This document shows positions 1 to 64,000 of a DNA stretch of 64,000 bases, piece by piece. The position numbers and the translations under genes are program-made. The first letter of the stretch is position 1. The number at the start of each line of letters is the position of its first letter. This stretch comes from an uncultured Arenicella sp. (GTDB taxonomy: Bacteria > Pseudomonadota > Gammaproteobacteria > Arenicellales > Arenicellaceae). The DNA lies in assembly GCA_937974565.1 (NCBI GenBank), contig CALJWL010000029.1, positions 1 to 64,000 on the forward strand, written 5' to 3'. Under the pieces are notes generated by a model that ran no database searches, was not told the origin of the DNA, and saw only the letters and a program-made list of their open reading frames with translations.

Positions 1-187
1 CCGTACGACTGACGTAACAGGCGCTTGTGAATTGCCTGACGGCGTTGAGATGGTTATGCCTGGCGACAACATTAAGATGAACGTTGAGTTGATCGCTCCG
101 ATTGCAATGGAAGAAGGTCTTCGTTTTGCGATTCGTGAAGGCGGTCGTACTGTTGGTGCTGGCGTTGTGGCCAAAATCAACGACTAA
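1..187 (+). CDS. tuf: Elongation factor Tu, C-terminal end (partial)
   Basis: Only the last 61 codons are present, in frame from base 2, ending at TAA 185-187. The translation contains [12 protein letters not shown] and the terminal block [19 protein letters not shown], which is the conserved end of domain III of EF-Tu, the GTPase that brings aminoacyl-tRNA to the ribosome. The gene begins outside the window, so its G domain cannot be checked. It sits upstream of tRNA-Trp and secE-nusG, the usual position of the tufB copy in Gammaproteobacteria. A terminator follows about 260 bases later. Confidence 0.97.
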
Positions 188-218
188 GTATTCGTTTTTG
201 TTCTGACTCTTTATGTGG

Positions 219-284
219 TGGTTGGCGTTATTGATAAATGCTCACGTACGTACTCAGTACGTTCCGTTTTTGAAGCGCCAACCA
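219..284. repeat. Inverted repeat downstream of tuf
   Basis: The arms TGGTTGGCG (219-227) and CGCCAACCA (276-284) are perfectly complementary and enclose a second small palindrome, ACGTACT-C-AGTACGT. Neither strand has a T-run after it, so it is not a typical terminator. It may stabilise the tuf mRNA 3' end or be a dispersed repeat. The second idea needs a genome-wide search. Confidence 0.5.
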
Positions 285-450
285 TCTGACTCAAAACAAA
301 ATCCAAACACTTAGTGGTTTTAAATTGAATTGACTGGCCGCTTTGAGGTTCGTTAATTCACCGCTTTTTATGTTTTTAAGGCAGTTTTTTTGAAGCAAAA
401 AACAGCAAAGTTTATTTGTAAATAAGCCTTTATTCGGGCTGGATAAACTT

Positions 451-481
451 GGTGGGTTAATGTATATTAGCCCACCTTTTT
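451..481 (+). terminator. Intrinsic terminator of tuf
   Basis: GGTGGG-T-TAAT / ATTA-G-CCCACC forms a stem with one T-G wobble and a GTAT loop, followed directly by five T residues. A second hairpin (arms AAGTTTAT 408-415 and ATAAACTT 443-450, with inner AGCC/GGCT) lies just upstream. Together they should end tuf transcription and separate it from the tRNA-Trp/secE unit. Confidence 0.85.
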
Positions 482-579
482 GCGTATATGGCTTGTAAGG
501 TGGTTGGTTTTCTTTGCAAGCTGTTGATTTTTAATAAAAAATATCAACAAAAATTTATTTGATTTTAATATTTTAGTTT

Positions 580-655
580 AGGCCAGTAGCTCAATTGGCA
601 GAGCGACGGTCTCCAAAACCGTAGGTTGGGGGTTCGATTCCCTCCTGGCCTGCCA
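580..655 (+). tRNA. tRNA-Trp (anticodon CCA)
   Basis: This is a full 76-base cloverleaf with acceptor AGGCCAG/CTGGCCT, D-arm GCTC...GAGC, anticodon loop CTCCAAA with CCA at 613-615, T-arm loop TTCGATT and an encoded 3' CCA. The position between tuf and secE is conserved in many Gammaproteobacteria. No convincing promoter was seen between the tuf terminator and the tRNA. Confidence 0.97.
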
Positions 656-1013
656 CTAAACTAAGCTGTTTGATTGAAATTAGATGTTTCGGGCGCACGT
701 TTGCTTTACTGGGTGCCAAAAGCATTCAGGCTGCAAAGAAGGCGTTGGCCCTGTATTCAGCTATTTGATTGTTGGTTCTTGGTGTCGAAGTATTGAGTTT
801 TACTGGTATTTCGAATTGACGGTAACTCGGTTGCAAGCTGTACGTTAACAAACCGTACGTTAAATAGGGCGGTAAGGTAAGCCTTAGTCGTAACTAATAA
901 GAGTATGAGTGAGTGGCGAGCTGTTGCAATAAGAAAGTAGCTTGTGCCGATTGCCTTATTGTGAGCGTTGTTATTAAACAGGCTAGAGAAATTTAGCCAA
1001 ACCAAAAGATAGC

Positions 1014-1376
1014 ATGAATAAAGTAAAGATTATTTTAGCACTCGTCGTACTGTGTACAGGCATTTACGTTTACTACGCTTTTCCTGATTTGGTGGGTGGT
1101 GAAGTGTCAACCTTGGCACCGGTTGCGGTGTTGTTGGTTTCTATTCTCGCGGCTATTGGTATTGCGGCGACCTCAGAATCAGGTCGTGCATTAATCGAGT
1201 TCTCCAAAGGTTCTCAGATCGAGTTGCGAAAAATGGTGTGGCCTACCAAGCAAGAGACCATGCAAACAACCATGATTGTGTTGGTAATGGTGGTGTTGGT
1301 TGCTCTATTTTTATGGCTGATCGATATAGCGGTATTTGAAGTTATTTACGATCTACTACTGGGCGTAGACAACTAA
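1014..1376 (+). CDS. secE: Preprotein translocase subunit SecE
   Basis: This 120-residue protein has three hydrophobic segments (about residues 4-22, 34-52 and 88-112). It carries the conserved SecE cytoplasmic motif, visible as IELRKMVWPTKQET at about residues 69-82. SecE clamps SecY in the inner-membrane SecYEG channel. The three-helix form matches E. coli SecE (127 aa) rather than the one-helix form. The gene is followed by nusG after 83 bases, the normal arrangement. The ribosome binding site is weak (AAAGAT upstream of the ATG). Confidence 0.96.
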   Translation: MNKVKIILALVVLCTGIYVYYAFPDLVGGEVSTLAPVAVLLVSILAAIGIAATSESGRALIEFSKGSQIELRKMVWPTKQETMQTTMIVLVMVVLVALFLWLIDIAVFEVIYDLLLGVDN

Positions 1377-1459
1377 GCGTTTTATTGTAAGCGGTCATAA
1401 CAGTGCAGTCATACTTTGTGGCGCCAGATTAATTAAACTCTACTTTTAAAAGGTAAGTG

Positions 1460-2050
1460 ATGTCAGACAATCCAGCGATAGATCAGATGTTAGAAGAAGC
1501 AGAGACTGCCCCGAAGCAGGACATGCAGTGGTTTGTTGTTCAGGCTTTTTCCAACTATGAAAAGCGGGTACAGTTGGCATTGCAAGAGAGTATTGAGCGT
1601 CACGGAATGCAAGATTTGTTTGGCGAAATACTGGTTCCGACCGAAGAAGTGGTTGAAATGCGTGCTGGCCAAAAGCGCACCAGTGAGCGGAAATTTTTCC
1701 CAGGGTATGTGTTAGTGCAAATGATCATGAATGATGATACTTGGCACTTGGTGAAAAGCACGCCGCGCGTTTCTGGTTTTATTGGTGGCAAAGCGTCCGA
1801 TCCAACACCATTAACGGATCGTGAAGCTCAAGCTATTTTACAACAAGTGCAAGACGGCTCAGATCAACCCAAGCATAAGTTTTCTTTTGAGCCAGGTGAG
1901 TTGGTTCGTGTTACCGAAGGGCCATTTGCCGACTTTAATGGTACCGTTGAAGACGTTAATTACGAGAAGTCGAAGTTGCGTGTTGCGGTGTCTATTTTTG
2001 GTCGATCCACGCCGGTGGAATTGGATTTTGGTCAGGTTGAGAAAGGCTGA
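1460..2050 (+). CDS. nusG: Transcription elongation/antitermination factor NusG
   Basis: This 196-residue protein has the NGN domain at the N-terminus ([19 protein letters not shown], then [10 protein letters not shown]) and a C-terminal KOW domain ([21 protein letters not shown]). NusG binds the RNA polymerase clamp through the NGN domain, and ribosomal protein S10 or Rho through the KOW domain. I chose the ATG at 1460 over the in-frame GTG at 1457, because AAAAGG ends six bases upstream of the ATG. Its length is close to the usual value of about 180. It is cotranscribed with secE. Confidence 0.97.
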
Positions 2051-2084
2051 TTTCTGAAGCGATTGGCGATACTTGAGTGTTGTT

Positions 2085-2145
2085 GTGATTCGCACATTAA
2101 GTGTTTAGGTGTTTTAGCACGCTTTGCGTTGTAAGTGCGAATCAC
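2085..2145 (+). other. Hairpin between nusG and rplK
   Basis: GTGATTCGCAC (2085-2095) and GTGCGAATCAC (2135-2145) are perfect 11-base complements with a 39-base loop region. No T-run follows, so it is more likely a processing or mRNA-stability element at the end of secE-nusG than a strong terminator. Confidence 0.5.
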
Positions 2146-2197
2146 GCTTAGCTCATGCGTCACGGTTTACCCCAAAAAGTTGTTATATAAGCGACTT

Positions 2198-2225
2198 TTG
2201 TAAATTGATTGTTAAGTTTTATAAG
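2198..2225 (+). promoter_or_regulatory. Candidate sigma-70 promoter for rplKA
   Basis: TTGTAA (2198-2203) and TATAAG (2220-2225) are separated by 16 bases. They match the -35 and -10 consensus at four and five of six positions. It lies about 150 bases upstream of rplK, inside the 327-base gap after nusG, where E. coli also has the L11 operon promoter. Assigned by inspection only. Confidence 0.4.
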
Positions 2226-2377
2226 AATTTGCCCTGTTTGTTGCGGGGCTTGAGTTTGGTCGGCAAACTTTGTCGCTTACTTAAAAAAGCAACGAATTAA
2301 ATTTAACCGGGGAGTTGGTGTTGCGCCAACGTTTGCACCCAAATAGGGTTTCTTTAGAAACCTTGGAGTATTTGAAA

Positions 2378-2803
2378 ATGGCTAAAAAAGTTGATGCTTT
2401 GATTAAGCTTCAAGTGCCTGCTGGTGGCGCTAACCCTAGTCCTCCTGTTGGTCCTGCTTTGGGGCAACACGGTGTAAACATTATGGAATTCTGTAAGGCG
2501 TTCAATGCCGCTACGCAAGAAATGGAAAAAGGCTTGCCTGTTCCAGTTGTGATTACGGTGTACGCAGATAAGAGTTTCACTTACATCATGAAAACTCCGC
2601 CTGCTTCAGTTTTGTTGAAGAAAGCAGCCGGTATCCAAAAAGGTTCTGGTGTTCCTCACACTGATAAAGTGGGTAAGGTGACGCGAGCGCAACTAGAAGA
2701 GATTGCGCAAACCAAAATGGCTGATCTAAATGCATACGACATGGACGCAGCGGTGAAAATCATCGCCGGTTCTGCTCGTAGCATGGGCATTGAAACTGAG
2801 TAA
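2378..2803 (+). CDS. rplK: 50S ribosomal protein L11
   Basis: This 141-residue protein has the L11 signature [20 protein letters not shown] near the N-terminus and the RNA-binding C-terminal domain ending in [12 protein letters not shown]11 binds the GTPase-associated region of 23S rRNA and takes part in factor binding and RelA activation. The ATG at 2378 is preceded by TTGGAG. An upstream TTG would add 21 residues that are not part of the family, so it was rejected. rplA follows 14 bases later. Confidence 0.98.
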
Positions 2804-2817
2804 GCGAGGTATTGGTC

Positions 2818-3516
2818 ATGGCAAAAGTGAATAAACGTATGCAAGCGATTACTGAAAAAGTAGACGCTGACAAATTCTACGCATTAGACGAAGCATTTTC
2901 GTTGGCAAAAGACACGGCTTCGGCTAAGTTTGATGAAAGCGTAGACGTGGCAATCAACCTAGGGGTGGATGCGCGTAAATCGGATCAAGCCGTTCGTGGT
3001 GCCACTGTGCTGCCAAAAGGTACGGGTAAAACCGTTCGAGTGGCTGTGTTTACCGACGGAGACAATGTTGCGAAAGCTGAAGAAGCGGGCGCAGACATTG
3101 TTGGTATGGATGACTTGGCGGCCAAAGTTAAGGCGGGCGAGATGGATTTCGATATCGTTATCGCAAGCCCAGACGCCATGCGTGTTGTTGGCCAGTTAGG
3201 TCAAATTTTGGGGCCACGTGGCATGATGCCAAACCCGAAAACAGGCACTGTGTCTGCGGATGTTGCAACGGCTGTTCGCAACGCAAAAGCAGGCCAGGTT
3301 CAATTTCGTATTGATAAAGCCGGCATTATCCATTCGACGATTGGTAAAGCTTCTTTTTCGGCGGAAGACTTGACGGAAAATTTTAATGCTCTTTTAGCGG
3401 CGTTGCATAAAGCAAAGCCAGCTTCTGCAAAAGGGCAGTACTTTAAACGAGTGTCTGTTTCTACCACAATGGGAACGGGCATTAGAATTGACAGACAAAC
3501 ATTACCCCAATTTTAA
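2818..3516 (+). CDS. rplA: 50S ribosomal protein L1
   Basis: This 232-residue protein contains the L1 signature region [19 protein letters not shown] at about residues 127-145. L1 forms the L1 stalk of the 50S subunit and represses its own operon in E. coli by binding the mRNA leader. The ATG at 2818 has GAGGT seven bases upstream; a TTG at 2812 was rejected. The last residues ([10 protein letters not shown]) differ from the usual Ser/Ala-rich end, but the core is complete. Confidence 0.98.
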
Positions 3517-3859
3517 TCGTTAGCGGCGATTTTGCGTTCACTTTTCGTTATCCACTGGTTTATATGCGATTTGCATGCACACCACACCAGTGGATGGCTC
3601 AATTGAACACAAAATTCACCCGCTGAAGAATTAAAGTTGAATGTTTTCTGTTATTGGGTGTCTTTCGGCTTTCGAGCTGAAAGGCGTGTCAAAGACCGTA
3701 GGTGAATTCGTTCTTATACGTTTTAGTTCGAAGTCTTAATTTCCTGCGTAGATGGTGTCCCCAGACAAGTTTTGTATTTTTGGCTCTTTGTCTTAATAGC
3801 GACAGTGAGTTGGGTTTGTAAAACTGATTTAGGGTGCCAAAACTGGAGGTAGCTCTGAT
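3517..3859 (+). promoter_or_regulatory. rplJ leader, probable L10-binding autoregulatory RNA
   Basis: This 343-base non-coding stretch precedes rplJ, as in other Gammaproteobacteria where L10(L12)4 binds the leader to repress translation. Two good hairpins are visible: ATCCACTGG (3550-3558) with CCAGTGGAT (3587-3595), and CTTTCGGC (3662-3669) with GCTGAAAG (3676-3683) around a TTTCGA loop. The second is flanked by GGTGTC and GGCGTGTC. The position is convincing, but the exact L10 site was not proven. Confidence 0.6.
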
Positions 3860-4384
3860 ATGAGCCTAAATCTTGATCAAAAGAAACAGGTCGTTGAAGA
3901 CGTCTCTGCCGTAGTCGGTAATGCGCAAGCTACCGTTATTGCTGAGTACCGCGGATTAACCGTAGAGCAAATGAAAACTCTGCGTCGCGAAGCTCACGAC
4001 AATAATGTGTACGTACGTGTGATTAAGAACACGCTTCTTCGTCGCGCGGTGCAAGACACCGATCACGCATGCTTAGACGAGCATTTGGTAGGACCTTTAG
4101 CATTCGCTGCGTCGGAAGACCCAGTGGCTGTTGCTAAAATCCTTAACAAATACGCGAAAGAGTATGACGCTCTGGAAATCAAAGGCGGTTCAATGAACGG
4201 CTCTATGCTTTCTGATAGCGAAATCAAAGCACTAGCACAACTTCCGAGCCGTGATGAGTTGTTGGCGAAACTAATGGGCACTATGCAAGCGCCTGTTGCT
4301 AAGTTCGTTCAAACGCTTAATGAGGTTCCAACTAAGTTCGCACGTGGTTTGGCTGCAGTAAGAGACGCGAAAGACGCAGCGTAA
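3860..4384 (+). CDS. rplJ: 50S ribosomal protein L10
   Basis: This 174-residue protein starts MSLNLDQKKQVVEDVSAVV and contains the L10 core ATVIAEYRGLTVEQMKTLRR, followed by NTLLRRAV. L10 anchors the L7/L12 dimers to the ribosome stalk base. GGAGG lies nine bases upstream of the ATG. rplL follows after 78 bases. Expression is probably controlled by the leader immediately upstream. Confidence 0.98.
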   Translation: MSLNLDQKKQVVEDVSAVVGNAQATVIAEYRGLTVEQMKTLRREAHDNNVYVRVIKNTLLRRAVQDTDHACLDEHLVGPLAFAASEDPVAVAKILNKYAKEYDALEIKGGSMNGSMLSDSEIKALAQLPSRDELLAKLMGTMQAPVAKFVQTLNEVPTKFARGLAAVRDAKDAA

Positions 4385-4462
4385 GCTTCGTTTTATAACG
4401 ATTCGTTTCAACCAGTTTTTACATTTTATTTTTTTGGGCGATGAGCCCGCGAGGTTTTACAA

Positions 4463-4834
4463 ATGAGTAAACAAGATATCTTAGAAGCAATTGCTTCAAT
4501 GTCAGTACTTGAGCTTTCTGAACTAATCACAGAGATGGAAGAAAAATTCGGCGTATCAGCGGCGGCGGCGGCAGTTGCTGTTGCAGCACCTTCGGCTGAT
4601 GGCGCAGCGGCGGCTGAAGAGAAAGACGAGTTTGACGTTGTTCTTACTGGCTTTGGCGACAATAAAGTTGCGGTAATTAAAGCGGTACGTGCCGCTACTG
4701 GTCTTGGCTTGAAAGAAGCTAAAGAGATGGTAGAAGGCGCTCCTGCAGCTTTGAAAGAAGCTGTGGCAAAAGGCGAAGCTGAAGAGCTTAAGAAGACTCT
4801 TGAAGAAGCCGGTGCTTCTGTAGAGTTGAAGTAA
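4463..4834 (+). CDS. rplL: 50S ribosomal protein L7/L12
   Basis: This 123-residue protein has an N-terminal dimerisation domain ([20 protein letters not shown]), an Ala-rich hinge at about residues 33-52, and the globular C-terminal domain with [20 protein letters not shown] and [15 protein letters not shown]. It forms the multimeric stalk that recruits translation GTPases. The length matches the family (about 120). The Shine-Dalgarno is GAGG. Confidence 0.98.
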
Positions 4835-4905
4835 GAGATTGCTGTCTCTTGCTGTTGAGCCGACATGTAATTCGGGCTCAACTGGCTTCAGAGAATCTGA
4901 AGCTT

Positions 4906-4959
4906 AAGCGGAAAAGTACCAAGGCTGATCGGCGTTTGTCGGTCGGCCTTAGTCCGCTT
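4906..4959 (+). other. Long hairpin between rplL and rpoB (probable mRNA processing site)
   Basis: Two stacked stems are visible. The outer stem is AAGCGGA (4906-4912) with TCCGCTT (4953-4959). The inner stem is AAGGCTGATC (4921-4930) with GGTCGGCCTT (4941-4950), which pairs fully if G-U pairs are allowed. There is no T-run. In E. coli the rplL-rpoB spacer holds an attenuator and an RNase III cleavage site, so the same role is inferred here. Confidence 0.6.
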
Positions 4960-5089
4960 CTGAATGACGAGAAAAGTAATCATCATTCAGTCTACTTTAT
5001 TAGTGAATTCCAGAGATGTTGTTGCGAACTTTTAGAAACAAAAGTACTCGAACAACGACTCTTAAGCTTGTAAAAAACGAGGTTATCCA

Positions 5090-8000
5090 ATGGGCTACTC
5101 TTTTACCGAAAAGAAGCGTTTACGTAAGAGTTTTTCAAAGCGTCCTGAAGGCGTTTTACCAATTCCTTACTTATTAGAGACTCAGTTAGAGTCATATCGT
5201 AAATTTTTACAAGCAGATGCCGATCCAGATACTCGGCCTGAGTTAGGTTTACAAGCCGCTTTTAAGTCGGTGTTTCCGATTGAAAGTTTTAACGGCAGCG
5301 CGGCTCTTGAATTTGTGAGCTATCGTTTAGGCGTGCCGGCGTTTGACGTGCGTGAGTGTCAGCAAAGAGGCTTGATCTTCTCTGCGCCTTTGCGCGTAAA
5401 AATGCGGTTGGTGATTTACAACAAAGAAGAAGGTAAATCGACAGGCGCTAAGACCATCAAAGAAGTGAAAGAACAAGAGGTTTATCTGGGTGACATGCCT
5501 TTGATGACCGATAACGGAACCTTTGTCATTAATGGCACTGAGCGTGTTGTGGTTGCACAGCTGCACCGTTCGCCAGGGGTGTTCTTTGACCACGACCGTG
5601 GTAAGACTCACTCGTCAGGCAAGCTGCTTTTCTCATCTAGAATTATCCCTTACCGTGGATCATGGCTGGATTTTGAGTTTGATCCTAAAGACTTAGTGTT
5701 CATCCGTATTGATCGACGTCGCAAATTGGCGGCGACGATATTGCTGCGTGCGTTGGGTTACACAACGCAAGAAATTCTTGAGTTGTTTTTCCAGAACGAC
5801 ACGTTCAATGTTAGCGCTAAAGAAGTATCCTTAAACTTGGTGCCTGCGCGCATGCGTGGTGAACAGTTAGCGTTTGATATTACCGCTGGTAAGAAAAAGG
5901 CGGACATCATTGTCGAAGCTGGTCGTCGCATTACAGCTCGTCATATTCGCCAGATGGAAGAAGCCAACTTGAAATCAATCGTTGTTCCTAACGATTATTT
6001 TATTGGTCGTACTTTAGCTAAAGACATTGCTGACAAAGAAACTGGCGAGTTGTTGGCCGAAGCAAACCAAGTGGTAACAGCAGAACTAATTGAAGCCTTC
6101 GTAGAAAAGAAAGTAAAGACCGTTGACGTTATTTACACCAATGACTTGGATGAAGGGCCGTACGTGTCCGAAACGTTACGTATCGACCCTACGAGCAGTG
6201 AGTTAGAGGCGCAAGTTGAAATCTATCGAATGATGCGCCCAGGTGAGCCACCGACAAAAGAAGCAGCTCAGGGCTTGTTTGCGAATATGTTCTTTAACGC
6301 CGATCGATATGATTTATCGTCTGTTGGTCGAATGAAATTCAATCGACGATTGAATCGCGAATCGGATACTGGCGAAGGCGTTCTCAGCAAAGACGACATC
6401 ATTGAAGTGATGAAGACGTTGATAGACCTGAAAAATGGTAAGGGTGATATCGATGACATTGATAACCTTGGCAATCGTCGTGTGCGTTCCGTCGGTGAGT
6501 TGGTCGAAAATCAATTTCGCGTCGGTTTGGTTCGTGTAGAACGTGCTGTTCGTGAGCGTTTAACATTGGCTGAAGCTGAAGGTTTAACACCACAAGACTT
6601 AATTAATGCAAAACCCGTGTCTGCGGTTGTTAAAGAGTTTTTTGGCTCTTCGCAATTGTCTCAATTTATGGACCAAACCAATCCATTGTCTGAAGTCACA
6701 CACAAACGTCGTGTTTCAGCGTTGGGCCCCGGTGGTTTGACTCGTGAGCGTGCGGGCTTTGAGGTTCGAGACGTACACCCCACACATTATGGTCGTGTCT
6801 GCCCGATTGAAACCCCTGAGGGGCCTAATATTGGCCTAATTAATTCGTTAGCGGTGTTTGCACGCACCAACGACTACGGGTTTCTTGAGACTCCGTATGT
6901 CAAGGTTGAAAACGGCAAAGTAACTGAAGATGTTGCATATTTGTCTGCAATTGAAGAGCGTAAATTCGTTATCGCGCAAGCGAACGCCGAAGTTGATGCG
7001 AACGGTAATTTGACGGATGAGTTGGTCAATTGCCGGCATCAAAACGAATTTTCATTGGCAACACCCGAGCAGGTTGAGTTTATCGATGTTGCACCATCAC
7101 AAATTGTGTCGGTTGCAGCTTCGCTAATTCCATTTTTAGAACACGATGACGCGAACCGTGCGTTAATGGGTTCAAACATGCAACGCCAAGCCGTGCCCAC
7201 TATCCGCAGTGAAAAGCCGCTAGTAGGAACCGGTATGGAACGTACTGTTGCGGTGGATTCAGGTGTGGCATTAACCGCTAAACGTGGCGGTAAAGTTGAA
7301 TCTGTGGATGCGGCACGTATTGTTGTGCGCGTGCATGAAGACGAAGTAAGCGACGGTGATTCAGGTGTGGATATTTACAACCTGACTAAATACACGCGCT
7401 CAAACCAAAACACGAACATCAACCAACGCCCATTAGTCAAAGGCGGCGACACCATTGAGCGTGGCGACGTACTGGCTGACGGGCCTTCAACGGATATGGG
7501 TGAGTTGGCGTTGGGCCGTAACGTGTTGATGGCGTTCATGCCTTGGAATGGTTACAACTTTGAGGACTCGATTCTTATTTCTGAGAATTTGGTGAAAGAG
7601 GACGTATACACTACGATTCACATTGAAGAGTTGACCTGCGTTGCTCGTGACACCAAACTTGGCTCTGAGGAGGTGACGCGTGATATTCCAAACGTTGGTG
7701 AGCATGCGCTTGGCCGTTTGGACGAGGCCGGAATCGTTTACGTTGGCGCTGAGGTTAAAGGCGGCGACATTCTGGTTGGTAAAGTGACGCCAAAGGGTGA
7801 AACTCAGTTAACCCCAGAAGAAAAACTGCTGCGTGCAATTTTCGGTGAGAAAGCGTCTGACGTAAAAGACACGTCTTTACGAGTGCCTTCATCAATGAAA
7901 GGTACGGTAATTGATGTGCAAGTATTTACGCGTGACGGTGTTGAGAAAGACACTCGTGCGCTTGCTAATGAAGAATCCGAATTAGCCAGTATTCGTAAAG

Positions 8001-9190
8001 ACTTGAATGAACAGTTCCGCATTGTTGAAGAAGATACGTACGATCGTATTGAAAATCTTCTTAAGAATAAAGAGATTGTTCGCGCACCTGGTTTAAAGAA
8101 GGGGCAGAAAATAACCGACGCTTATCTGTCTGAACTTGAGCGCGCAAAATGGGTTGAGATCAGTCTCACGAATGCCGATGCCGCTGATAAAATAGAACAG
8201 TTGTTTGAAAGCTTAGATCAGCAACGGACTTATTTTGACGAGCTGTTTGACGAGAAGCGTGGCAAATTAGAGGCCGGTGATGACCTTGCGCCGGGCGTGT
8301 TGAAGATGGTTAAAGTCTTCGTGGCCATCAAGCGCCGTTTACAGCCGGGCGATAAAATGGCTGGCCGTCACGGTAACAAAGGTGTTATTTCTAAGATTGT
8401 GCCAGTTGAAGATATGCCATTTATGGAAGACGGCACCACGGTTGATATCGTGTTGAACCCATTGGGTGTGCCTTCACGTATGAATGTTGGACAGGTGTTA
8501 GAAACACACTTAGGTTGGGCCGCCGCGGGTCTGGGCAAGAAGATCGACGAAATGTTGCGCAAGCAGCAGTCGGCGGATGACATGCGCGACTTCCTAGGCA
8601 AGGTTTACAACACCAGCGGTAAAGCTGAAGATTTGAAAGCACTTAATGACGACGAAGTTATTGAAATGGCTGGCAATCTGCGCAAAGGCGTGCCGATGGC
8701 AACGCCGGTGTTTGATGGCGCTGCTGAAACTGAAATCAAAGGCATGTTGGAGCTGGCAGGTTTGCCGACCTCAGGCCAAACCACCTTGTTTGATGGGCGT
8801 ACGGGCGAACAATTTGATCGACCTGTAACGGTTGGTTACATGTACATCTTGAAGTTGAATCACTTGATTGACGATAAGATGCACGCACGATCAACGGGGC
8901 CATACAGCTTGATTACACAGCAGCCACTGGGCGGTAAAGCGCAATTTGGTGGTCAACGTTTTGGTGAGATGGAGGTGTGGGCATTAGAAGCTTATGGCGC
9001 GGCATACACCTTGCAAGAAATGTTAACGGTTAAGTCCGATGACGTGAGCGGTCGTACGAAAATGTACGAAAACATTGTTAAGGGTAACTATCAGGTGGAA
9101 GCAAATATGCCTGAGTCGTTTAATGTACTCGTTAAAGAGATCCGGTCTTTGGGTCTGAATATCGAGTTACAAGAAGACGAAGTTGAGTAA
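5090..9190 (+). CDS. rpoB: DNA-directed RNA polymerase subunit beta
   Basis: This 1366-residue protein is close to E. coli RpoB (1342). The rifampicin-pocket region reads [18 protein letters not shown] and then [20 protein letters not shown], with wild-type residues at the classic resistance positions that can be seen. Other landmarks are [34 protein letters not shown] near the active centre and [20 protein letters not shown] near the C-terminus. It is transcribed from the rplJL promoter through the hairpin upstream. The ATG at 5090 has GAGG ten bases away. rpoC follows after 37 bases. Confidence 0.99.
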
Positions 9191-9227
9191 TCAATTTACC
9201 GTTACCTAAATATTTGAGGAATAAACA

Positions 9228-12200
9228 ATGCAAGATTTATTAAATCTTTTAAAGCAACCTGGTGTGGTAAATGATGATTTCGATTCAATTCGAGTCAGTA
9301 TTGCATCGCCGGAAAAAATTCGCTCATGGTCCTTCGGTGAAGTCAAAAAGCCGGAAACCATTAACTACCGTACATTCAAGCCCGAGCGAGACGGTTTGTT
9401 TTGCGCTAAGCTCTTTGGACCGATTTCAGACTACGAATGTTTGTGTGGTAAATACAAGCGTCTAAAGCACCGAGGTGTGATCTGCGAAAAGTGTGGCGTT
9501 GAAGTTACGCTGGCTAAAGTACGTCGTGAGCGCATGGGTCACATCGATTTGGCGTGCCCAGTGGCGCACATTTGGTTCCTGAAATCATTGCCATCGCGTT
9601 TGGGTTTGATGCTAGACATGACCGTTCGTGAAATCGAACGTGTGTTGTATTTTGAAGCTTATATCGTTATTGACCCAGGCATGACGCCATTAGAAGCTAA
9701 GACTCTAATGACCGAAGAAGCTTATCTCGATGCCGTTGAATCACACGGTGACGAGTTCAAAGCAGGCATGGGCGCAGAAGCGATCAAAGAGCTTTTAATT
9801 GATGTACGCATCGACAAAGAAGTGGATCGTCTGCGTGAAGAGCTAGGCGCCACGTCGTCTGAAACTAAGATTAAGAACATCACCAAGCGTTTAAAAGTAT
9901 TAGAAGCGTTCCAATCATCGGGTAACGACCCCAAATGGATGATTATGGAAGTGCTGCCGGTACTTCCGCCTGATCTACGCCCACTGGTAGCGCTGGACGG
10001 CGGCCGTTTTGCCACTTCTGATTTGAATGATTTATATCGTCGCGTTATCAACCGTAACAACCGCTTGCGCCGTCTATTAGACTTGAATGCGCCAGACATC
10101 ATCGTTCGTAACGAAAAGCGTATGTTGCAAGAATCGGTTGATGCCCTGTTGGATAATGGCCGTCGTGGTAAAGCGATTACTGGTGCCAATAAGCGCCAAT
10201 TGAAATCGCTTGCCGACATGATCAAGGGTAAGCAAGGCCGTTTCCGTCAGAACTTACTTGGTAAGCGTGTTGACTACTCTGGTCGTTCAGTGATCGTGGT
10301 GGGCCCAACGCTGAAACTACATCAATGTGGTTTGCCGAAGAAAATGGGCCTTGAGTTATTCAAGCCATTTATCTTTAATAAATTAGAATTGCGTGGCCTT
10401 GCTACCACGATTAAGCAAGCGAAAAAGTTAGTTGAAGCTGAGACTCCTGAAGTTTGGGACATCTTGGAAGAAGTAATTCGTGAACACCCAATCATGTTGA
10501 ACCGCGCGCCAACACTTCACCGCTTAGGCATTCAAGCGTTTGAGCCGGTATTAGTTGAAGGTAAAGCGATTCAATTACACCCGCTGGTTTGTACTCCATA
10601 CAACGCCGACTTTGACGGTGACCAAATGGCGGTACACGTGCCACTTTCAATTGAAGCTCAATTGGAAGCACGTACTTTGATGATGTCAACCAACAACATT
10701 TTGTCGCCCGCCAACGGTGAGCCAATCATCGTGCCATCGCAAGACATCGTGTTGGGCTTGTATTACATGACGCGAGAAATGATTAACGTGACGGGTGAAG
10801 GCAAAAACTTCGCTAACGTTGATGAAGTTCGCCGCGCCTATGATGCGAATCAAATTTCATTGCATGCAAAAATTAATGTGCGCATTCCTGAGACCCACAT
10901 TGATGAAGAAACCGGCGAACGCACTCACACTAATAACCGTCATCAAACCACCACGGGTCGCGCGTTGTTGTCTGAAATATTACCCGTTGGCATGCCATTT
11001 TCAGCCATCAACCAGAAGATGAAAAAGAAGACCATCTCTGAAACCATCAACTTGTGTTATCGCAGCGTTGGTATGAAAGAGACTGTTATCTTTGCTGACC
11101 AATTGATGTACACCGGTTTCCGCAATGCGGCTTTGGCCGGCATCTCGATTGGCGTTGACGATATGGTTGTGCCGGCTGAAAAGCATGACATTGTCGATGA
11201 AGCGGAAGCCGAAGTTAAACAAATTCAGGAGCAATTCTCAGGCGGTTTATTGACCGACGGTGAGCGATACAACAAAGTTGTTGATATCTGGACGCGCACT
11301 TCAGAAAACATCGCTAACAAGATGATGGATAACTTAGGCTCAGACACGGTTATCGATTCGGAAGGTGAAGAGCAAGAACAAGAGTCATTCAACTCGATTT
11401 ATATGATGGCCGACTCTGGCGCCCGTGGCTCTCACGCGCAAATTCGACAGTTGTCCGGCATGCGTGGTTTGATGGCCAAACCGGATGGTTCGATTATCGA
11501 GACACCCATTACAGCCAACTTTCGTGAAGGTTTAAATGTGTCTCACTACTTTATCTCGACTCACGGCGCACGTAAAGGTTTGGCTGATACGGCATTGAAA
11601 ACTGCAAACTCGGGTTATCTAACTCGTCGTTTGGTTGACGTATGTCAAGATTTGGTTGTTACCGAAGAAGACTGCGGAACTCAGAACGGTGTGATTCGTA
11701 AGGCTTTTGTACAGGGTGGTGACGTAGTAATACCATTGCGTGACCGTGTGTTAGGCCGAACAGTGGTGAAAGATGTTTACTCAAATATTGATGACTCGGT
11801 TGTGGTTCCGGCTGGTGAAATGGTCGATGAAAAGTACTTTGAAGCCATTGAAGCAAACAATATTGATGAGGTACTCGTACGTTCAGCTGTAACCTGTGAC
11901 ACTCGTTATGGTATTTGTTCAACCTGTTATGGGCGTGATTTAGCGCGTGGTCACATGGTTAACCGTGGTGAAGCGGTTGGTGTTATTGCCGCACAATCCA
12001 TTGGTGAGCCAGGCACTCAGTTGACCATGCGTACATTCCACATTGGTGGTGCAGCGACTGCCGGCGCGTCGGTGTCTAACATTGAAGTTAAGAACAACGG
12101 CTCTGTTAAGCTTGAAAACTTACGCTCGGTCATTAACTCCGATAAAAAACAAGTGGTCGTGGCTCGTTCTGGTGAACTGATCGTGCAAGATCAAAACGGT

Positions 12201-13484
12201 TCAGATCGTGAGCGCTATAAGTTGCCATACGGTGCCGTATTGCAAGTCAATGACGGCGATGAAGTGACGGCCGGTCAACAAGTAGCGACATGGGATGCAC
12301 ACACTCACCCAATTATTACTGAAGTTGAAGGTAAGGCTAAATTCTCAGATTTGACAGAAGGCCTAACGGTTAATAAACAGACTGACGAATTAACGGGCGT
12401 AACGTCCTACGTTGTTATTGACCCGGCCGAGCGTCGCGGCTCAGCTCGTGATCTCAAACCAACCATTGAGCTGGTTGACAGCAAGGGCAAGCCACTTACC
12501 TTGGCAGGCACTGATGTGCCAGCACGCTATACCATGATGGCTGGTGCGATTATTACAATCGACGACGGTCAGAAAGTAGGCGTTGGTGATGTGCTTGCTA
12601 GCATTCCTCAAGAGTCTTCTAAAAACCGCGATATCACGGGTGGTCTACCGCGTGTGGCAGAATTGTTCGAAGCTCGTAAGCCGAAAGACGCTGCCATTAT
12701 GGCAACCGCCTCTGGTGTTGTTAGCTTTGGTAAAGAAACCAAAGGTAAACAGCGCCTGGTGATTACCGATCAAAACGGCGAATCTGTTGAAACTCTTATC
12801 TTAAAAGGGCGCACCATTAACGTGTTTGAAGGTGAGTCGGTTGAGAAAGGTGAGGTTGTGGTTGACGGCGCGCCAGTAGCGGAAGACATTTTGGCACTTA
12901 AAGGCAAAGAGTCGTTAACCGACTACATTGTGGATGAAGTACAAGAGGTTTACCGGCTGCAGGGCGTAACGATCAACGATAAACACATTGAAGTGATTGT
13001 TCGACAGATGTTGCGGAAAGTGAAAATTACTGATCCAGGTCAAACCAAACTGTTGCCAGGTGAGCAAATCGAGCGTACTCGCTTCCTTGAAGAGAATGAG
13101 AACGCCGAAGCTAATGACATAATTCCAGCAAAAGCCGAACCTGTTTTACTTGGTATTACCAAAGCTTCGTTGACTACTGAGTCGTTTATTTCAGCGGCCT
13201 CATTCCAAGAAACCACGCGTGTTTTAACCGAGGCGTCTATCGCTGGTAAGGTCGATAGTTTGCGTGGCTTGAAAGAGAATGTGGTAGTTGGGCGCTTGAT
13301 TCCAGCAGGTACAGGCTTGGCTTACCATGAAGAACGCGTGCGACGTCGTCGTGATTCAGAAGCTAAAAAAGCCGAACTTGAAGCTTTAATGAGCCAAGAG
13401 TCCGCGGATGCCGCCGCGGCCTTTGACGCGTATGAGGATACGCCGGAAGAAGAACTGGCCGTATCTGGGAGTCATTCTGAATAG
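9228..13484 (+). CDS. rpoC: DNA-directed RNA polymerase subunit beta-prime
   Basis: This 1418-residue protein is similar in length to E. coli RpoC (1407). The N-terminal zinc site is [19 protein letters not shown]. The catalytic Mg-binding loop [12 protein letters not shown] is intact. A second zinc site is formed by CGTQ and [11 protein letters not shown]. The trigger-loop region [16 protein letters not shown] is present. It starts at an ATG with GAGGA nine bases upstream. A strong terminator follows the stop, so this is the last gene of the operon. The str genes (rpsL, rpsG, fusA) that often come next are absent. Confidence 0.99.
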
Positions 13485-13538
13485 TGTTTATAAGACGTTA
13501 TCTTAACGTTAGATAACTCTCTAATAAGCAATAGTGCG

Positions 13539-13573
13539 AGCCTCTGTCGAGTAAATTCGGCAGAGGCTTTTTT
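13539..13573 (+). terminator. Intrinsic terminator of rpoBC
   Basis: AGCCTCTGTCGA pairs with TCGGCAGAGGCT (one G-U pair) around a GTAAAT loop and runs straight into six T residues. This ends the ribosomal/RNA polymerase transcription unit about 55 bases after rpoC. Confidence 0.93.
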
Positions 13574-13677
13574 GTTCTTTAAGATTTGAATTGATTAGGC
13601 TATTATAATTTACCCCAACTATTTATTCGGCGAATGATGCTCCCCTACCTATTGAGCATTTTCTCCATTGACTCAAA

Positions 13678-14346
13678 ATGATGAAGCTCTTGTTTTTTGG
13701 CACGCTGCTGCTGTCTGCGTTTGGTTATGCGTATGGTAATGGTGCGTCTTTTGTTCCCAAAGTCGTGATAACGAGCAATAAAGATAAAGTGTCCCAGACC
13801 TTAAGGTCTGAGCGTGTTGATGAGCAATCAAAATCATCTATTTTAGCAGGATCCATAACAAATAATTACGCCACTTCTCCAAGTAAACCAAGACTAGTGC
13901 TGGATACATCCAAAGTAGAAGTCGAGTCAGATGGCTCTTATTCCCTAAAAACCTTTCAGTCAATTGATGTGTTGGCGGCGTTAAATTCTGGTATCGGCAC
14001 GGCGGTTAATTTTGAAATTCAGTTCGCTAAAAACTCATTAGTGTTAACCGCTGATGGTAAGCAGACGTTGGGGCTGATCGCGGATGCAATTAGCTATTTA
14101 AACTCAGATATTAGAATAGATTTGGAAATTCCTAAACACCCGGTCAAAGAAGAAGCATTCACAAAAGCAAGGGGCAATGAATTGCTTAGGCTTTTACACT
14201 CTCGGTATGGAGTTAAAAACCCAATTAAATTATTCATCACTCCATCTAACTCGAAGGCTGGGTTTTATTCGGCGAAAGGTCAGGATAAAGTCACTGATAT
14301 TAAGCGCATTACGATCCTGAATATGGGGAAGGTAAATAACAATTGA
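13678..14346 (+). CDS. Secreted OmpA-like domain protein
   Basis: This 222-residue protein has a signal peptide (MKLLFFGTLLLSAFGYAYG, cleavage near residue 20). The C-terminal half, from about residue 120, resembles a divergent OmpA/MotB peptidoglycan-binding domain: NFEIQFAKNSLVLTADGKQTL at the start, ARGNELLRLLHSRYGV in the middle and KRITILNMG at the end. The usual Asp and Arg that bind diaminopimelate are not obvious, so binding is uncertain. A perfect TATAAT lies at 13604-13609, but with a poor -35. The start could be either of two adjacent ATG codons. It appears to be a single-gene unit. Confidence 0.6.
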   Translation: MMKLLFFGTLLLSAFGYAYGNGASFVPKVVITSNKDKVSQTLRSERVDEQSKSSILAGSITNNYATSPSKPRLVLDTSKVEVESDGSYSLKTFQSIDVLAALNSGIGTAVNFEIQFAKNSLVLTADGKQTLGLIADAISYLNSDIRIDLEIPKHPVKEEAFTKARGNELLRLLHSRYGVKNPIKLFITPSNSKAGFYSAKGQDKVTDIKRITILNMGKVNNN

Positions 14347-14564
14347 GCTTGTTCTTATTCAAATACGATGCTCATAGTGGGAAAACTATGGCTGTAGGAG
14401 GGACAGTCGAGATTCATTAGGTAAAGACAAAGGGAGTTTGTAAGGTGTATAGTCGCAGAAAGGGCCTGCAGCTGCCGCTCATGGCTGAAGCTGATTTCAG
14501 TAAGAGTTAAGACAGATGCTGAACCCAGCGAACACTCTACGACTGTTGAAAACAGTGAGGAATC

Positions 14565-15788
14565 ATGGCGAAGCAAAAATTTGATGTTTTGGTACTCGGA
14601 GCAACCGGCTTTACAGGGAAATGGGTGGCTAAGCACTTATACGATCACTACGCAGACACTAAACTCCGGTGGGGTTTAGCGGGTAGAAGCGAAGGAAAAT
14701 TAACGCAGGTACGTGAGTTTTTAGGCGATGACAACAATCTTATTGAGTCCATTATCGTCGATAGCAATGATGAGACTGCATTGAGTGCTATGGTACTGCA
14801 GACTAAAGTAGTGATTACAACCGTTGGACCATACGCCTATTATGGCTCCTTGCTGGTAAGGCTTTGTGCTGAAGCGGGCACGCATTACGTTGACCTGACC
14901 GGCGAAGTACCTTGGATGAGAGAGATGATCGATGCGCACCATATTACCGCAGAACAAAGTGGCGCTAAGATCGTACACAGCTGTGGTTTTGACTCTATTC
15001 CATCGGACATGGGAGTGTATTTCATGCAACAACAAGCGCTTGAAACATACGCAAAACCAATGAGAAATATACGTTTTTCGTTGACTAAAGCAAAGGGTGG
15101 CATCAGTGGCGGTACATTTGCCAGCATGATCAATATTGTAAAACAAGCGGTTAGAGATAAGCGCGTTAGGAAAGTATTATTTAATCCATATTCCTTAAAT
15201 CCAGACCCCAGCTTTAAAGGTCGTGACAAACGCGACCAACAAGGAGTTGTTTACTCTAAGGAGCTTGGAAAATGGACTGCGCCGTTTTTGATGGCTGGGG
15301 TTAATACTCGTATTGTTCGGCGCTCTAATGCGTTGATGGGTTTTGCTTATGGTCAAGACTTCAGTTATACAGAGACCATGCCAACGGGCTCAGGTGCGTC
15401 AGGCTATTTGATGGCCAAGGCCATTTCGTCAGCGGTAAAATCCATTGCATTTATGAGTATCACCGCACTGGGGAGAACCGTATTGGGTGTCTTTCTCCCT
15501 TCTCAAGGGGAAGGGCCGAACGTCGACCCTGAATCCCCAGGGTTCTATGCAATACAATTTAATGGCGAAACCGCACTGAATGAACGTATGGTTGTCACCG
15601 TAGATGGAGATGCTGACCCTGGTTACGGTTCTACGTCAAAAATGCTGGCTGAGGCTGGGGTTTGTTTAGCCTTAGACCGTTCACGCGTAAAGGGCGGTTT
15701 TTGGACGCCATCATCGGCTATGGGTGACGCCTTGTTAGCGCGTCTTGAGGAAAAAGCCGGATTAACATTCAAGGTGAGCAGGCGTTAG
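14565..15788 (+). CDS. Saccharopine dehydrogenase-like oxidoreductase (trans-acting enoyl reductase type)
   Basis: This 407-residue protein begins with a Rossmann nucleotide-binding motif, VLVLGATGFTGKWVAKHL, and continues with LRWGLAGRSEGKL. Also visible are VGPYAYYGSLLVRLCAEAGT and HYVDLTGEVPWMREMI. This pattern is typical of the SCCPDH/trans-acting enoyl reductase family, which includes mycobacterial lipid-synthesis reductases and eukaryotic SCCPDH. The true substrate in Proteobacteria is unknown. The ATG at 14565 has GAGG six bases upstream. No partner polyketide or lipid gene is adjacent, so a role in lipid metabolism is only an inference. Confidence 0.75.
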   Translation: MAKQKFDVLVLGATGFTGKWVAKHLYDHYADTKLRWGLAGRSEGKLTQVREFLGDDNNLIESIIVDSNDETALSAMVLQTKVVITTVGPYAYYGSLLVRLCAEAGTHYVDLTGEVPWMREMIDAHHITAEQSGAKIVHSCGFDSIPSDMGVYFMQQQALETYAKPMRNIRFSLTKAKGGISGGTFASMINIVKQAVRDKRVRKVLFNPYSLNPDPSFKGRDKRDQQGVVYSKELGKWTAPFLMAGVNTRIVRRSNALMGFAYGQDFSYTETMPTGSGASGYLMAKAISSAVKSIAFMSITALGRTVLGVFLPSQGEGPNVDPESPGFYAIQFNGETALNERMVVTVDGDADPGYGSTSKMLAEAGVCLALDRSRVKGGFWTPSSAMGDALLARLEEKAGLTFKVSRR

Positions 15789-15947
15789 CCAGTGTATTTT
15801 AAACACTTTTTCGACGTGTGGGTATCAATAAACATTGAAGGATCGTTAAATATAGCAGTACTTTATAGAACCTTTTGAGGCTCTCGTTATACTTATTATG
15901 TGAAGTAAAGAAATAGGATATAGGCTTGGGGGAGCCGTTAAATCATT

Positions 15948-18900
15948 ATGAAGAGTAACTTATTTGATCGACTCATGCGTTTGGTGCTGCTGGTTCTGGT
16001 GTCGCTGGTAAGCATGAATGCAAAAGCTCAACGCTTTTCCACTATTGAAGTTGGAGAGGCAACATTACCGGCGTTTACCACGGCTTCGGCAACCACACTC
16101 ACGCCATTCACGCGTATTACATTTGATGCGGCATTTGCCTCAGGTGTTATACCGAATGTGTTTCCGATGACCCCAGAGTTTGGGGCCGGCGCGGATGACG
16201 ACCCTTGTTTAATCCGCATTCGAAATGTTGATAACACTGGCTTTGATGCTGTGTGTTTTGAATCACGAGACGAAGACAGAAACAGTCCAGGAACTACTTT
16301 TGAATATATAGCGATTGTGCCTGGAACAACTGATATTCCAACAACCAGTGGAGGCAACGTTCGATTTGAATCGCAGTGTGTGTTTTTGAATAGGCAGACC
16401 AGCCCGGCCCCTAATTGTAATAACTGTGATACTTCGTCAGGCATAGCCGTGGGCAATCAACGGGTTAATTTTGTTAACACCTTCAATAATATCCCCGCCC
16501 TGTTAACCCACCTGACTACAACGAATAATACACTTAGCGGAAGCTCAACCACGCCTGGCGGGGAACCTGAATTTTTAGAATCGGCCACTACCAGCCTCGA
16601 TATTACAGGTTTTAATGCGGGCATTGATCGTTTGGAAGCGGGTAATGGCGTGCTTAACAATGGCGAAACCATGTGTTATTTGGCTGTTGAACGATCAGGC
16701 TGTCAAACGCTTGATTTAACTGGACTTAACGATAATATCGCCTCAGTTAATTTCGATGCGGTGTTTGGTGAAAATGTTGATGGCCACGATAACGGTGCCA
16801 CTTCTGGAGAAGGCGCTAGCTTTTCAGACCAGTGTTTCACCAGTACACCGGTTGGTGTTGCCGATATGCGTACGCGGCGCGGTAATAACGGTGGGTTTGT
16901 TCGTCGGGCAAGTATTAATGCCAATGAAATCATCCTCACTATTGACGAAGACCGCACCAGCAATAGCGAGCGTTCTCATATTGATGAAATGGTGTCAGTC
17001 TTAGCGTTTAGTCAAACGTTCACCACACCAGTTACGTTAAGTCGTGTCAGAGTAAATCAGTTGGGTAGAAATTTACGCGTTGATTGGCAAACCAGTGCTG
17101 AGTCGCTGCACTTAGGGTTTCATCTGTGGGGTGAAGTCAATGATGGATGGGTTCAGTTAAACCGAAAAATTATCCCGGGCAAGGGCATGAATACCGACAG
17201 TAAAAGTGAGTATTCACATCGACTTCGGCTGACCCGTGAGCAGTTTAATCAAATTCAACGTTTTGGCATTTCCAGTGTTGATACAACAGGCTATGAAGAG
17301 TTTTATGGACCTTTTGAGGCTGGGCAAGAGTACGGTGCCGAGAGTACCACTGAAGCCATAGATTGGTCGGCCACTCGAGCTATGTTCGAACGTAGGATGC
17401 AAGCAAATGGGTTTGTGAAAGTCAGAGGGAAATGGCGCAAACATTCGTCGCGTTTACAGCGCAGGCTCGAACGGCGAGAGGCGCGATTACGTTCTAATAC
17501 TGTAGAGCTTACCTTTGACGGAGTTGGGGTTAGAAAAGTCCCAGTGAAAGCATTGTTGAGTGTGTTTCCTCATTGGAGTGGTAGGCCATTGTCTTCCCTT
17601 GCCGTGACACTGAATGATCAATCCGTTGCGCGTCATCTTGTTAGTCATGATCGACGTTTGTCTTCTGACGACGTACTGTTTCTGAACGTGGTTTCACCTC
17701 AAGGTCAAGACGCACTCTACATTGATCGGAATCGTTATCGAATTGTATTGGATTCCAGCAAAGCGCTTGATGCCCCCATATTTGATGGTCGTGATGTCGA
17801 AGGCAAAAATTTAGTTTCGTATGCATTTAATGAGGTCGTATTAACCGAAGATAAACGTTATTCCGCTGCAATCACCAGTGGTGACCCTTGGTACGATGCC
17901 GAGTTATTTGCCATCAATAATGCTGTTGAAGTGAATTATATGGCCGATATTGATGTCCCCATGCTTGAGAAACAAGCGGGTGAATTAGAGGTGTCGATTT
18001 TTGGTAGTATTGATCTGCCTGACCCCGTAGACGATCACCACGTGTTGATCAAGGTTAACGGTGAGGTCGTTGGCGACATTCGCTTTGACGGATTAACCGA
18101 GTACCGCACTGCAATCAACTTACGCCCCGGCTTGTTGGTTGAGGGTCAAAACCGAGTGGCGGTGAGTGTGCCGGGTGACACGGGGCTATTGGCGGATCTT
18201 GTGTTGGTTGATCGTTTGGTATTAAAAGTACCAACACATTTGAACTCTCAGAACGCAGTCGATTTCGAGGCACAACCGCACGTGCAGGGCTATAATCTGG
18301 TAAGCCCTCATTCTTTAGGCGCTCCGAAAACAGTGTTTGCACACAGTCAAACGGGTGGTTTTGTCGTGATTAATTCGGTCGAAGACGACACAGGCCACCG
18401 TTTTAGTGCCATGCCGTTTAGCCAAAGCGAGAATAACCCTGATGTCTTAAGGTATTCAATAGTAGACACAGAGACAGTGTCAGTCATGGCCTCCGTCGAA
18501 GCGGTAACCACACAAGTGCTGCATGAAACGGCAGCTAACTTACTGATTGTCGCGCACCCGAACTTTATAAGTGATGCCTTAAATGAGTATGCGGAGTTTA
18601 AGCGCAGTGAAGGGTACTCGGTGCAAATCGTCAGTTGGTTAGACTTGGTTGAATCTTACGGGTTTGGCAATAATACGCCGAATGCGCTCAACCGTTTTTT
18701 GCAGCGCGCCAAAGAAGTTTCTCAAATCGAGAATGTATTAATCGTTGGCGGGCACACCTACGATTATTTAGACACGCTAGGCACGGGGGTGGTTAATTTT
18801 ATTCCAACTCATTATCGACGAGTTGGAATATTCGAATTCGCGCCAACTGACAATGTGTTTGCTGACTTGGATGGGGATAATCTCCCAGAATTGGCCGTTG

Positions 18901-19595
18901 GTCGTTGGCCGGTGAGGAGTCAACAAGATTTAATTACAATTATCAATAAGAGTAAGGCCTGGCAGCAAAAGCGTCAAAGTACGAATCAGCAAGCCGCTCT
19001 GTTGATTGCCCAGCCTGATGACGGTCGTAATCTCAGGTTTGATGAATCACTGGAGGGGCGAGTGACAGCACCGTTGCGGGCACTGGCGCAATTTGGTGAC
19101 CCAACTCGTGTGTATTTACAAGATTTACAGACCGACGGATTTTCATCGCCGGTTCAGCGTGCAAGAGCCATGATATCAGAGGCGATTAACTCAGGCACAG
19201 ACCTGGTTAGTTTTGCTGGTCACGCAAGCACATCAGGCTGGGGCTTTCAGGGTGTGGTGAATACGCAGCTGATTAAAAATTTGGAAAACCATAACAACCC
19301 TACGATGGTGATGCCGCTGGCGTGTTACACGACTAACTATCAAAGTTTAAGCGTCAACACATTAGCTCATCAGTGGCTGTTTGCCGGTTCGCAAGGAGCG
19401 GTTGCTGTTCATGGTGCGGCCATGTTGGGTGAGTATCGAGAAAACGGTATCTTTGCCGAGCGTTTTCTTAATAAGTCTCAAGAGTTTAACACCTTGGGCA
19501 CCGCCATCCGCGAGGCCAAACGGCAAATGACGGGTGTCAATCAAATGCTTCACAACTGGGCATTACTCGGTGATCCAACGTTGTTATTGAACTAG
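15948..19595 (+). CDS. Secreted C25-family (gingipain-like) cysteine peptidase
   Basis: This 1215-residue protein has a signal peptide (hydrophobic residues 9-23, cut near residue 27). Residues 28-350 are rich in beta-prone, Cys-containing sequence of unknown fold. The region from about residue 870 matches the Peptidase_C25 core: NLLIVAHPNFI, VLIVGGHTYDYLD, FADLDGDNLPELAVGRWPVR. The likely catalytic His is in SFAGHAST (His1092), and the catalytic Cys is in PLACYTTNY (Cys1126). The protein ends in NWALLGDPTLLLN, the usual end of the catalytic domain, so there is no type IX secretion C-terminal domain. Export through Sec and perhaps the type II system is inferred. It stands alone, with no Por genes beside it. 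Confidence 0.8.
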   Translation: MKSNLFDRLMRLVLLVLVSLVSMNAKAQRFSTIEVGEATLPAFTTASATTLTPFTRITFDAAFASGVIPNVFPMTPEFGAGADDDPCLIRIRNVDNTGFDAVCFESRDEDRNSPGTTFEYIAIVPGTTDIPTTSGGNVRFESQCVFLNRQTSPAPNCNNCDTSSGIAVGNQRVNFVNTFNNIPALLTHLTTTNNTLSGSSTTPGGEPEFLESATTSLDITGFNAGIDRLEAGNGVLNNGETMCYLAVERSGCQTLDLTGLNDNIASVNFDAVFGENVDGHDNGATSGEGASFSDQCFTSTPVGVADMRTRRGNNGGFVRRASINANEIILTIDEDRTSNSERSHIDEMVSVLAFSQTFTTPVTLSRVRVNQLGRNLRVDWQTSAESLHLGFHLWGEVNDGWVQLNRKIIPGKGMNTDSKSEYSHRLRLTREQFNQIQRFGISSVDTTGYEEFYGPFEAGQEYGAESTTEAIDWSATRAMFERRMQANGFVKVRGKWRKHSSRLQRRLERREARLRSNTVELTFDGVGVRKVPVKALLSVFPHWSGRPLSSLAVTLNDQSVARHLVSHDRRLSSDDVLFLNVVSPQGQDALYIDRNRYRIVLDSSKALDAPIFDGRDVEGKNLVSYAFNEVVLTEDKRYSAAITSGDPWYDAELFAINNAVEVNYMADIDVPMLEKQAGELEVSIFGSIDLPDPVDDHHVLIKVNGEVVGDIRFDGLTEYRTAINLRPGLLVEGQNRVAVSVPGDTGLLADLVLVDRLVLKVPTHLNSQNAVDFEAQPHVQGYNLVSPHSLGAPKTVFAHSQTGGFVVINSVEDDTGHRFSAMPFSQSENNPDVLRYSIVDTETVSVMASVEAVTTQVLHETAANLLIVAHPNFISDALNEYAEFKRSEGYSVQIVSWLDLVESYGFGNNTPNALNRFLQRAKEVSQIENVLIVGGHTYDYLDTLGTGVVNFIPTHYRRVGIFEFAPTDNVFADLDGDNLPELAVGRWPVRSQQDLITIINKSKAWQQKRQSTNQQAALLIAQPDDGRNLRFDESLEGRVTAPLRALAQFGDPTRVYLQDLQTDGFSSPVQRARAMISEAINSGTDLVSFAGHASTSGWGFQGVVNTQLIKNLENHNNPTMVMPLACYTTNYQSLSVNTLAHQWLFAGSQGAVAVHGAAMLGEYRENGIFAERFLNKSQEFNTLGTAIREAKRQMTGVNQMLHNWALLGDPTLLLN

Positions 19596-19713
19596 CTAAC
19601 TTCTGGTTGTTCAACGGTATAGGTTCTTGAAAGAAACGAGTTAAGGTGGCGCTCTTACGGTTTAGAATCAACGCCATTATTAAGGTTGAATAACCGTTTA
19701 CTGCGTAGAAAAA

Positions 19714-20880
19714 ATGAAACTGTTTAGAAAAACCGTGCGTTGGGCCTTAATTTTATTACTTTTATTGGCTGTGGCTCTGACCTTTTTATGGTTAGTTAAT
19801 GCCCCTGAGAGATTTGATGAAGACTCTCAATCTTTTGTAAGACTAAACAGAGCCCTTTATGAGTTTAACTCGATGGAGTTAGAGTTTGTTGATGATTCTC
19901 GAGTTACCCCCAAGCTGGGTGATTTTTCTGGGGATCAAGTTCGTACACTCCGTGGGCGTGTGTGGTTTCCAGAAATACAACGCGCTGGAAAAATGACGGC
20001 ACACCCATTGTTGGTGTTCAGTCACGGGTTTGGTAGTTACCATCAAGGCTCTAGGCACATAGCCCAATATTTAGCCCGTCATGGCTATATCGTGGCGGCG
20101 GTTGATTTTCCTCTGAGTAATGTTATGTCGCCGGCAGGCAGCCCACAATTATTGGACATTGTAAACCAACCAGGGGATGTCAGTGCTGTTATCGATCATA
20201 TGCTGACTTTAAGCAGCAACAAAAAGAGCCGTTTCTTTAATCGGATTGATACTCAAAATATCGGAGTTTATGGGTTGTCGCTTGGCGGTTTAACCACCGC
20301 ATTGGTGTCGTTTCATCCCGACTATCAAGACACTCGAATAAAAGCGGCTGTGATGATGGCGCCGCCATTGGAATCGTTTAGTGATTCGTTTTATACAAAT
20401 AACTTAAAGGTTCAATCCCTATTGATGTCCGGCACCATGGATCGAGTTGTTCCAGCTCAAGAAAACGCTGAACTAGTTAAGCCACGTCATCCGAAGGGTT
20501 GGTTTTTAAGTTTAGATAAAGGTTCTCATTTAGGGTTTGCCAATGTCGGCAACCCTATTAGGTGGATGGACAACCCCGATAATTTAGGCTGTGCCATGAT
20601 GGGTAGAATGTTGTCTAAGTTAGAACTGCCTGATCAATGGAGCAAAGTACTGCCTAACACGGGGCACGTTTTACGTAATGTGGTGGTGTCGCCACCTTGT
20701 CCAGATAAGCCAGGCAAAGCAATGAATGGGCTACATCAGCAATGGTTAACACGAATTGCGATAGGGGCGTTTTTTGATATGCATTTGCGCAGTGGGACCG
20801 CAGCAAAGCAGGCCACCGAATTTTTCACAACATCAATGCTTGTTGAAAACCCTGACTTAACCCTAGTGATGCCAAAATAA
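19714..20880 (+). CDS. Membrane-anchored alpha/beta hydrolase
   Basis: This 388-residue protein has one N-terminal hydrophobic segment (residues 11-30), a signal anchor or uncleaved signal. The alpha/beta-hydrolase core shows the oxyanion region VFSHGFGSYHQGSRH, the nucleophile elbow GLSLGG (Ser189), a probable acid in SGTMDRVVP and a probable His in GSHLGFAN. The arrangement resembles PAF-acetylhydrolase/dienelactone-hydrolase-like enzymes. The substrate is not known. It lies 118 bases after the C25 peptidase on the same strand and may share its transcript. The ATG is preceded by an A-rich stretch without a clear Shine-Dalgarno. Confidence 0.75.
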   Translation: MKLFRKTVRWALILLLLLAVALTFLWLVNAPERFDEDSQSFVRLNRALYEFNSMELEFVDDSRVTPKLGDFSGDQVRTLRGRVWFPEIQRAGKMTAHPLLVFSHGFGSYHQGSRHIAQYLARHGYIVAAVDFPLSNVMSPAGSPQLLDIVNQPGDVSAVIDHMLTLSSNKKSRFFNRIDTQNIGVYGLSLGGLTTALVSFHPDYQDTRIKAAVMMAPPLESFSDSFYTNNLKVQSLLMSGTMDRVVPAQENAELVKPRHPKGWFLSLDKGSHLGFANVGNPIRWMDNPDNLGCAMMGRMLSKLELPDQWSKVLPNTGHVLRNVVVSPPCPDKPGKAMNGLHQQWLTRIAIGAFFDMHLRSGTAAKQATEFFTTSMLVENPDLTLVMPK

Positions 20881-20958
20881 TGGTGCGATGGGCGTGAGTA
20901 TTATGCGGCAGGTGAAAGCGGCAGGCTTTTCGAGTTACCAGTTACATTCATGTCTTCG

Positions 20959-21456
20959 TTAAGAACCGGCGAAGCTCAACGTTTTTGAAGGCACGTAACA
21001 ACTTAAAAGATAAACCAACCAAAACCCAGAAGTACCTGAAACCGATTTAAATAGGTGCCCGCTTTTTAAGTCGTCTGCAACAGTCCAATTTGCTAATAAC
21101 GCGATGCTGGAATGGGTTCGAAATGAGTATACGTGAAAGTTACTAAATTGTGGTCACTCAGGTCTTCAGGTGACTCCAATCAGCCGTGCTGTTGCACGTA
21201 TTGACGACTGCAACCAACTTATTCGTCAGCCTTCGAAAAATCAAACTGCTATCAGAGAGGTCTCTATGGCGGCTTGTGATATTAACAAGCGGGCTTTTAG
21301 AGCCTCCTCCAATGACTTAATAGCGCATGATACCGACGATGGTGCGATATTAAGGTTGTTTGCCATACCTACAAAATTGCCTATTCGATAAACCGCAATA
21401 AATAATTTTATATCGTTTAAGTTTATTAGTGCATTTTGCGCACTAATGTAATACAT
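20959..21456 (-). pseudogene. Decayed LysR-family transcriptional regulator
   Basis: On the minus strand, 21423-21280 encodes a recognisable LysR helix-turn-helix: LNDIKLFIAVYRIGNF, then NLNIAPSSVSCAIKSLEEAL. The reading frame soon stops. Further along, at about 21106-20959, another frame encodes a typical LysR C-terminal effector-domain end, SIALLANWTVADDLKSGHLF, followed by a YLLSCYVPSK block and a stop. Intact LysR proteins are about 300 residues, whereas this stretch spans only about 500 bases. The middle of the gene is therefore missing and frames are broken. The expected start Met appears changed to ATA. It faces the SDR gene at 21524, the classic LysR-target layout. Confidence 0.75.
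21425..21447. promoter_or_regulatory. Palindrome in the LysR/SDR divergent region (possible operator)
   Basis: ATTAGTGC (21425-21432) and GCACTAAT (21440-21447) are perfect 8-base inverted repeats separated by 7 bases. This palindrome lies between the decayed LysR gene and the SDR gene. LysR regulators bind dyads of this kind near divergent promoters, so it could be a surviving operator. The function is inferred from position only. Confidence 0.45.
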
Positions 21457-21523
21457 AAGAAGGTATTGATTGCAATTAACGACCCCAATAAGATTGGGCT
21501 GTTATTTAACGATGGGGAACATC

Positions 21524-22312
21524 ATGCGACAAGACATTAATCTAGCCAATAAAACGGCGTTGGTTAGTGGTGCCAGTTATGGAATAGGGCTAGCCACGGC
21601 CCAAAAACTGGCTGAATACGGTGCAACGGTGGTGTTAGCTGCGCGTTCGCAAGACAAACTCAAACAAGCTCATGAAGCACTAAAGGCCGAAGGCTTAAAT
21701 TCATTGTTTGTTTCTTGTGATGTCAGTGATTATGATTCATTTCAAAATGCGATTGAGTTTGCGGTCATGCATACGGGCAGTCTGGATATATTGATCAACA
21801 ATGCCGGTGTGATTGAACCGCTTGCCACGTTGGTCGACAGTGACCCTCTGGCTTGGGAGAAAGCGGTTGATATTAATTATAAAGGCGTGTATTTCGGTAT
21901 GCGTGCCGCATTACCTCAAATGCTCAAACAAGCTGGAGGTACCATCGTGAACATCAGCTCAGGCGCAGCGAACAGCGCTTTAGTCGGATGGAGCCACTAT
22001 TGTTCGTCTAAAGCCGCCGCAAAAAAGCTAACCGAGGTGGCTCATAAAGAGTTAATGGGAAGAAACGTAAACGTAGTTGGCCTCTCGCCAGGCACAGTCG
22101 CTACGCCCATGATGCAAAAAATACGCGACGCAAAAATCAACCCGATCAGTCATCTTGATTGGAACAATCATATCCCGGCTGAATGGGTGGCTGAAGGTGT
22201 CGCCTTTTTGTGTGGTGAGGGTGGTAAACAATTTGCCGGTACCGACTTTACTCTCAAAACGGTTGAAGGCAGACAGTTAGTGGGCCTGCCTTTTGAGGAT
22301 GTACAAGGTTAA
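21524..22312 (+). CDS. SDR-family oxidoreductase
   Basis: This 262-residue classical short-chain dehydrogenase has the NAD(P) motif ALVSGASYGIGLATA near the N-terminus, the NNAG motif in ILINNAGVIEP, the catalytic Ser in NISSGA (Ser145/146), Tyr159 and Lys163 in HYCSSKAA, and then a PG motif in LSPGTVATPMM. The ATG at 21524 was chosen because GGGG precedes it by six bases. Upstream TTG and ATG codons add residues outside the family. The substrate cannot be told from the sequence. It faces a broken LysR regulator and may have lost its native control. Confidence 0.85.
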   Translation: MRQDINLANKTALVSGASYGIGLATAQKLAEYGATVVLAARSQDKLKQAHEALKAEGLNSLFVSCDVSDYDSFQNAIEFAVMHTGSLDILINNAGVIEPLATLVDSDPLAWEKAVDINYKGVYFGMRAALPQMLKQAGGTIVNISSGAANSALVGWSHYCSSKAAAKKLTEVAHKELMGRNVNVVGLSPGTVATPMMQKIRDAKINPISHLDWNNHIPAEWVAEGVAFLCGEGGKQFAGTDFTLKTVEGRQLVGLPFEDVQG

Positions 22313-22361
22313 CGGTTAACTGGTGAATCACTCCTCAGTTTCTAATAAAAACGAGTTGAGT

Positions 22362-22712
22362 TTAAATGGGATAATATTCGTCAGACATGACTTTGGCCAA
22401 GCCGTCCACCACACGGTATAAGGCCCAAAGCCAGGCTGCGCACCAGATTAAAAAACCAACGCCAATTGGCACTAACATCGACCCTGTGATGAACCAAAGT
22501 AAGCTCCACCAAAATACTCGTGTGGCATTCACCAAATGGCTATGGTAAATCGTGCCTAAAGCCCCTTTCTTTTTAATCATTGCCCAAACGGCACCAAATA
22601 ACAGCGGAATAGCGGTAAAGAAACCAATGATTAAGAGAATATAAGATAACAGCGCGTGCGTTTTATATTCATAATTACGAGTAGCAGAAGTACTGGTTAT
22701 TAATTCACTCAT
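22362..22712 (-). CDS. Small multi-pass membrane protein, DUF4870-like
   Basis: This 116-residue protein has three or four hydrophobic segments. The first is THALLSYILLIIGFFTAIPL, followed by a polar turn with IKKKGALGTIYHSHL, then VFWWSLLWFITGSMLVPIG and a last helix around IWCAAWLWALYRVVDG. The order, with a short charged loop and a SHLVNATR-like motif, fits the DUF4870/Tic20-like small membrane family. The start at 22712 has AGAGGG about seven bases upstream; an upstream Met at 22751 was rejected. The function is unknown. It is divergent from the DUF4920 gene. Confidence 0.65.
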   Translation of the reverse strand: MSELITSTSATRNYEYKTHALLSYILLIIGFFTAIPLLFGAVWAMIKKKGALGTIYHSHLVNATRVFWWSLLWFITGSMLVPIGVGFLIWCAAWLWALYRVVDGLAKVMSDEYYPI

Positions 22713-23045
22713 TAAATGGCCCTCTGGTAAAGTTAACGTTGGATGCATCAAATAAAGTTGACGTTCTTATAAGCTTAGATACATTTTCATGAGTTTTAGA
22801 TTCAAAAAAATGAGTTTCAATTGACTCTGAATACAAAAAAACACGCATCGTCGTTTAATTGTTGATGATGTAAACGTCCCCTTCTTTATATTGATATTGA
22901 TGAGATCAATACTTCCTTGAAGTGTTTAGTTTGGCATTATTTGTTGTGTGAATATCTTTAAATTTGAGTAGTGAAGTGTGCTTGAATCGGTGACTTTTTA
23001 CCGTATGCTATGTTCTATTACTCTTTATTGCACTCACTGTATAAA

Positions 23046-23549
23046 ATGAGAAAAAATGCATTAATATTGTTATTGGCTGTGGCTTTTACCCACATTGCTT
23101 ACGCTGAAGTACTGCGTTTATCAGAGCCAGTTCACCAAGACAACGCCTCTGAGACTTTCGGTGCGTTAGTTAATGAGTTGCCAGCCGTTTTGTCATTGAA
23201 CGTTGTTATGGAGACACCAGAGTCTTTTATTGGCAAGCCCTTAGTCTTAGAAACTGAGGTGAGCGAAGTGTGTCAGAAGAAAGGGTGTTTCTTTATTGCA
23301 CAGCAGGCCAATAAGACGGTTCGTGTGACAATGAAAGACTACGGTTTTTTTGTGCCTACTGATATGGTCGGCCGCAAAGTCATGATTATAGGAGAATTGA
23401 TCCAGCAAGAAGTGGGTGATGCGCAGGCGTTGCACATGTCTAAAGATTTGGGTTTGAAGGGCAGTGTAACAAGCGGCGTGCAATACCAGATTGTTGCAAG
23501 TTCGATTAGAGTGCCGAAGCTCGCGGCAGAACAACACTCGGATCCTTAG
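23046..23549 (+). CDS. Periplasmic DUF4920-domain protein
   Basis: This 167-residue protein has a signal peptide (MRKNALILLLAVAFTHIAYA). The mature part carries the DUF4920 pattern: ETFGALV near the N-terminus, VSEVCQKKGCFFIA with two conserved Cys, and VRVTMKDYGFFVPTDMVGRKVMI. The family is widespread in Proteobacteria and Bacteroidetes, and its function is unknown to me; the CxKxGC motif suggests metal or redox chemistry. The ATG at 23046 gives a normal signal peptide. A start at 23010 would add 12 residues. The gene is convergent with the GH43 gene. Confidence 0.75.
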   Translation: MRKNALILLLAVAFTHIAYAEVLRLSEPVHQDNASETFGALVNELPAVLSLNVVMETPESFIGKPLVLETEVSEVCQKKGCFFIAQQANKTVRVTMKDYGFFVPTDMVGRKVMIIGELIQQEVGDAQALHMSKDLGLKGSVTSGVQYQIVASSIRVPKLAAEQHSDP

Positions 23550-23611
23550 CTGATTAGGAGGCCTTTACCTAGTTTAAGTGCTTCACTTGTTGACGAACAG
23601 GGTACGTAAAT

Positions 23612-23645
23612 AACGGAGTAAAGAGGTATGATTCTCTACTCCGTT
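23612..23645. terminator. Bidirectional hairpin between convergent genes
   Basis: AACGGAGTA (23612-23620) and TACTCCGTT (23637-23645) are perfect 9-base complements with an inner GAG/CTC extension. The hairpin sits midway between the convergent DUF4920 and GH43 genes. T-runs are lacking on both sides, so efficiency is uncertain. Confidence 0.5.
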
Positions 23646-23668
23646 GTGAGTAAAGTCGGTGAACGGAA

Positions 23669-24751
23669 TTATTGTTCGTAGGCGTCGATGGTCTTAATGG
23701 TGCCGTCAGGCAAATGTTCTAACTCCGCCATTTTGACACTTCGTAAGTGCGTCTTTCCGCCTGACAGGGTGCTGTCGTGATAAAACAAATACCACTTACC
23801 GTCAAACTCAGTGATGGAGTGATGGTTGGTCCAACCTATCACTGGGTTTAAAACCACGCCTTGATAAGTGAACGGCCCCATTGGGTTATCGCCTGTGGCG
23901 TACACAATTTTGTGAGTGTCTCCGGTTGAGTAGGAGAAATAGTAAGTGGCGCCTACTTTATGTATCCAAGCGGCTTCAAAAAAGCGCCTATCATTGTCGC
24001 CGTGTAAAATAGGCGATCCTGATTTGTCTAATATTTCGATCTCTTTCACATCACCATCAAGAGACAGCATATCATCACTGAGTTTTGCTACTCGTGGTCG
24101 CAATGCAGGCTCATTATCAGCTGGGTAGTTGTCTTTGCCGGTATATTTACCGTTTTCCCAGCGTTGTAATTGCCCGCCCCAGATACCACCAAAGTATATG
24201 TAGTGACTGCCATCGTCATCTTCATAGACTGATGGATCGATACTAAAGCTCCCTTTTATTGGCTCAGGCTGAGCTTTGAAAGGCCCGGTTGGAGAGTCAC
24301 TTATCGCAACGCCCAAATAAAATACATCGTCTTTATTTTTAGCTGGAAAATACAAATAAAATTTGCCGTTTTTAGTTGCGGCATCAGGAGCCCACAGTTG
24401 TCGACCAGCCCATGGAATATCTTCGATTGAAAGAGCAACGCCATGCTCTGTAACATTTCCTCCTACTTTTTCCATCGAAAGAACCCGATAGTCACGCATC
24501 GCAAAATGGTCCGCATTATCATTCGTGGGTATTCCACTATCAATGTCGTGAGAAGGGTAAATGTACAGTTTATCGTTGAACACGTGCGCCGAAGGGTCGG
24601 CGGTGTAGATGTGGTCGACCAGAGCCGCGTGTTTAGATTTGTAGTTATCCACCTCCTTCTTAGTAGAGGCTTCTTCACTTTGTTTCACGGCGCAGGCGTT
24701 ACTTGATAATGTAACTAATACCGCCAGAATAATGCTTTTGGTTATTTTCAA
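23669..24751 (-). CDS. Glycoside hydrolase family 43, predicted lipoprotein
   Basis: This 360-residue protein has an N-terminal hydrophobic segment ending in SSNAC, so Cys20 may be a lipidation site. The GH43 five-blade beta-propeller residues are visible: the general base Asp52 in YTADPSAHVF, the pKa-modulating Asp172 in SIDPSVY and the general acid Glu259 in FFEAAWIHK. Family members act on xylan, arabinan or related side chains; the substrate here is not known. The start is a TTG, because no ATG lies near the signal peptide. It is a single gene transcribed towards the DUF4920 gene. Confidence 0.85.
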   Translation of the reverse strand: MKITKSIILAVLVTLSSNACAVKQSEEASTKKEVDNYKSKHAALVDHIYTADPSAHVFNDKLYIYPSHDIDSGIPTNDNADHFAMRDYRVLSMEKVGGNVTEHGVALSIEDIPWAGRQLWAPDAATKNGKFYLYFPAKNKDDVFYLGVAISDSPTGPFKAQPEPIKGSFSIDPSVYEDDDGSHYIYFGGIWGGQLQRWENGKYTGKDNYPADNEPALRPRVAKLSDDMLSLDGDVKEIEILDKSGSPILHGDNDRRFFEAAWIHKVGATYYFSYSTGDTHKIVYATGDNPMGPFTYQGVVLNPVIGWTNHHSITEFDGKWYLFYHDSTLSGGKTHLRSVKMAELEHLPDGTIKTIDAYEQ

Positions 24752-24885
24752 AACTAAATGCCAAGTTGTTTATTAGTTATATTCATAATAACTATAACTG
24801 AGTGTGTTCGTCCAGAGTATGTTAACAACGAAGAACAAAAAACATCGACTAAAATGTGATTCTGTGGTCTTAAACAAAGGGTTAA

Positions 24886-25869
24886 TTAGAATACTTTGAT
24901 TGCCACCACAAACAGAACGGCGATCCATATTGTTTCAGCGATAAGAATGAGAATCGGTTTTACCCCTACGCCTAAAAGCTGGCGAAGATTGCTTTTCATG
25001 CCAATACCCGCCATGGCCATGACAAGTGCAAATCGTGAACATTGCCCGGCAAATGAGGTGACCGACTCAGGAATGTGAATGACGCTGTTAATCATCATTA
25101 ATGCAATAAACGCAATTAAGAACAGCGGCAATAGCACGGGTTTTTCGTTGTGGTTAGTACTGAGTTTTCGATTGGCGACGACAACCAATACCGCCACCAC
25201 GGGCACCAGTAGACTCACACGTACGAGTTTAGTCAAGGTAGCCATGTCGCCTGTTTCATTCGAAACAGAGTAGCCAGCCCCCACGACTTGAGCGACATCG
25301 TGTATTGTTCCACCAAGAAACAAGCTGGTTTGTTGAGTATCAAACTCAAGCCAATGAGACAGAATGGGGTAAACGATCATGGCGATAGTGGATAAAAGAG
25401 TGACGCCAATAACTGTCACCAAGGTGTCACGCTCTCGTTCTTTGTAGTCGGGTAATATCGCCGAAATGGCCAAGGCCGCCGAGGCACCACAGATGCCAAC
25501 GGCGCCGCCAGTGAGCGCCCCAAACGACAATGGTATTTTGAGAAGTCGGCAGACGATTAAGCCGAAAAGAATGGTGGAGGTGACTGCAAACACCAACAAT
25601 AAGCCAGTATGCCACCCTAAGCCGACCAAATCTTGTAGAGTAATGTTGAGGCCAATTAACGCAACCCCCACTCTTAGCAAGCCAGTTGTTGTAAAGTCAA
25701 TGCCAGTGCGGCAACGTGTCTCGTCGTATAGAAAAGACACCGCAATGCCAAGTAACAGAGCAAAGAGCATAACCGGTGTGGCGTAGTGATCACTCAAAAA
25801 AAGCGCAGCGAGGCCGGTAATACTCACAATGCCGATTCCGGGAGCCAAGTCGCCTAATTTCGATTTCAT
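24886..25869 (-). CDS. YeiH/UPF0324-family membrane transporter
   Basis: This 327-residue protein has about ten hydrophobic segments. The signature region LTGGAVGICGASAALAISAI and the loop LGGTIHDVAQVVGAGYSVS are characteristic of the Cons_hypoth698 family (YeiH/YadS-type putative sulfate or anion exporters). The likely start is the ATG at 25869; a GTG two codons upstream is possible. There is no clear Shine-Dalgarno. The neighbours (GH43, Sel1-like) do not suggest a substrate. YeiH genes often sit beside a LysR regulator, but none is adjacent here. Confidence 0.8.
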   Translation of the reverse strand: MKSKLGDLAPGIGIVSITGLAALFLSDHYATPVMLFALLLGIAVSFLYDETRCRTGIDFTTTGLLRVGVALIGLNITLQDLVGLGWHTGLLLVFAVTSTILFGLIVCRLLKIPLSFGALTGGAVGICGASAALAISAILPDYKERERDTLVTVIGVTLLSTIAMIVYPILSHWLEFDTQQTSLFLGGTIHDVAQVVGAGYSVSNETGDMATLTKLVRVSLLVPVVAVLVVVANRKLSTNHNEKPVLLPLFLIAFIALMMINSVIHIPESVTSFAGQCSRFALVMAMAGIGMKSNLRQLLGVGVKPILILIAETIWIAVLFVVAIKVF

Positions 25870-25978
25870 ATCCACGGTTTTTACTTTGCCTTAGTGTGCT
25901 TTAGCGTTATCAAACAGCCTCAACAAAATAGTGCAGAGGTTTTCTATAAAACCATTAAAACATTAATTTCGCAATCTG

Positions 25979-27094
25979 TTATTGCCACTGGCCATTGATG
26001 TTGATTACGCGACACGGAAAGCTATTGCTGAGTTTGCCACTTTGAGAATTACACTTTTTAATGACTTTGGCTGTTAGCTCTGCCAGTGTTTCATTGCTCG
26101 AAGACTTCCAAGACCATGAACCAATGTCAGATTGTACAAAGACTTTGGTTGACGTCATTTTTTCGTACTGTTGTACAAATGATTTTTTTGCTTTATTGGT
26201 TAGTAGGCGATCTATCCCAGTAAGTAAGCCAGGTGACGTTGATGGCGTATAGTCTTTCACCCACTTTCCGTCGAGGTTGATGATGTTGCAAGGCAGGTCA
26301 TCTTGTTTGTTGTGTTGTTCGCAACTAATCAATGCGGATTTTGCCGCCGCTTCTGGGCTAACAAAACCGTATTTAGAGTAGGCCGAACCGGATTCAGAAT
26401 AAGCATAGGCTTTGTGTTTGGGTTGAGTCGCGTATTTTTTAAAATGCTTGCGGTCAATTTTTTTGTAAGGCGAAAACCCTAAGCAATTGCGCTCTAGGTA
26501 CTCCACGGCATCGTGATAGTTTTGGCTGGTCTTGAGACGGCCATTTTGGGTGCTCTCAGCTAAAACACAGAGCGCGGTTTTGTGGCCTTGCTTGGCGGCT
26601 TTACTTAAATAGTGAGCGGCATTTTGAGGGTCATCTTCAATTATTAAACTGCCAAGCAAAAATTGCGCTGCGGCGTCATTTTTATCGTTTGCCAATGCCG
26701 TTAAACATTCACGACTTTCAATGCTCATGCATTCAGCCGCATCGAACTGCACAGCGTTATTTTTGTGCAGTTCAATTAACTTAGTTTTCGATTTATGATG
26801 GCCTTTACCAAAGGCCACGGCCATCATAAATTGGCGTTTGGCTTCGGTGCTGTTGCCTTCATTAAGGTATAAAAGCCCCAGATAATACATCGCATCGTAT
26901 GCATCTGGGTTGTCTTTCGAATCATCGATGGGTGTCGTTTGCAGTTGCTCTAAGCAGGGTTTGTCCTTTGCTTTGAAACAGGTTTGAGCAGCGGAAGAGG
27001 CGAAAGACGGTATGTGCCATAGTGCTGACGTTAGATATAAAATAAGGAGAGCGCTGATTTTTGAAAAAAAGAACAAATTGGGTGTGTTGTTCAC
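25979..27094 (-). CDS. Secreted Sel1/TPR-like protein with a duplicated C-terminal domain
   Basis: This 371-residue protein has a signal peptide ending near SFASSA. Residues 60-185 contain Sel1/TPR-type helices (AMYYLGLLYLNEGNSTEAKRQF; AQFLLGSLIIEDDPQNAAHY; AAKQGHKTALCVLAE). The C-terminus has two copies of one small domain, ending in PCNIINLDGKWV and in PCRVININGQWQ, each with a conserved Cys pair and an N-terminal AYAYSESGSAYSKYG-like strand. The pattern looks like the DUF4189-type stress/secreted domains. It starts at GTG with AAGGA eight bases upstream. The function is unknown. Confidence 0.7.
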   Translation of the reverse strand: MNNTPNLFFFSKISALLILYLTSALWHIPSFASSAAQTCFKAKDKPCLEQLQTTPIDDSKDNPDAYDAMYYLGLLYLNEGNSTEAKRQFMMAVAFGKGHHKSKTKLIELHKNNAVQFDAAECMSIESRECLTALANDKNDAAAQFLLGSLIIEDDPQNAAHYLSKAAKQGHKTALCVLAESTQNGRLKTSQNYHDAVEYLERNCLGFSPYKKIDRKHFKKYATQPKHKAYAYSESGSAYSKYGFVSPEAAAKSALISCEQHNKQDDLPCNIINLDGKWVKDYTPSTSPGLLTGIDRLLTNKAKKSFVQQYEKMTSTKVFVQSDIGSWSWKSSSNETLAELTAKVIKKCNSQSGKLSNSFPCRVININGQWQ

Positions 27095-27666
27095 GTGAAA
27101 ATTCCTTGCGAATTCATGAGGGCAGTAAGTTTGAATACTAGCAGTAAATTCATAGGATCTACAAGATGGCTTAATATTGAGGTGTTGATATACAACCCAC
27201 CCTTATCCATTAGCGCGGTAATACGATTTTCTTTATAGCCTTTCTTTTGCCCGTGCTAACACATGAACAGCAACAAAATATCACTAATACGGCCCCTTAT
27301 TGGATGAAGTTATTGTGTTGAAACTGGGTTGACCCGCAGCAGTACGTTTACTCGCAAGCTTTTTATATCTTGTCGCAAAGGCGTGATGCTGAGTGTGCCA
27401 CGCAAGAGGCTTATGAGTGGTTGTGAAAAAGCCCTTAATGAGGATGGTTTTGACACTGAATCGTCTAAGGCTTGCTTGTTGAATGTGGTTCGTAAAATTT
27501 TGCATTGATAAACGGCGCCGCCGTAGGCTGACTGTGGAAGGTGAATTAGGTGAGCTTGGTCATCATTGGTTCCTTGTTTTTGATTGGTCACTCTGTGTGC
27601 ATGATGACGCCACTTTAGCTCGTTATCTACTATACTTGCATAAAGCCCAAGATAATCCAGATATAG
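27095..27666. other. Intergenic region without a supported gene
   Basis: This 572-base divergent gap separates the Sel1-like gene and the acetyl-CoA hydrolase gene. Open frames of 60-130 codons exist on both strands, but none has a Shine-Dalgarno, a recognisable domain or a family-like composition. A TATACT hexamer at about 27632 could be a -10 for the rightward gene, but no good -35 accompanies it. Confidence 0.5.
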
Positions 27667-29550
27667 ATGAGTGAATTGAAGTCGAAAGCCAGCCAGTATT
27701 GGCAACACGCAAGTGAATTAGCAAAATTTTTGCTGGACAGTCATGATGGTCATCTCACCGTGGCCATGCCGCTTGGTTTGGGTAAAGCGAATCATTTGAT
27801 TAATGCTTTGTATGGTTTAACAAAAGAAAATTCATTTTATTCGCTTACGATTTTAACCGCATTAAGTTTGCAGACTCCGTCGCCTAAAGCCGGCTTATCA
27901 AAAGTGTTTTTTGACCCTATTGCCAAGCGGCTTTATGAGGGCTACCCAGAGCTACACTATGCGCGAGATTTGTTGTCCGGAAGTTTGCCAAGTAATGTTG
28001 AAGTGAGTGAATTTTTTTTACAAGCCGGTGCGTACTTAAACAATGCGCACGCTCAAGCTAATTACATCAGTGCAAATTATTCACATGTGAGCGGCTATCT
28101 GTTGGAGAAGGGCGTAGATTTGGTGGTGCAAATGGTGGCTCGCGACGAGCGTATGGGACGTGATTTGAGTTTGTCATGCAACCCTGATATTACCTTAGAA
28201 CTGTTGGCCGCTAGAAAAGCTGGCGAGGTTGACTTTGCGCTGATTGGTGAAATCAATGACTCATTGCCATTTATGCCCAATGATGCGCAATTACCTGAAT
28301 CTGAGTTTACGCACTTGCTTGAAGGCGAGTGCGCAAACGCCACTTTGTTTAATGTGCCTAAAGCCGCGATACAAATAAATGAATACGCAGCGGGTTTTCA
28401 TGCGTCTAGCTTAGTTAAGGACGGCGGTACGTTGCAAATTGGTATTGGCTCTGCTGGTGACGCGGTGGCTTACGCTTTAATCATGCGACATACCGATAAT
28501 GTTAATTACAAACGCATTATTAAAGCCCTGAATGCCAACAAGGACATCAGTCATTTGCATACCGCGCCGTTTGAAGTCGGCTTGTATGGCGTTAGTGAGA
28601 TGCTGGTGGACGTGTTTTTGGATTTGATCGAGGCGGGGGTGGTTAAGCGTGAGGTGAACGGCACCCTCATTCATGGTGGCTTTTTCTTAGGGCCCAAGTC
28701 ACTGTATCAACGATTAAGAGAGTGGCCATTAGAACAACGCAAGAAAATAAATATGACGGCCATTGGTTATATCAACGGGGCGCACATAGACTTCAATCGA
28801 AAGCAGCAGAATCGCCAGCACGCCCGATTTATTAATAATGCGATGAAAACCACATTGCTGGGAGCAGTTGTCTCTGATGGGCTAGACAGCGGCAAGGTGG
28901 TGTCAGGTGTCGGAGGCCAATACGACTTTGTGCGACAATCATTCGCACTCAAAGGGGCGAGATCGATCATCATGATTAAGGCCGTAAGAATCAGTAGCGG
29001 CCGTCAAAGCAGTAATGTTGTTTGGTCGTACGCTCATACCACTATCCCAAGACATCTGCGTGATATTGTGATCAATGAATACGGTATCGCCGACCTTCGA
29101 GGTGTACGTGATGAAGAGGTGATTCGGCGGATGCTCTCGATTACCGATCGCCAATTTCAGGCTGACTTATTAGCAACGGCAAAAGCCAATAATAAATTGG
29201 CTCAAGGCGTTGAATTAGAGCGAGAGTGGAACACGAATACGCAAGCAAATTTAGCGACGATATTGGCGCCTTTCGTCGATCAAAATTTGTTGCCGGACTA
29301 CCCCTTTGGCACCGATTTTACAGACTTAGAGCAACGCTTGATTCCTGTGTTAGAGACCTTACAAGACGCGAGCAGGTCTAAAGTGGCTCTCGTAAAATTG
29401 GCTTACAAAGGCTGGGTGGCCAATAAAAAGGGCATCGAGAGCCACGTTCAAGAAGCGGCAAAACGGATGAACCTGGAAAGTGTGTCATCGATTAAGAGTA
29501 AAGTCATGAGGGCCGCCTTCTTAGGGGCGTATTATCAAACGCATCATTAA
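27667..29550 (+). CDS. Acetyl-CoA hydrolase/transferase family protein
   Basis: This 627-residue protein shows class I CoA-transferase features: TVAMPLGLGKANHLINALYG near the N-terminus, SHVSGYLLEKGVDLVVQMVA and GGTLQIGIGSAGDAVAYAL in the middle. The C-terminal acetyl-CoA hydrolase domain shows FIRGG-like FVRQSF and IVINEYGIADLRGVRDEEVI. The family transfers CoA between acyl-CoA and acetate or related acids. It is longer than Ach1-type enzymes (about 500) and has an extended C-terminus. Specificity is not assignable. The ATG at 27667 has a poor Shine-Dalgarno. Confidence 0.85.
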   Translation: MSELKSKASQYWQHASELAKFLLDSHDGHLTVAMPLGLGKANHLINALYGLTKENSFYSLTILTALSLQTPSPKAGLSKVFFDPIAKRLYEGYPELHYARDLLSGSLPSNVEVSEFFLQAGAYLNNAHAQANYISANYSHVSGYLLEKGVDLVVQMVARDERMGRDLSLSCNPDITLELLAARKAGEVDFALIGEINDSLPFMPNDAQLPESEFTHLLEGECANATLFNVPKAAIQINEYAAGFHASSLVKDGGTLQIGIGSAGDAVAYALIMRHTDNVNYKRIIKALNANKDISHLHTAPFEVGLYGVSEMLVDVFLDLIEAGVVKREVNGTLIHGGFFLGPKSLYQRLREWPLEQRKKINMTAIGYINGAHIDFNRKQQNRQHARFINNAMKTTLLGAVVSDGLDSGKVVSGVGGQYDFVRQSFALKGARSIIMIKAVRISSGRQSSNVVWSYAHTTIPRHLRDIVINEYGIADLRGVRDEEVIRRMLSITDRQFQADLLATAKANNKLAQGVELEREWNTNTQANLATILAPFVDQNLLPDYPFGTDFTDLEQRLIPVLETLQDASRSKVALVKLAYKGWVANKKGIESHVQEAAKRMNLESVSSIKSKVMRAAFLGAYYQTHH

Positions 29551-29596
29551 CTGAGATGGCTTTAAAAAAGAGCTTTGAAAAGGGTGAGCCATGTCG

Positions 29597-29641
29597 ATCT
29601 AGGGCAATTCGCTAAATACAGCGACTTGCCCCTGGCTAGAT
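29597..29641. terminator. Hairpin between convergent genes
   Basis: Imperfect arms ATCTAG-GGCAA-TTCGCT and CAGCGA-C-TTGCCCC-TGG-CTAGAT lie just after the acetyl-CoA hydrolase family gene and before the 3' end of the alginate operon. It probably ends transcription from one or both sides. No strong T-run is present. Confidence 0.5.
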
Positions 29642-29732
29642 AGGCGATTCAAATCATAGACTTTTCAATGAAAGGCACCGCCCCAGTCATGTGGTAATTA
29701 AGCATTAAATGAGTGGATTGCCGTCTTTGTTT

Positions 29733-30485
29733 TTATGAAAACAAAAGACCGCCATTGATGTCTAAATTAACCCCTGTTAAAAAAGAAGCTTCTTCAGAAA
29801 GCAGATAACTGACTGACTCAGCTACTTCATTCGGGCGACCCTCGCGTTTTAGTGGTGTGCCATTTGCCACGTTTTCACGCACATTGTCTTTAGTGAAGGT
29901 GTCATGAAAGGTGGTGCTTATCATGCCGGGGCATAAAGAGTTAACACGAACGCCTTTCGGCCCTAATTCTTTAGCCATAGATCGGGTAAATGTCATTACT
30001 GCACCTTTGGATGTGGCGTAGGCTGACGCGCCTGGGCCACCACCGTCTCGCCCTGCCTGTGAAGCGAAATTCACAATCGATGCACCCGCGCTCATGTGCG
30101 GTAGTGCGGCTTTAATGCTAAGAAATGTTGGGTTTAGGTTTAATCGAACCACGTGATTAAAAAACTCTTCGTCCATTTCGTCAATGGTTTTGCGCTCGAC
30201 TAAGCCACCAACCACATTAACTAATCCGTCAATGCTGTCACCAAATGCCTCAACCGTTGAACGAATCAGTTTGGAAACATCTTCGCCTTTAGTCATATCC
30301 CCTTGGGTAATGATCGCTTGCGCTCCTGCTTCGGCTAGCTCTGATTGCAGGCTTTCGGCTTGGTCTTTACTGCCAAAATAGTTGATTGATACTTTCGCAC
30401 CTTCGGCCGCTAACTTTTTGGATATTTCGCGACCAATGTCTCTAGCACCACCAGTAACGATTATTACTTTGTTTTCAAGTTTCAT
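29733..30485 (-). CDS. SDR-family reductase, probable DEH reductase of alginate catabolism
   Basis: This 250-residue classical SDR has the nucleotide motif VTGGARDIGREI (residues 10-21), Ser142, Tyr156 and Lys160 in the active site (SAYATSKGA) and a C-terminal PG motif SLCPGMIS. Within an alginate lyase operon such an SDR usually reduces 4-deoxy-L-erythro-5-hexoseulose uronate (DEH) to 2-keto-3-deoxygluconate. That role is inferred from context and resemblance to DehR-type enzymes. The start at 30485 is the ATG; an upstream TTG adds four residues. It is the last gene of the operon, 33 bases after the MFS gene. Confidence 0.8.
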   Translation of the reverse strand: MKLENKVIIVTGGARDIGREISKKLAAEGAKVSINYFGSKDQAESLQSELAEAGAQAIITQGDMTKGEDVSKLIRSTVEAFGDSIDGLVNVVGGLVERKTIDEMDEEFFNHVVRLNLNPTFLSIKAALPHMSAGASIVNFASQAGRDGGGPGASAYATSKGAVMTFTRSMAKELGPKGVRVNSLCPGMISTTFHDTFTKDNVRENVANGTPLKREGRPNEVAESVSYLLSEEASFLTGVNLDINGGLLFS

Positions 30486-30518
30486 AGTTTTATTCAAATT
30501 TATTAAAATATTTAAGAG

Positions 30519-31820
30519 TTATGACCGCCCACGAATAGGCTCAATTTTAGGGCACAACAGCCAAACACTGGCTGCGGCTATCACCGCTAAAGCGGCGCCG
30601 ATAATGAAGGCCGGGGTATAGTTGCCACCTGACGTTAGCCATGGGACCAAAGAAGTAAGAGCAACGGCGCCTAACTTTGCGGCCATCCCGGCTGTGCCGG
30701 CAAGTGTGCCCACTGTTTTACCACCAAATAAATCACTTGGAAGTGTTTGTATGTTGCCGATCGCTGTTTGAAACCCAAAAAGAATGATCGCCATTAAAAG
30801 CACGGCCGTAACCGGTGACCCAGGGTTGGCCATGGCCAACAATGAAGGCAACATAATGGCACACCCCAAGGTGATTGCCAATTTACGAGTGGCGTCGACG
30901 CTCCAGCCTGCTTTTATTCTGTTTTGAGCCAACAAACCACCAAACCACGCACCAAACATTGCCCCCACATAGGGAACCCAACCATAGATACCAATAGTCT
31001 TCACGTCCATGCCATAAACTTCAGATAGGTATATAGGGATCCAAAAAACAAACAGCCACCATATAGGGTCAATTGCAGCCGAAGCAATAATAACCCCCCA
31101 GCTTTGTTTATGACTTAACAATTGAGCTGTTGTTGGATTATAACCTTCATCGTGTTCACCGTCCTTATTAACGTCGTGGTTAATTTGCCCGCTTAGAATG
31201 TATTCACGCTCTTTATCGGTAATCCATGGATGAGATTTGGGAGGGGCCTTCACTAATATTAACCATGGAATTAACCATAATAGACCAACCAAGCCAACAA
31301 TAACGAATATGGCTTTCCAACTGAAATAGACAGACAGGAAGGCAATCAATGGAATTGAAATGATGCCGCCAATCGCCGCGCCAGAATTAAAAATGCCCTG
31401 CGCTAATGCTCGCTCTTTGGTGGGAAACCATTCAGCGTTCCCTTTGGCCGCCCCAGGCCAATTACCGGCCTCGGCAACTCCGAGAATCGCCCGAAAAATA
31501 CTGAAGGTTAGTACGCCTTTGGCAAAAGCGTGTAAAGCGGTTGCAATCGACCATATGCCAATGGATAAGGCAAAGCCCATGCGTGTACCAACCCAGTCGA
31601 ACACCTTGCCAAAAATCGCTTGCCCAAATGCGTAAGCAAACACAAAAACGACCGAAATCAACGCATAAATTTCTTTACGCTCATCATCCGTTTTATCTGG
31701 GTACAGTTCTCCGGCTATTTGTGGCCATAAGACATTTAAAGACTGCCTGTCAATGTAGTTGATGATGGTTGCCAGTGCGATTAAAGCAATGACCCACCAG
31801 CGTAAGTTTTTCATTTTCAT
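30519..31820 (-). CDS. MFS permease of the hexuronate/ACS type
   Basis: This 433-residue protein has about twelve hydrophobic segments and the ACS-family motif IINYIDRQSLNVLWPQIAGEL. It also has GVAEAGNWPGAAKGNAEWFP, typical of ExuT-like hexuronate permeases. In alginate operons such permeases import unsaturated monouronates or DEH; this is inferred. It starts at ATG 31820, where the end of the PL17 gene supplies GAGGAG as ribosome binding site. The stop codon of PL17 is five bases from this start, so translation is probably coupled. Confidence 0.85.
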   Translation of the reverse strand: MKMKNLRWWVIALIALATIINYIDRQSLNVLWPQIAGELYPDKTDDERKEIYALISVVFVFAYAFGQAIFGKVFDWVGTRMGFALSIGIWSIATALHAFAKGVLTFSIFRAILGVAEAGNWPGAAKGNAEWFPTKERALAQGIFNSGAAIGGIISIPLIAFLSVYFSWKAIFVIVGLVGLLWLIPWLILVKAPPKSHPWITDKEREYILSGQINHDVNKDGEHDEGYNPTTAQLLSHKQSWGVIIASAAIDPIWWLFVFWIPIYLSEVYGMDVKTIGIYGWVPYVGAMFGAWFGGLLAQNRIKAGWSVDATRKLAITLGCAIMLPSLLAMANPGSPVTAVLLMAIILFGFQTAIGNIQTLPSDLFGGKTVGTLAGTAGMAAKLGAVALTSLVPWLTSGGNYTPAFIIGAALAVIAAASVWLLCPKIEPIRGRS

Positions 31821-31825
31821 TATTC

Positions 31826-34024
31826 TTACTCCTCTAACAAGACGTAATGACCCACCCAGTCGATGGTTTTATTATCAAGCTCTAATGAGTGTTTACTAGA
31901 GCGAGTGCCTTTTTGCGACAACAACAATTTAATTTTTTTACCATCAATTAGCTCGACTGACACTAGGTCTATGCCGTTGATTAGGGTATGCGACAGTGCT
32001 TTAACGCTTGGGTTAGCTTTTACCGTGTATTCAGCCTGCCCGTTATACTCGCCATGCTGTTCAAGCACAGCGACAAAGGCATGATCTTTTGCTTTTTTAA
32101 CGCGATGAACCAATGCGTTTTGGCTGGTGAGATTGAAGTATGGGTCATTGGCGCCCAGCTGTGTGAAGAACAGGGTCTGATCTGGCCCGCCCAGCGTTGA
32201 ATAGGTGTAAAAACGACCATTATGCAGCCAAGTCATCTTGCCTAGTTCATTGTTGAATTTGCCGCTGCCCTTGTTCCAAAGGTATTGGTATCCGTTTTTA
32301 TTTCCCAATGGAACCAGTTGTTTGGCATTGGCATTAAAATCATAGTTGTGAGAAATTAACTGACCTTGGTAATGTAACGGCAGGTCATATTGATGTTCTT
32401 TCGAGCTGCTCACTTTTAATAAATCTAATATCAATGGGTACTCAAGGCTCTCGTGAGAGACCATGGCCATCGTTCGGTTAAATTTTACGTCTGAGTAGGC
32501 GTCAGCGACCGAGGCACTGGTGATTTTGATTTTTTCAGTGGCGTCAAAAAACAAAATACTGGGAGCCGACTTTTGGGCCTGTCGCCAATTGCCATCAAAA
32601 TGGCTAATTTCATCCACCACCAGTGTGTTGTGTGCAATCGTTTGTTTGGCCCACTTATTGTTTTCAGGGAGGTAGTGACCGCCATATTTCGCTTCAATGT
32701 TTAGAAACCGAGCGGCCCCATAGTCGCTAATGATTTCTTCACCGTTATCAAAATACAGCCAATGCAATTTATCAAAGTGGCCGTGACCAAGGCCTTGTGA
32801 TGTGTTTTTCATGACCAATGCTTGATGGCCAGCTTCAAAACCGCTGCGAAAAATGGCTAAGGCGCCTTGGTCGCCTTGGTCGCCATCTCTAAGCTGCATT
32901 GACGTAAACTTAAATGGCTTTTCTAACCCTTTCTCCAGCGCGTCGGCCACGGCAAAACCATACCCAGTTAACAGCGTTTGACCTTGCTCTCGAGCAACGC
33001 TTAATAATGAATTGTCTCCGGTTACTTGGTACGCGATCGCAACCCCATGAACTAACTCAATGGTATTAATGCCTTTGTCTTTGATAGCGTCATTAATACC
33101 AAAAAACAAACCATTGTAGCTTAAATGAACAGTGGTTCTGATGGCTTTGAGTAAGGCGCCATCGTCAAATTCGAAGATGTGCCGGTCGGGCTCATTAACG
33201 TCGATTGCTTTAGCAAATAACACAAATGGCATTAGGGCGTACCGTTGATAATACGGCCCTTCGGCGTAATACCCATCGGGTGAAAAAAGGTGTTCAACTT
33301 GTTTTAAGAAACCCGCAGAGCCGTCCATTGATAGACCGTAAAGGGCCTGCTTAACCAAAACTTCATCGCCCAGCACATAACCCGTCATGCCAACGGCTGC
33401 GGCTGCCCATGTACCATGGTTGTGTATTTTGTTAAAGGTATTGGGTTGCCCGTGCGATAAAAAATTGGCCATTGGCCTAAGCAGTTGCAATTCTATTTTA
33501 GATTTATCATCGGCACTTAAAGAAGCGGCAACCATGTCATAAGCTTGAATGCTGTACACCAACCAAACGGCCTCATTCAGGCTTTGCCAGAATAATTTCC
33601 CTGGAGACTGCTCTTTAGGTTTGGGGTGCAAACCGAGTTTTGGATACAGGTCGGCGTATTCCAATAACATGGCACGCGTAAACTCAAAATATTGGGTGTC
33701 CCCTGTTAGATTAAAAGTTAAAGCCGCATCGTAAAGGCTTTGATAATTTCGCTTATGTTGTTCGTGCGTAAAACCACCTCCGGCATCAGCGGGCATAGGC
33801 ACAACCATCGGCTGCTCAATCGTTGCGTCTACCTTGGCTTGTAACTGCGAAAGCGCCGTTTTTGCCAGCGAGGTTTGATTGATGTTATTGCGGATCGTTT
33901 TAAAATCTGCCTGCGTAATCGTAAGGTTAGGATGGCCTTTGTCTTTCGATGTGGCGGCTTCGGCACCATAAGCAATGACCAAAAGGGAGGTAAGGGCCGC
34001 CCAACCGTTTTTTATTATTGTCAT
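31826..34024 (-). CDS. Oligo-alginate lyase, polysaccharide lyase family 17
   Basis: This 732-residue protein has a signal peptide (cut near GAEAA, residue 24) and then an alpha-barrel alginate-lyase domain with FNKIHNHGTWAAAA (about residues 196-209) and SPDGYYAEGPYYQRYALM. The C-terminal beta-sandwich of the heparinase II/III type contains GLGHGHFDKLHWLYFDNG, and GAARFLNIEAKYGGHYLP follows it. The layout equals PL17 exo-lyases such as Alg17C, which release monouronates from alginate oligomers. The protein is probably periplasmic. It starts four bases after the PL6 stop and overlaps no gene. Confidence 0.92.
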   Translation of the reverse strand: MTIIKNGWAALTSLLVIAYGAEAATSKDKGHPNLTITQADFKTIRNNINQTSLAKTALSQLQAKVDATIEQPMVVPMPADAGGGFTHEQHKRNYQSLYDAALTFNLTGDTQYFEFTRAMLLEYADLYPKLGLHPKPKEQSPGKLFWQSLNEAVWLVYSIQAYDMVAASLSADDKSKIELQLLRPMANFLSHGQPNTFNKIHNHGTWAAAAVGMTGYVLGDEVLVKQALYGLSMDGSAGFLKQVEHLFSPDGYYAEGPYYQRYALMPFVLFAKAIDVNEPDRHIFEFDDGALLKAIRTTVHLSYNGLFFGINDAIKDKGINTIELVHGVAIAYQVTGDNSLLSVAREQGQTLLTGYGFAVADALEKGLEKPFKFTSMQLRDGDQGDQGALAIFRSGFEAGHQALVMKNTSQGLGHGHFDKLHWLYFDNGEEIISDYGAARFLNIEAKYGGHYLPENNKWAKQTIAHNTLVVDEISHFDGNWRQAQKSAPSILFFDATEKIKITSASVADAYSDVKFNRTMAMVSHESLEYPLILDLLKVSSSKEHQYDLPLHYQGQLISHNYDFNANAKQLVPLGNKNGYQYLWNKGSGKFNNELGKMTWLHNGRFYTYSTLGGPDQTLFFTQLGANDPYFNLTSQNALVHRVKKAKDHAFVAVLEQHGEYNGQAEYTVKANPSVKALSHTLINGIDLVSVELIDGKKIKLLLSQKGTRSSKHSLELDNKTIDWVGHYVLLEE

Positions 34025-34028
34025 TTTT

Positions 34029-36338
34029 TTATTTCTTAGATTGATACAGGTTGTCCGCCAAGTTGGCGGTGTTTTCTTGATCGCTGTAAAGTTCTTGAAC
34101 CTCTATGACCGGCGTGTTGGTAAAGATGTTTGATTGAATTTTAGTCACGGGTTCGCCAACAGTATGAAACACGCGAAGCGGCAAGCTGTTTGTTATTTTG
34201 TTATTTTCAATAGTGGTTACTTGAACTCCGTGTAAGGTAATGGCACTTTTTGATTTATTTCTCTTTCCCAATCCTACGTTGATTAATGTGGAGCCGCTCA
34301 TGTTGAAATGCGGACCAAACGTACTTTCATCCGTACCCCCCCGATAGTAATCAACCAAATCACCGCCCACATGGCTAAAGGATGAGTTTTTGATTACCAC
34401 ATACTCCGCGTTGTAAATACCGTAATCGTCGTTTTCTTGGCTTAGGCTGAGAATGGCGCCAGTGACGTCTTTAAAGTGCGAGTCCAGAATCTCTATTCTG
34501 TCGGCAAACGTGCCTTTGAAAACGCTTAAAAAATTGAAACTGTGATTAATATCAAGATCCACGATCCGGCTGTTTTTTACAATCAACTGATAGTTGCTTA
34601 GCATTGATTTTCGTTGGGTTCGAATCACTGAGTTGCCTGAACTGTCAGGCGACTCAGCACCGGAAATCACCACCCCATCAAGCTTAAGGTTACCGCCCTC
34701 ATGAATCTCGAATAAAGCGGTTCGCTGAAACGTTATTTTGGCTTCTCCCGCTACTTTGGCGGCAAGCGTAACGGCTTTGTTAAGAACCAAAATTCTTGAC
34801 ATTGCATACTCCCCAGCGTTGAGAATAAGAACATCGCCATCCTTCGCTTGCTCTAACGCTTGATGTATTGTATCCAACCCCGGTTTAACGGTAATTCTCT
34901 TACCGTGATCAAAGGTGATAAATTCGTTTGGTTTGGGGTACCAAGAGACACCCACATCGGTTTTTTTAATAGGCTTAATCGAACGGCTAACACCAACGCT
35001 TTCTAGGTTTTGTGGGTTATTGTTTGGGTATAAAAGGCCATTGTCGGCTCTTGTTAATTCAAACGCTTGTTGGGTGAACCCCGTTTTGATTTGCAACTCT
35101 GAGTGATTGTTAATGACATTATCATCGAAGGTAATGCCGCTAATGTCGTCGTAGATCGTAAATGGGTCGTTATTGTTGGTGGCTTGAATTAAGTTGCGTT
35201 TAAAATGCGTTCGGATAGGCACGGCAGAGCGTTCAAAATCGCTGCCCGCGGCGAGTTGAATATGGTCTGAATTCACCAAGGTGTTGTTTTCCACAACGGA
35301 GTCCTCAACTTGGTGATATCGGTTAATCTTAGAATTAGGCACGCCATTCATTATCACTAACGCCCCGCCAAACCGATATCCGGCAAGGCCTTCAAGGTAG
35401 TTGTTTTTAATCGTTTGGCGTTTATTAATCACACGAATGCCACCCGTGTGGTCAGCCCCATTACCAAAGAAAACGTTATTCTCAACCAAGGTGTCGTTTC
35501 CATGACGCAAGGTTAATGTGCCCCTTGACTGATAGAACACATTTCCTCGAATGACATTGTTGCCGGCTTTATTTGAAATGATTTCTAACTCACCGTCACA
35601 CCGATCAAAGTAATTGTTTTCCACCACAGTAAAAGAATTCGTGAGAGAGTAATGGCTGGTGCCCACGCGAAGTGTTTCCCCTCCATTCGACCCTAAAACT
35701 GACCGTGGTCCAAAGTAGTTATGATCTATTCGGTGATTGTTTTGTTGGCTTTGCGGAGTGTTCAGCCTTACCGCAAGAGTGACCCCTTTATTGCTCTTGC
35801 CTTCCAAATGATTATGGTCAAAACGATTATTTTTACCGTATATCGCAACCCAATAGTCCACTTCATAGCGTTCTGGGTTACTGAAATTATCAATAACGGT
35901 ATCGGTAACGCGTGAGTTATTAGCTAAATTGTGTTTATCTTTCTGGTATGAAATGACGGCGCTGGTTGGGGTGTGGCCGTGTTTAAACACTAGGCCTGAG
36001 ACAATTAAATGTTCTCCAGAGAGTCTTAAATTTGAAAGGCCGCTAATGATCACCTTACCTTTTGTTTCGGCAGTAAGAGTAATCGGCTTGTCCACAGTGC
36101 CTTGGCCTTCGAATAAAATTTCAAAGTCACGCCACACTCCGTTTTTGAGAACGATGGTGTCGCCCGCCACCACCTTGGAACGTGCTTTTTCATAGGCTTC
36201 TTTAGTATTCACTTTATACGTTGCCGCCATTGCTTGCGAGAACAGCAGTGAACACAAAAGGATTCCCCAAAGAGCCGACTTAAAACCTCGTAATGCGTTT
36301 TTTTGCTTGAAATGTGTGCTTATTATTGTCATGGGCAT
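34029..36338 (-). CDS. Alginate lyase, polysaccharide lyase family 6
   Basis: This 769-residue protein (from the ATG at 36338) has a signal peptide ending SQAMAATYK and two parallel beta-helix regions. The PL6 catalytic residues are visible: Lys257 in IISNKAGNN and Arg278 in LTLRHGNDT. Their 21-residue spacing equals the Lys/Arg pair of AlyGC. A Ca-binding region is at GGETLRVGTSHYSL with DGELEI. A second helix domain (residues 470-770) fits the two-domain PL6 form. The start is uncertain: ATG at 36338 or 36332, or an upstream TTG at 36359. It is the first lyase of the operon and probably acts on long-chain alginate. Confidence 0.92.
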   Translation of the reverse strand: MPMTIISTHFKQKNALRGFKSALWGILLCSLLFSQAMAATYKVNTKEAYEKARSKVVAGDTIVLKNGVWRDFEILFEGQGTVDKPITLTAETKGKVIISGLSNLRLSGEHLIVSGLVFKHGHTPTSAVISYQKDKHNLANNSRVTDTVIDNFSNPERYEVDYWVAIYGKNNRFDHNHLEGKSNKGVTLAVRLNTPQSQQNNHRIDHNYFGPRSVLGSNGGETLRVGTSHYSLTNSFTVVENNYFDRCDGELEIISNKAGNNVIRGNVFYQSRGTLTLRHGNDTLVENNVFFGNGADHTGGIRVINKRQTIKNNYLEGLAGYRFGGALVIMNGVPNSKINRYHQVEDSVVENNTLVNSDHIQLAAGSDFERSAVPIRTHFKRNLIQATNNNDPFTIYDDISGITFDDNVINNHSELQIKTGFTQQAFELTRADNGLLYPNNNPQNLESVGVSRSIKPIKKTDVGVSWYPKPNEFITFDHGKRITVKPGLDTIHQALEQAKDGDVLILNAGEYAMSRILVLNKAVTLAAKVAGEAKITFQRTALFEIHEGGNLKLDGVVISGAESPDSSGNSVIRTQRKSMLSNYQLIVKNSRIVDLDINHSFNFLSVFKGTFADRIEILDSHFKDVTGAILSLSQENDDYGIYNAEYVVIKNSSFSHVGGDLVDYYRGGTDESTFGPHFNMSGSTLINVGLGKRNKSKSAITLHGVQVTTIENNKITNSLPLRVFHTVGEPVTKIQSNIFTNTPVIEVQELYSDQENTANLADNLYQSKK

Positions 36339-36545
36339 TCGGTTTGGGTTGACCGTCAATGGTTACGTTAAATAAAGACAGGGCAGGGGGTATTAATTCA
36401 AAAAACACCAGCCCCCCTAAACTCATTACACTTAATCAAGTTTACTGAAGAAAATCAAGGCCGGTTAAACAAAACAGCCGTGGTGAGGCCCAGCCTGCCT
36501 TAAAACGTTACATAACTGGCAAAACGAAACGCGACCTGATACACC

Positions 36546-37709
36546 TTATTGAGGTGTTAATGAGTCACCAGACCAACCTCTGTCGGTCATTAAATAAGTA
36601 GCAAAACTGGCCAGCCAATGCGAGCCTGAATAGTGTTCATCGGATACGGCAGCAACGCCGGTGTTGGCGTGAATTTTGGCTGTGCCTACTAATGCACTCT
36701 TGCGAGCATCGCCTTTGGGTAAAGCTCTGGCGATATTGTAGAGGTTCCAAGCACGTGACGAATTAACGCCGTCTAAATGCACCAGCTTACCATCTGAAGC
36801 GTCTTTAACAATGCCAGGTTTTAGCCAGTCAACACGGCCATTATTTGGGATGCCAGGCAAGAAACTCTTAAGCCATTCGGCAAACTGATCCGTGGGCAAG
36901 ATACGCCGCATCAGATCGGCCTCCATCAAGCAGGGAGATAAAAAGTCTTCCCCACTGGGCTCGTAGGTGATTGGACAGTTAACATCATGGCGGTGAAAAG
37001 CCAAAGATCGACTTATAATTAAATCTTCCATGTCAGCATCGCCAACTTCTCGGGCCCAGTCCAGCATCAACCCGAATGCAAACGCACTTTGATTGTGAGT
37101 GCCAAGGCGAATGGGGTACGCTAATTTTGGAAGCCAGTGTTTAAGGCTGTTCGCAATATCGATTTCTAATGGTTCCAAGCGTTTTAACCAAGATTTTGAT
37201 TGCTCGTTATTCCACTGTCGTAACTCAGTGGTTAACTGCAAGTACCAAGCCAAACCATAAGGCCGTTCCCATGAGCCTCGTGCGGGTCGAGAAAAATTGG
37301 CGACTTCACCAGCCAAATTCTCAGCCGTAAAATTCTCATTTAATTTTTTGATCGCTTCATCTCGCCATGCGGCGTCTTGTGGCCCTACGCGCAACAGGCG
37401 TACGAGCAACCAATGACCATGCACTGCGCTATGCCAATCGAAACAGCCATAAAAGGTTGGGAATATTTCTCGCGGCCTACCAATCGCTTCGGCGCTGCTG
37501 GTTGTGCGGGAGATCTTATTAGGAAACTCTTGTTGAATGCAGTTAAGGGCTAAGGCGGAAAAACGGTTGGCCAGATCGGGAGAAATAGTGCTTGGATAAA
37601 CCAAATTATCGTCGTCTGAGTTGGCCAACGCACGACCGCCAGAGAGAGCGGCTGGCATTATAGTGACAGCAAATAAAACGATTCGAAACGAGGCAAACAT
37701 AAAAGGCAT
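36546..37709 (-). CDS. DUF2891-domain protein, exported
   Basis: This 387-residue protein has a probable signal peptide near the N-terminus (hydrophobic residues 7-24). It contains the DUF2891 landmarks FYGCFDWHSAVHGHWLLVRLL, WERPYGLAWYLQLTTEL, NQSAFAFGLMLDW and the C-terminal EHYSGSHWLASFATYL. The many conserved Trp, His and Arg residues and the helical composition look like an alpha/alpha toroid enzyme. No reaction is established to my knowledge. It lies 207 bases upstream of the PL6 gene on the same strand, so a link to the alginate operon is plausible. The start is the first of two Met codons. Confidence 0.8.
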   Translation of the reverse strand: MPFMFASFRIVLFAVTIMPAALSGGRALANSDDDNLVYPSTISPDLANRFSALALNCIQQEFPNKISRTTSSAEAIGRPREIFPTFYGCFDWHSAVHGHWLLVRLLRVGPQDAAWRDEAIKKLNENFTAENLAGEVANFSRPARGSWERPYGLAWYLQLTTELRQWNNEQSKSWLKRLEPLEIDIANSLKHWLPKLAYPIRLGTHNQSAFAFGLMLDWAREVGDADMEDLIISRSLAFHRHDVNCPITYEPSGEDFLSPCLMEADLMRRILPTDQFAEWLKSFLPGIPNNGRVDWLKPGIVKDASDGKLVHLDGVNSSRAWNLYNIARALPKGDARKSALVGTAKIHANTGVAAVSDEHYSGSHWLASFATYLMTDRGWSGDSLTPQ

Positions 37710-37731
37710 TGGTAGTATGAGGTAATTTAAA

Positions 37732-38043
37732 TCATGTTGTCATGCCGAGCGCCGTTTTGCAATTTAGAAAAGCACGTAAAAAATCTGAACCAGTTTGAAA
37801 TTGTGATATGACCACAGAATTTTGGCCAGACAATTGTGGGGTAAGTGCCCGAAAAGTAGAGACAAAGAAGGGAAATAAGGAGAGTGTAAAGGCTAACAGA
37901 AAGGCCAGTGTTCTCCAATAATTGCACTGCGAGCTGAATTTAACAGGCCTCGTTGACGTAATTGGCCTACAAGCAAGGTGGTCGTTGGTTTCCAGTGCGA
38001 GCAAGTGTTGAGGGTGATGCTCTGGAGGGGTGATTTCTAACAA
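37732..38043 (-). CDS. Possible small membrane protein upstream of the DUF2891 gene
   Basis: This is a 103-codon open frame ending 22 bases before the DUF2891 start, on the same strand. It encodes one clear hydrophobic segment (LAFLLAFTLSLFPFFVSTF) flanked by polar sequence. The start would be a TTG with no strong Shine-Dalgarno and I recognise no family, so it may be chance. The position immediately ahead of a conserved gene is the main reason to list it. Confidence 0.25.
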   Translation of the reverse strand: MLEITPPEHHPQHLLALETNDHLACRPITSTRPVKFSSQCNYWRTLAFLLAFTLSLFPFFVSTFRALTPQLSGQNSVVISQFQTGSDFLRAFLNCKTALGMTT

Positions 38044-38407
38044 CGTGTTAAGAGCGCCGCTGTCGCATAAAAAGGAATGATTAGCTCGAGAGTGTGGCGT
38101 TTATTGGGTTAAATTTATCCCGGGCGGACGCAGGAAAATGAGCGCTCATGGGGCGTCGATACATATGGAACTCGACGGTTTAGATTGCGATGTCTGTGTC
38201 AGGCGTCATTGTTGCACCACCGGGAACCAAAGACTGCAAAATAGAGCCTGTTCTGCAGACCAGTGATAAAGGGTATAACGGCCTCTGCGAATATGGTTGG
38301 GTGCCCACTGATGTGCTGCGCATGTTCGCTGGCTAGGCGCCGCAAATAAAATAAAAAAGAGTTGCTATTGCGTTGGCTTTTCTTCATATTACGCCTCCAC
38401 TTGATGT

Positions 38408-38484
<77 letters not shown>

Positions 38485-39083
38485 AATTTGGTGATTTCTA
38501 GAATTGGTGAAATTCTCTTAAATGTCTGGAAATCCGACATTAAGCTTTGTATCTTCATTGATCTGCTCGCAAAGCTTAATGTTTTTACCAACTTCCCATA
38601 AAAATCAACCATAAAGATCAACAAGTGACTCCTAAACAAGTGACTCCTACTTGCTGACATCTGACGGTCAACTCAGCCTCTGTACACGTATTTTTTATGC
38701 CCATGCGTGTTTGAGTCTTGATGCGGATTTTAGGGTGCGTCGATAAAAAATGGATGGTCGATTAAAGCACACCCATCATAACGCAGTCCAAATTTCAGAT
38801 GCGCTGTTTCGTCAAGTAAACTTTGGACACCTTGTGTGCCCCAAACCTTGCGTGACCAAAACAAGGCCAACGCCAGACGCGCACGCTTGAATAAGCGATT
38901 AAAAATGCGAAGCTAGTCATTGTGTCGTCCTAAACTCATGACTTACTAATTCAATGTTTAAAACACGAAGCATGGGTCTTTTTTTCTGAACCCATATGCA
39001 CCATAATATTGGTTGTAAGTTCGTTGATGAACATTTAAATCTTTTCAAAATCCATAAAAAATTAAGCCCTAGGAAATATAAAA
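38485..39083 (+). other. Gap after the initiator tRNA
   Basis: About 600 bases with no gene that I can support. Short frames occur, but they have no family signal or ribosome binding site. It could hold gene remnants or a tRNA-linked integration scar, but no attachment repeat was found by eye. Confidence 0.4.
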
Positions 39084-39724
39084 TGAAAATTGCACTAATG
39101 ATGGAAAACAGCCAAGCCGGCAAAAACGCCACCATTCTTAATGAACTTAACAACGTGGTCACCCCAATGGATCACGATGTATTTAATGTTGGAATGAGTG
39201 ACGAAAATGACCATCACCTAACCTACATTCACTTAGGTATTATGGCAAGCATACTGATCAACAGTGAAGCCATCGACTTTGTTGTTGCTGGTTGTGGCAC
39301 GGGGCAAGGCGCAATGATGTCTTTAAACGTTCACCCTGGCGTTAATTGTGGTTACTGCTTTGAACCGTCGGATGCGTTCCTGTTCAATCAAATCAATAAT
39401 GGCAACGCCATTGCCATGGCGTTCGCCAAAAATTTTGGTTGGGCTGCTGAGTTGAATGCGCGTTATATTTTTGAAAAGGCTTTCACAGGCAATCGCGGTG
39501 AAGGTTACCCTGTTGAGCGCAGAGAACCTCAAGTTCAAAATGCGGGCATACTTAACGATGTAAAAAGTGCGGTTATTAAAGATAACTATATCGATACTTT
39601 GCGTGCCATTGATCCTGAGTTGGTTAAAACAGCGGTCTCAGGTGAACGCTTTCAAAAATGCTTTTTCGAAAACTGTAAAAAGCCAGAAATTGAAGCGTAT
39701 GTTCGCGAACTTTTAGCGTCATAA
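39084..39724 (+). CDS. RpiB/LacA/LacB-family sugar isomerase
   Basis: This 213-residue protein has the RpiB-type active-site segment VVAGCGTGQGAMM (Cys71) and the downstream motif NQINNGNAIAMAF, equivalent to the RpiB HNNANVL-type loop. The family isomerises phosphosugars, but one branch (DhuI) isomerises unsaturated-uronate products to 3-deoxy-D-glycero-2,5-hexodiulosonate. The gene is longer than RpiB (about 150) and carries an extra C-terminal helical part. It lies about 1.4 kb from the alginate/DUF2891 block, which suggests a uronate rather than a pentose role; that is inference. AGGAAA precedes the ATG. Confidence 0.75.
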
Positions 39725-39922
39725 TGAACGAGTTAGATAATAAATCGTAACTCACGCTTTGTTATTTCTTCTGCATGAGTCGCCATTGTCAGTTAGCAAG
39801 GCGACTCATGCAACCCCAATGGTTTTGCCCATACCCAACCTTAAGGACAGCATTGTTGGTTGCATTCATCCTGGAGAAAGTGTTCGACCTCACTCTTTCT
39901 TGATTTTAGGGTTGAAAGAAGG

Positions 39923-40060
39923 CTAGAAAAACAAGCCATATAGAATCACCATAAAGATTACCCCAACTTGAAAGCCACTCAGCAATACTCTTCTTGCTTT
40001 GTCATTTCCGAGAAAAAATTGGCGGTCACGATCCTTGCGAGTAAGCGCAAAATTTAATCA
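39923..40060 (-). pseudogene. Possible remnant of a small membrane protein gene
   Basis: A minus-strand frame ending at TAG 39925-39923 reads through about 44 codons with no start codon. It ends in a hydrophobic segment, GFQVGVIFMVILYGLFF, after a basic stretch with RKDRDRQFF. The amphipathic then hydrophobic pattern looks like the end of a real protein. No start or ribosome binding site remains, so it may be a remnant. The rest of the 39725-40317 gap shows nothing else that I recognise. Confidence 0.25.
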
Positions 40061-40317
40061 TGAATACCCTATTCTAAGAAAGCCGAGGATTGGGTTTTAA
40101 CACGCGCAGATAAACACTTCAAAAAGTGGCTTCTCCCAACATCAAAAGTGCGGTAGATTATCTTTTTAAAGCGGCAGATTATTTGTGTTTCAGGTAAAGG
40201 TATGACGCTTTGGACTGCATTTTGAATGCTTCAATACTAAGATGAATATCTTTAATTTAACAGCCAACAGTAAAATAACCTATCAAGGTCAGTAAACACA
40301 ACAGGAGCTTATAAGGC

Positions 40318-40683
40318 ATGAGTAGCAATGATATTTTGTCATTATTTGATGAGTGGAATAACGCATTACAAACAGGCGAACCTAAAAAGGTTGCCGAACT
40401 TTACGAAAGCGATGCTATTTTATTACCCACTGTATCCAACCAAGTGCGGCATAATCACGATGAAATCAATGACTATTTTGTGCATTTTCTTGCCAAAGGA
40501 CCGAGTGGAAAAATTGACGAGGCAAATGTACGTATTTTTGACCAATTAGCCATTAATTCAGGCGTATACACCTTCACTTTTCAAGACGGTGTGGTTGTAC
40601 AAGCACGGTTTACCTTCGTTTATCGTTGGGACGGTGAGCGTTGGAAAATAGTGGAACATCATTCATCGAAAATGCCAGAATAA
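40318..40683 (+). CDS. SnoaL-like/CaMKII-association-type (NTF2-fold) protein
   Basis: This 121-residue protein has the NTF2-like pattern: an N-terminal helix with LFDEWNNALQTGEPKKVAELY, then DAILLPTVSNQVRHNHDEINDYF and a C-terminal beta block ending in RFTFVYRWDGERWKIVEHHSSKMPE. These features match the DUF4440/CaMKII-association/SgcJ family, whose members bind small ligands or form oligomers. The function is unknown. The ATG at 40318 has AGGAG about 15 bases and AAGG four bases upstream. It is a single gene, convergent with htpG. Confidence 0.8.
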   Translation: MSSNDILSLFDEWNNALQTGEPKKVAELYESDAILLPTVSNQVRHNHDEINDYFVHFLAKGPSGKIDEANVRIFDQLAINSGVYTFTFQDGVVVQARFTFVYRWDGERWKIVEHHSSKMPE

Positions 40684-40830
40684 CCAAAGCAATACGGGGG
40701 TCGACGCCTCGCTAAGCTTGCTTGCAAAAACGCCTTACTAGTCCCTCCCAGTCTTGGTGTTTATTCAGTAAAAAGATCAGCGAGCGTTTATAAAAAAATA
40801 GTAAAATCAATGGCTTGAATTGAATCCATT

Positions 40831-40865
40831 AAAAAATAAACTCATGTTTTTCAAACATGAGTTTA
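40831..40865 (-). terminator. Intrinsic terminator for htpG
   Basis: Read on the minus strand, a perfect 13-base stem (TAAACTCATGTTT with AAACATGAGTTTA) and a three-base loop are followed by six T residues. It lies about 250 bases downstream of htpG, with the NTF2-fold gene converging from the other side. Confidence 0.8.
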
Positions 40866-41040
40866 CACAGCCGTGATTGGCTCCTGAATAAAGCCCAATA
40901 ACATAACCTTGATTACCTTATTGTGTTAGATGGGGTGATTAATTGGGATTTTTTGGTTTATCAGATCGAACAAGTTTTCACAAGTGAGGGGGAAGCTAAG
41001 TTAAGGGGGTAGGTAATTAAGGCTGTGCTATGGCAACTAA

Positions 41041-41096
41041 TTTGACGGCTGAACTTCTTGTATGAGCATCTAAAATGCAGAAGTTCGGCCGCCAAA
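41041..41096. repeat. Long imperfect inverted repeat after htpG
   Basis: TTTGACGGCTGAACTTCT (41041-41058) and AGAAGTTCGGCCGCCAAA (41079-41096) pair over 18 bases with one mismatch and one G-U pair. It begins 15 bases after the htpG stop. There is no T-run. It may protect the htpG mRNA 3' end, ahead of the terminator at 40831. Confidence 0.5.
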
Positions 41097-41111
41097 TGAT
41101 AAGTCAAATGT

Positions 41112-42983
41112 TTAATTAATGAGTAACTTGTTCACTAATTTTACGTAGTTAGCTGGGTCTTTGAGTTGCGCGCCTTCACTCAACGCGGCTTGATCAAATA
41201 GCACCTGCGCCCAGTCTGAGAAACTATCGCTGCCTTCATCTAATTGTTTGATTAACGCGTGATCGGGGTTTAATTCTAGTATTGGCTTGGTTGCTGGTGC
41301 GTCTTGACCCATGGCTTTCATGATGCGTTCCATGTTGGCGCCAGGGTCGGTCTCATCGGCCACTAAACAAGCTGGCGACTCGGTCAAACGATTCGTTAGC
41401 CGTACGTCTTTAACAGAATCACTGAGAACTTCTTTAAGCTTGTCGGTTACTGAAGACAGCGCTTCTTTTTGCTCTTCTTGCTCTTTTTTCTCTTCGTCAC
41501 TCAGATCTAAGTCACCTTTCGTGACTGATTTCAGTGGCTTTTCGTTCACTTCATGCAGGCTATTGACCAGCCATTCGTCAACTGGGTCGCTTAATAGCAG
41601 CACTTCAATGCCTTTTTTAGAGAACATTTCCAAGTGTGGCGACCCTTTGGCGGCTTTATGATTTTCACCTGTGATGTAATAAATAGCATCTTGGTCTTCC
41701 TGCATGCGCTCTATGTAATCGTCTATAGACACCGTTTGCTCATCCGACTCTGTGCTGGCAAAACGGAGCAGTGGAGTGATTTTATCTTTGTTGGCCATGT
41801 CTTCGACCACGCCTTCTTTGATCACTTGACCAAACTCTTTCCAGAAATCCTGATATGCACTGTTGTCGTCTTTTGCAATACGGTTTAGTTCGTCTAATAC
41901 GCGTTTTACCGCACGCGCTTTGATTTTCCCGATATCTCGGTCACTTTGCAAAATCTCTCGTGATACATTCAGTGGTAAATCGGCTGAATCCACTACGCCT
42001 TTAATAAAACGTAGATAATTTGGCATTAAGCTTTCGGCATCATCGGTAATGAATATGCGGCGAACGTATAACTTCACTCCTTTTCGGTTTTCGCGGTTCC
42101 AAAGGTCGAAAGGCGCTTTCTTTGGGATAAAGAGTAGTGAGGTGTATTCCAAATTGCCTTCAACTTTATGATGTAAGGTTGAAAGTGGTGGTTCCATGTC
42201 GTAGCTTAAAGATTGATAGAAGCTTTGATACTCCTCGTCACTGATTTCGCTTTTAGATCGTGCCCACAAAGCGGTGCCGGTGTTGATCGTTTCAAATTCG
42301 GCTTCTTCGCCTTCTTTGGGGTTGCCCTCGTCATCCAGTGGCACGGATCCAAGCATTTTAATGGGTAAAGAAATATGCTCAGAATATTTATTGATGATGT
42401 GCTTTAGTCGGAAGTTTTCTAAATACTCAGTTTCGTCTTCACGTAAATGCAGGGTGATGGACGTGCCAGCGTCGTTGCGCTCGGTTTCACCTAGCGTGAA
42501 TTCGCCTTTACCATCAGACTCCCATTGATAGGCTTGTTTATTGCCTGCACGGCGTGTAACCAACGTTACTTTATCTGCGACCATAAATACCGAATAAAAG
42601 CCAACACCAAATTGACCAATTAGGCTTACATCGTTTTTATCGTCCTGATTGCTTTTCAGTGCTTCCATGAACTTCTTGGTGCCTGAGCGCGCAATAGTAC
42701 CAATATTTTCGATGATTTCATCGTGAGACATGCCAATGCCGTTATCACTGATGGTCAGTGTATTGGCGTCTTTGTCTGTGGTGATAGTAACGGCTAATTC
42801 TTCGTCGTCACTCAACAATGAAGCATCCGTTAATGCTTCAAAGCGGCGTTTATCGATCGCATCAGAACTGTTTGATATTAACTCCCGCAGAAAAATTTCT
42901 TTCTGACTGTATAAGGAGTTAATCATCAAGTCCAATAGTTGGGAGATTTCGGTTTGAAACGCGTGGGTTTGTGGTTTGCTCAT
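41112..42983 (-). CDS. htpG: Molecular chaperone HtpG (Hsp90)
   Basis: This 623-residue protein matches the E. coli length (624). The GHKL ATPase motifs are visible: ELISNSSDAIDKRRFE, SDNGIGMSHDEI and GQFGVGFYSVFMVA near the N-terminus. The middle domain contains PLNVSREILQ (catalytic Arg), and the C-terminal dimerisation region ends near residue 620. It refolds client proteins after heat or oxidative stress. A sigma-32-type promoter lies 60 bases upstream and a strong terminator lies downstream, so it is a single-gene heat-shock unit. Confidence 0.98.
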   Translation of the reverse strand: MSKPQTHAFQTEISQLLDLMINSLYSQKEIFLRELISNSSDAIDKRRFEALTDASLLSDDEELAVTITTDKDANTLTISDNGIGMSHDEIIENIGTIARSGTKKFMEALKSNQDDKNDVSLIGQFGVGFYSVFMVADKVTLVTRRAGNKQAYQWESDGKGEFTLGETERNDAGTSITLHLREDETEYLENFRLKHIINKYSEHISLPIKMLGSVPLDDEGNPKEGEEAEFETINTGTALWARSKSEISDEEYQSFYQSLSYDMEPPLSTLHHKVEGNLEYTSLLFIPKKAPFDLWNRENRKGVKLYVRRIFITDDAESLMPNYLRFIKGVVDSADLPLNVSREILQSDRDIGKIKARAVKRVLDELNRIAKDDNSAYQDFWKEFGQVIKEGVVEDMANKDKITPLLRFASTESDEQTVSIDDYIERMQEDQDAIYYITGENHKAAKGSPHLEMFSKKGIEVLLLSDPVDEWLVNSLHEVNEKPLKSVTKGDLDLSDEEKKEQEEQKEALSSVTDKLKEVLSDSVKDVRLTNRLTESPACLVADETDPGANMERIMKAMGQDAPATKPILELNPDHALIKQLDEGSDSFSDWAQVLFDQAALSEGAQLKDPANYVKLVNKLLIN

Positions 42984-43039
42984 AATTTAAAAATGACAGC
43001 CTTATCAATGGCGGTTAACGGGTTATTGCTTATGGGAAC

Positions 43040-43067
43040 AAATAGGGGTTGGGTAAAAAAAATCAAG
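43040..43067 (-). promoter_or_regulatory. Sigma-32 heat-shock promoter of htpG
   Basis: On the minus strand, CTTGAT (43067-43062) is followed after exactly 13 bases by CCCCTATTT (43048-43040). This closely matches the sigma-32 consensus CTTGAA-N13-15-CCCCATNT. It lies about 55 bases upstream of the htpG start, the expected distance. Confidence 0.8.
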
Positions 43068-43270
43068 CATCAAAAAGTCATCTTTTTTTGACATTTTCGT
43101 TGACGACTTATTCCCTTGTGAGTATAGTCGCGCCTCAACAATTTGCAGGGTGATTTCTCTTCTAATTCCCAAGGCGTAAATAAGTTGTAAATATTGGTCT
43201 ATGGGCCTGTTTACTAATTTTTCCTTTATATATGGAGCGCGCTGGAAGAGGTTATAAATTACCGCACCGT

Positions 43271-43347
<77 letters not shown>

Positions 43348-43486
43348 TCTTTATTCTTGTAATTGTGGTGTTAGCAAGCTTGGTAAGAGGAAGTGAATTT
43401 TGGTTCCTTTTACACGTTAAAAATCTATTTATAGATCAAAGGTGAAAAGAGGCTTGCGCTTTAGCATCTGCGAATGTAATGGTTGA

Positions 43487-43563
43487 GCGCCCGTAGCTCA
43501 ACTGGATAGAGCAACGGCCTTCTAAGCCGTAGGTTACAGGTTCGAGTCCTGTCGGGCGCGCCA
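43487..43563 (+). tRNA. tRNA-Arg (anticodon TCT)
   Basis: A 77-base cloverleaf with acceptor GCGCCCG/CGGGCGC, anticodon stem ACGGC/GCCGT around CTTCTAA (TCT), T-loop TTCGAGT and encoded CCA. It reads AGA codons and AGG by wobble. The 139-base spacer to tRNA-Pro shows no gene. Confidence 0.96.
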
Positions 43564-43598
43564 ATATTGTTTTAATGCGTGTGCTTTAGTGTGCGCTG

Positions 43599-43679
43599 GC
43601 TCAAGGCTTTAATTAGCTCAAGGCTGTTAATTAGCTCAAGGCTGTTAATTAGCTCAAGGCTGTTAATCGGCTCAAGCTG
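43599..43679 (+). repeat. 18-base tandem repeat between tRNA-Arg and tRNA-His
   Basis: The unit GCTCAAGGCTGTTAATTA is present in two exact copies (43616-43651), one copy with its last two bases changed (43652-43669), one 17-base variant (43599-43615) and a truncated unit (43670-43679). The unit is not a tRNA fragment. It probably varies in copy number between strains. Confidence 0.85.
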
Positions 43680-43777
43680 AAATTTTCAGCATAGGGTTTT
43701 GAGATTAATCTTTTTGCAAGTTGTTACGTTTGGTTTTAAACTTCGGTTTCTGGTCAAGCAGCCATTTTGAACTATCT

Positions 43778-43854
43778 GGTGACTGTAGCTCAGTTGGTAG
43801 AGCCCCGGATTGTGATTCCGGTGGTCGTGGGTTCGAGCCCCATCAGTCACCCCA
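43778..43854 (+). tRNA. tRNA-His (anticodon GTG)
   Basis: A cloverleaf with the extra 5' G at position -1 (43778) opposite C73, acceptor GTGACTG/CAGTCAC, anticodon loop TTGTGAT (GTG), T-loop TTCGAGC and encoded CCA. The G-1 is encoded, as usual in bacteria. Confidence 0.96.
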
Positions 43855-43905
43855 GTTTGAAATTGTTTAACTGAGTGTGTTTTACGACGTCTTAAATCGT
43901 GTTGT

Positions 43906-43990
<85 letters not shown>

Positions 43991-44032
43991 TTTAAGATGA
44001 TCGTATAAATCAAAACATATCAGTAAGAAAAA

Positions 44033-44122
44033 ATGGAAGTTAATCGCGCAAGGATGTTTGTTTTAGTAGCGTTAGCCTTCTTATGTGCAGTTAGTTTTTC
44101 TTATATAAAGGCAGCGATATAA
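44033..44122 (+). CDS. Possible 29-residue membrane microprotein
   Basis: A 30-codon frame, ATG at 44033 to TAA, encodes MEVNRARMFVLVALAFLCAV followed by SFSYIKAAI. This is a basic N-terminus followed by one transmembrane helix. It begins 43 bases after tRNA-Leu. There is no strong Shine-Dalgarno, only an A-rich stretch. Small single-helix proteins of this shape are common and often missed, but it could be chance. Confidence 0.35.
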   Translation: MEVNRARMFVLVALAFLCAVSFSYIKAAI

Positions 44123-44340
44123 CTGTGTTTGTGTGTCTTGTATATTTGAAGCTTTAGTCAGTGGTTTCTCCATTAATACATTCGGCACGGTTCGTTAAAC
44201 TTTTTCTTTGATTTAAGCTCTATAGAGTGAGTTACTGACGTAAAGTTGCCTCACAGAGACGGGGTTGTTGTTTAACAGCAAAAAACTTGGTAATTGATTG
44301 ATTTTTGCGTGCTAAGTCATTTTCACTTCTCTTGCCTTAG

Positions 44341-44349
44341 TGGTAGAAT
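44341..44349 (+). promoter_or_regulatory. Extended -10 promoter candidate for tig
   Basis: TGGTAGAAT at 44341-44349 gives an extended -10 (TG-N-TAGAAT). A GC-rich discriminator (CCGGCCCC) follows, as in growth-rate-controlled promoters. The -35 is poor. It lies about 135 bases upstream of tig. Confidence 0.4.
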
Positions 44350-44484
44350 CCGGCCCCTGTTTGTGCGCGCATGAAGGTCACCAATATAACGAGCGGTGAC
44401 GCTGATGATATGCAACTGCATTAAAACGCGCACATAAAAGAATACCAATAAAAGACTAATTTAAGTAACGATAACGAGTTATAC

Positions 44485-45795
44485 ATGCAAGCGTCTGTTG
44501 AAAAAACCAGTGCCATTGGCCGTAAAGTAAGTGTTGTAGTACCCGCTGATACTATCGAATCAGCCGTGCAAAAGCGCCTTAAGCAATTGTCAAAGCGCGT
44601 GAAGATTCAAGGCTTTCGCCCTGGCAAAGTGCCAATGAAAATCGTTGAACAGCAGTACAGAGGCACCGCGACTAACGATGTTTTGGGCGAGGTGATCCAA
44701 AACAGCCTGGCGGAAGCACTTGAAGCAGAGAGTGTTGTTCCTGCCGTGCAACCTGATATCACGCCAGAGCAGCTGGCAAAGGGTGAAGATTTCAAATATA
44801 CCGCCACATTTGACGTTTACCCAGAGTTTGACAAGCTAAACCTTGAAGGCGTTAAAATCTCTAAGCCGCAGAGTGAAGTCGGTGAGCAAGACATCGATAA
44901 AGTGATAGAGAATATGCGTAAGCAGCAGCTTGAATGGGTTGAGCGTAAGCGCAAAGCTAAGAATGGCGACCGAGTGATGATTGATTTCGTCGGCACCATC
45001 GACGGCGAAGAATTTGTGGGCGGCAAAGCAGAAGATCATGCGATGGTGTTAGGCGAAGGTCAAATGCTTCCTGATTTCGAAAAAGGCGTTAACGGCATGA
45101 AAGCCGGCGAAAGCAAAGACGTGGAGGTGGTGTTCCCTGAGGACTATAATGAAGAACTTGGCGGAAAAACGGCGGTTTTTAAAATCGATGCTAAAACTGT
45201 TTCTGAGGCTAAGCTGCCTGAAATTAACGAAGACTTTGTTAAAGGATTCGGCATCGACAGTGGTGACTTGGCCGAATTGCGTGAAGAGGTAAAGTCGAAT
45301 CTTGAAACCAATCTAGAGAGCCAACTAAGTTCCACTATTCGTCAACGTACATTTGATGCGCTATTAGAGCAAAATGACGCCGAGATTCCAGAAAAAATGG
45401 TGCGTGAAGAAGCCGCTCGTATGGTTCAAGAGCAAAAAAATCAAATGATTCAACAAGGCATCGATGAGAAGTTGTTGGAGAATTTCCCCACCCCTGAGTT
45501 TGAGACACTCAAGCCGCAAGCTGAAAAGCGAGTGGCCTTAGGCTTATTGATGATGGAAGTCATTAACAAAGAAGAACTAAAGCCTGATGAAGACCGTGTT
45601 AATGCGCGCATCGAAAAAATGGCGTCTTCGTACGAAGACCCAAGTGAGTTCGTCAATTACTACAAAACAAATCAGCAAGCGTTAGCGCAAGTGCAATCAT
45701 TGATCCTTGAAGAACAAGTGGTTGATTTATTGCTGGATAAAGCCGACGTGGAAATCGAAGAAGTGCCGGCGGCTGATTTATTGAATATGCAGTAA
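44485..45795 (+). CDS. tig: Trigger factor (ribosome-bound chaperone and prolyl isomerase)
   Basis: This 436-residue protein is close to E. coli Tig (432). The N-terminal ribosome-binding motif is GFRPGKVPMKIVEQQYR (residues 40-56), and the FKBP-type domain includes GDRVMIDFVGTIDGEEFVGG. The C-terminal arms run to residue 436. It binds nascent chains at the exit tunnel via L23. It is the first gene of the conserved order tig-clpP-clpX-lon, but a terminator and an extra small gene separate it from clpP here. Confidence 0.97.
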   Translation: MQASVEKTSAIGRKVSVVVPADTIESAVQKRLKQLSKRVKIQGFRPGKVPMKIVEQQYRGTATNDVLGEVIQNSLAEALEAESVVPAVQPDITPEQLAKGEDFKYTATFDVYPEFDKLNLEGVKISKPQSEVGEQDIDKVIENMRKQQLEWVERKRKAKNGDRVMIDFVGTIDGEEFVGGKAEDHAMVLGEGQMLPDFEKGVNGMKAGESKDVEVVFPEDYNEELGGKTAVFKIDAKTVSEAKLPEINEDFVKGFGIDSGDLAELREEVKSNLETNLESQLSSTIRQRTFDALLEQNDAEIPEKMVREEAARMVQEQKNQMIQQGIDEKLLENFPTPEFETLKPQAEKRVALGLLMMEVINKEELKPDEDRVNARIEKMASSYEDPSEFVNYYKTNQQALAQVQSLILEEQVVDLLLDKADVEIEEVPAADLLNMQ

Positions 45796-45815
45796 AATTT
45801 AATCCCATTAAGAAC

Positions 45816-45853
45816 AAAAAAGGTCGGCCAAGGTAACGGGCTCGACCTTTTTT
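45816..45853 (+). terminator. Intrinsic terminator of tig
   Basis: AAAAAAGGTCG (45815-45825) pairs with CGACCTTTTTT (45843-45853), with an inner GCC/GGC pair. The T-run of six follows the plus-strand stem, and A6 at the other side makes it bidirectional. It lies about 20 bases after the tig stop. Confidence 0.9.
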
Positions 45854-46111
45854 ATTGCCTGTGTGGGTGGCGTCAATGGTGATTGTTCTCCCCTAATATG
45901 ATAAGACCTTCCAATTTTTATTAATAAGGTACTAAAATTAAAAAATCTGGTTAGAGCAAAACGCGATTTTTGGTGTTTGGGCGAATTATTAAAGCGGTTG
46001 TTTGCTGTGTTTATATTAGGATGCTAATTAGAGTGTAAATTCTAAAAAAGCACTTAACATTTTATTTAAAAACCTAATTAATTTTGAAACCAAAGAAAGG
46101 GAAACCATTCA

Positions 46112-46498
46112 ATGAATATAAAGTTCTATTTCGTAAGACCCATGCCCCAATTAGTGAAAAAGCTCATGGTGTTCGGTGCTTTGTGTCTGCTATCGTTAAA
46201 CTCACATGCGGCAGACACGTTTTCGCCATGGTTTGAGAATATTGCAAAATATCGTCTTAGCCAAGATGGGTTGATACTTTTCGTGGATCTAGCCAGCGAC
46301 CCGACTCGTGAACATTGTCAAAATGGCTCAGGAGAAAGCGGCTATATAATCCAGAAAAGTGACGATATGTTTGACGAATATTTCTCAGCCTTGATTGCTG
46401 CGTTTATTGCAAAGAGCAGAATTCGAATAGTTGTTGCCGATGTTCAAGATTGTGTGTTTAAGCATGTGAAAATCGACTATTTTATTGTTCAAAATTAA
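46112..46498 (+). CDS. Small secreted protein of unknown function
   Basis: This 128-residue protein has a long N-terminal signal peptide (hydrophobic core LMVFGALCLLSLNSHA, cut near residue 33). The mature protein has two Cys (in REHCQNG and DVQDCVF), which could form one disulfide. I recognise no family with confidence. The block DEYFSALIAAFIAKSRIRIVV resembles small exported proteins of marine Gammaproteobacteria. The gene lies between tig and clpP and interrupts the usual order. Its Shine-Dalgarno is weak. Confidence 0.5.
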   Translation: MNIKFYFVRPMPQLVKKLMVFGALCLLSLNSHAADTFSPWFENIAKYRLSQDGLILFVDLASDPTREHCQNGSGESGYIIQKSDDMFDEYFSALIAAFIAKSRIRIVVADVQDCVFKHVKIDYFIVQN

Positions 46499-47149
46499 AC
46501 TTTTTTTCCAAAACAGTTTAAACCGTTGTGCATAATAAGCGCTGACCAGTTTGAGAGTGATCTTGTCAGTGTTATTGTCATGAATGTCCGCGCCTGTTTT
46601 AAAGGAGTTATGCCTCAATTGATCGTATTGTGTGCCGGATATTAAAAAATACAATACGTTTACTTTTCGTTTGCCTTTTTGTGTTCAGGGGTTCAGGCTG
46701 AACAGTCTTGCATGAACGCTCCGAAATATTGAGCTATTTATTCAAAGAGATTAGGCAAAACATACGATATCGCTGCCATAGAAGGGTTATTGCGATTCAT
46801 TGGTCAACAGAGTTGATCTCATCTAAAGGCACGTAACAAGCTTGCTGAGAAGGCTTTGTTCATGGTTTGTCGTGGTGATTTGCAGCGCGTGATGGAGCAG
46901 TGCGTGTTTCTAAGCGCATTGTCGATGTGCATGTTTATAAGGATAAGAGTGAGTTGTGTGTCCTTGTTCGATGTCCTTATTCGAGGGCGACTTAATGCGA
47001 CAAAGAGGCATCAAAAATAAAATTATTGACGTCACCCCTTGAGTAAACAAAAGCTGTCTCCACATCCATTTAAACGCAGTTCGAGGTATACTGCGAAAAA
47101 CGATTTGGCCAGTAGCTGTTACAAGCCATAACTAAAAGACAGTGTAAAG
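46499..47149. other. 651-base gap before clpP
   Basis: No gene can be supported in this stretch. Several short frames (30-60 codons) exist on both strands without ribosome binding sites. The last 120 bases contain the probable clpP promoters. Confidence 0.5.
47036..47065 (+). promoter_or_regulatory. Candidate sigma-32 promoter of clpP
   Basis: CCCTTGAG (47036-47043) is followed after 16 bases by CCACAT (47060-47065), matching the sigma-32 -35 well and the CCCCAT -10 at five of six positions. A TATACT at 47087-47092 may be an additional sigma-70 -10. clpPX is heat-induced in E. coli. Confidence 0.5.
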
Positions 47150-47815
47150 ATGAAGACTTTTCCAAACTCTATGATTCAATCTCCCTTTGCTTCTAATGGC
47201 AAACCCGTAACGTTACCGGAAGCCGCTGGGGGTTTAGTGCCCATGGTGGTCGAAAGTTCTGGCCGTGGCGAACGTGCCTATGACATCTATTCGAGACTAT
47301 TAAAAGAACGCGTTATCTTTTTGGTAGGGCAGGTTGAGGACCACATGGCCAATTTAATTGTGGCTCAATTGTTGTTTCTAGAGTCTGAGAACCCAGACAA
47401 AGACATCAATCTGTACATCAACAGTCCTGGCGGTTCAGTTACAGCAGGCATGGCAATTTACGACACTATGCAATTTATAAAGCCAAATGTGAATACCGTT
47501 TGCATAGGCCAGGCCGCCAGTATGGGGGCATTATTATTGACGGCGGGTGCGGCAGGCAGCCGTTTTGCGTTGCCACATGCCAGAGTGATGATTCACCAGC
47601 CGTTGGGTGGGTATCAAGGGCAAGCGTCTGATATTGATATTCACGCTAAGGAAATTCTTAGAGTACGTGAAGAAATGAATCAGATCATGGCCAAACATAC
47701 AGGGCAAAAGCTTGAAACGGTTGAGCGTGATACTGAGCGAGATAATTTCTTAAGCTCAGAAGAAGCGAAAGAATACGGTTTAATCGATGAGGTTCTTGAA
47801 AAACGTCCAGTTTAG
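47150..47815 (+). CDS. clpP: ATP-dependent Clp protease proteolytic subunit ClpP
   Basis: This 221-residue protein has the serine-protease triad: Ser124 in GQAASMGA, His149 in [10 protein letters not shown] and Asp198 in ERDTERDNF. Ser-His spacing is 25 residues, as in E. coli. The N-terminal 25-30 residues look like a propeptide. ClpP forms a 14-mer that degrades substrates unfolded by ClpX or ClpA. clpX follows after 248 bases. A heat-shock-like promoter lies upstream. Confidence 0.98.
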
Positions 47816-48063
47816 TAGGCGCACTATGTTTCATGGGGTTGTGCGGTTGAAATGAGCGAAAATTGAATTCATCAACCTTAAAATCACACACCAAAGGCGT
47901 GATGATTTGCGATTTCATGTGGTCTTAGATTGAGTTACAATTTGAAGAATTGCGGCTAAAAAGTCGACAAAACCGTGTTTTTGGCGTTTTTTGCTTATAT
48001 TGAGCTAACTTCGTGCAAATTCAGATTAGAAAAGAATTATCTGGGAATTGACCAGGGGCATAT

Positions 48064-49335
48064 ATGACTGACGACAATAAAAGTAACGACGATAACAAGC
48101 TACTTTATTGTTCATTTTGCGGCAAAAGCCAGCATGAAGTGCGCAAACTTATTGCAGGCCCTTCTGTGTTTATTTGTGATGAATGCGTTGATTTATGCGA
48201 AGACATCATTCGAGAAGAAGCCATAGAAGACATTGCTAGCAGTGAGGAAAAAGAAACGTTCCCAAGCCCTCAGGAAATCCATGAGGGTTTAGACGATTAT
48301 GTGATCTCACAAGATGCGGCTAAAAAAGTTTTGTCAGTGGCCGTTTATAATCACTACAAGCGCATTCGAAGCCAAGAAGTTGATCCTGATGTGGACATCG
48401 CTAAAAGCAATATTTTACTGATTGGCCCTACTGGTTCGGGCAAAACTCTGTTGGCTGAAACACTGGCCAAGCAGTTGAATGTGCCATTTACCATTGCTGA
48501 TGCGACGACTCTAACCGAAGCCGGTTATGTAGGCGAAGACGTTGAAAATATTATCCAGAAGCTGTTGCAAAAGTGCGACTACGACGTTGATAAAGCGCAA
48601 ATAGGTATCGTCTATATTGATGAAATTGATAAAATTTCACGTAAGTCAGATAATCCATCAATTACCCGAGATGTGTCGGGTGAAGGGGTGCAGCAGGCTT
48701 TATTGAAATTGATTGAGGGCACAACGGCATCTGTACCACCGCAGGGCGGGCGTAAGCACCCTCAGCAAGAGTTTTTGCAAGTTGACACTCGTAATATTTT
48801 ATTTATATGCGGCGGTGCCTTTGCTGGTTTGGATCACATTATTCGAGATCGTTCAGAGAAAAGCGGCATCGGCTTTGGGGCCCAGGTTCATTCAAAAACT
48901 GAAAACCCCTTCATCACCGAACACTTGAATAAATTAGAACCCGAAGATTTGGTTAAATTCGGTTTGATTCCTGAGTTTATTGGGCGTTTGCCGATCATTG
49001 CGACCTTAGAAGAATTGGATGAAGATGCGTTGATGACGATTTTAACGCAACCCAAAAACGCACTGGTAAAACAGTATCAACGGTTGTTAAAGCTTGATGG
49101 CGTAGAACTTGAGATTCGTGAAGATGCATTATCCGCGGTTGCTCACAAAGCCATGGCACGAAAAACGGGTGCTAGGGGTCTTCGTTCAATTTTAGAAAAC
49201 GCTCTGCTTGACACCATGTATGAATTGCCATCTAAAGAAGGTGTGCAAAAGGTGTCTGTTGATGCCAGTACAATCAACGAAGGCGCTCGTCCTTTGTTTA
49301 TCTATGAAGAGCAAGATAGCGAAAAATCCGCATAA
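48064..49335 (+). CDS. clpX: ATP-dependent protease ATPase subunit ClpX
   Basis: This 423-residue protein has the N-terminal zinc finger (Cys16, Cys19, Cys38, Cys41), which recognises substrates and adaptors such as SspB. The AAA+ domain follows, with Walker A GPTGSGKT (121-128), Walker [10 protein letters not shown] and sensor motifs. An IGF loop that docks with ClpP is seen at [10 protein letters not shown]. The ATG at 48064 has AGGGG seven bases upstream. The length matches E. coli (424). Confidence 0.98.
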
Positions 49336-49600
49336 CGCTATGTGCTGATTAGTTTGACTTGTTTGCGCCAGTAGGTTGACTAGAGGAGGGCACCGTAACA
49401 TTTTTAGCCTTGGCCTTTTGGCATTGCGTTTAGCGCTTTAAATGTTCGGTAATGCCCTTACATGTCTATTTAATAATATGTTTTTGGGTAAGGGTCTTAA
49501 ACGGTGAAGTGTTTCTTAACTCGTTGTTTGACTTCTTGGCTTTCAAAGGCGCTAGTGTTCGCCTGGTTTGCGATTATCAGTCGCCTCTGTTTTGAGCGTC

Positions 49601-49625
49601 CTTGATTGTGAGCCAAATACCCAAT
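49601..49625 (+). promoter_or_regulatory. Candidate sigma-32 promoter of lon
   Basis: CTTGAT (49601-49606) and CCCAAT (49620-49625) are separated by 13 bases. The first matches the sigma-32 -35 at five of six positions and the second is close to the -10. It lies 120 bases upstream of lon. The rest of the 409-base clpX-lon gap shows no gene. Confidence 0.5.
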
Positions 49626-49744
49626 CACGCATTCTTTGCTACCTAGAAACCTCAAGTATTGTGAGCGAAATTCTGAGAAGCAATGCCTTGAGAATTTATC
49701 GCTGTGGAGTAATTGAACCCCACAGCACTGATGAGAAGTAAATT

Positions 49745-52162
49745 ATGTCTGAACAACCACAAGTTATCGATTACGAATCTCCGTTCCCGTTGTTGCCTTT
49801 GCGTGATGTGGTGGTGTTTCCTCATATGGTCATCCCACTTTTTGTGGGGCGTGAAAAGTCAATTACAGCGCTGGAAAAAGCCATGGAAAGCGGTAAATTG
49901 ATTGCGTTGGTCGCCCAGTTAGACGCCGCTAAAGAAGAACCTTCTGTGGATGATGTTTATGAAGTCGGTGTGCTAGCAAATATATTGCAGATGCTGAAGT
50001 TGCCAGACGGAACCGTGAAAGTGTTGGTGGAAGGCATGCAGCGCATTCGCCTTTCCAATGTAGTTGAAAATGACTGCTTTGAAACCCATGCTCAGCCACT
50101 ATTGACCGTCGACGCTGACCCTGAAGAAGAAAAAGTAGCGATTAAAACGGCGGTTGAAGAATTTGAGAGCTACTCTAAAATTAATTCTAAAGTTGCACCA
50201 GAGGCTTTAGGGCAGCTTAAGTCCATCGAAAATTTAGACCGTTTGGTTGATACGATTGGTGGCTTTCTGGATCTTAAATTAGAGGACAAACAACGTTTGC
50301 TTGAAGCTCATGATTTAAACGACAGGCTGGATCAAATCTTGTCGTTTATGGAGTCTGAGCTTGATATGCATCGAGTTGAGAAGAAAATTCGAGGTCGAGT
50401 TAAAAAGCAGATGGAGAAGAGCCAACGTGAGTATTATCTGAATGAGCAAATGAAGGCCATTCAGAACGAATTGGGTGAATCCGAAGACGGCCAAAGCGAA
50501 CTCGATGAAATACAAGACAAAGTCGAGAAAGCCGGTATGAGTAAGGAAGCTCGTGAAAAAGTAGATGCGGAAGTGAAAAAGTTGCGAATGATGTCGCCAA
50601 TGTCAGCTGAAGCCGCAGTGGTACGAAATTACATCGACTGGGTGGTACAAGTACCGTGGAAAAAACGATCGCGTGTGCGCAGTGATATTCAGGCTGCTGA
50701 AGAAATTCTAGATCAAGACCATTACGGTCTGGAAAAGGTAAAAGAGCGCATATTAGAATATTTGGCGGTGCAACAGCGCTTGAAAAAAATGAAGGGCCCG
50801 ATCTTATGCCTCGTTGGTCCTCCTGGCGTAGGCAAGACATCATTAGGTAAATCCATAGCTAAAGCGACAAATCGAAAATTTATTCGCATGTCTCTGGGCG
50901 GTGTGCGTGACGAGGCGGAGATTCGAGGTCATAGACGCACCTACATTGGCTCTATGCCAGGTAAAATCGCCCAGAATATGTCAAAGGTGAAAACCAAGAA
51001 TCCGCTGTTTTTATTGGATGAAATTGACAAAATGGCGGCTGATTTTCGAGGAGACCCAGCGTCAGCGATGTTGGAAGTGCTTGACCCTGAGCAAAACAGC
51101 ACGTTTGCGGATCATTATCTAGAAGTCGATTACGATCTTTCTGAAGTGATGTTTGTCGCCACTTCAAATAGCATGAACATACCGGGGCCTCTGCTTGATC
51201 GTATGGAAGTCATACGTTTGGAAGGTTACACCGAAGCGGAAAAATTAAACATTGCTCAGCGTTATTTAGTCAGTAAGCAAAAGAAGAACAACGGTTTACG
51301 TAATACTGAGATCGAAATTAAAGAGCAAGCCATCACCGACACAATTCGTTATTACACCCGTGAAGCTGGTGTGCGAGGTCTTGAACGTGAAATTGCTAAG
51401 ATGTGCCGCAAGGTTACGAAGAAGTTACTGCTTGACGGTGAACTGAGTAAGGTAGTCATTGATGGCGATAATTTGAATGAGTTTTTAGGCGTTAAGAAGT
51501 TCAGTTTTGGTCTTGCTGAAGACGAAAATCGAGTAGGTCAAGTGACGGGCTTAGCATGGACGTCAGTGGGTGGTGAATTACTGACGATAGAGTCGGCAGT
51601 TGTGCCTGGTAAGGGCAAGCAGACATCAACCGGTAAGCTAGGCGATGTAATGCAAGAGTCAATACAAGCGGCTATAACCGTGGTGCGTTCCAGAGCAGAA
51701 GGCTTTGGTATTGATAAAAGCTTGTTTAGTGAGCGCGACTTTCATGTGCATGTGCCAGAAGGCGCCACACCCAAAGATGGGCCAAGTGCCGGAATTGGTA
51801 TGTGTACGGCATTGGTTTCTGCCATTACGAATATTCCGGTACGAGCTGATGTGGCAATGACCGGGGAAATTACGCTAAGAGGCGAGGTTTTGGCCATTGG
51901 TGGACTAAAGGAAAAATTACTAGCAGCGCATCGAGGCGGCATAAAACATGTGTTAATACCGCATGAAAACGAGAAAGATCTGGTGGAAATTTCGGATGAA
52001 GTTAAACAAGATTTAACAATTACTCCCGTCAAATGGATAGACGAAGTGCTGGAAATTGCTTTAATTGAGGTGCCAACGGCAGACAATTTGCAATCAAATG
52101 AGAAAACCGCCGTGTCTTCATCAAAAAATAAGAAGGTTAAAGAGCCCGAAGCGCGCCATTAA
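49745..52162 (+). CDS. lon: ATP-dependent protease Lon
   Basis: This 805-residue protein has an N-terminal substrate-binding domain, a AAA+ ATPase with Walker A GPPGVGKT (358-365) and Walker [10 protein letters not shown], and the C-terminal protease domain with the catalytic dyad Ser681 (DGPSAGIGM) and Lys724 ([10 protein letters not shown]). It degrades misfolded and regulatory proteins. E. coli Lon is 784 residues; the extra residues are mostly in the acidic/lysine-rich tail after residue 775. The gene order clpX-lon-hupB is conserved. Confidence 0.99.
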
Positions 52163-52652
52163 ATACACTTGGATTGATAGATGGTGTGAATCAAACACTT
52201 GTTATAAATCAATATGATCTGACTCATTATTGAGTGCTAAGGTCACGAAATTATTTCCAAGTGTTTGACTGAAACCCGCATAAAGCCTAGCTTGACAGCA
52301 AAAAAAAGCGTAAGTCAATATTGTTTTTTCACCGAAATGCCTTCATGATTACAATATTGGTGATACGCACTTTAGAACAAGACTAAAAATTTCTTGCAGC
52401 ATCATCAACACGTCAGTTAAATCAATTAGGGGACTGACATCGCCAATAAAGCGTAATTTATACATTTGTATTGATTTTGGCTTTTGAACTGGGTTATGGC
52501 GATGTACGCAAGATTGGAAGATTTACTGATGTTAATTATCAAATTCTTACTATTTTTCTCGCGCATTGCTGTGCGCGTTCAATGAGAGTTTGTATGTGGG
52601 TCAGGCCCGCAGAAAAGTTATATAACCATATTTACCTAATGAGGAAATAAAC
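52163..52652 (+). other. Upstream region of hupB
   Basis: 490 bases without a gene. A TTGACA at 52292-52297 has a weak partner 17 bases further (TCAATA), so a promoter there is only possible. It probably carries several hupB promoters, as in other Gammaproteobacteria, but none can be fixed by eye. Confidence 0.4.
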
Positions 52653-52925
52653 GTGAACAAATCTGAATTAATCGACTTAGTAGCTGCCAAAGCAGACATT
52701 TCAAAATCAGCTGCTGGCGATGCACTAGACGCCGTTCTTGAAGGAATCACTGGCGCTCTTAAAAAAGGTGACTCAGTTACTTTTGTTGGCTTTGGTACGT
52801 TCTCTGTAAGCGAGAGAGCAGCGCGTGATGGCCGTAACCCACGTACTGGCGAGACAATCAAAATCGCCGCTTCAACTCAAGCTAAATTCAAAGCGGGTAA
52901 AGCACTGAAAGACGCGCTTAATTAA
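52653..52925 (+). CDS. hupB: Histone-like DNA-binding protein HU
   Basis: This 90-residue protein, [20 protein letters not shown] onward, contains the HU DNA-binding arm motif [21 protein letters not shown] and ends in [13 protein letters not shown] bends and constrains DNA in the nucleoid. It starts at GTG (52653) with GAGGAAA six bases upstream. It follows lon, as in E. coli. A strong hairpin lies 11 bases after the stop. Confidence 0.98.
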
Positions 52926-52936
52926 TCTTATTGAAG

Positions 52937-53036
52937 CTGAACTGAACAGTAATACTGTTCAGTTCAGTGTTTAGAAAAAGCCTAACAATTAGTTAGGTTT
53001 AGGTTGCTGACAAACCCTTGCTTTTAAGGGGTTTGT
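52937..53036 (+). terminator. Three successive hairpins after hupB
   Basis: The first hairpin is a perfect 13-base stem (CTGAACTGAACAG 52937-52949 with CTGTTCAGTTCAG 52955-52967). The second is CCTAAC/GTTAGG (52981-52997). The third is ACAAACCC (53010-53017) with GGGTTTGT (53029-53036), followed by TGGTTTT. The third looks most like a rho-independent terminator; the first may stabilise the hupB mRNA. Confidence 0.7.
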
Positions 53037-53220
53037 TGGTTTTGGGGTTGGGAGTTGACTACTTTAATCAAGCTCGCCGCTTTATATGTTGGATGCATTT
53101 ACAGTGTGATTATCAAAATGCGAAGGAACGCACCGTTAAGCGGCACACCATTTTAAATGACTAGCGGTTTAACACTGAGGCCCTAGCGTCATGGGTAACA
53201 ATATCGGCTATAATTCAGCA

Positions 53221-54117
53221 ATGCGAATAAGCCAAGAAAACCTCGATTTGATTGACCTGTTTATTGATGGACTTTGGTTGGAAGCCGGGTTATCAAAAAA
53301 CACCTTGAGTGCCTATCGATCCGATTTGAATCGTTTGGCCACGTTCCTTGACACTAAACCCTTAATCAGTACTGAATCTAAAGATATTCATCGGTTTCTT
53401 GCTGTCTTGATGGCGGCCGGTAATAAGGCCAGCAGCAGTGCGCGGGTACTCTCGACTCTACGACGCTTTTTTAGGTACCAAATACGGCAAAATTTAATGC
53501 AAACAGACCCATGCCGAGATGTTTTGCCACCAAAACTGGGCAGGCCTTTGCCTAAGACTCTTAGCGAAAACCAAGTTGATGCGTTATTAAATGCCCCGAA
53601 CATTGAAAGCTCACTTGGTCAGCGCGATAAGGCGATGTTAGAGACGTTGTATGCCACAGGGCTTCGCGTCAGTGAACTGGTTGATTTGACGATGCTGGAG
53701 ATAAATCTTGACGTTGGACTGGTGAGAATCGTTGGTAAGGGCAATAAGGAACGTTTGGTGCCTTTAGGTGAACAAGCGATTGACAGTATCCATCATTACA
53801 TAAACTCCGCGCGCATCGAAATTTTGAAAAGCCGCACTAGCGACTTTTTGTTTGTGACGTCAAGAGGGTCGGGGATGACGCGGCAAGCATTTTGGCACTT
53901 AATTAAAAAATACGCGTTGTTGGCCGGCATAGAGACTCGGTTGTCGCCGCACACACTGCGTCATGCTTTTGCAACGCATTTGATTAACCATGGCGCTGAT
54001 TTGCGCTCGGTGCAGATGCTATTAGGACACTCTGATCTATCCACCACCCAGATATATACCCATGTGGCAAAAGAGCGGTTGCAATCAATTCACGCAAAAC
54101 ATCACCCCAGGGGATAA
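53221..54117 (+). CDS. xerD: Tyrosine recombinase XerD
   Basis: This 298-residue protein, the length of E. coli XerD, has an N-terminal core-binding domain (LDLFIDGLWLEAGL-like start, then NTLSAYRSDLNRL) and the catalytic residues: Arg in ATGLRVSEL, Lys in GKGNKERLVP, HxxR in SPHTLRHAFATHL, His in LLGHSDLSTT and the nucleophile Tyr in QIYTHV. With XerC it resolves chromosome dimers at dif and often aids mobile DNA. The ATG at 53221 gives the right length; a start at 53191 adds ten residues. Its position next to hupB replaces the ppiD of E. coli. Confidence 0.95.
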   Translation: MRISQENLDLIDLFIDGLWLEAGLSKNTLSAYRSDLNRLATFLDTKPLISTESKDIHRFLAVLMAAGNKASSSARVLSTLRRFFRYQIRQNLMQTDPCRDVLPPKLGRPLPKTLSENQVDALLNAPNIESSLGQRDKAMLETLYATGLRVSELVDLTMLEINLDVGLVRIVGKGNKERLVPLGEQAIDSIHHYINSARIEILKSRTSDFLFVTSRGSGMTRQAFWHLIKKYALLAGIETRLSPHTLRHAFATHLINHGADLRSVQMLLGHSDLSTTQIYTHVAKERLQSIHAKHHPRG

Positions 54118-54729
54118 GATTAACCGCATATTTACACAAAAACACTGGCATACGCTGTCGCTTTTGGGCACAATTCGACCATTAGCTTTATGCGGTTAGT
54201 TTCGGCAAAATGGTTATTGTCGAGAGCAAATAAACAAGAGTGTTTTTATGGGCTTGTTTTCGTCGCCCACAATAGCAAAGCTTTCTTTACACGTTGTAAT
54301 TTGATATGGGTCGCGTATGTCACCTAACTCGTTTTGCATTGTTAGATAAAAGTCTTGATTTAGCTCGAAACTGCGCCATGTGCGCAATAGCTGTTTTGGA
54401 TAATGGCGTTTAATGCACTACTTGCTCTTTCTTTCGGTTAGGCTTTCTTACCATTTAGATTGAAGACACTGACGGTTAGATAATAGTGAAATATAGTGAA
54501 AAGAAAACGTAAAAATAGGAACAAGAGCCTATTGCTCTAAACGTATCTAAAATAAAACGCGCGAGATAAACGATTGAATGGTCAATCAGTCGTATTTGGT
54601 AAGTTGAATGATTTATTAAATTTTTACTTCTGGTTATCTTATGTTCAAGTATTGTTGGGTAAAAGAATAAATTCATTAGCGAACTAGTAACCACACCACA
54701 TAAGTTGAGGTGATAGGACCGGCTAGACA
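54118..54729. other. Gap between xerD and pcnB with a long-range inverted repeat
   Basis: There is no supported gene in 612 bases. The only notable structure is TAACCGCATA (54121-54130) with the perfect complement TATGCGGTTA (54189-54198), separated by 58 bases, just after the xerD stop. It could form a hairpin at the xerD mRNA end. Confidence 0.5.
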
Positions 54730-56583
54730 GTGAACCCAAATAACGCGCCCAACGACTCATCAAATAAAAAAATTCCATTGATTACTGCAAACATCATCAA
54801 GGCTGACGAAGCCGGTATAAACAACGACAATATTAGCGAGAAGGCGATTGAAGTAGTTCAAGGTCTGCAAGATGCAGGTTTTGAAGCCTATTTGGTTGGC
54901 GGCTGTGTTCGTGACCTTCTGCTTGAAAACAAACCTAAGGACTTTGACGTTTCAACTAACGCTACGCCGGAAGAGATAAAACAGGCGTTTGGTCGTAATG
55001 CGCGTATTATTGGGCGTCGCTTTAAATTAGTTCACGTGCGTTTTGGTTACGAAGTGATCGAAGTGGCAACATTTAGGGCCGATGCCAGTGATCGCGACGG
55101 AGTTGGTCGTAATGAAATGAGTGAAGGTGATCAAGGACAACTTCTTAGAGATAATGTCTTTGGATGCATTGAAGAAGACGTGGTTAGGCGTGACTTTCGT
55201 GCGAATGCTCTTTACTACGACCCGATTAAAGGCGAAATTCTCGATTTTATGGGGGGCATCGAAGACATCAAAGCTAAGAAGTTAGTCAGTATCGGCGAAC
55301 CTAAACAGCGTTTTACCGAAGACCCTGTGCGCATGTTGCGGGTGGTTCGTTTCGCCGCAAAACTGGGCTTTGAGATGGAACCTGAAGCCATGAGCATGAT
55401 AGAAGAGCACGGAGATTTATTGTCGCACGTTTCTTCGGCTCGTTTGTTTGAAGAAGTGTTAAAGTTGTTCCATGGTGGGGCGGCGTATGAAACGTATTTA
55501 ATGCTAAGAAAATACGGCCTCTTTAAGTTTTTATTTCCGTTTACCGACCAAATTGCTTTGGACGGTGTTGAGGGCATGCCAGAGCGTGCCCTGAAGAATA
55601 CGGATCGACGTATTCATGCTGGCAAACCCGTGATTCCTGCATTCTTGTTTGCTTGTATGTTGTGGGACCCAGTGAAAGCGGATGCACAAACCTTAATGGA
55701 AGATGGTACTTCTGAAGCACAAGCGTGGCGTATAGCCATGAATGATGGCTTAAGAGATCAGAATCAATACGTTGCGGTTCCACGTCGTTTAGCCGAAATT
55801 ATCTTAGATATCTGGAACATTCATTTCAGGTTAATAAAACGAAACCCGCGTATGGTGAAAACCAGTCTGAATAATCGCCGTTTCAGAGCTGCGTATGACT
55901 TTTTGTTGCTTAGAACTCAAGTGCATGAGGTTGATGAAGAGGTCGGTGAGTGGTGGACTAAAATTCAGGAAATTGACGCTGCTGAGCGTGAAGAAATGAT
56001 CATTGAGTTAGGTAAGGTTTATAAAAGCCAGCGACAGCCAAAACGCAATGAAGGTCAAGAACCCGATGGTAACTCGGTGAACTATAATTCAATTAACTAC
56101 AACCCGAATCAAAGTGCCAGTTATGACGATGGTTTTGGTTCAGGCTACGGGCACGGCGGCAATGCCAATAGCAATGGTAGGCGCGCTAATGGTCGTAGCC
56201 AAAATCAAGGTCGTAATAAACCAGCCAATCGGGGTGGCGGACGACCACCCAGCGGGCATAACAATCGTGGTCGTCATCAGCAAAGTGCTGGGCAAGGTCA
56301 AGGGCCGCAAGCGGGCGGGCCAAATCGCCAAGGGGCAAACAAAGCTGCGGGGCCGCAACGCAGGCGTACTAAAGTGGGTGGCGCACCTAAGCGTGGTCGT
56401 AATTATGGTCAAACAGGTGCCCCGATGAGAGGTCGAGTTACCAATCAAGATGCTCGGTATGTTGAAGCCAGACCAAAAGATGATTATGGTAATTATTCAA
56501 CAGATAATGCGTCAACTAAAAAAGTGAAAGTGCGCCGTAAACGCCGTATTGCAACGCCAGATGATGAGACTCCGCACTTCTAA
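54730..56583 (+). CDS. pcnB: Poly(A) polymerase I with a long disordered tail
   Basis: This 617-residue protein contains the nucleotidyltransferase signature LVGGCVRDLLLENKPKDFDV (residues 56-75) with the catalytic acids, followed by RRFKLVHVRFGYEVIEV and DVVRRDFRANALYYDP. Then come the RNA-binding neck and arm domains to about residue 430. Residues 433-617 are very rich in Asn, Gly, Gln and Arg (NGRRANGRSQNQGRNK; RGGGRPPSGHNNRGRH) and end in a basic block. E. coli PcnB is 465 residues. The start is GTG (54730); pcnB genes often use rare start codons. folK follows, as is usual. Confidence 0.95.
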   Translation: MNPNNAPNDSSNKKIPLITANIIKADEAGINNDNISEKAIEVVQGLQDAGFEAYLVGGCVRDLLLENKPKDFDVSTNATPEEIKQAFGRNARIIGRRFKLVHVRFGYEVIEVATFRADASDRDGVGRNEMSEGDQGQLLRDNVFGCIEEDVVRRDFRANALYYDPIKGEILDFMGGIEDIKAKKLVSIGEPKQRFTEDPVRMLRVVRFAAKLGFEMEPEAMSMIEEHGDLLSHVSSARLFEEVLKLFHGGAAYETYLMLRKYGLFKFLFPFTDQIALDGVEGMPERALKNTDRRIHAGKPVIPAFLFACMLWDPVKADAQTLMEDGTSEAQAWRIAMNDGLRDQNQYVAVPRRLAEIILDIWNIHFRLIKRNPRMVKTSLNNRRFRAAYDFLLLRTQVHEVDEEVGEWWTKIQEIDAAEREEMIIELGKVYKSQRQPKRNEGQEPDGNSVNYNSINYNPNQSASYDDGFGSGYGHGGNANSNGRRANGRSQNQGRNKPANRGGGRPPSGHNNRGRHQQSAGQGQGPQAGGPNRQGANKAAGPQRRRTKVGGAPKRGRNYGQTGAPMRGRVTNQDARYVEARPKDDYGNYSTDNASTKKVKVRRKRRIATPDDETPHF

Positions 56584-56600
56584 ATTTGTGTTTTTTATTG

Positions 56601-56636
56601 AGAGCCATCAGTCAATAGAGAGCCATCAGTCAAATA
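56601..56636 (+). repeat. 18-base direct repeat between pcnB and folK
   Basis: AGAGCCATCAGTCAATAG (56601-56618) is followed at once by a second copy (56619-56636) with one extra A in the later part. It is a short tandem duplication in the spacer. No regulatory role is apparent. Confidence 0.8.
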
Positions 56637-56667
56637 GACGCCGCTAGCCGATAGAGAGATACCGGAT

Positions 56668-57165
56668 TTGAAATCTGAGGACAAACCTCACCTCGTTTAC
56701 GTGGCGCTAGGCGCCAATTTGGGTGATCCTGTTGGGCAATTGGTTGACGTTAGAAGAGTGTTGTTCGCTCATTCATCCGTTGTTGCGGCTCGTTCGTCTT
56801 CGCTTTATGTGTCGTCACCTGTTGGTTATAACGATCAACCTGATTTTATTAACTGCGTGCTAGAACTCAATGTTAGTGAGGGTTACCGACGTTTCTTTTC
56901 TATGTTGCAGGGCTTGGAAAATAAATTTGGTCGTTCAAGAGACCCAAACAACCAAAACGCGCCGCGTCTGATTGACATTGATCTGCTTCTTTTTGGTGAA
57001 CTGACGATAAATGAACCAGATCTGGTTGTTCCTCACCCCAGAATGCATGAGAGGTTGTTTGTATTGTCACCATTAAAAGAGCTGAATCCCACTTTAGCCG
57101 ATGTTCATTCTGGCGATGAACAAGACCGCTTTTTAGGACAAAAGCTCCATAGGCTGTGTCTTTAA
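56668..57165 (+). CDS. folK: 6-hydroxymethyl-7,8-dihydropterin pyrophosphokinase
   Basis: This 165-residue protein begins YVALGANLGDPVGQL, and contains the family signature RDPNNQNAPRLIDIDLLLFG (residues about 91-110) with the two catalytic Asp. It transfers pyrophosphate to the pterin in folate synthesis. The start is TTG at 56668, the only start that leaves the N-terminus intact. It is usually next to pcnB, as here. The usual partner panB is not present afterwards. Confidence 0.95.
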   Translation: MKSEDKPHLVYVALGANLGDPVGQLVDVRRVLFAHSSVVAARSSSLYVSSPVGYNDQPDFINCVLELNVSEGYRRFFSMLQGLENKFGRSRDPNNQNAPRLIDIDLLLFGELTINEPDLVVPHPRMHERLFVLSPLKELNPTLADVHSGDEQDRFLGQKLHRLCL

Positions 57166-57184
57166 GTTTCAAATTGTAGGCAAA

Positions 57185-57805
57185 ATGGCTCAGTATTTTA
57201 ATATTCACGCACAAACCCCACAGCGCAGGCTTATTATCCAAGCGGCAGACATTGTGCGATCAGGGGGGCTGGTGGCCTATCCAACGGATTCCAGTTACGC
57301 TTTGGGTTGCCATTTGGATGATAAGAAAGCGGTGGAACGGATTCGTCGTATTCGTAAGTTAGATCGGCATCATAATTTCACTTTGGTGGCCAGTGAGCTT
57401 AAGCAAGTGGCGCAATTTGCGAAAATTGATAACCAACAATACCGCCTTATTAAGTCACTGGCACCAGGGCCTTACACCTTCATTTTGAATGCCAAACGTT
57501 TAGTGCCTAACAGATTGGTACACCCCAAACGCAGAACTATTGGTGTTCGTTTACCAGACAATAACATTGTGCGTGAGCTTTTGGATGAGCTTGGAGAGCC
57601 TATTATGTCTTCCAGTTTGATTATGCCAGAAGAGTCGATGGCTTTAGGCGATCCAGAGGAGATTCGAGCGCGATTAGAACACGACGTGGACTTGGTGATC
57701 GATTCTGGTGTGGTGACCAACCAACCCTCCACTGTGATTGATTTGCACGATGATAATCTTAGAATTTTGCGCCAAGGTGTTGGTGAGATCGATTTTCTAT
57801 TGTAA
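57185..57805 (+). CDS. yciO: YciO family (Sua5/YrdC-like) protein
   Basis: This 206-residue protein has the YciO pattern FNIHAQTPQRRLIIQAADIV at the N-terminus, LVAYPTDSSYALGC and KTIGVR-like RRTIGVRLPDN. The family shares the YrdC fold used to make threonylcarbamoyl-AMP for tRNA modification, but YciO differs from TsaC and its role is not settled. It starts 19 bases after folK, without a strong Shine-Dalgarno. The order folK-yciO-trpS suggests one operon. Confidence 0.9.
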   Translation: MAQYFNIHAQTPQRRLIIQAADIVRSGGLVAYPTDSSYALGCHLDDKKAVERIRRIRKLDRHHNFTLVASELKQVAQFAKIDNQQYRLIKSLAPGPYTFILNAKRLVPNRLVHPKRRTIGVRLPDNNIVRELLDELGEPIMSSSLIMPEESMALGDPEEIRARLEHDVDLVIDSGVVTNQPSTVIDLHDDNLRILRQGVGEIDFLL

Positions 57806-57907
57806 TCAGTTTTTTCTCTAAAAGTAGGTGTTTCTATAGAGTTACAAGCCCGCAACCGTTATTCTTCGAATTAAACCGTTAAACATCAAACTTATATAAT
57901 TTCACCC

Positions 57908-59128
57908 ATGATTTCGAAACCCGGACAATCCAACCGAGTCGTCTCAGGTATGCGCCCAACGGGCCGCCTGCATTTAGGCCACTACCACGGTGTACTCAAA
58001 AACTGGGTTGAGCTTCAACATGAATACGACTGCTACTTTTTTGTCGCTGATTGGCATGCGTTAACGACGTTGTATGAAGAGGATTCTGACACCATAAACT
58101 CGAACGTTTGGGAGATGGTAATCGACTGGTTGGCCGTTGGGGTTGACCCAAGTCAAGCCACCTTGTTTATTCAATCACGGGTGCCAGAACACGCCGAATT
58201 AAATTTATTGCTATCAATGATGACACCGCTGGGTTGGTTGGAGCGTGTGCCGACCTATAAAGATCAACAAGCGAAGCTTAGTGAAAAAGACCTATCTACT
58301 CATGGTTTTTTAGGCTACCCAGTGCTGCAAGCGGCGGATATCTTGCTTTATCACGCTTCTAAGGTGCCTGTTGGTGAAGACCAAGTGCCTCACATTGAAT
58401 TAACTCGAGAAATCGCGCGCCGCTTTAACTATTTATACGGCCGTGAGCCGGGTTTTGAAGAGAAAGCGGAAGAAGCCATTAGAAAACTGGGGAAAAAAGG
58501 CGCAAAATTGTATCGAAATTTGCGCAATGCCTATACTGAGCGTGGAGATCACGAAGCCCTGGAGAAGGCGCACGCATTGTTGGCGAGCAATCAGAACTTA
58601 AGCAACGCCGAGCAAGAACGGCTATACGGTTACTTAGAAGGCGGTGGTCGCACCATTTTGGCTGAGCCCGAGTCTGCTTTGACCGAAGCGTCGAAATTAC
58701 CCGGTTTGGATGGCGACAAAATGTCTAAATCATACGGTAATACCATTGCCCTGAGAGATGACCCGGCGCGCATTGAAAAAGAGGTCAGAAGCATGCCCAC
58801 CGACCCAGCGCGAGTGCGCCGCAATGATCCTGGTGACCCCGCTAAATGCCCTGTATGGCAGTTCCATCACGTGTACTCTGATCAAAGCACACGTGATTGG
58901 GTTGAGGAAGGTTGCCGTACATCTGGCATCGGTTGCTTGGATTGTAAGCAGCCTTTGATTGAGTCTCTGTTGAAAGAACAAAAAGACATTGCTGAGCGTG
59001 CGGAACCTTACATTGAAGACCCGACCTTGGTGCGGAATATCATTGCCGATGGGTGTGAGAAGGCGCGTGAAACTGCCGATGAGACCATGGAGCAAGTTCG
59101 CGCCAGTATGAGATTGGATTATTATTAA
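57908..59128 (+). CDS. trpS: Tryptophanyl-tRNA synthetase, long form
   Basis: This 406-residue class I synthetase has the HIGH-like motif RPTGRLHLGHYHG (residues 17-29) and the KMSKS motif DGDKMSKSYGN. Between about residues 180 and 250 there is an inserted helical segment with GEKKGAKLY-like and NLSNAEQERLYGYLEGGG sequence. E. coli TrpS is 334 residues; longer forms with this insert are known in Pseudomonas and relatives. There is no Shine-Dalgarno before the ATG, so translation may depend on a short leader. It is followed by scpA. Confidence 0.95.
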   Translation: MISKPGQSNRVVSGMRPTGRLHLGHYHGVLKNWVELQHEYDCYFFVADWHALTTLYEEDSDTINSNVWEMVIDWLAVGVDPSQATLFIQSRVPEHAELNLLLSMMTPLGWLERVPTYKDQQAKLSEKDLSTHGFLGYPVLQAADILLYHASKVPVGEDQVPHIELTREIARRFNYLYGREPGFEEKAEEAIRKLGKKGAKLYRNLRNAYTERGDHEALEKAHALLASNQNLSNAEQERLYGYLEGGGRTILAEPESALTEASKLPGLDGDKMSKSYGNTIALRDDPARIEKEVRSMPTDPARVRRNDPGDPAKCPVWQFHHVYSDQSTRDWVEEGCRTSGIGCLDCKQPLIESLLKEQKDIAERAEPYIEDPTLVRNIIADGCEKARETADETMEQVRASMRLDYY

Positions 59129-59162
59129 TGGCTGTTTTTAAGGCCATGAGTTGAAACTTGCA

Positions 59163-60068
59163 ATGTCTGAAGATCAAAAAAGCCCGTCAGTCGAAAGTGA
59201 ACCGGAGAGTAAGTCTGAGAACGTAAGTTCGGCTTCGGCTGCTAACCCAATTCAGGCGCAGAAAGACCCGCAAAGCACAGCCGATAAAGCCTATGCTGAT
59301 AGCCTGCGTGCGGTTGTTATGGGGGAGGTGATGAATGAGTGGCCACAAGACCTGTTTATTCCACCTGACGCACTTGAAGTAGTGCTTGATAGTTTCGAAG
59401 GGCCTCTGGATCTTCTGTTGTATTTGATCAGAAAGCAGAATCTGGATATTTTAAATATTCCCGTGGCGGATATTACTCGTCAATATATGACGTACGTTGA
59501 ATTAATGCGATCGGCCAACTTGGATCTTGCTGCCGAATACTTAGTGATGGCGGCGCTTTTAGGTGAGATTAAATCTCGTATGTTACTGCCCAAACCCAAA
59601 GAAGAGTTTGACGACGATGAAGACCCTATGGCGGCGTTGATTCGTCGTTTGCAAGAGTACGAACGATTCAGCGAAGCGGCAACGCAATTGGACGATCGCC
59701 CCAGAATGGAGCGAGACATTTATGCCGCCAACGCCTTATTTGATGACCCAACCCCTCCTGACGTAAAAGCGCAAGTGTCGCTGGAGCAGTTGGTGAAATC
59801 GTATCAGTCAGTGATGGATCGCGCGGATGCCAACCAGCACATGAACATCTCACGTGAAACACTGTCCATGCGTGAGCGTATGACGTCGATTTTGCAGCGT
59901 TTACAAGACGCCGACTACCTGCGTTTTGAAGACCTTTTCACGCACGCTGAAGGTCGCTTAGGCGTGGTCGTGACTTTCATCGCGCTGCTGGAATTGTTTC
60001 GTGATGATATGTTGATTGTCGTGCAAAACGAACCCTTAGCACCAATACACATTAAGCGTGCTGCGTAA
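59163..60068 (+). CDS. scpA: Segregation and condensation protein A
   Basis: This 301-residue protein contains LDSFEGPLDLLLYLIRKQNL (residues about 76-95) and DITRQYMTYVELM, then AAEYLVMAALLGEIKSRMLLPK, the ScpA kleisin signature. ScpA bridges SMC heads (or MukB-independent SMC) with ScpB to organise chromosomes. The N-terminal 60 residues are polar and low in complexity. The start is ATG 59163, or TTG 59151 with AAGG upstream. It overlaps nothing; scpB follows 24 bases later. Confidence 0.95.
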   Translation: MSEDQKSPSVESEPESKSENVSSASAANPIQAQKDPQSTADKAYADSLRAVVMGEVMNEWPQDLFIPPDALEVVLDSFEGPLDLLLYLIRKQNLDILNIPVADITRQYMTYVELMRSANLDLAAEYLVMAALLGEIKSRMLLPKPKEEFDDDEDPMAALIRRLQEYERFSEAATQLDDRPRMERDIYAANALFDDPTPPDVKAQVSLEQLVKSYQSVMDRADANQHMNISRETLSMRERMTSILQRLQDADYLRFEDLFTHAEGRLGVVVTFIALLELFRDDMLIVVQNEPLAPIHIKRAA

Positions 60069-60092
60069 TCGATTTACTTGTTGAGCAACACT

Positions 60093-61019
60093 ATGACACA
60101 AGATGATTCTAATAAAGATAAACCGTCTGAAACTGACGAGCCGTTACCACAAGAAAACCTGGCCACTGATCAGGAAAATGATGAGCAGGTGGAAGATAAA
60201 CAGGCTGACAGTCACGCGCTTGACAGTGAGTTGGCCAATATTATTGAAGCGGCGCTCTATGCGGCGAAAGAGCCGCTCGGCGTGCGTAAGCTCGCGTCAT
60301 TATTTCCTGATGATGCCCAGCCAACCAAAGTTGATATTCAAAATGTCATTCTCACTCTGCAACAACAGTGTGAATATCGTGGCATAGAGTTAAGGCGCAT
60401 TGGCACTGGCTGGCGTTATCAAACCAAAGAGAAATACGCGCCGTGGTTACGTAAACTAAGTGGCCAAAAGGCCCCACGTTATTCGCGTGCTTTGCTAGAA
60501 ACGCTATCAATAATTGCTTATCGGCAACCAGTAACACGTGGTGACATTGAAGAAATTCGTGGTGTGGGTGTTAGCAGTGATACAATTCGTGCGTTGGAAG
60601 AACGCGGCTGGGTGGCTCAGATTGGGCACCGTGATGTGCCTGGCCGACCGGCTCTATTTGGTACATCGCAAGGTTTTTTAGAGTACTTCAACATGACCAG
60701 CTTGAGTGAGCTGCCAGAGCTAATGGAAAAGCGTGAGTTGCGTGCTATTGCCAATGAAATGAACTTAACATTGCCAATGGACGGAGTGCAAAATGAGACC
60801 AACACCCCAGATGCCGAAGACCCGAGCAACGCTAACAACTCAGATGCCTCAGACCATGATGAAAAGGCCAAAGTGATAGAGCTTCACCCAATGGACACTG
60901 AACGTACACTCGAGGTTGAAAGCTCAACAGCGGCTGAAAAAACACTCGATGAGCCGATCAAAGAAGAAACAGATTCAGAAGTCGATTCAGGCCGTGAACC
61001 TGAACAGGGCGTTGATTGA
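60093..61019 (+). CDS. scpB: Segregation and condensation protein B
   Basis: This 308-residue protein has two winged-helix domains: LANIIEAALYAAKEPLGVRK, then PRYSRALLETLSIIAYRQPVTR and IRGVGVSSDTIRALEERGWV. This matches ScpB (about 190 residues), but acidic, Asn/Asp-rich tails are added at both ends (residues 1-45 and 225-308). It acts with ScpA and SMC. The start is ATG 60093; a TTG at 60078 is also possible. rluB follows ten bases after the stop. Confidence 0.95.
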   Translation: MTQDDSNKDKPSETDEPLPQENLATDQENDEQVEDKQADSHALDSELANIIEAALYAAKEPLGVRKLASLFPDDAQPTKVDIQNVILTLQQQCEYRGIELRRIGTGWRYQTKEKYAPWLRKLSGQKAPRYSRALLETLSIIAYRQPVTRGDIEEIRGVGVSSDTIRALEERGWVAQIGHRDVPGRPALFGTSQGFLEYFNMTSLSELPELMEKRELRAIANEMNLTLPMDGVQNETNTPDAEDPSNANNSDASDHDEKAKVIELHPMDTERTLEVESSTAAEKTLDEPIKEETDSEVDSGREPEQGVD

Positions 61020-61029
61020 CGTGGGGCAA

Positions 61030-62037
61030 ATGGACGATAAGTTACAAAAATTACTGGCTCACGCTGGGCTTGGTTCCAGACGCGAAATAGAAGGCTGGAT
61101 CGATGATGGCCGGGTGACGGTTAATGGTAAGCGAGCCAAATTAGGGGATCGTGCTTCTGCGCAAGATCGGGTATTGGTGGACGGACGCCTGATCGCATTG
61201 CAAGCGGCTCGTTTTGAGCCAATAAAGGCTCTGATATATCACAAGCCTGAGGGTGAAATTTGTACTCGTAAAGACCCCAAAGGGCGGCCCACGGTGTTCG
61301 AAAACCTCCCAGCAATACCGAATGGGCGCTGGGTGTCGATAGGTCGTTTAGACCTGAACACCAGTGGCTTGTTGTTATTTACTAACAACGGAGAATTGGC
61401 GAATAAGTTAATGCACCCATCCACGGGATTGGAGCGTGAGTATTTGGTGCGAATTCGCGGCAGAGCGAGCGATAATACCGTAGAAAAATTAACCCGAAAA
61501 GGCGTGGAGATTGATGGTAAACCAGCCAAGTTTGAGAGTGTGATAGCAGCGGATATGTCGCAAGAGGGCACCAATCACTGGTACAAAGTGATTATAAAAG
61601 AAGGCCGATATCGTGAAGTCAGGCGTATGTGGGACGCCGTTGGCCATACGGTAAGTCGACTAAAGCGTGTTCGATATGGAACCATCAAACTCAACCGCGA
61701 CTTGAAACAAGGTCAGGTTGGCAAGATAGCGCCGATGCAGTTGGAAAAGTTAGTGTCATCGGTCGAGTTGCAAGACATGTTTGCTGCGCAATTGTATTCT
61801 GGTGGTCGCAGCACTGGGGCGAAAAATGCGAAGAAAGCGTCTGAACGACGCGGTGCCAACAAGCCTGGCGCGCTGAGTAAACAGGCGTCAAGTCGTCGTA
61901 ACAAAGAGACTGGCAGTCAAAACTTTAGTAAGAGAAAGTCGAACAAGGTGGCAAATAAAACCACACGTTTTGAGAACAGCATGGAGAGTGGTTCAGGGTC
62001 TGGTAGGCGCAGTAAGAAAAGCCGTAATCGCCGTTAA
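61030..62037 (+). CDS. rluB: 23S rRNA pseudouridine-2605 synthase RluB
   Basis: This 335-residue protein has the N-terminal S4 RNA-binding domain (KLQKLLAHAGLGSRREIEGW) and the RsuA/RluB catalytic motif GRLDLNTSGLLLFTNNGELA with the catalytic Asp. Residues 256-335 are a basic Lys/Arg/Ser-rich tail, like that of other RluB proteins but longer. The ATG at 61030 has GGGG five bases away; a GTG at 61021 would add three residues. The open frame extends upstream into scpB, but that part is not coding. Confidence 0.95.
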   Translation: MDDKLQKLLAHAGLGSRREIEGWIDDGRVTVNGKRAKLGDRASAQDRVLVDGRLIALQAARFEPIKALIYHKPEGEICTRKDPKGRPTVFENLPAIPNGRWVSIGRLDLNTSGLLLFTNNGELANKLMHPSTGLEREYLVRIRGRASDNTVEKLTRKGVEIDGKPAKFESVIAADMSQEGTNHWYKVIIKEGRYREVRRMWDAVGHTVSRLKRVRYGTIKLNRDLKQGQVGKIAPMQLEKLVSSVELQDMFAAQLYSGGRSTGAKNAKKASERRGANKPGALSKQASSRRNKETGSQNFSKRKSNKVANKTTRFENSMESGSGSGRRSKKSRNRR

Positions 62038-62099
62038 TATGTGATGCGCGTTATGCGGTGTTTATTTGCTTTTTCGAAGGGTGTAACAGGAGATTGATA

Positions 62100-62855
62100 A
62101 TGAAGATATCAGTCATTACCGTTGTCTACAATTCCGTTAATACCATTGGGGATGCGATTAAGTCGGTCGCTACCCAGACTCACCCAAATATAGAACATAT
62201 TGTAATTGATGGAGCATCCACCGACGGTACCGTTGATGTGGTTGAGCAATCTAAAAGTGCATTGGCGCACTTTATTTCTGAACCCGATGCGGGTATTTAC
62301 GACGCCATGAATAAAGGCTTGGCACTGGCTACTGGCGACGTGATTGGTTTGCTAAATTCAGATGACGTTTATGCTAACCAACACGTATTGGCTGAGGTAG
62401 CAGCCATACACGAAGACGACGATTTAGACGCGTGTTATGCAGACTTAGTTTACGTTGAAAGTCTTAGTGACACTGAAGTTAAACGTTATTGGCGCTCTCG
62501 TGATTACCAAAAAGGTTTGTGTTTTAAGGGGTGGATGCCCGCTCACCCTACCTTATATGTGAAGTCTCGGGTGTACGCACGTGTTGGTGGCTATAAGCCT
62601 GAACTGGGTAATCAAGCTGATTTGGAGTTTTGTGCCCGTGCGTTTGAGGTTGAAGGTATCAGTAGCAGGTATACGCCAAAAGTATGGGTTAAAATGCGCA
62701 CAGGCGGAGCCTCACAAGCGAATATTATCACCATGATCAAAAGCAATTGGGCCTCGTATGTGGCGTTGAGAAAGCTAGGGTTGAAACGTGACCCCATTCG
62801 TTTTTTTGCAATTAAATTTGGTTCTAAATTGCCACAGTTTTTGACTAGAAAATGA
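62100..62855 (+). CDS. Glycosyltransferase family 2, first of three
   Basis: This 251-residue GT-A protein begins KISVITVVYNSVNTIGDAIK and has the DxD-region motif LLNSDDVYA (about residues 82-90). The later KLGLKRDPIRFFAIK part is typical of colanic-acid/exopolysaccharide GT2 enzymes. It transfers a sugar from a nucleotide-sugar to a growing glycan. AGGAG lies seven bases before the ATG. The ATG of the next gene overlaps its TGA by four bases, so translation is coupled. Confidence 0.9.
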   Translation: MKISVITVVYNSVNTIGDAIKSVATQTHPNIEHIVIDGASTDGTVDVVEQSKSALAHFISEPDAGIYDAMNKGLALATGDVIGLLNSDDVYANQHVLAEVAAIHEDDDLDACYADLVYVESLSDTEVKRYWRSRDYQKGLCFKGWMPAHPTLYVKSRVYARVGGYKPELGNQADLEFCARAFEVEGISSRYTPKVWVKMRTGGASQANIITMIKSNWASYVALRKLGLKRDPIRFFAIKFGSKLPQFLTRK

Positions 62856-63826
62856 GTCTGCTTGTTAAACCTGGGCTGGTTTCCACGATTATTCCTGTTT
62901 TTAATCGCCCCATTTTAGTGGTTGACGCGATTCAATCAGTTCTTGCTCAAACGTATCAAAACATTGAAATCATCGTTGTTGATGATGGTTCTACGGACAG
63001 TACGTCTGAGGTATTGGCTGAGCTGATGGGTAATAAGCCACAGCTAAAAGTGTTTAATCAATCAAACTCGGGCCCTGGTGTCGCTCGGGAACTAGGGCGG
63101 TTAAACGCACGTGGTGAATTCATTCAATATTTGGACAGTGACGACTTGTTACTCCCAACTAAGTTCGAAAGTCAAATTGCGGCTTTTGTTCATCACCCTT
63201 TGGCTGATGTGGCTTATGGGAAAACCGAGCAAATTAAATTTGGTCAGCCACAAAGCGGCGTTGCTCACCGTCGTACTGGCGCTAAACAGGAATCCATGTT
63301 TCCCTTGATGCTAAAGGAGCGGTGGTGGTTCACTTCAACCCCGCTTTATCGGCGTGCGATCGTAGAGGCGGCTGGTCCATGGACGTCAATGATGAATGAG
63401 GAAGACTGGGAATACGATTGCCGAGTCGCAAGCTTTGGCGGCCGCTTAGCCTACGTAAATGAGTTTGTTTCATTACACAGACATCATGGCGATCACCTTT
63501 CCGCTGAGGGGGCGTCTGATCCAGAAAAATTAAAACACAGGGTCATGTCCAGAGCGAAAATTTTTCAACACGCCAAGGCCTATTCAGAACGTGAGGATAA
63601 ACCCGCTGAAATAAAATCAGAAGATTGGGTGGTGTTCAGTAAATACGCGTTCTTACTGGCCAGACAATGCGCTCTTATTGGGTTGACAACCGAAGCCCGT
63701 GCTATGACGTCCATTTCCATTCAAGCGTTAGGGAAAAAGTCTGTGCAGCACAGAGTGTTTCTCAAAATGGTGAAATTGTTAGGCTGGAAAAGAGCAGCCA
63801 GAGCCGTCGAACTGGCGGGGCGCTAG
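62852..63826 (+). CDS. Glycosyltransferase family 2, second of three
   Basis: This 324-residue protein has the GT2 nucleotide-sugar motif VSTIIPVFNRPILVVDAIQS, the IIVVDDGSTDST motif and QYLDSDDLLLP. It overlaps the previous GT2 by four bases (ATGA). The length and C-terminal helices suggest a cytoplasmic enzyme. The substrate is not known. The gene belongs to the start of a surface-polysaccharide locus continuing beyond the window. Confidence 0.9.
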   Translation: MSLLVKPGLVSTIIPVFNRPILVVDAIQSVLAQTYQNIEIIVVDDGSTDSTSEVLAELMGNKPQLKVFNQSNSGPGVARELGRLNARGEFIQYLDSDDLLLPTKFESQIAAFVHHPLADVAYGKTEQIKFGQPQSGVAHRRTGAKQESMFPLMLKERWWFTSTPLYRRAIVEAAGPWTSMMNEEDWEYDCRVASFGGRLAYVNEFVSLHRHHGDHLSAEGASDPEKLKHRVMSRAKIFQHAKAYSEREDKPAEIKSEDWVVFSKYAFLLARQCALIGLTTEARAMTSISIQALGKKSVQHRVFLKMVKLLGWKRAARAVELAGR

Positions 63827-63847
63827 AAGCGTGCTAGGCGTAATTAA

Positions 63848-64000
63848 ATGAATTGTTCTGCAAAAACACAACACAGTGTCAGCGTGGTTATGTCGGTGTA
63901 TGACAAGCCTCAAGACGTGATCAAAACGGTGGAAAGTGTTTTGTCACAAACAGGTGTGCAGTTAGAATTGGTGATCGTCAGTGATGGCGCTTCCGATGAG
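63848..64000 (+). CDS. Glycosyltransferase family 2, third, N-terminal part
   Basis: The window ends after 51 codons. The translation contains VSVVMSVYDKPQDVIKTVES and VIVSDGASDE, typical of the first 50 residues of GT2 enzymes. It starts 21 bases after the previous stop without a clear Shine-Dalgarno. The rest is outside the window. Confidence 0.8.
   Translation, partial: MNCSAKTQHSVSVVMSVYDKPQDVIKTVESVLSQTGVQLELVIVSDGASDE

Follow-up and report, generated by a model that had tools for sequence, protein, structure and literature searches.

In C. jejuni, the cj0552-4 operon encodes a DUF969, a DUF979 and a DUF2891 protein, and the accessible part of the report describes it as glutamine-responsive (PMC12795558). 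In a preliminary experiment, given in the same part, growth on 5-oxoproline was lost in the cj0552-4 mutant, which its authors ascribe to DUF969/979 (PMC12795558); since the mutant removes all three genes, the phenotype need not stem from DUF2891. In another source, the accessible portion of a table carries hydantoinase B, DUF969, DUF979 and DUF2891 as four successive entries, the three DUF entries being numbered 115 to 117 or standing next to these numbers (PMC10040529). C. glutamicum requires PxpT, of the Nramp type, for growth on 5-oxoproline, and DUF2891 is unmentioned in connection with pxpTABC in the accessible part of that paper (PMC13274462). For B. subtilis, the Nramp-type partner YcsG is reported in the accessible text as a Mn importer (PMC10448178), and in the accessible text of a further paper one DUF2891 gene is merely listed (PMC10434189). 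The literature search on DUF2891, in the accessible text found, yielded no reaction assigned to the family; that on DUF2891 with alginate returned only a paper merely listing a DUF2891 gene, and that for the structure 8IEU returned nothing. In the case of alginate, the closest described enzymes are AlyGC (PL6, 5gkd) and the PL17 lyase 4nei, to which the PL6 and PL17 proteins studied here are full-length relatives.

The window, the whole stretch of 64,000 nt that was analysed, belongs to a genome that is 97.9% complete (G000), and contains both alginate lyases and a DUF2891 gene. We consider it reasonably likely that two independent units stand here side by side, a reduced alginate operon and an exported DUF2891 protein, the family of the latter most likely serving 5-oxoproline use.

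The alginate operon of the window and its relatives

The features of the locus are as follows:

29733..30497, minus strand: SDR oxidoreductase, probable DEH reductase (adh_short_C2 match and operon context)
30519..31820, minus strand: MFS permease of the galactonate/hexuronate type (MFS_1; TIGR00893 is the best model but below cut-off)
31826..34024, minus strand: PL17 oligoalginate lyase (Hepar_II_III_C and Alginate_lyase; 4nei, 822 bits)
34029..36359, minus strand: PL6 two-domain alginate lyase of the AlyGC type (PF14592; 5gkd, 909 bits, residues 49-768)
36360..36545, no strand: DUF2891-PL6 intergenic region, scanned for terminator-like sites and TTGTAATACAA
36546..37709, minus strand: DUF2891 protein with an N-terminal signal-like segment (PF11199), read as a separate unit

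The preliminary description had proposed a four-gene minus-strand operon, PL6-PL17-MFS-SDR, with an exported DUF2891 protein encoded upstream on the same strand. The open reading frames and family matches confirm this arrangement as a predicted operon, and the signal-like segment agrees with the predicted export. The gaps within the operon are 4, 5 and 21 bases by the ORF calls, and 186 bases separate DUF2891 from PL6; counted from the ATG of the SDR, the third gap is the 33 bases given earlier, and counted from the ATG of PL6, the DUF2891-PL6 gap is the earlier 207. No minus-strand terminator-like site was found between DUF2891 and PL6 (36360-36545), nor TTGTAATACAA at two or fewer mismatches; because the two units are co-stranded and no terminator-like site separates them, read-through from DUF2891 into PL6 is possible. 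The promoter scan gave 9 sites versus 16.3 in shuffles, and the terminator scan 11 versus 11.6.

The PL6 protein matches PF14592 at E 4e-117 in the profile search and aligns with AlyGC, its nearest solved structure, along both domains. Its Lys257/Arg278, previously named as catalytic, align with K220/R241 of AlyGC in an alignment read by eye, so that two-domain homology and a conserved Lys/Arg pair place it in the AlyGC type. R241 is named in the title of structure 5gkq, and K220 is taken by us to be the partner residue, with an assumed one-residue numbering offset. The PL17 protein matches 4nei over 14-726 and is homologous at full length, in both domains, to solved PL17 lyases, which places it among the oligoalginate lyases; the NCBIfam equivalog model for oligoalginate lyase gives E 8e-264 but stays below cut-off. 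The SDR is closest to the solved structures 4yqy/3edm (276/272 bits) and scores 129 bits with the DEH reductase 4tkl. As it is nearer to uncharacterised dehydrogenases than to 4tkl, its probable role as DEH reductase rests on operon context, the SDR of relatives' alginate operons occupying the equivalent position. Copies of the MFS permease with 61-90% identity exist in 11 of the 12 fetched order PL6 loci. Judging from family knowledge and the relatives' operons, PL6 would cut alginate, PL17 would release unsaturated monomers, the permease would import them, and the SDR would reduce DEH to KDG. The reading of the locus as an alginate operon stands.

PL6 is found in 12/18 genus genomes and 15/109 order genomes. 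Twelve order loci were fetched for comparison, the window's own being already to hand and G004 and G048 being left out. The relatives typically arrange a TonB receptor, PL6, PL17, a KdgF cupin, MFS, SDR and a PfkB kinase in this order, with a GntR-FCD regulator nearby. Counted at 50% or higher identity to the L040 copies, and with some contigs cut, the regulator is present in 9/12, the receptor in 7/12 and the kinase in 8/12 fetched loci, while PL17 is missing from the operon in L036, L037, L038 and L044. KdgF exists in 11/18 genus genomes; of the 12 that have PL6, 10 have it and G000 and G007 are without. KdgF apart, the PL6-PL17-MFS-SDR order is common to relatives and window; however, the window operon has no GntR regulator, operator-like site, TonB receptor, KdgF or PfkB kinase, which most relatives' operons have. 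No relatives of the regulator, receptor or kinase were found within the window, and KdgF has no match anywhere in the genome, in agreement with the earlier statement that these four are not in the window. For the regulator, the best match in the whole genome reaches 35% identity, versus 67-82% in eight relatives' loci. A DhuI/RpiB-like isomerase at 38996 was considered as a KdgF stand-in; it occurs in 2/18 genus genomes, and the idea is unsupported, since in the other genome (G016) the isomerase and PL6 are on different contigs.

In addition, the palindrome TTGTAATACAA, which we guess to be an operator, occurs at one or no mismatch in 10/12 fetched order PL6 loci, where it is usually close to the gene for the regulator; in the order DUF2891 loci the count is 0/8, both counts being made without a shuffle control. 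Between 29.7 and 37.7 kb of the window it has no site at one mismatch and a single site at two, which lies within the MFS gene. Across the 64,000 nt as a whole, two-mismatch sites number 26 versus 30 in shuffles, showing no enrichment. Where alginate is concerned, the locus is unremarkable: many members of this Arenicella-like genus have the operon, and the window has it in trimmed form.

DUF2891 and the genes of 5-oxoproline use

The window protein matches PF11199 at E 5e-128 and 427 bits against a cut-off of 25, covering profile positions 2-324 of 325. Its AlphaFold2 model (pLDDT 85.9, 34 sequences) superposes on 8ieu/8iev, the solved Cj0554 of Campylobacter jejuni, with Z 41.3, an rmsd of 2.4 over 332 residues and 38% identity, and both proteins belong to the same Pfam family. 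Far behind follow AGE-type epimerases and unsaturated glucuronyl hydrolases of GH88 (Z 13-15, 6-11% identity), a similarity of fold only; among the matches listed, all beyond 8ieu/8iev share the common barrel alone, and unrelated complement domains are among them. The model thereby supports a predicted alpha/alpha barrel, as the earlier guess of an alpha/alpha-toroid fold had it, and the match speaks to the barrel, not to function. The window protein differs from Cj0554 in its signal-like N-terminus and in having no DUF969-DUF979 genes beside its own.

The genomic neighbours of the family were compared in 39 DUF2891 loci from a sample of 398 Pseudomonadota genomes, in named loci forming the best 80 of 586 confirmed places, and in 8 order loci. 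Two named loci, L045 and L048, repeat the order loci L030 and L027 and were dropped from hydropathy, tree and linkage counts; one phylum locus (L222), not re-found by BLAST, was excluded from all BLAST-based counts, and some loci end at contig ends. DUF969 and DUF979 adjoin DUF2891 in 19/39 phylum loci in the tight order DUF969-DUF979-DUF2891, and in 0/80 named (best 80 of 586) and 0/8 order loci. An Nramp gene is present in 7/80 named loci and PxpA and PxpC in 4/80 (best 80 of 586), the domain CT_A_B being taken by us as PxpC. A fused oxoprolinase/hydantoinase, which could be a hydantoinase instead, lies within 8 kb in 7/38 phylum and 2/78 named loci (from the best 80 of 586). Altogether, DUF2891 is linked to 5-oxoproline transporter or oxoprolinase-type genes in 21/38 phylum, 7/78 named (from the best 80 of 586) and 0/8 order loci. 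The arrangements are DUF2891-Nramp-PxpA-PxpC in L063, L065, L067, L071 and L232, an Nramp gene in L078, the fused gene with Nramp in L099 and L100 and without it in L216, and PxpC-PxpA-DUF969-DUF979-DUF2891 in L240. Furthermore, DUF979 exists in 43/398 phylum genomes and in 23 of the 40 with DUF2891 versus 4.3 expected (p 3e-15, without kinship correction; one of the 23 is below cut-off). Among the control genomes, that of Caulobacter vibrioides has DUF2891 and Hydantoinase_B matches above cut-off and a DUF979 match that is at least weak. Across 41 PL6-anchored control loci (311 kb), no DUF969, DUF979, PxpA or PxpC and one Nramp gene were found; the mean length of these loci is below that of the DUF2891 loci, and some of their PL6 hits are below cut-off. 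The DUF2891 family is thus associated with 5-oxoproline genes in genomes, and the linkage is recurrent.

The predicted location of the protein follows the type of the neighbouring transporter. In the N-terminal hydropathy scores of 125 DUF2891 proteins, the signal-like segment is absent in 19/19 DUF979-linked and present in 8/8 Nramp-linked proteins. Of 16 rows below the threshold and without DUF979, ten were taken by eye as exported (L061 doubtfully) and six as cytoplasmic. L235 counts among those labelled exported, although its ORF seems over-extended and a cytoplasmic location is probable. In a quick tree of 121 proteins, without the partial or divergent L220, L221, L080 and L061, 96 exported forms stand on one side of a branch with support 98; there the window copy groups with copies from the genus and with loci bearing the labels Hellea and Caulobacterales. 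As the tree gave every DUF979-linked row the label cytoplasmic by rule, the independent evidence for the pairing is the hydropathy scores. The exported forms being one supported clade, the change of location comes down to essentially a single event, and location and transporter do not pair up in many independent events.

On this evidence we propose, tentatively and as something short of an even chance, that DUF2891 is an unrecognised enzyme of 5-oxoproline metabolism, an alpha/alpha barrel that would release 5-oxoproline from a conjugate or interconvert (isomerise) it. It would act in the cytoplasm when partnered with a DUF969/DUF979 transporter, and in the periplasm when partnered with an Nramp of the PxpT kind. 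Both exported and non-exported DUF2891 relatives sit inside the described kinds of 5-oxoproline loci (pxpTABC; DUF969-DUF979), whereas the window copy stands outside any 5-oxoproline utilisation locus. No 5-oxoproline transporter or oxoprolinase-type gene was found within 6-8 kb of it, and genome-wide searches found neither DUF979 nor PxpA. The HyuA/HyuB genes of the genome, not necessarily an oxoprolinase, are on another contig. With these absent or distant, the role of the window copy is inferred from kinship only; it may carry out the family's 5-oxoproline reaction. Its closest kin, the named loci (best 80 of 586), have no DUF969/979, an observation against the main reading.

An unlikely but stronger alternative than those below is that the exported clade, window copy included, took on another periplasmic role, unrelated to alginate and 5-oxoproline. 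In its favour are the 88/97 rows labelled exported that have no linked 5-oxoproline gene, and some groups that repeatedly have a histidine kinase, or proteins with no Pfam match, as neighbours. However, Nramp/PxpA or oxoprolinase-type links arise in about four separate places within the exported clade, and an alignment of 34 sequences, both exported and non-exported, has 38 invariant columns, with many polar and aromatic residues. The weakest alternative, that DUF2891 is not an enzyme but assists the DUF969/979 transporter as a helper or third subunit, draws on the tight DUF969-DUF979-DUF2891 order and is very improbable, as exported copies are found beside Nramp genes or on their own and the barrel fold carries many invariant polar and aromatic residues.

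DUF2891 and the alginate lyases

The preliminary description had raised the possibility that the DUF2891 protein, as a new carbohydrate-active enzyme, acts on alginate or a modified form of it alongside PL6 and PL17, and had named co-occurrence of the gene with alginate lyases as a check. Several features of the window would suit such an enzyme: the co-stranded position 186-207 bases upstream of PL6, the signal-like N-terminus, and a barrel like that of GH88 and AGE enzymes. However, PL6 or PL17 was found within 5 kb of DUF2891 in 0/39 phylum, 0/80 named (best 80 of 586) and 0/8 order loci. Only in G000 among the genus genomes do PL6 and DUF2891 stand together; in the 8 order relatives DUF2891 is never beside PL6, and six of these have PL6 elsewhere. 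Twelve other genomes with both genes hold them on the same contig in 4 cases, 0.77-2.4 Mb apart, and on different contigs in 8, several of these contigs being so short that a spacing of some kb is still possible in part of these genomes. The lone exported-form gene stands in varying surroundings across the genus.

Co-occurrence by genome gives a divided answer. In the genus, DUF2891 is present in 8/18 and PL6 in 12/18 genomes, with both in 6, which is at chance (Fisher p 0.44). In the order, 7/9 DUF2891 genomes also have PL6 (p 7e-6), mainly because both genes are concentrated in one genus. In the phylum sample (n=398; DUF2891 in 40 genomes, PL6 in 32, of which 27 pass the cut-off), both occur in 7/40 including G000 versus 3.2 expected (p 0.03). 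With PL6 over cut-off and without G000, the count is 6 versus 2.6 (p 0.03); with strong PL6 hits, 6 versus 1.7 (p 0.004), or 5 versus 1.6 without G000 (p 0.014), all four tests being without kinship correction. This modest excess over chance counts against a reading of the two units as chance neighbours; the co-occurrence check proposed earlier nevertheless comes out mostly against an alginate role, with no recurrent linkage and a genus-level association at chance.

Together with a putative operator-like site in most PL6 loci that the DUF2891 loci do not share, and with 5-oxoproline genes as the recurrent neighbours of the family, these results leave an alginate-acting DUF2891 decidedly unlikely, and the earlier suggestion unsupported. 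A mobile island at tRNA-Met was also considered and set aside; 7/8 order DUF2891 loci, some of them short, have no tRNA, and the composition shows no shift. Since relatives of DUF2891 often live beside 5-oxoproline (pyroglutamate) genes, the alginate operon and the DUF2891 gene are probably neighbours by chance, not partners.

For the family, the proposed link to 5-oxoproline offers a testable lead. DUF2891 is widespread and has a solved structure but no assigned reaction; it goes with 5-oxoproline use, and its location in two cell compartments tracks the type of transporter.

The isomerase near the DUF2891 gene

Two features lie next to the DUF2891 gene on the plus strand of the window:
38408-38484 (+), tRNA-Met, flanked by the DUF2891 and RpiB/LacA-like isomerase genes
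38996-39724 (+), RpiB/LacA-like isomerase gene, related to 3ono and 4u8e

Against solved structures, the isomerase scores 352 bits with 3ono and 215 bits with 4u8e, the latter being DhuI, the streptococcal DEH isomerase. Such a gene is found in two of the 18 genus genomes, the window's included, and in the second it is situated apart from PL6. The 1.3 kb around the tRNA-Met contains no ORF of at least 120 aa.

A candidate alginate operator

The candidate operator TTGTAATACAA is present in 10 of the 12 fetched PL6 loci of the order, with a GntR regulator gene close by in most:
L033-L037, L039-L042, L044

Separately, in one relative (L037, 13912-18409) a PL17-like gene (41% identical) sits outside the operon, near an Nramp-like gene.

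HyuA/HyuB and PxpA genes across the genus

The window's genome encodes a HyuA/HyuB pair on another contig:
L270 7795-11708 (contig C67), HyuA/HyuB pair

Across the 18 genus genomes, PxpA (4/18) and Hydantoinase_B (14/18) are distributed in a nearly complementary manner, the exceptions being G013, which possesses both, and G014, which possesses neither.
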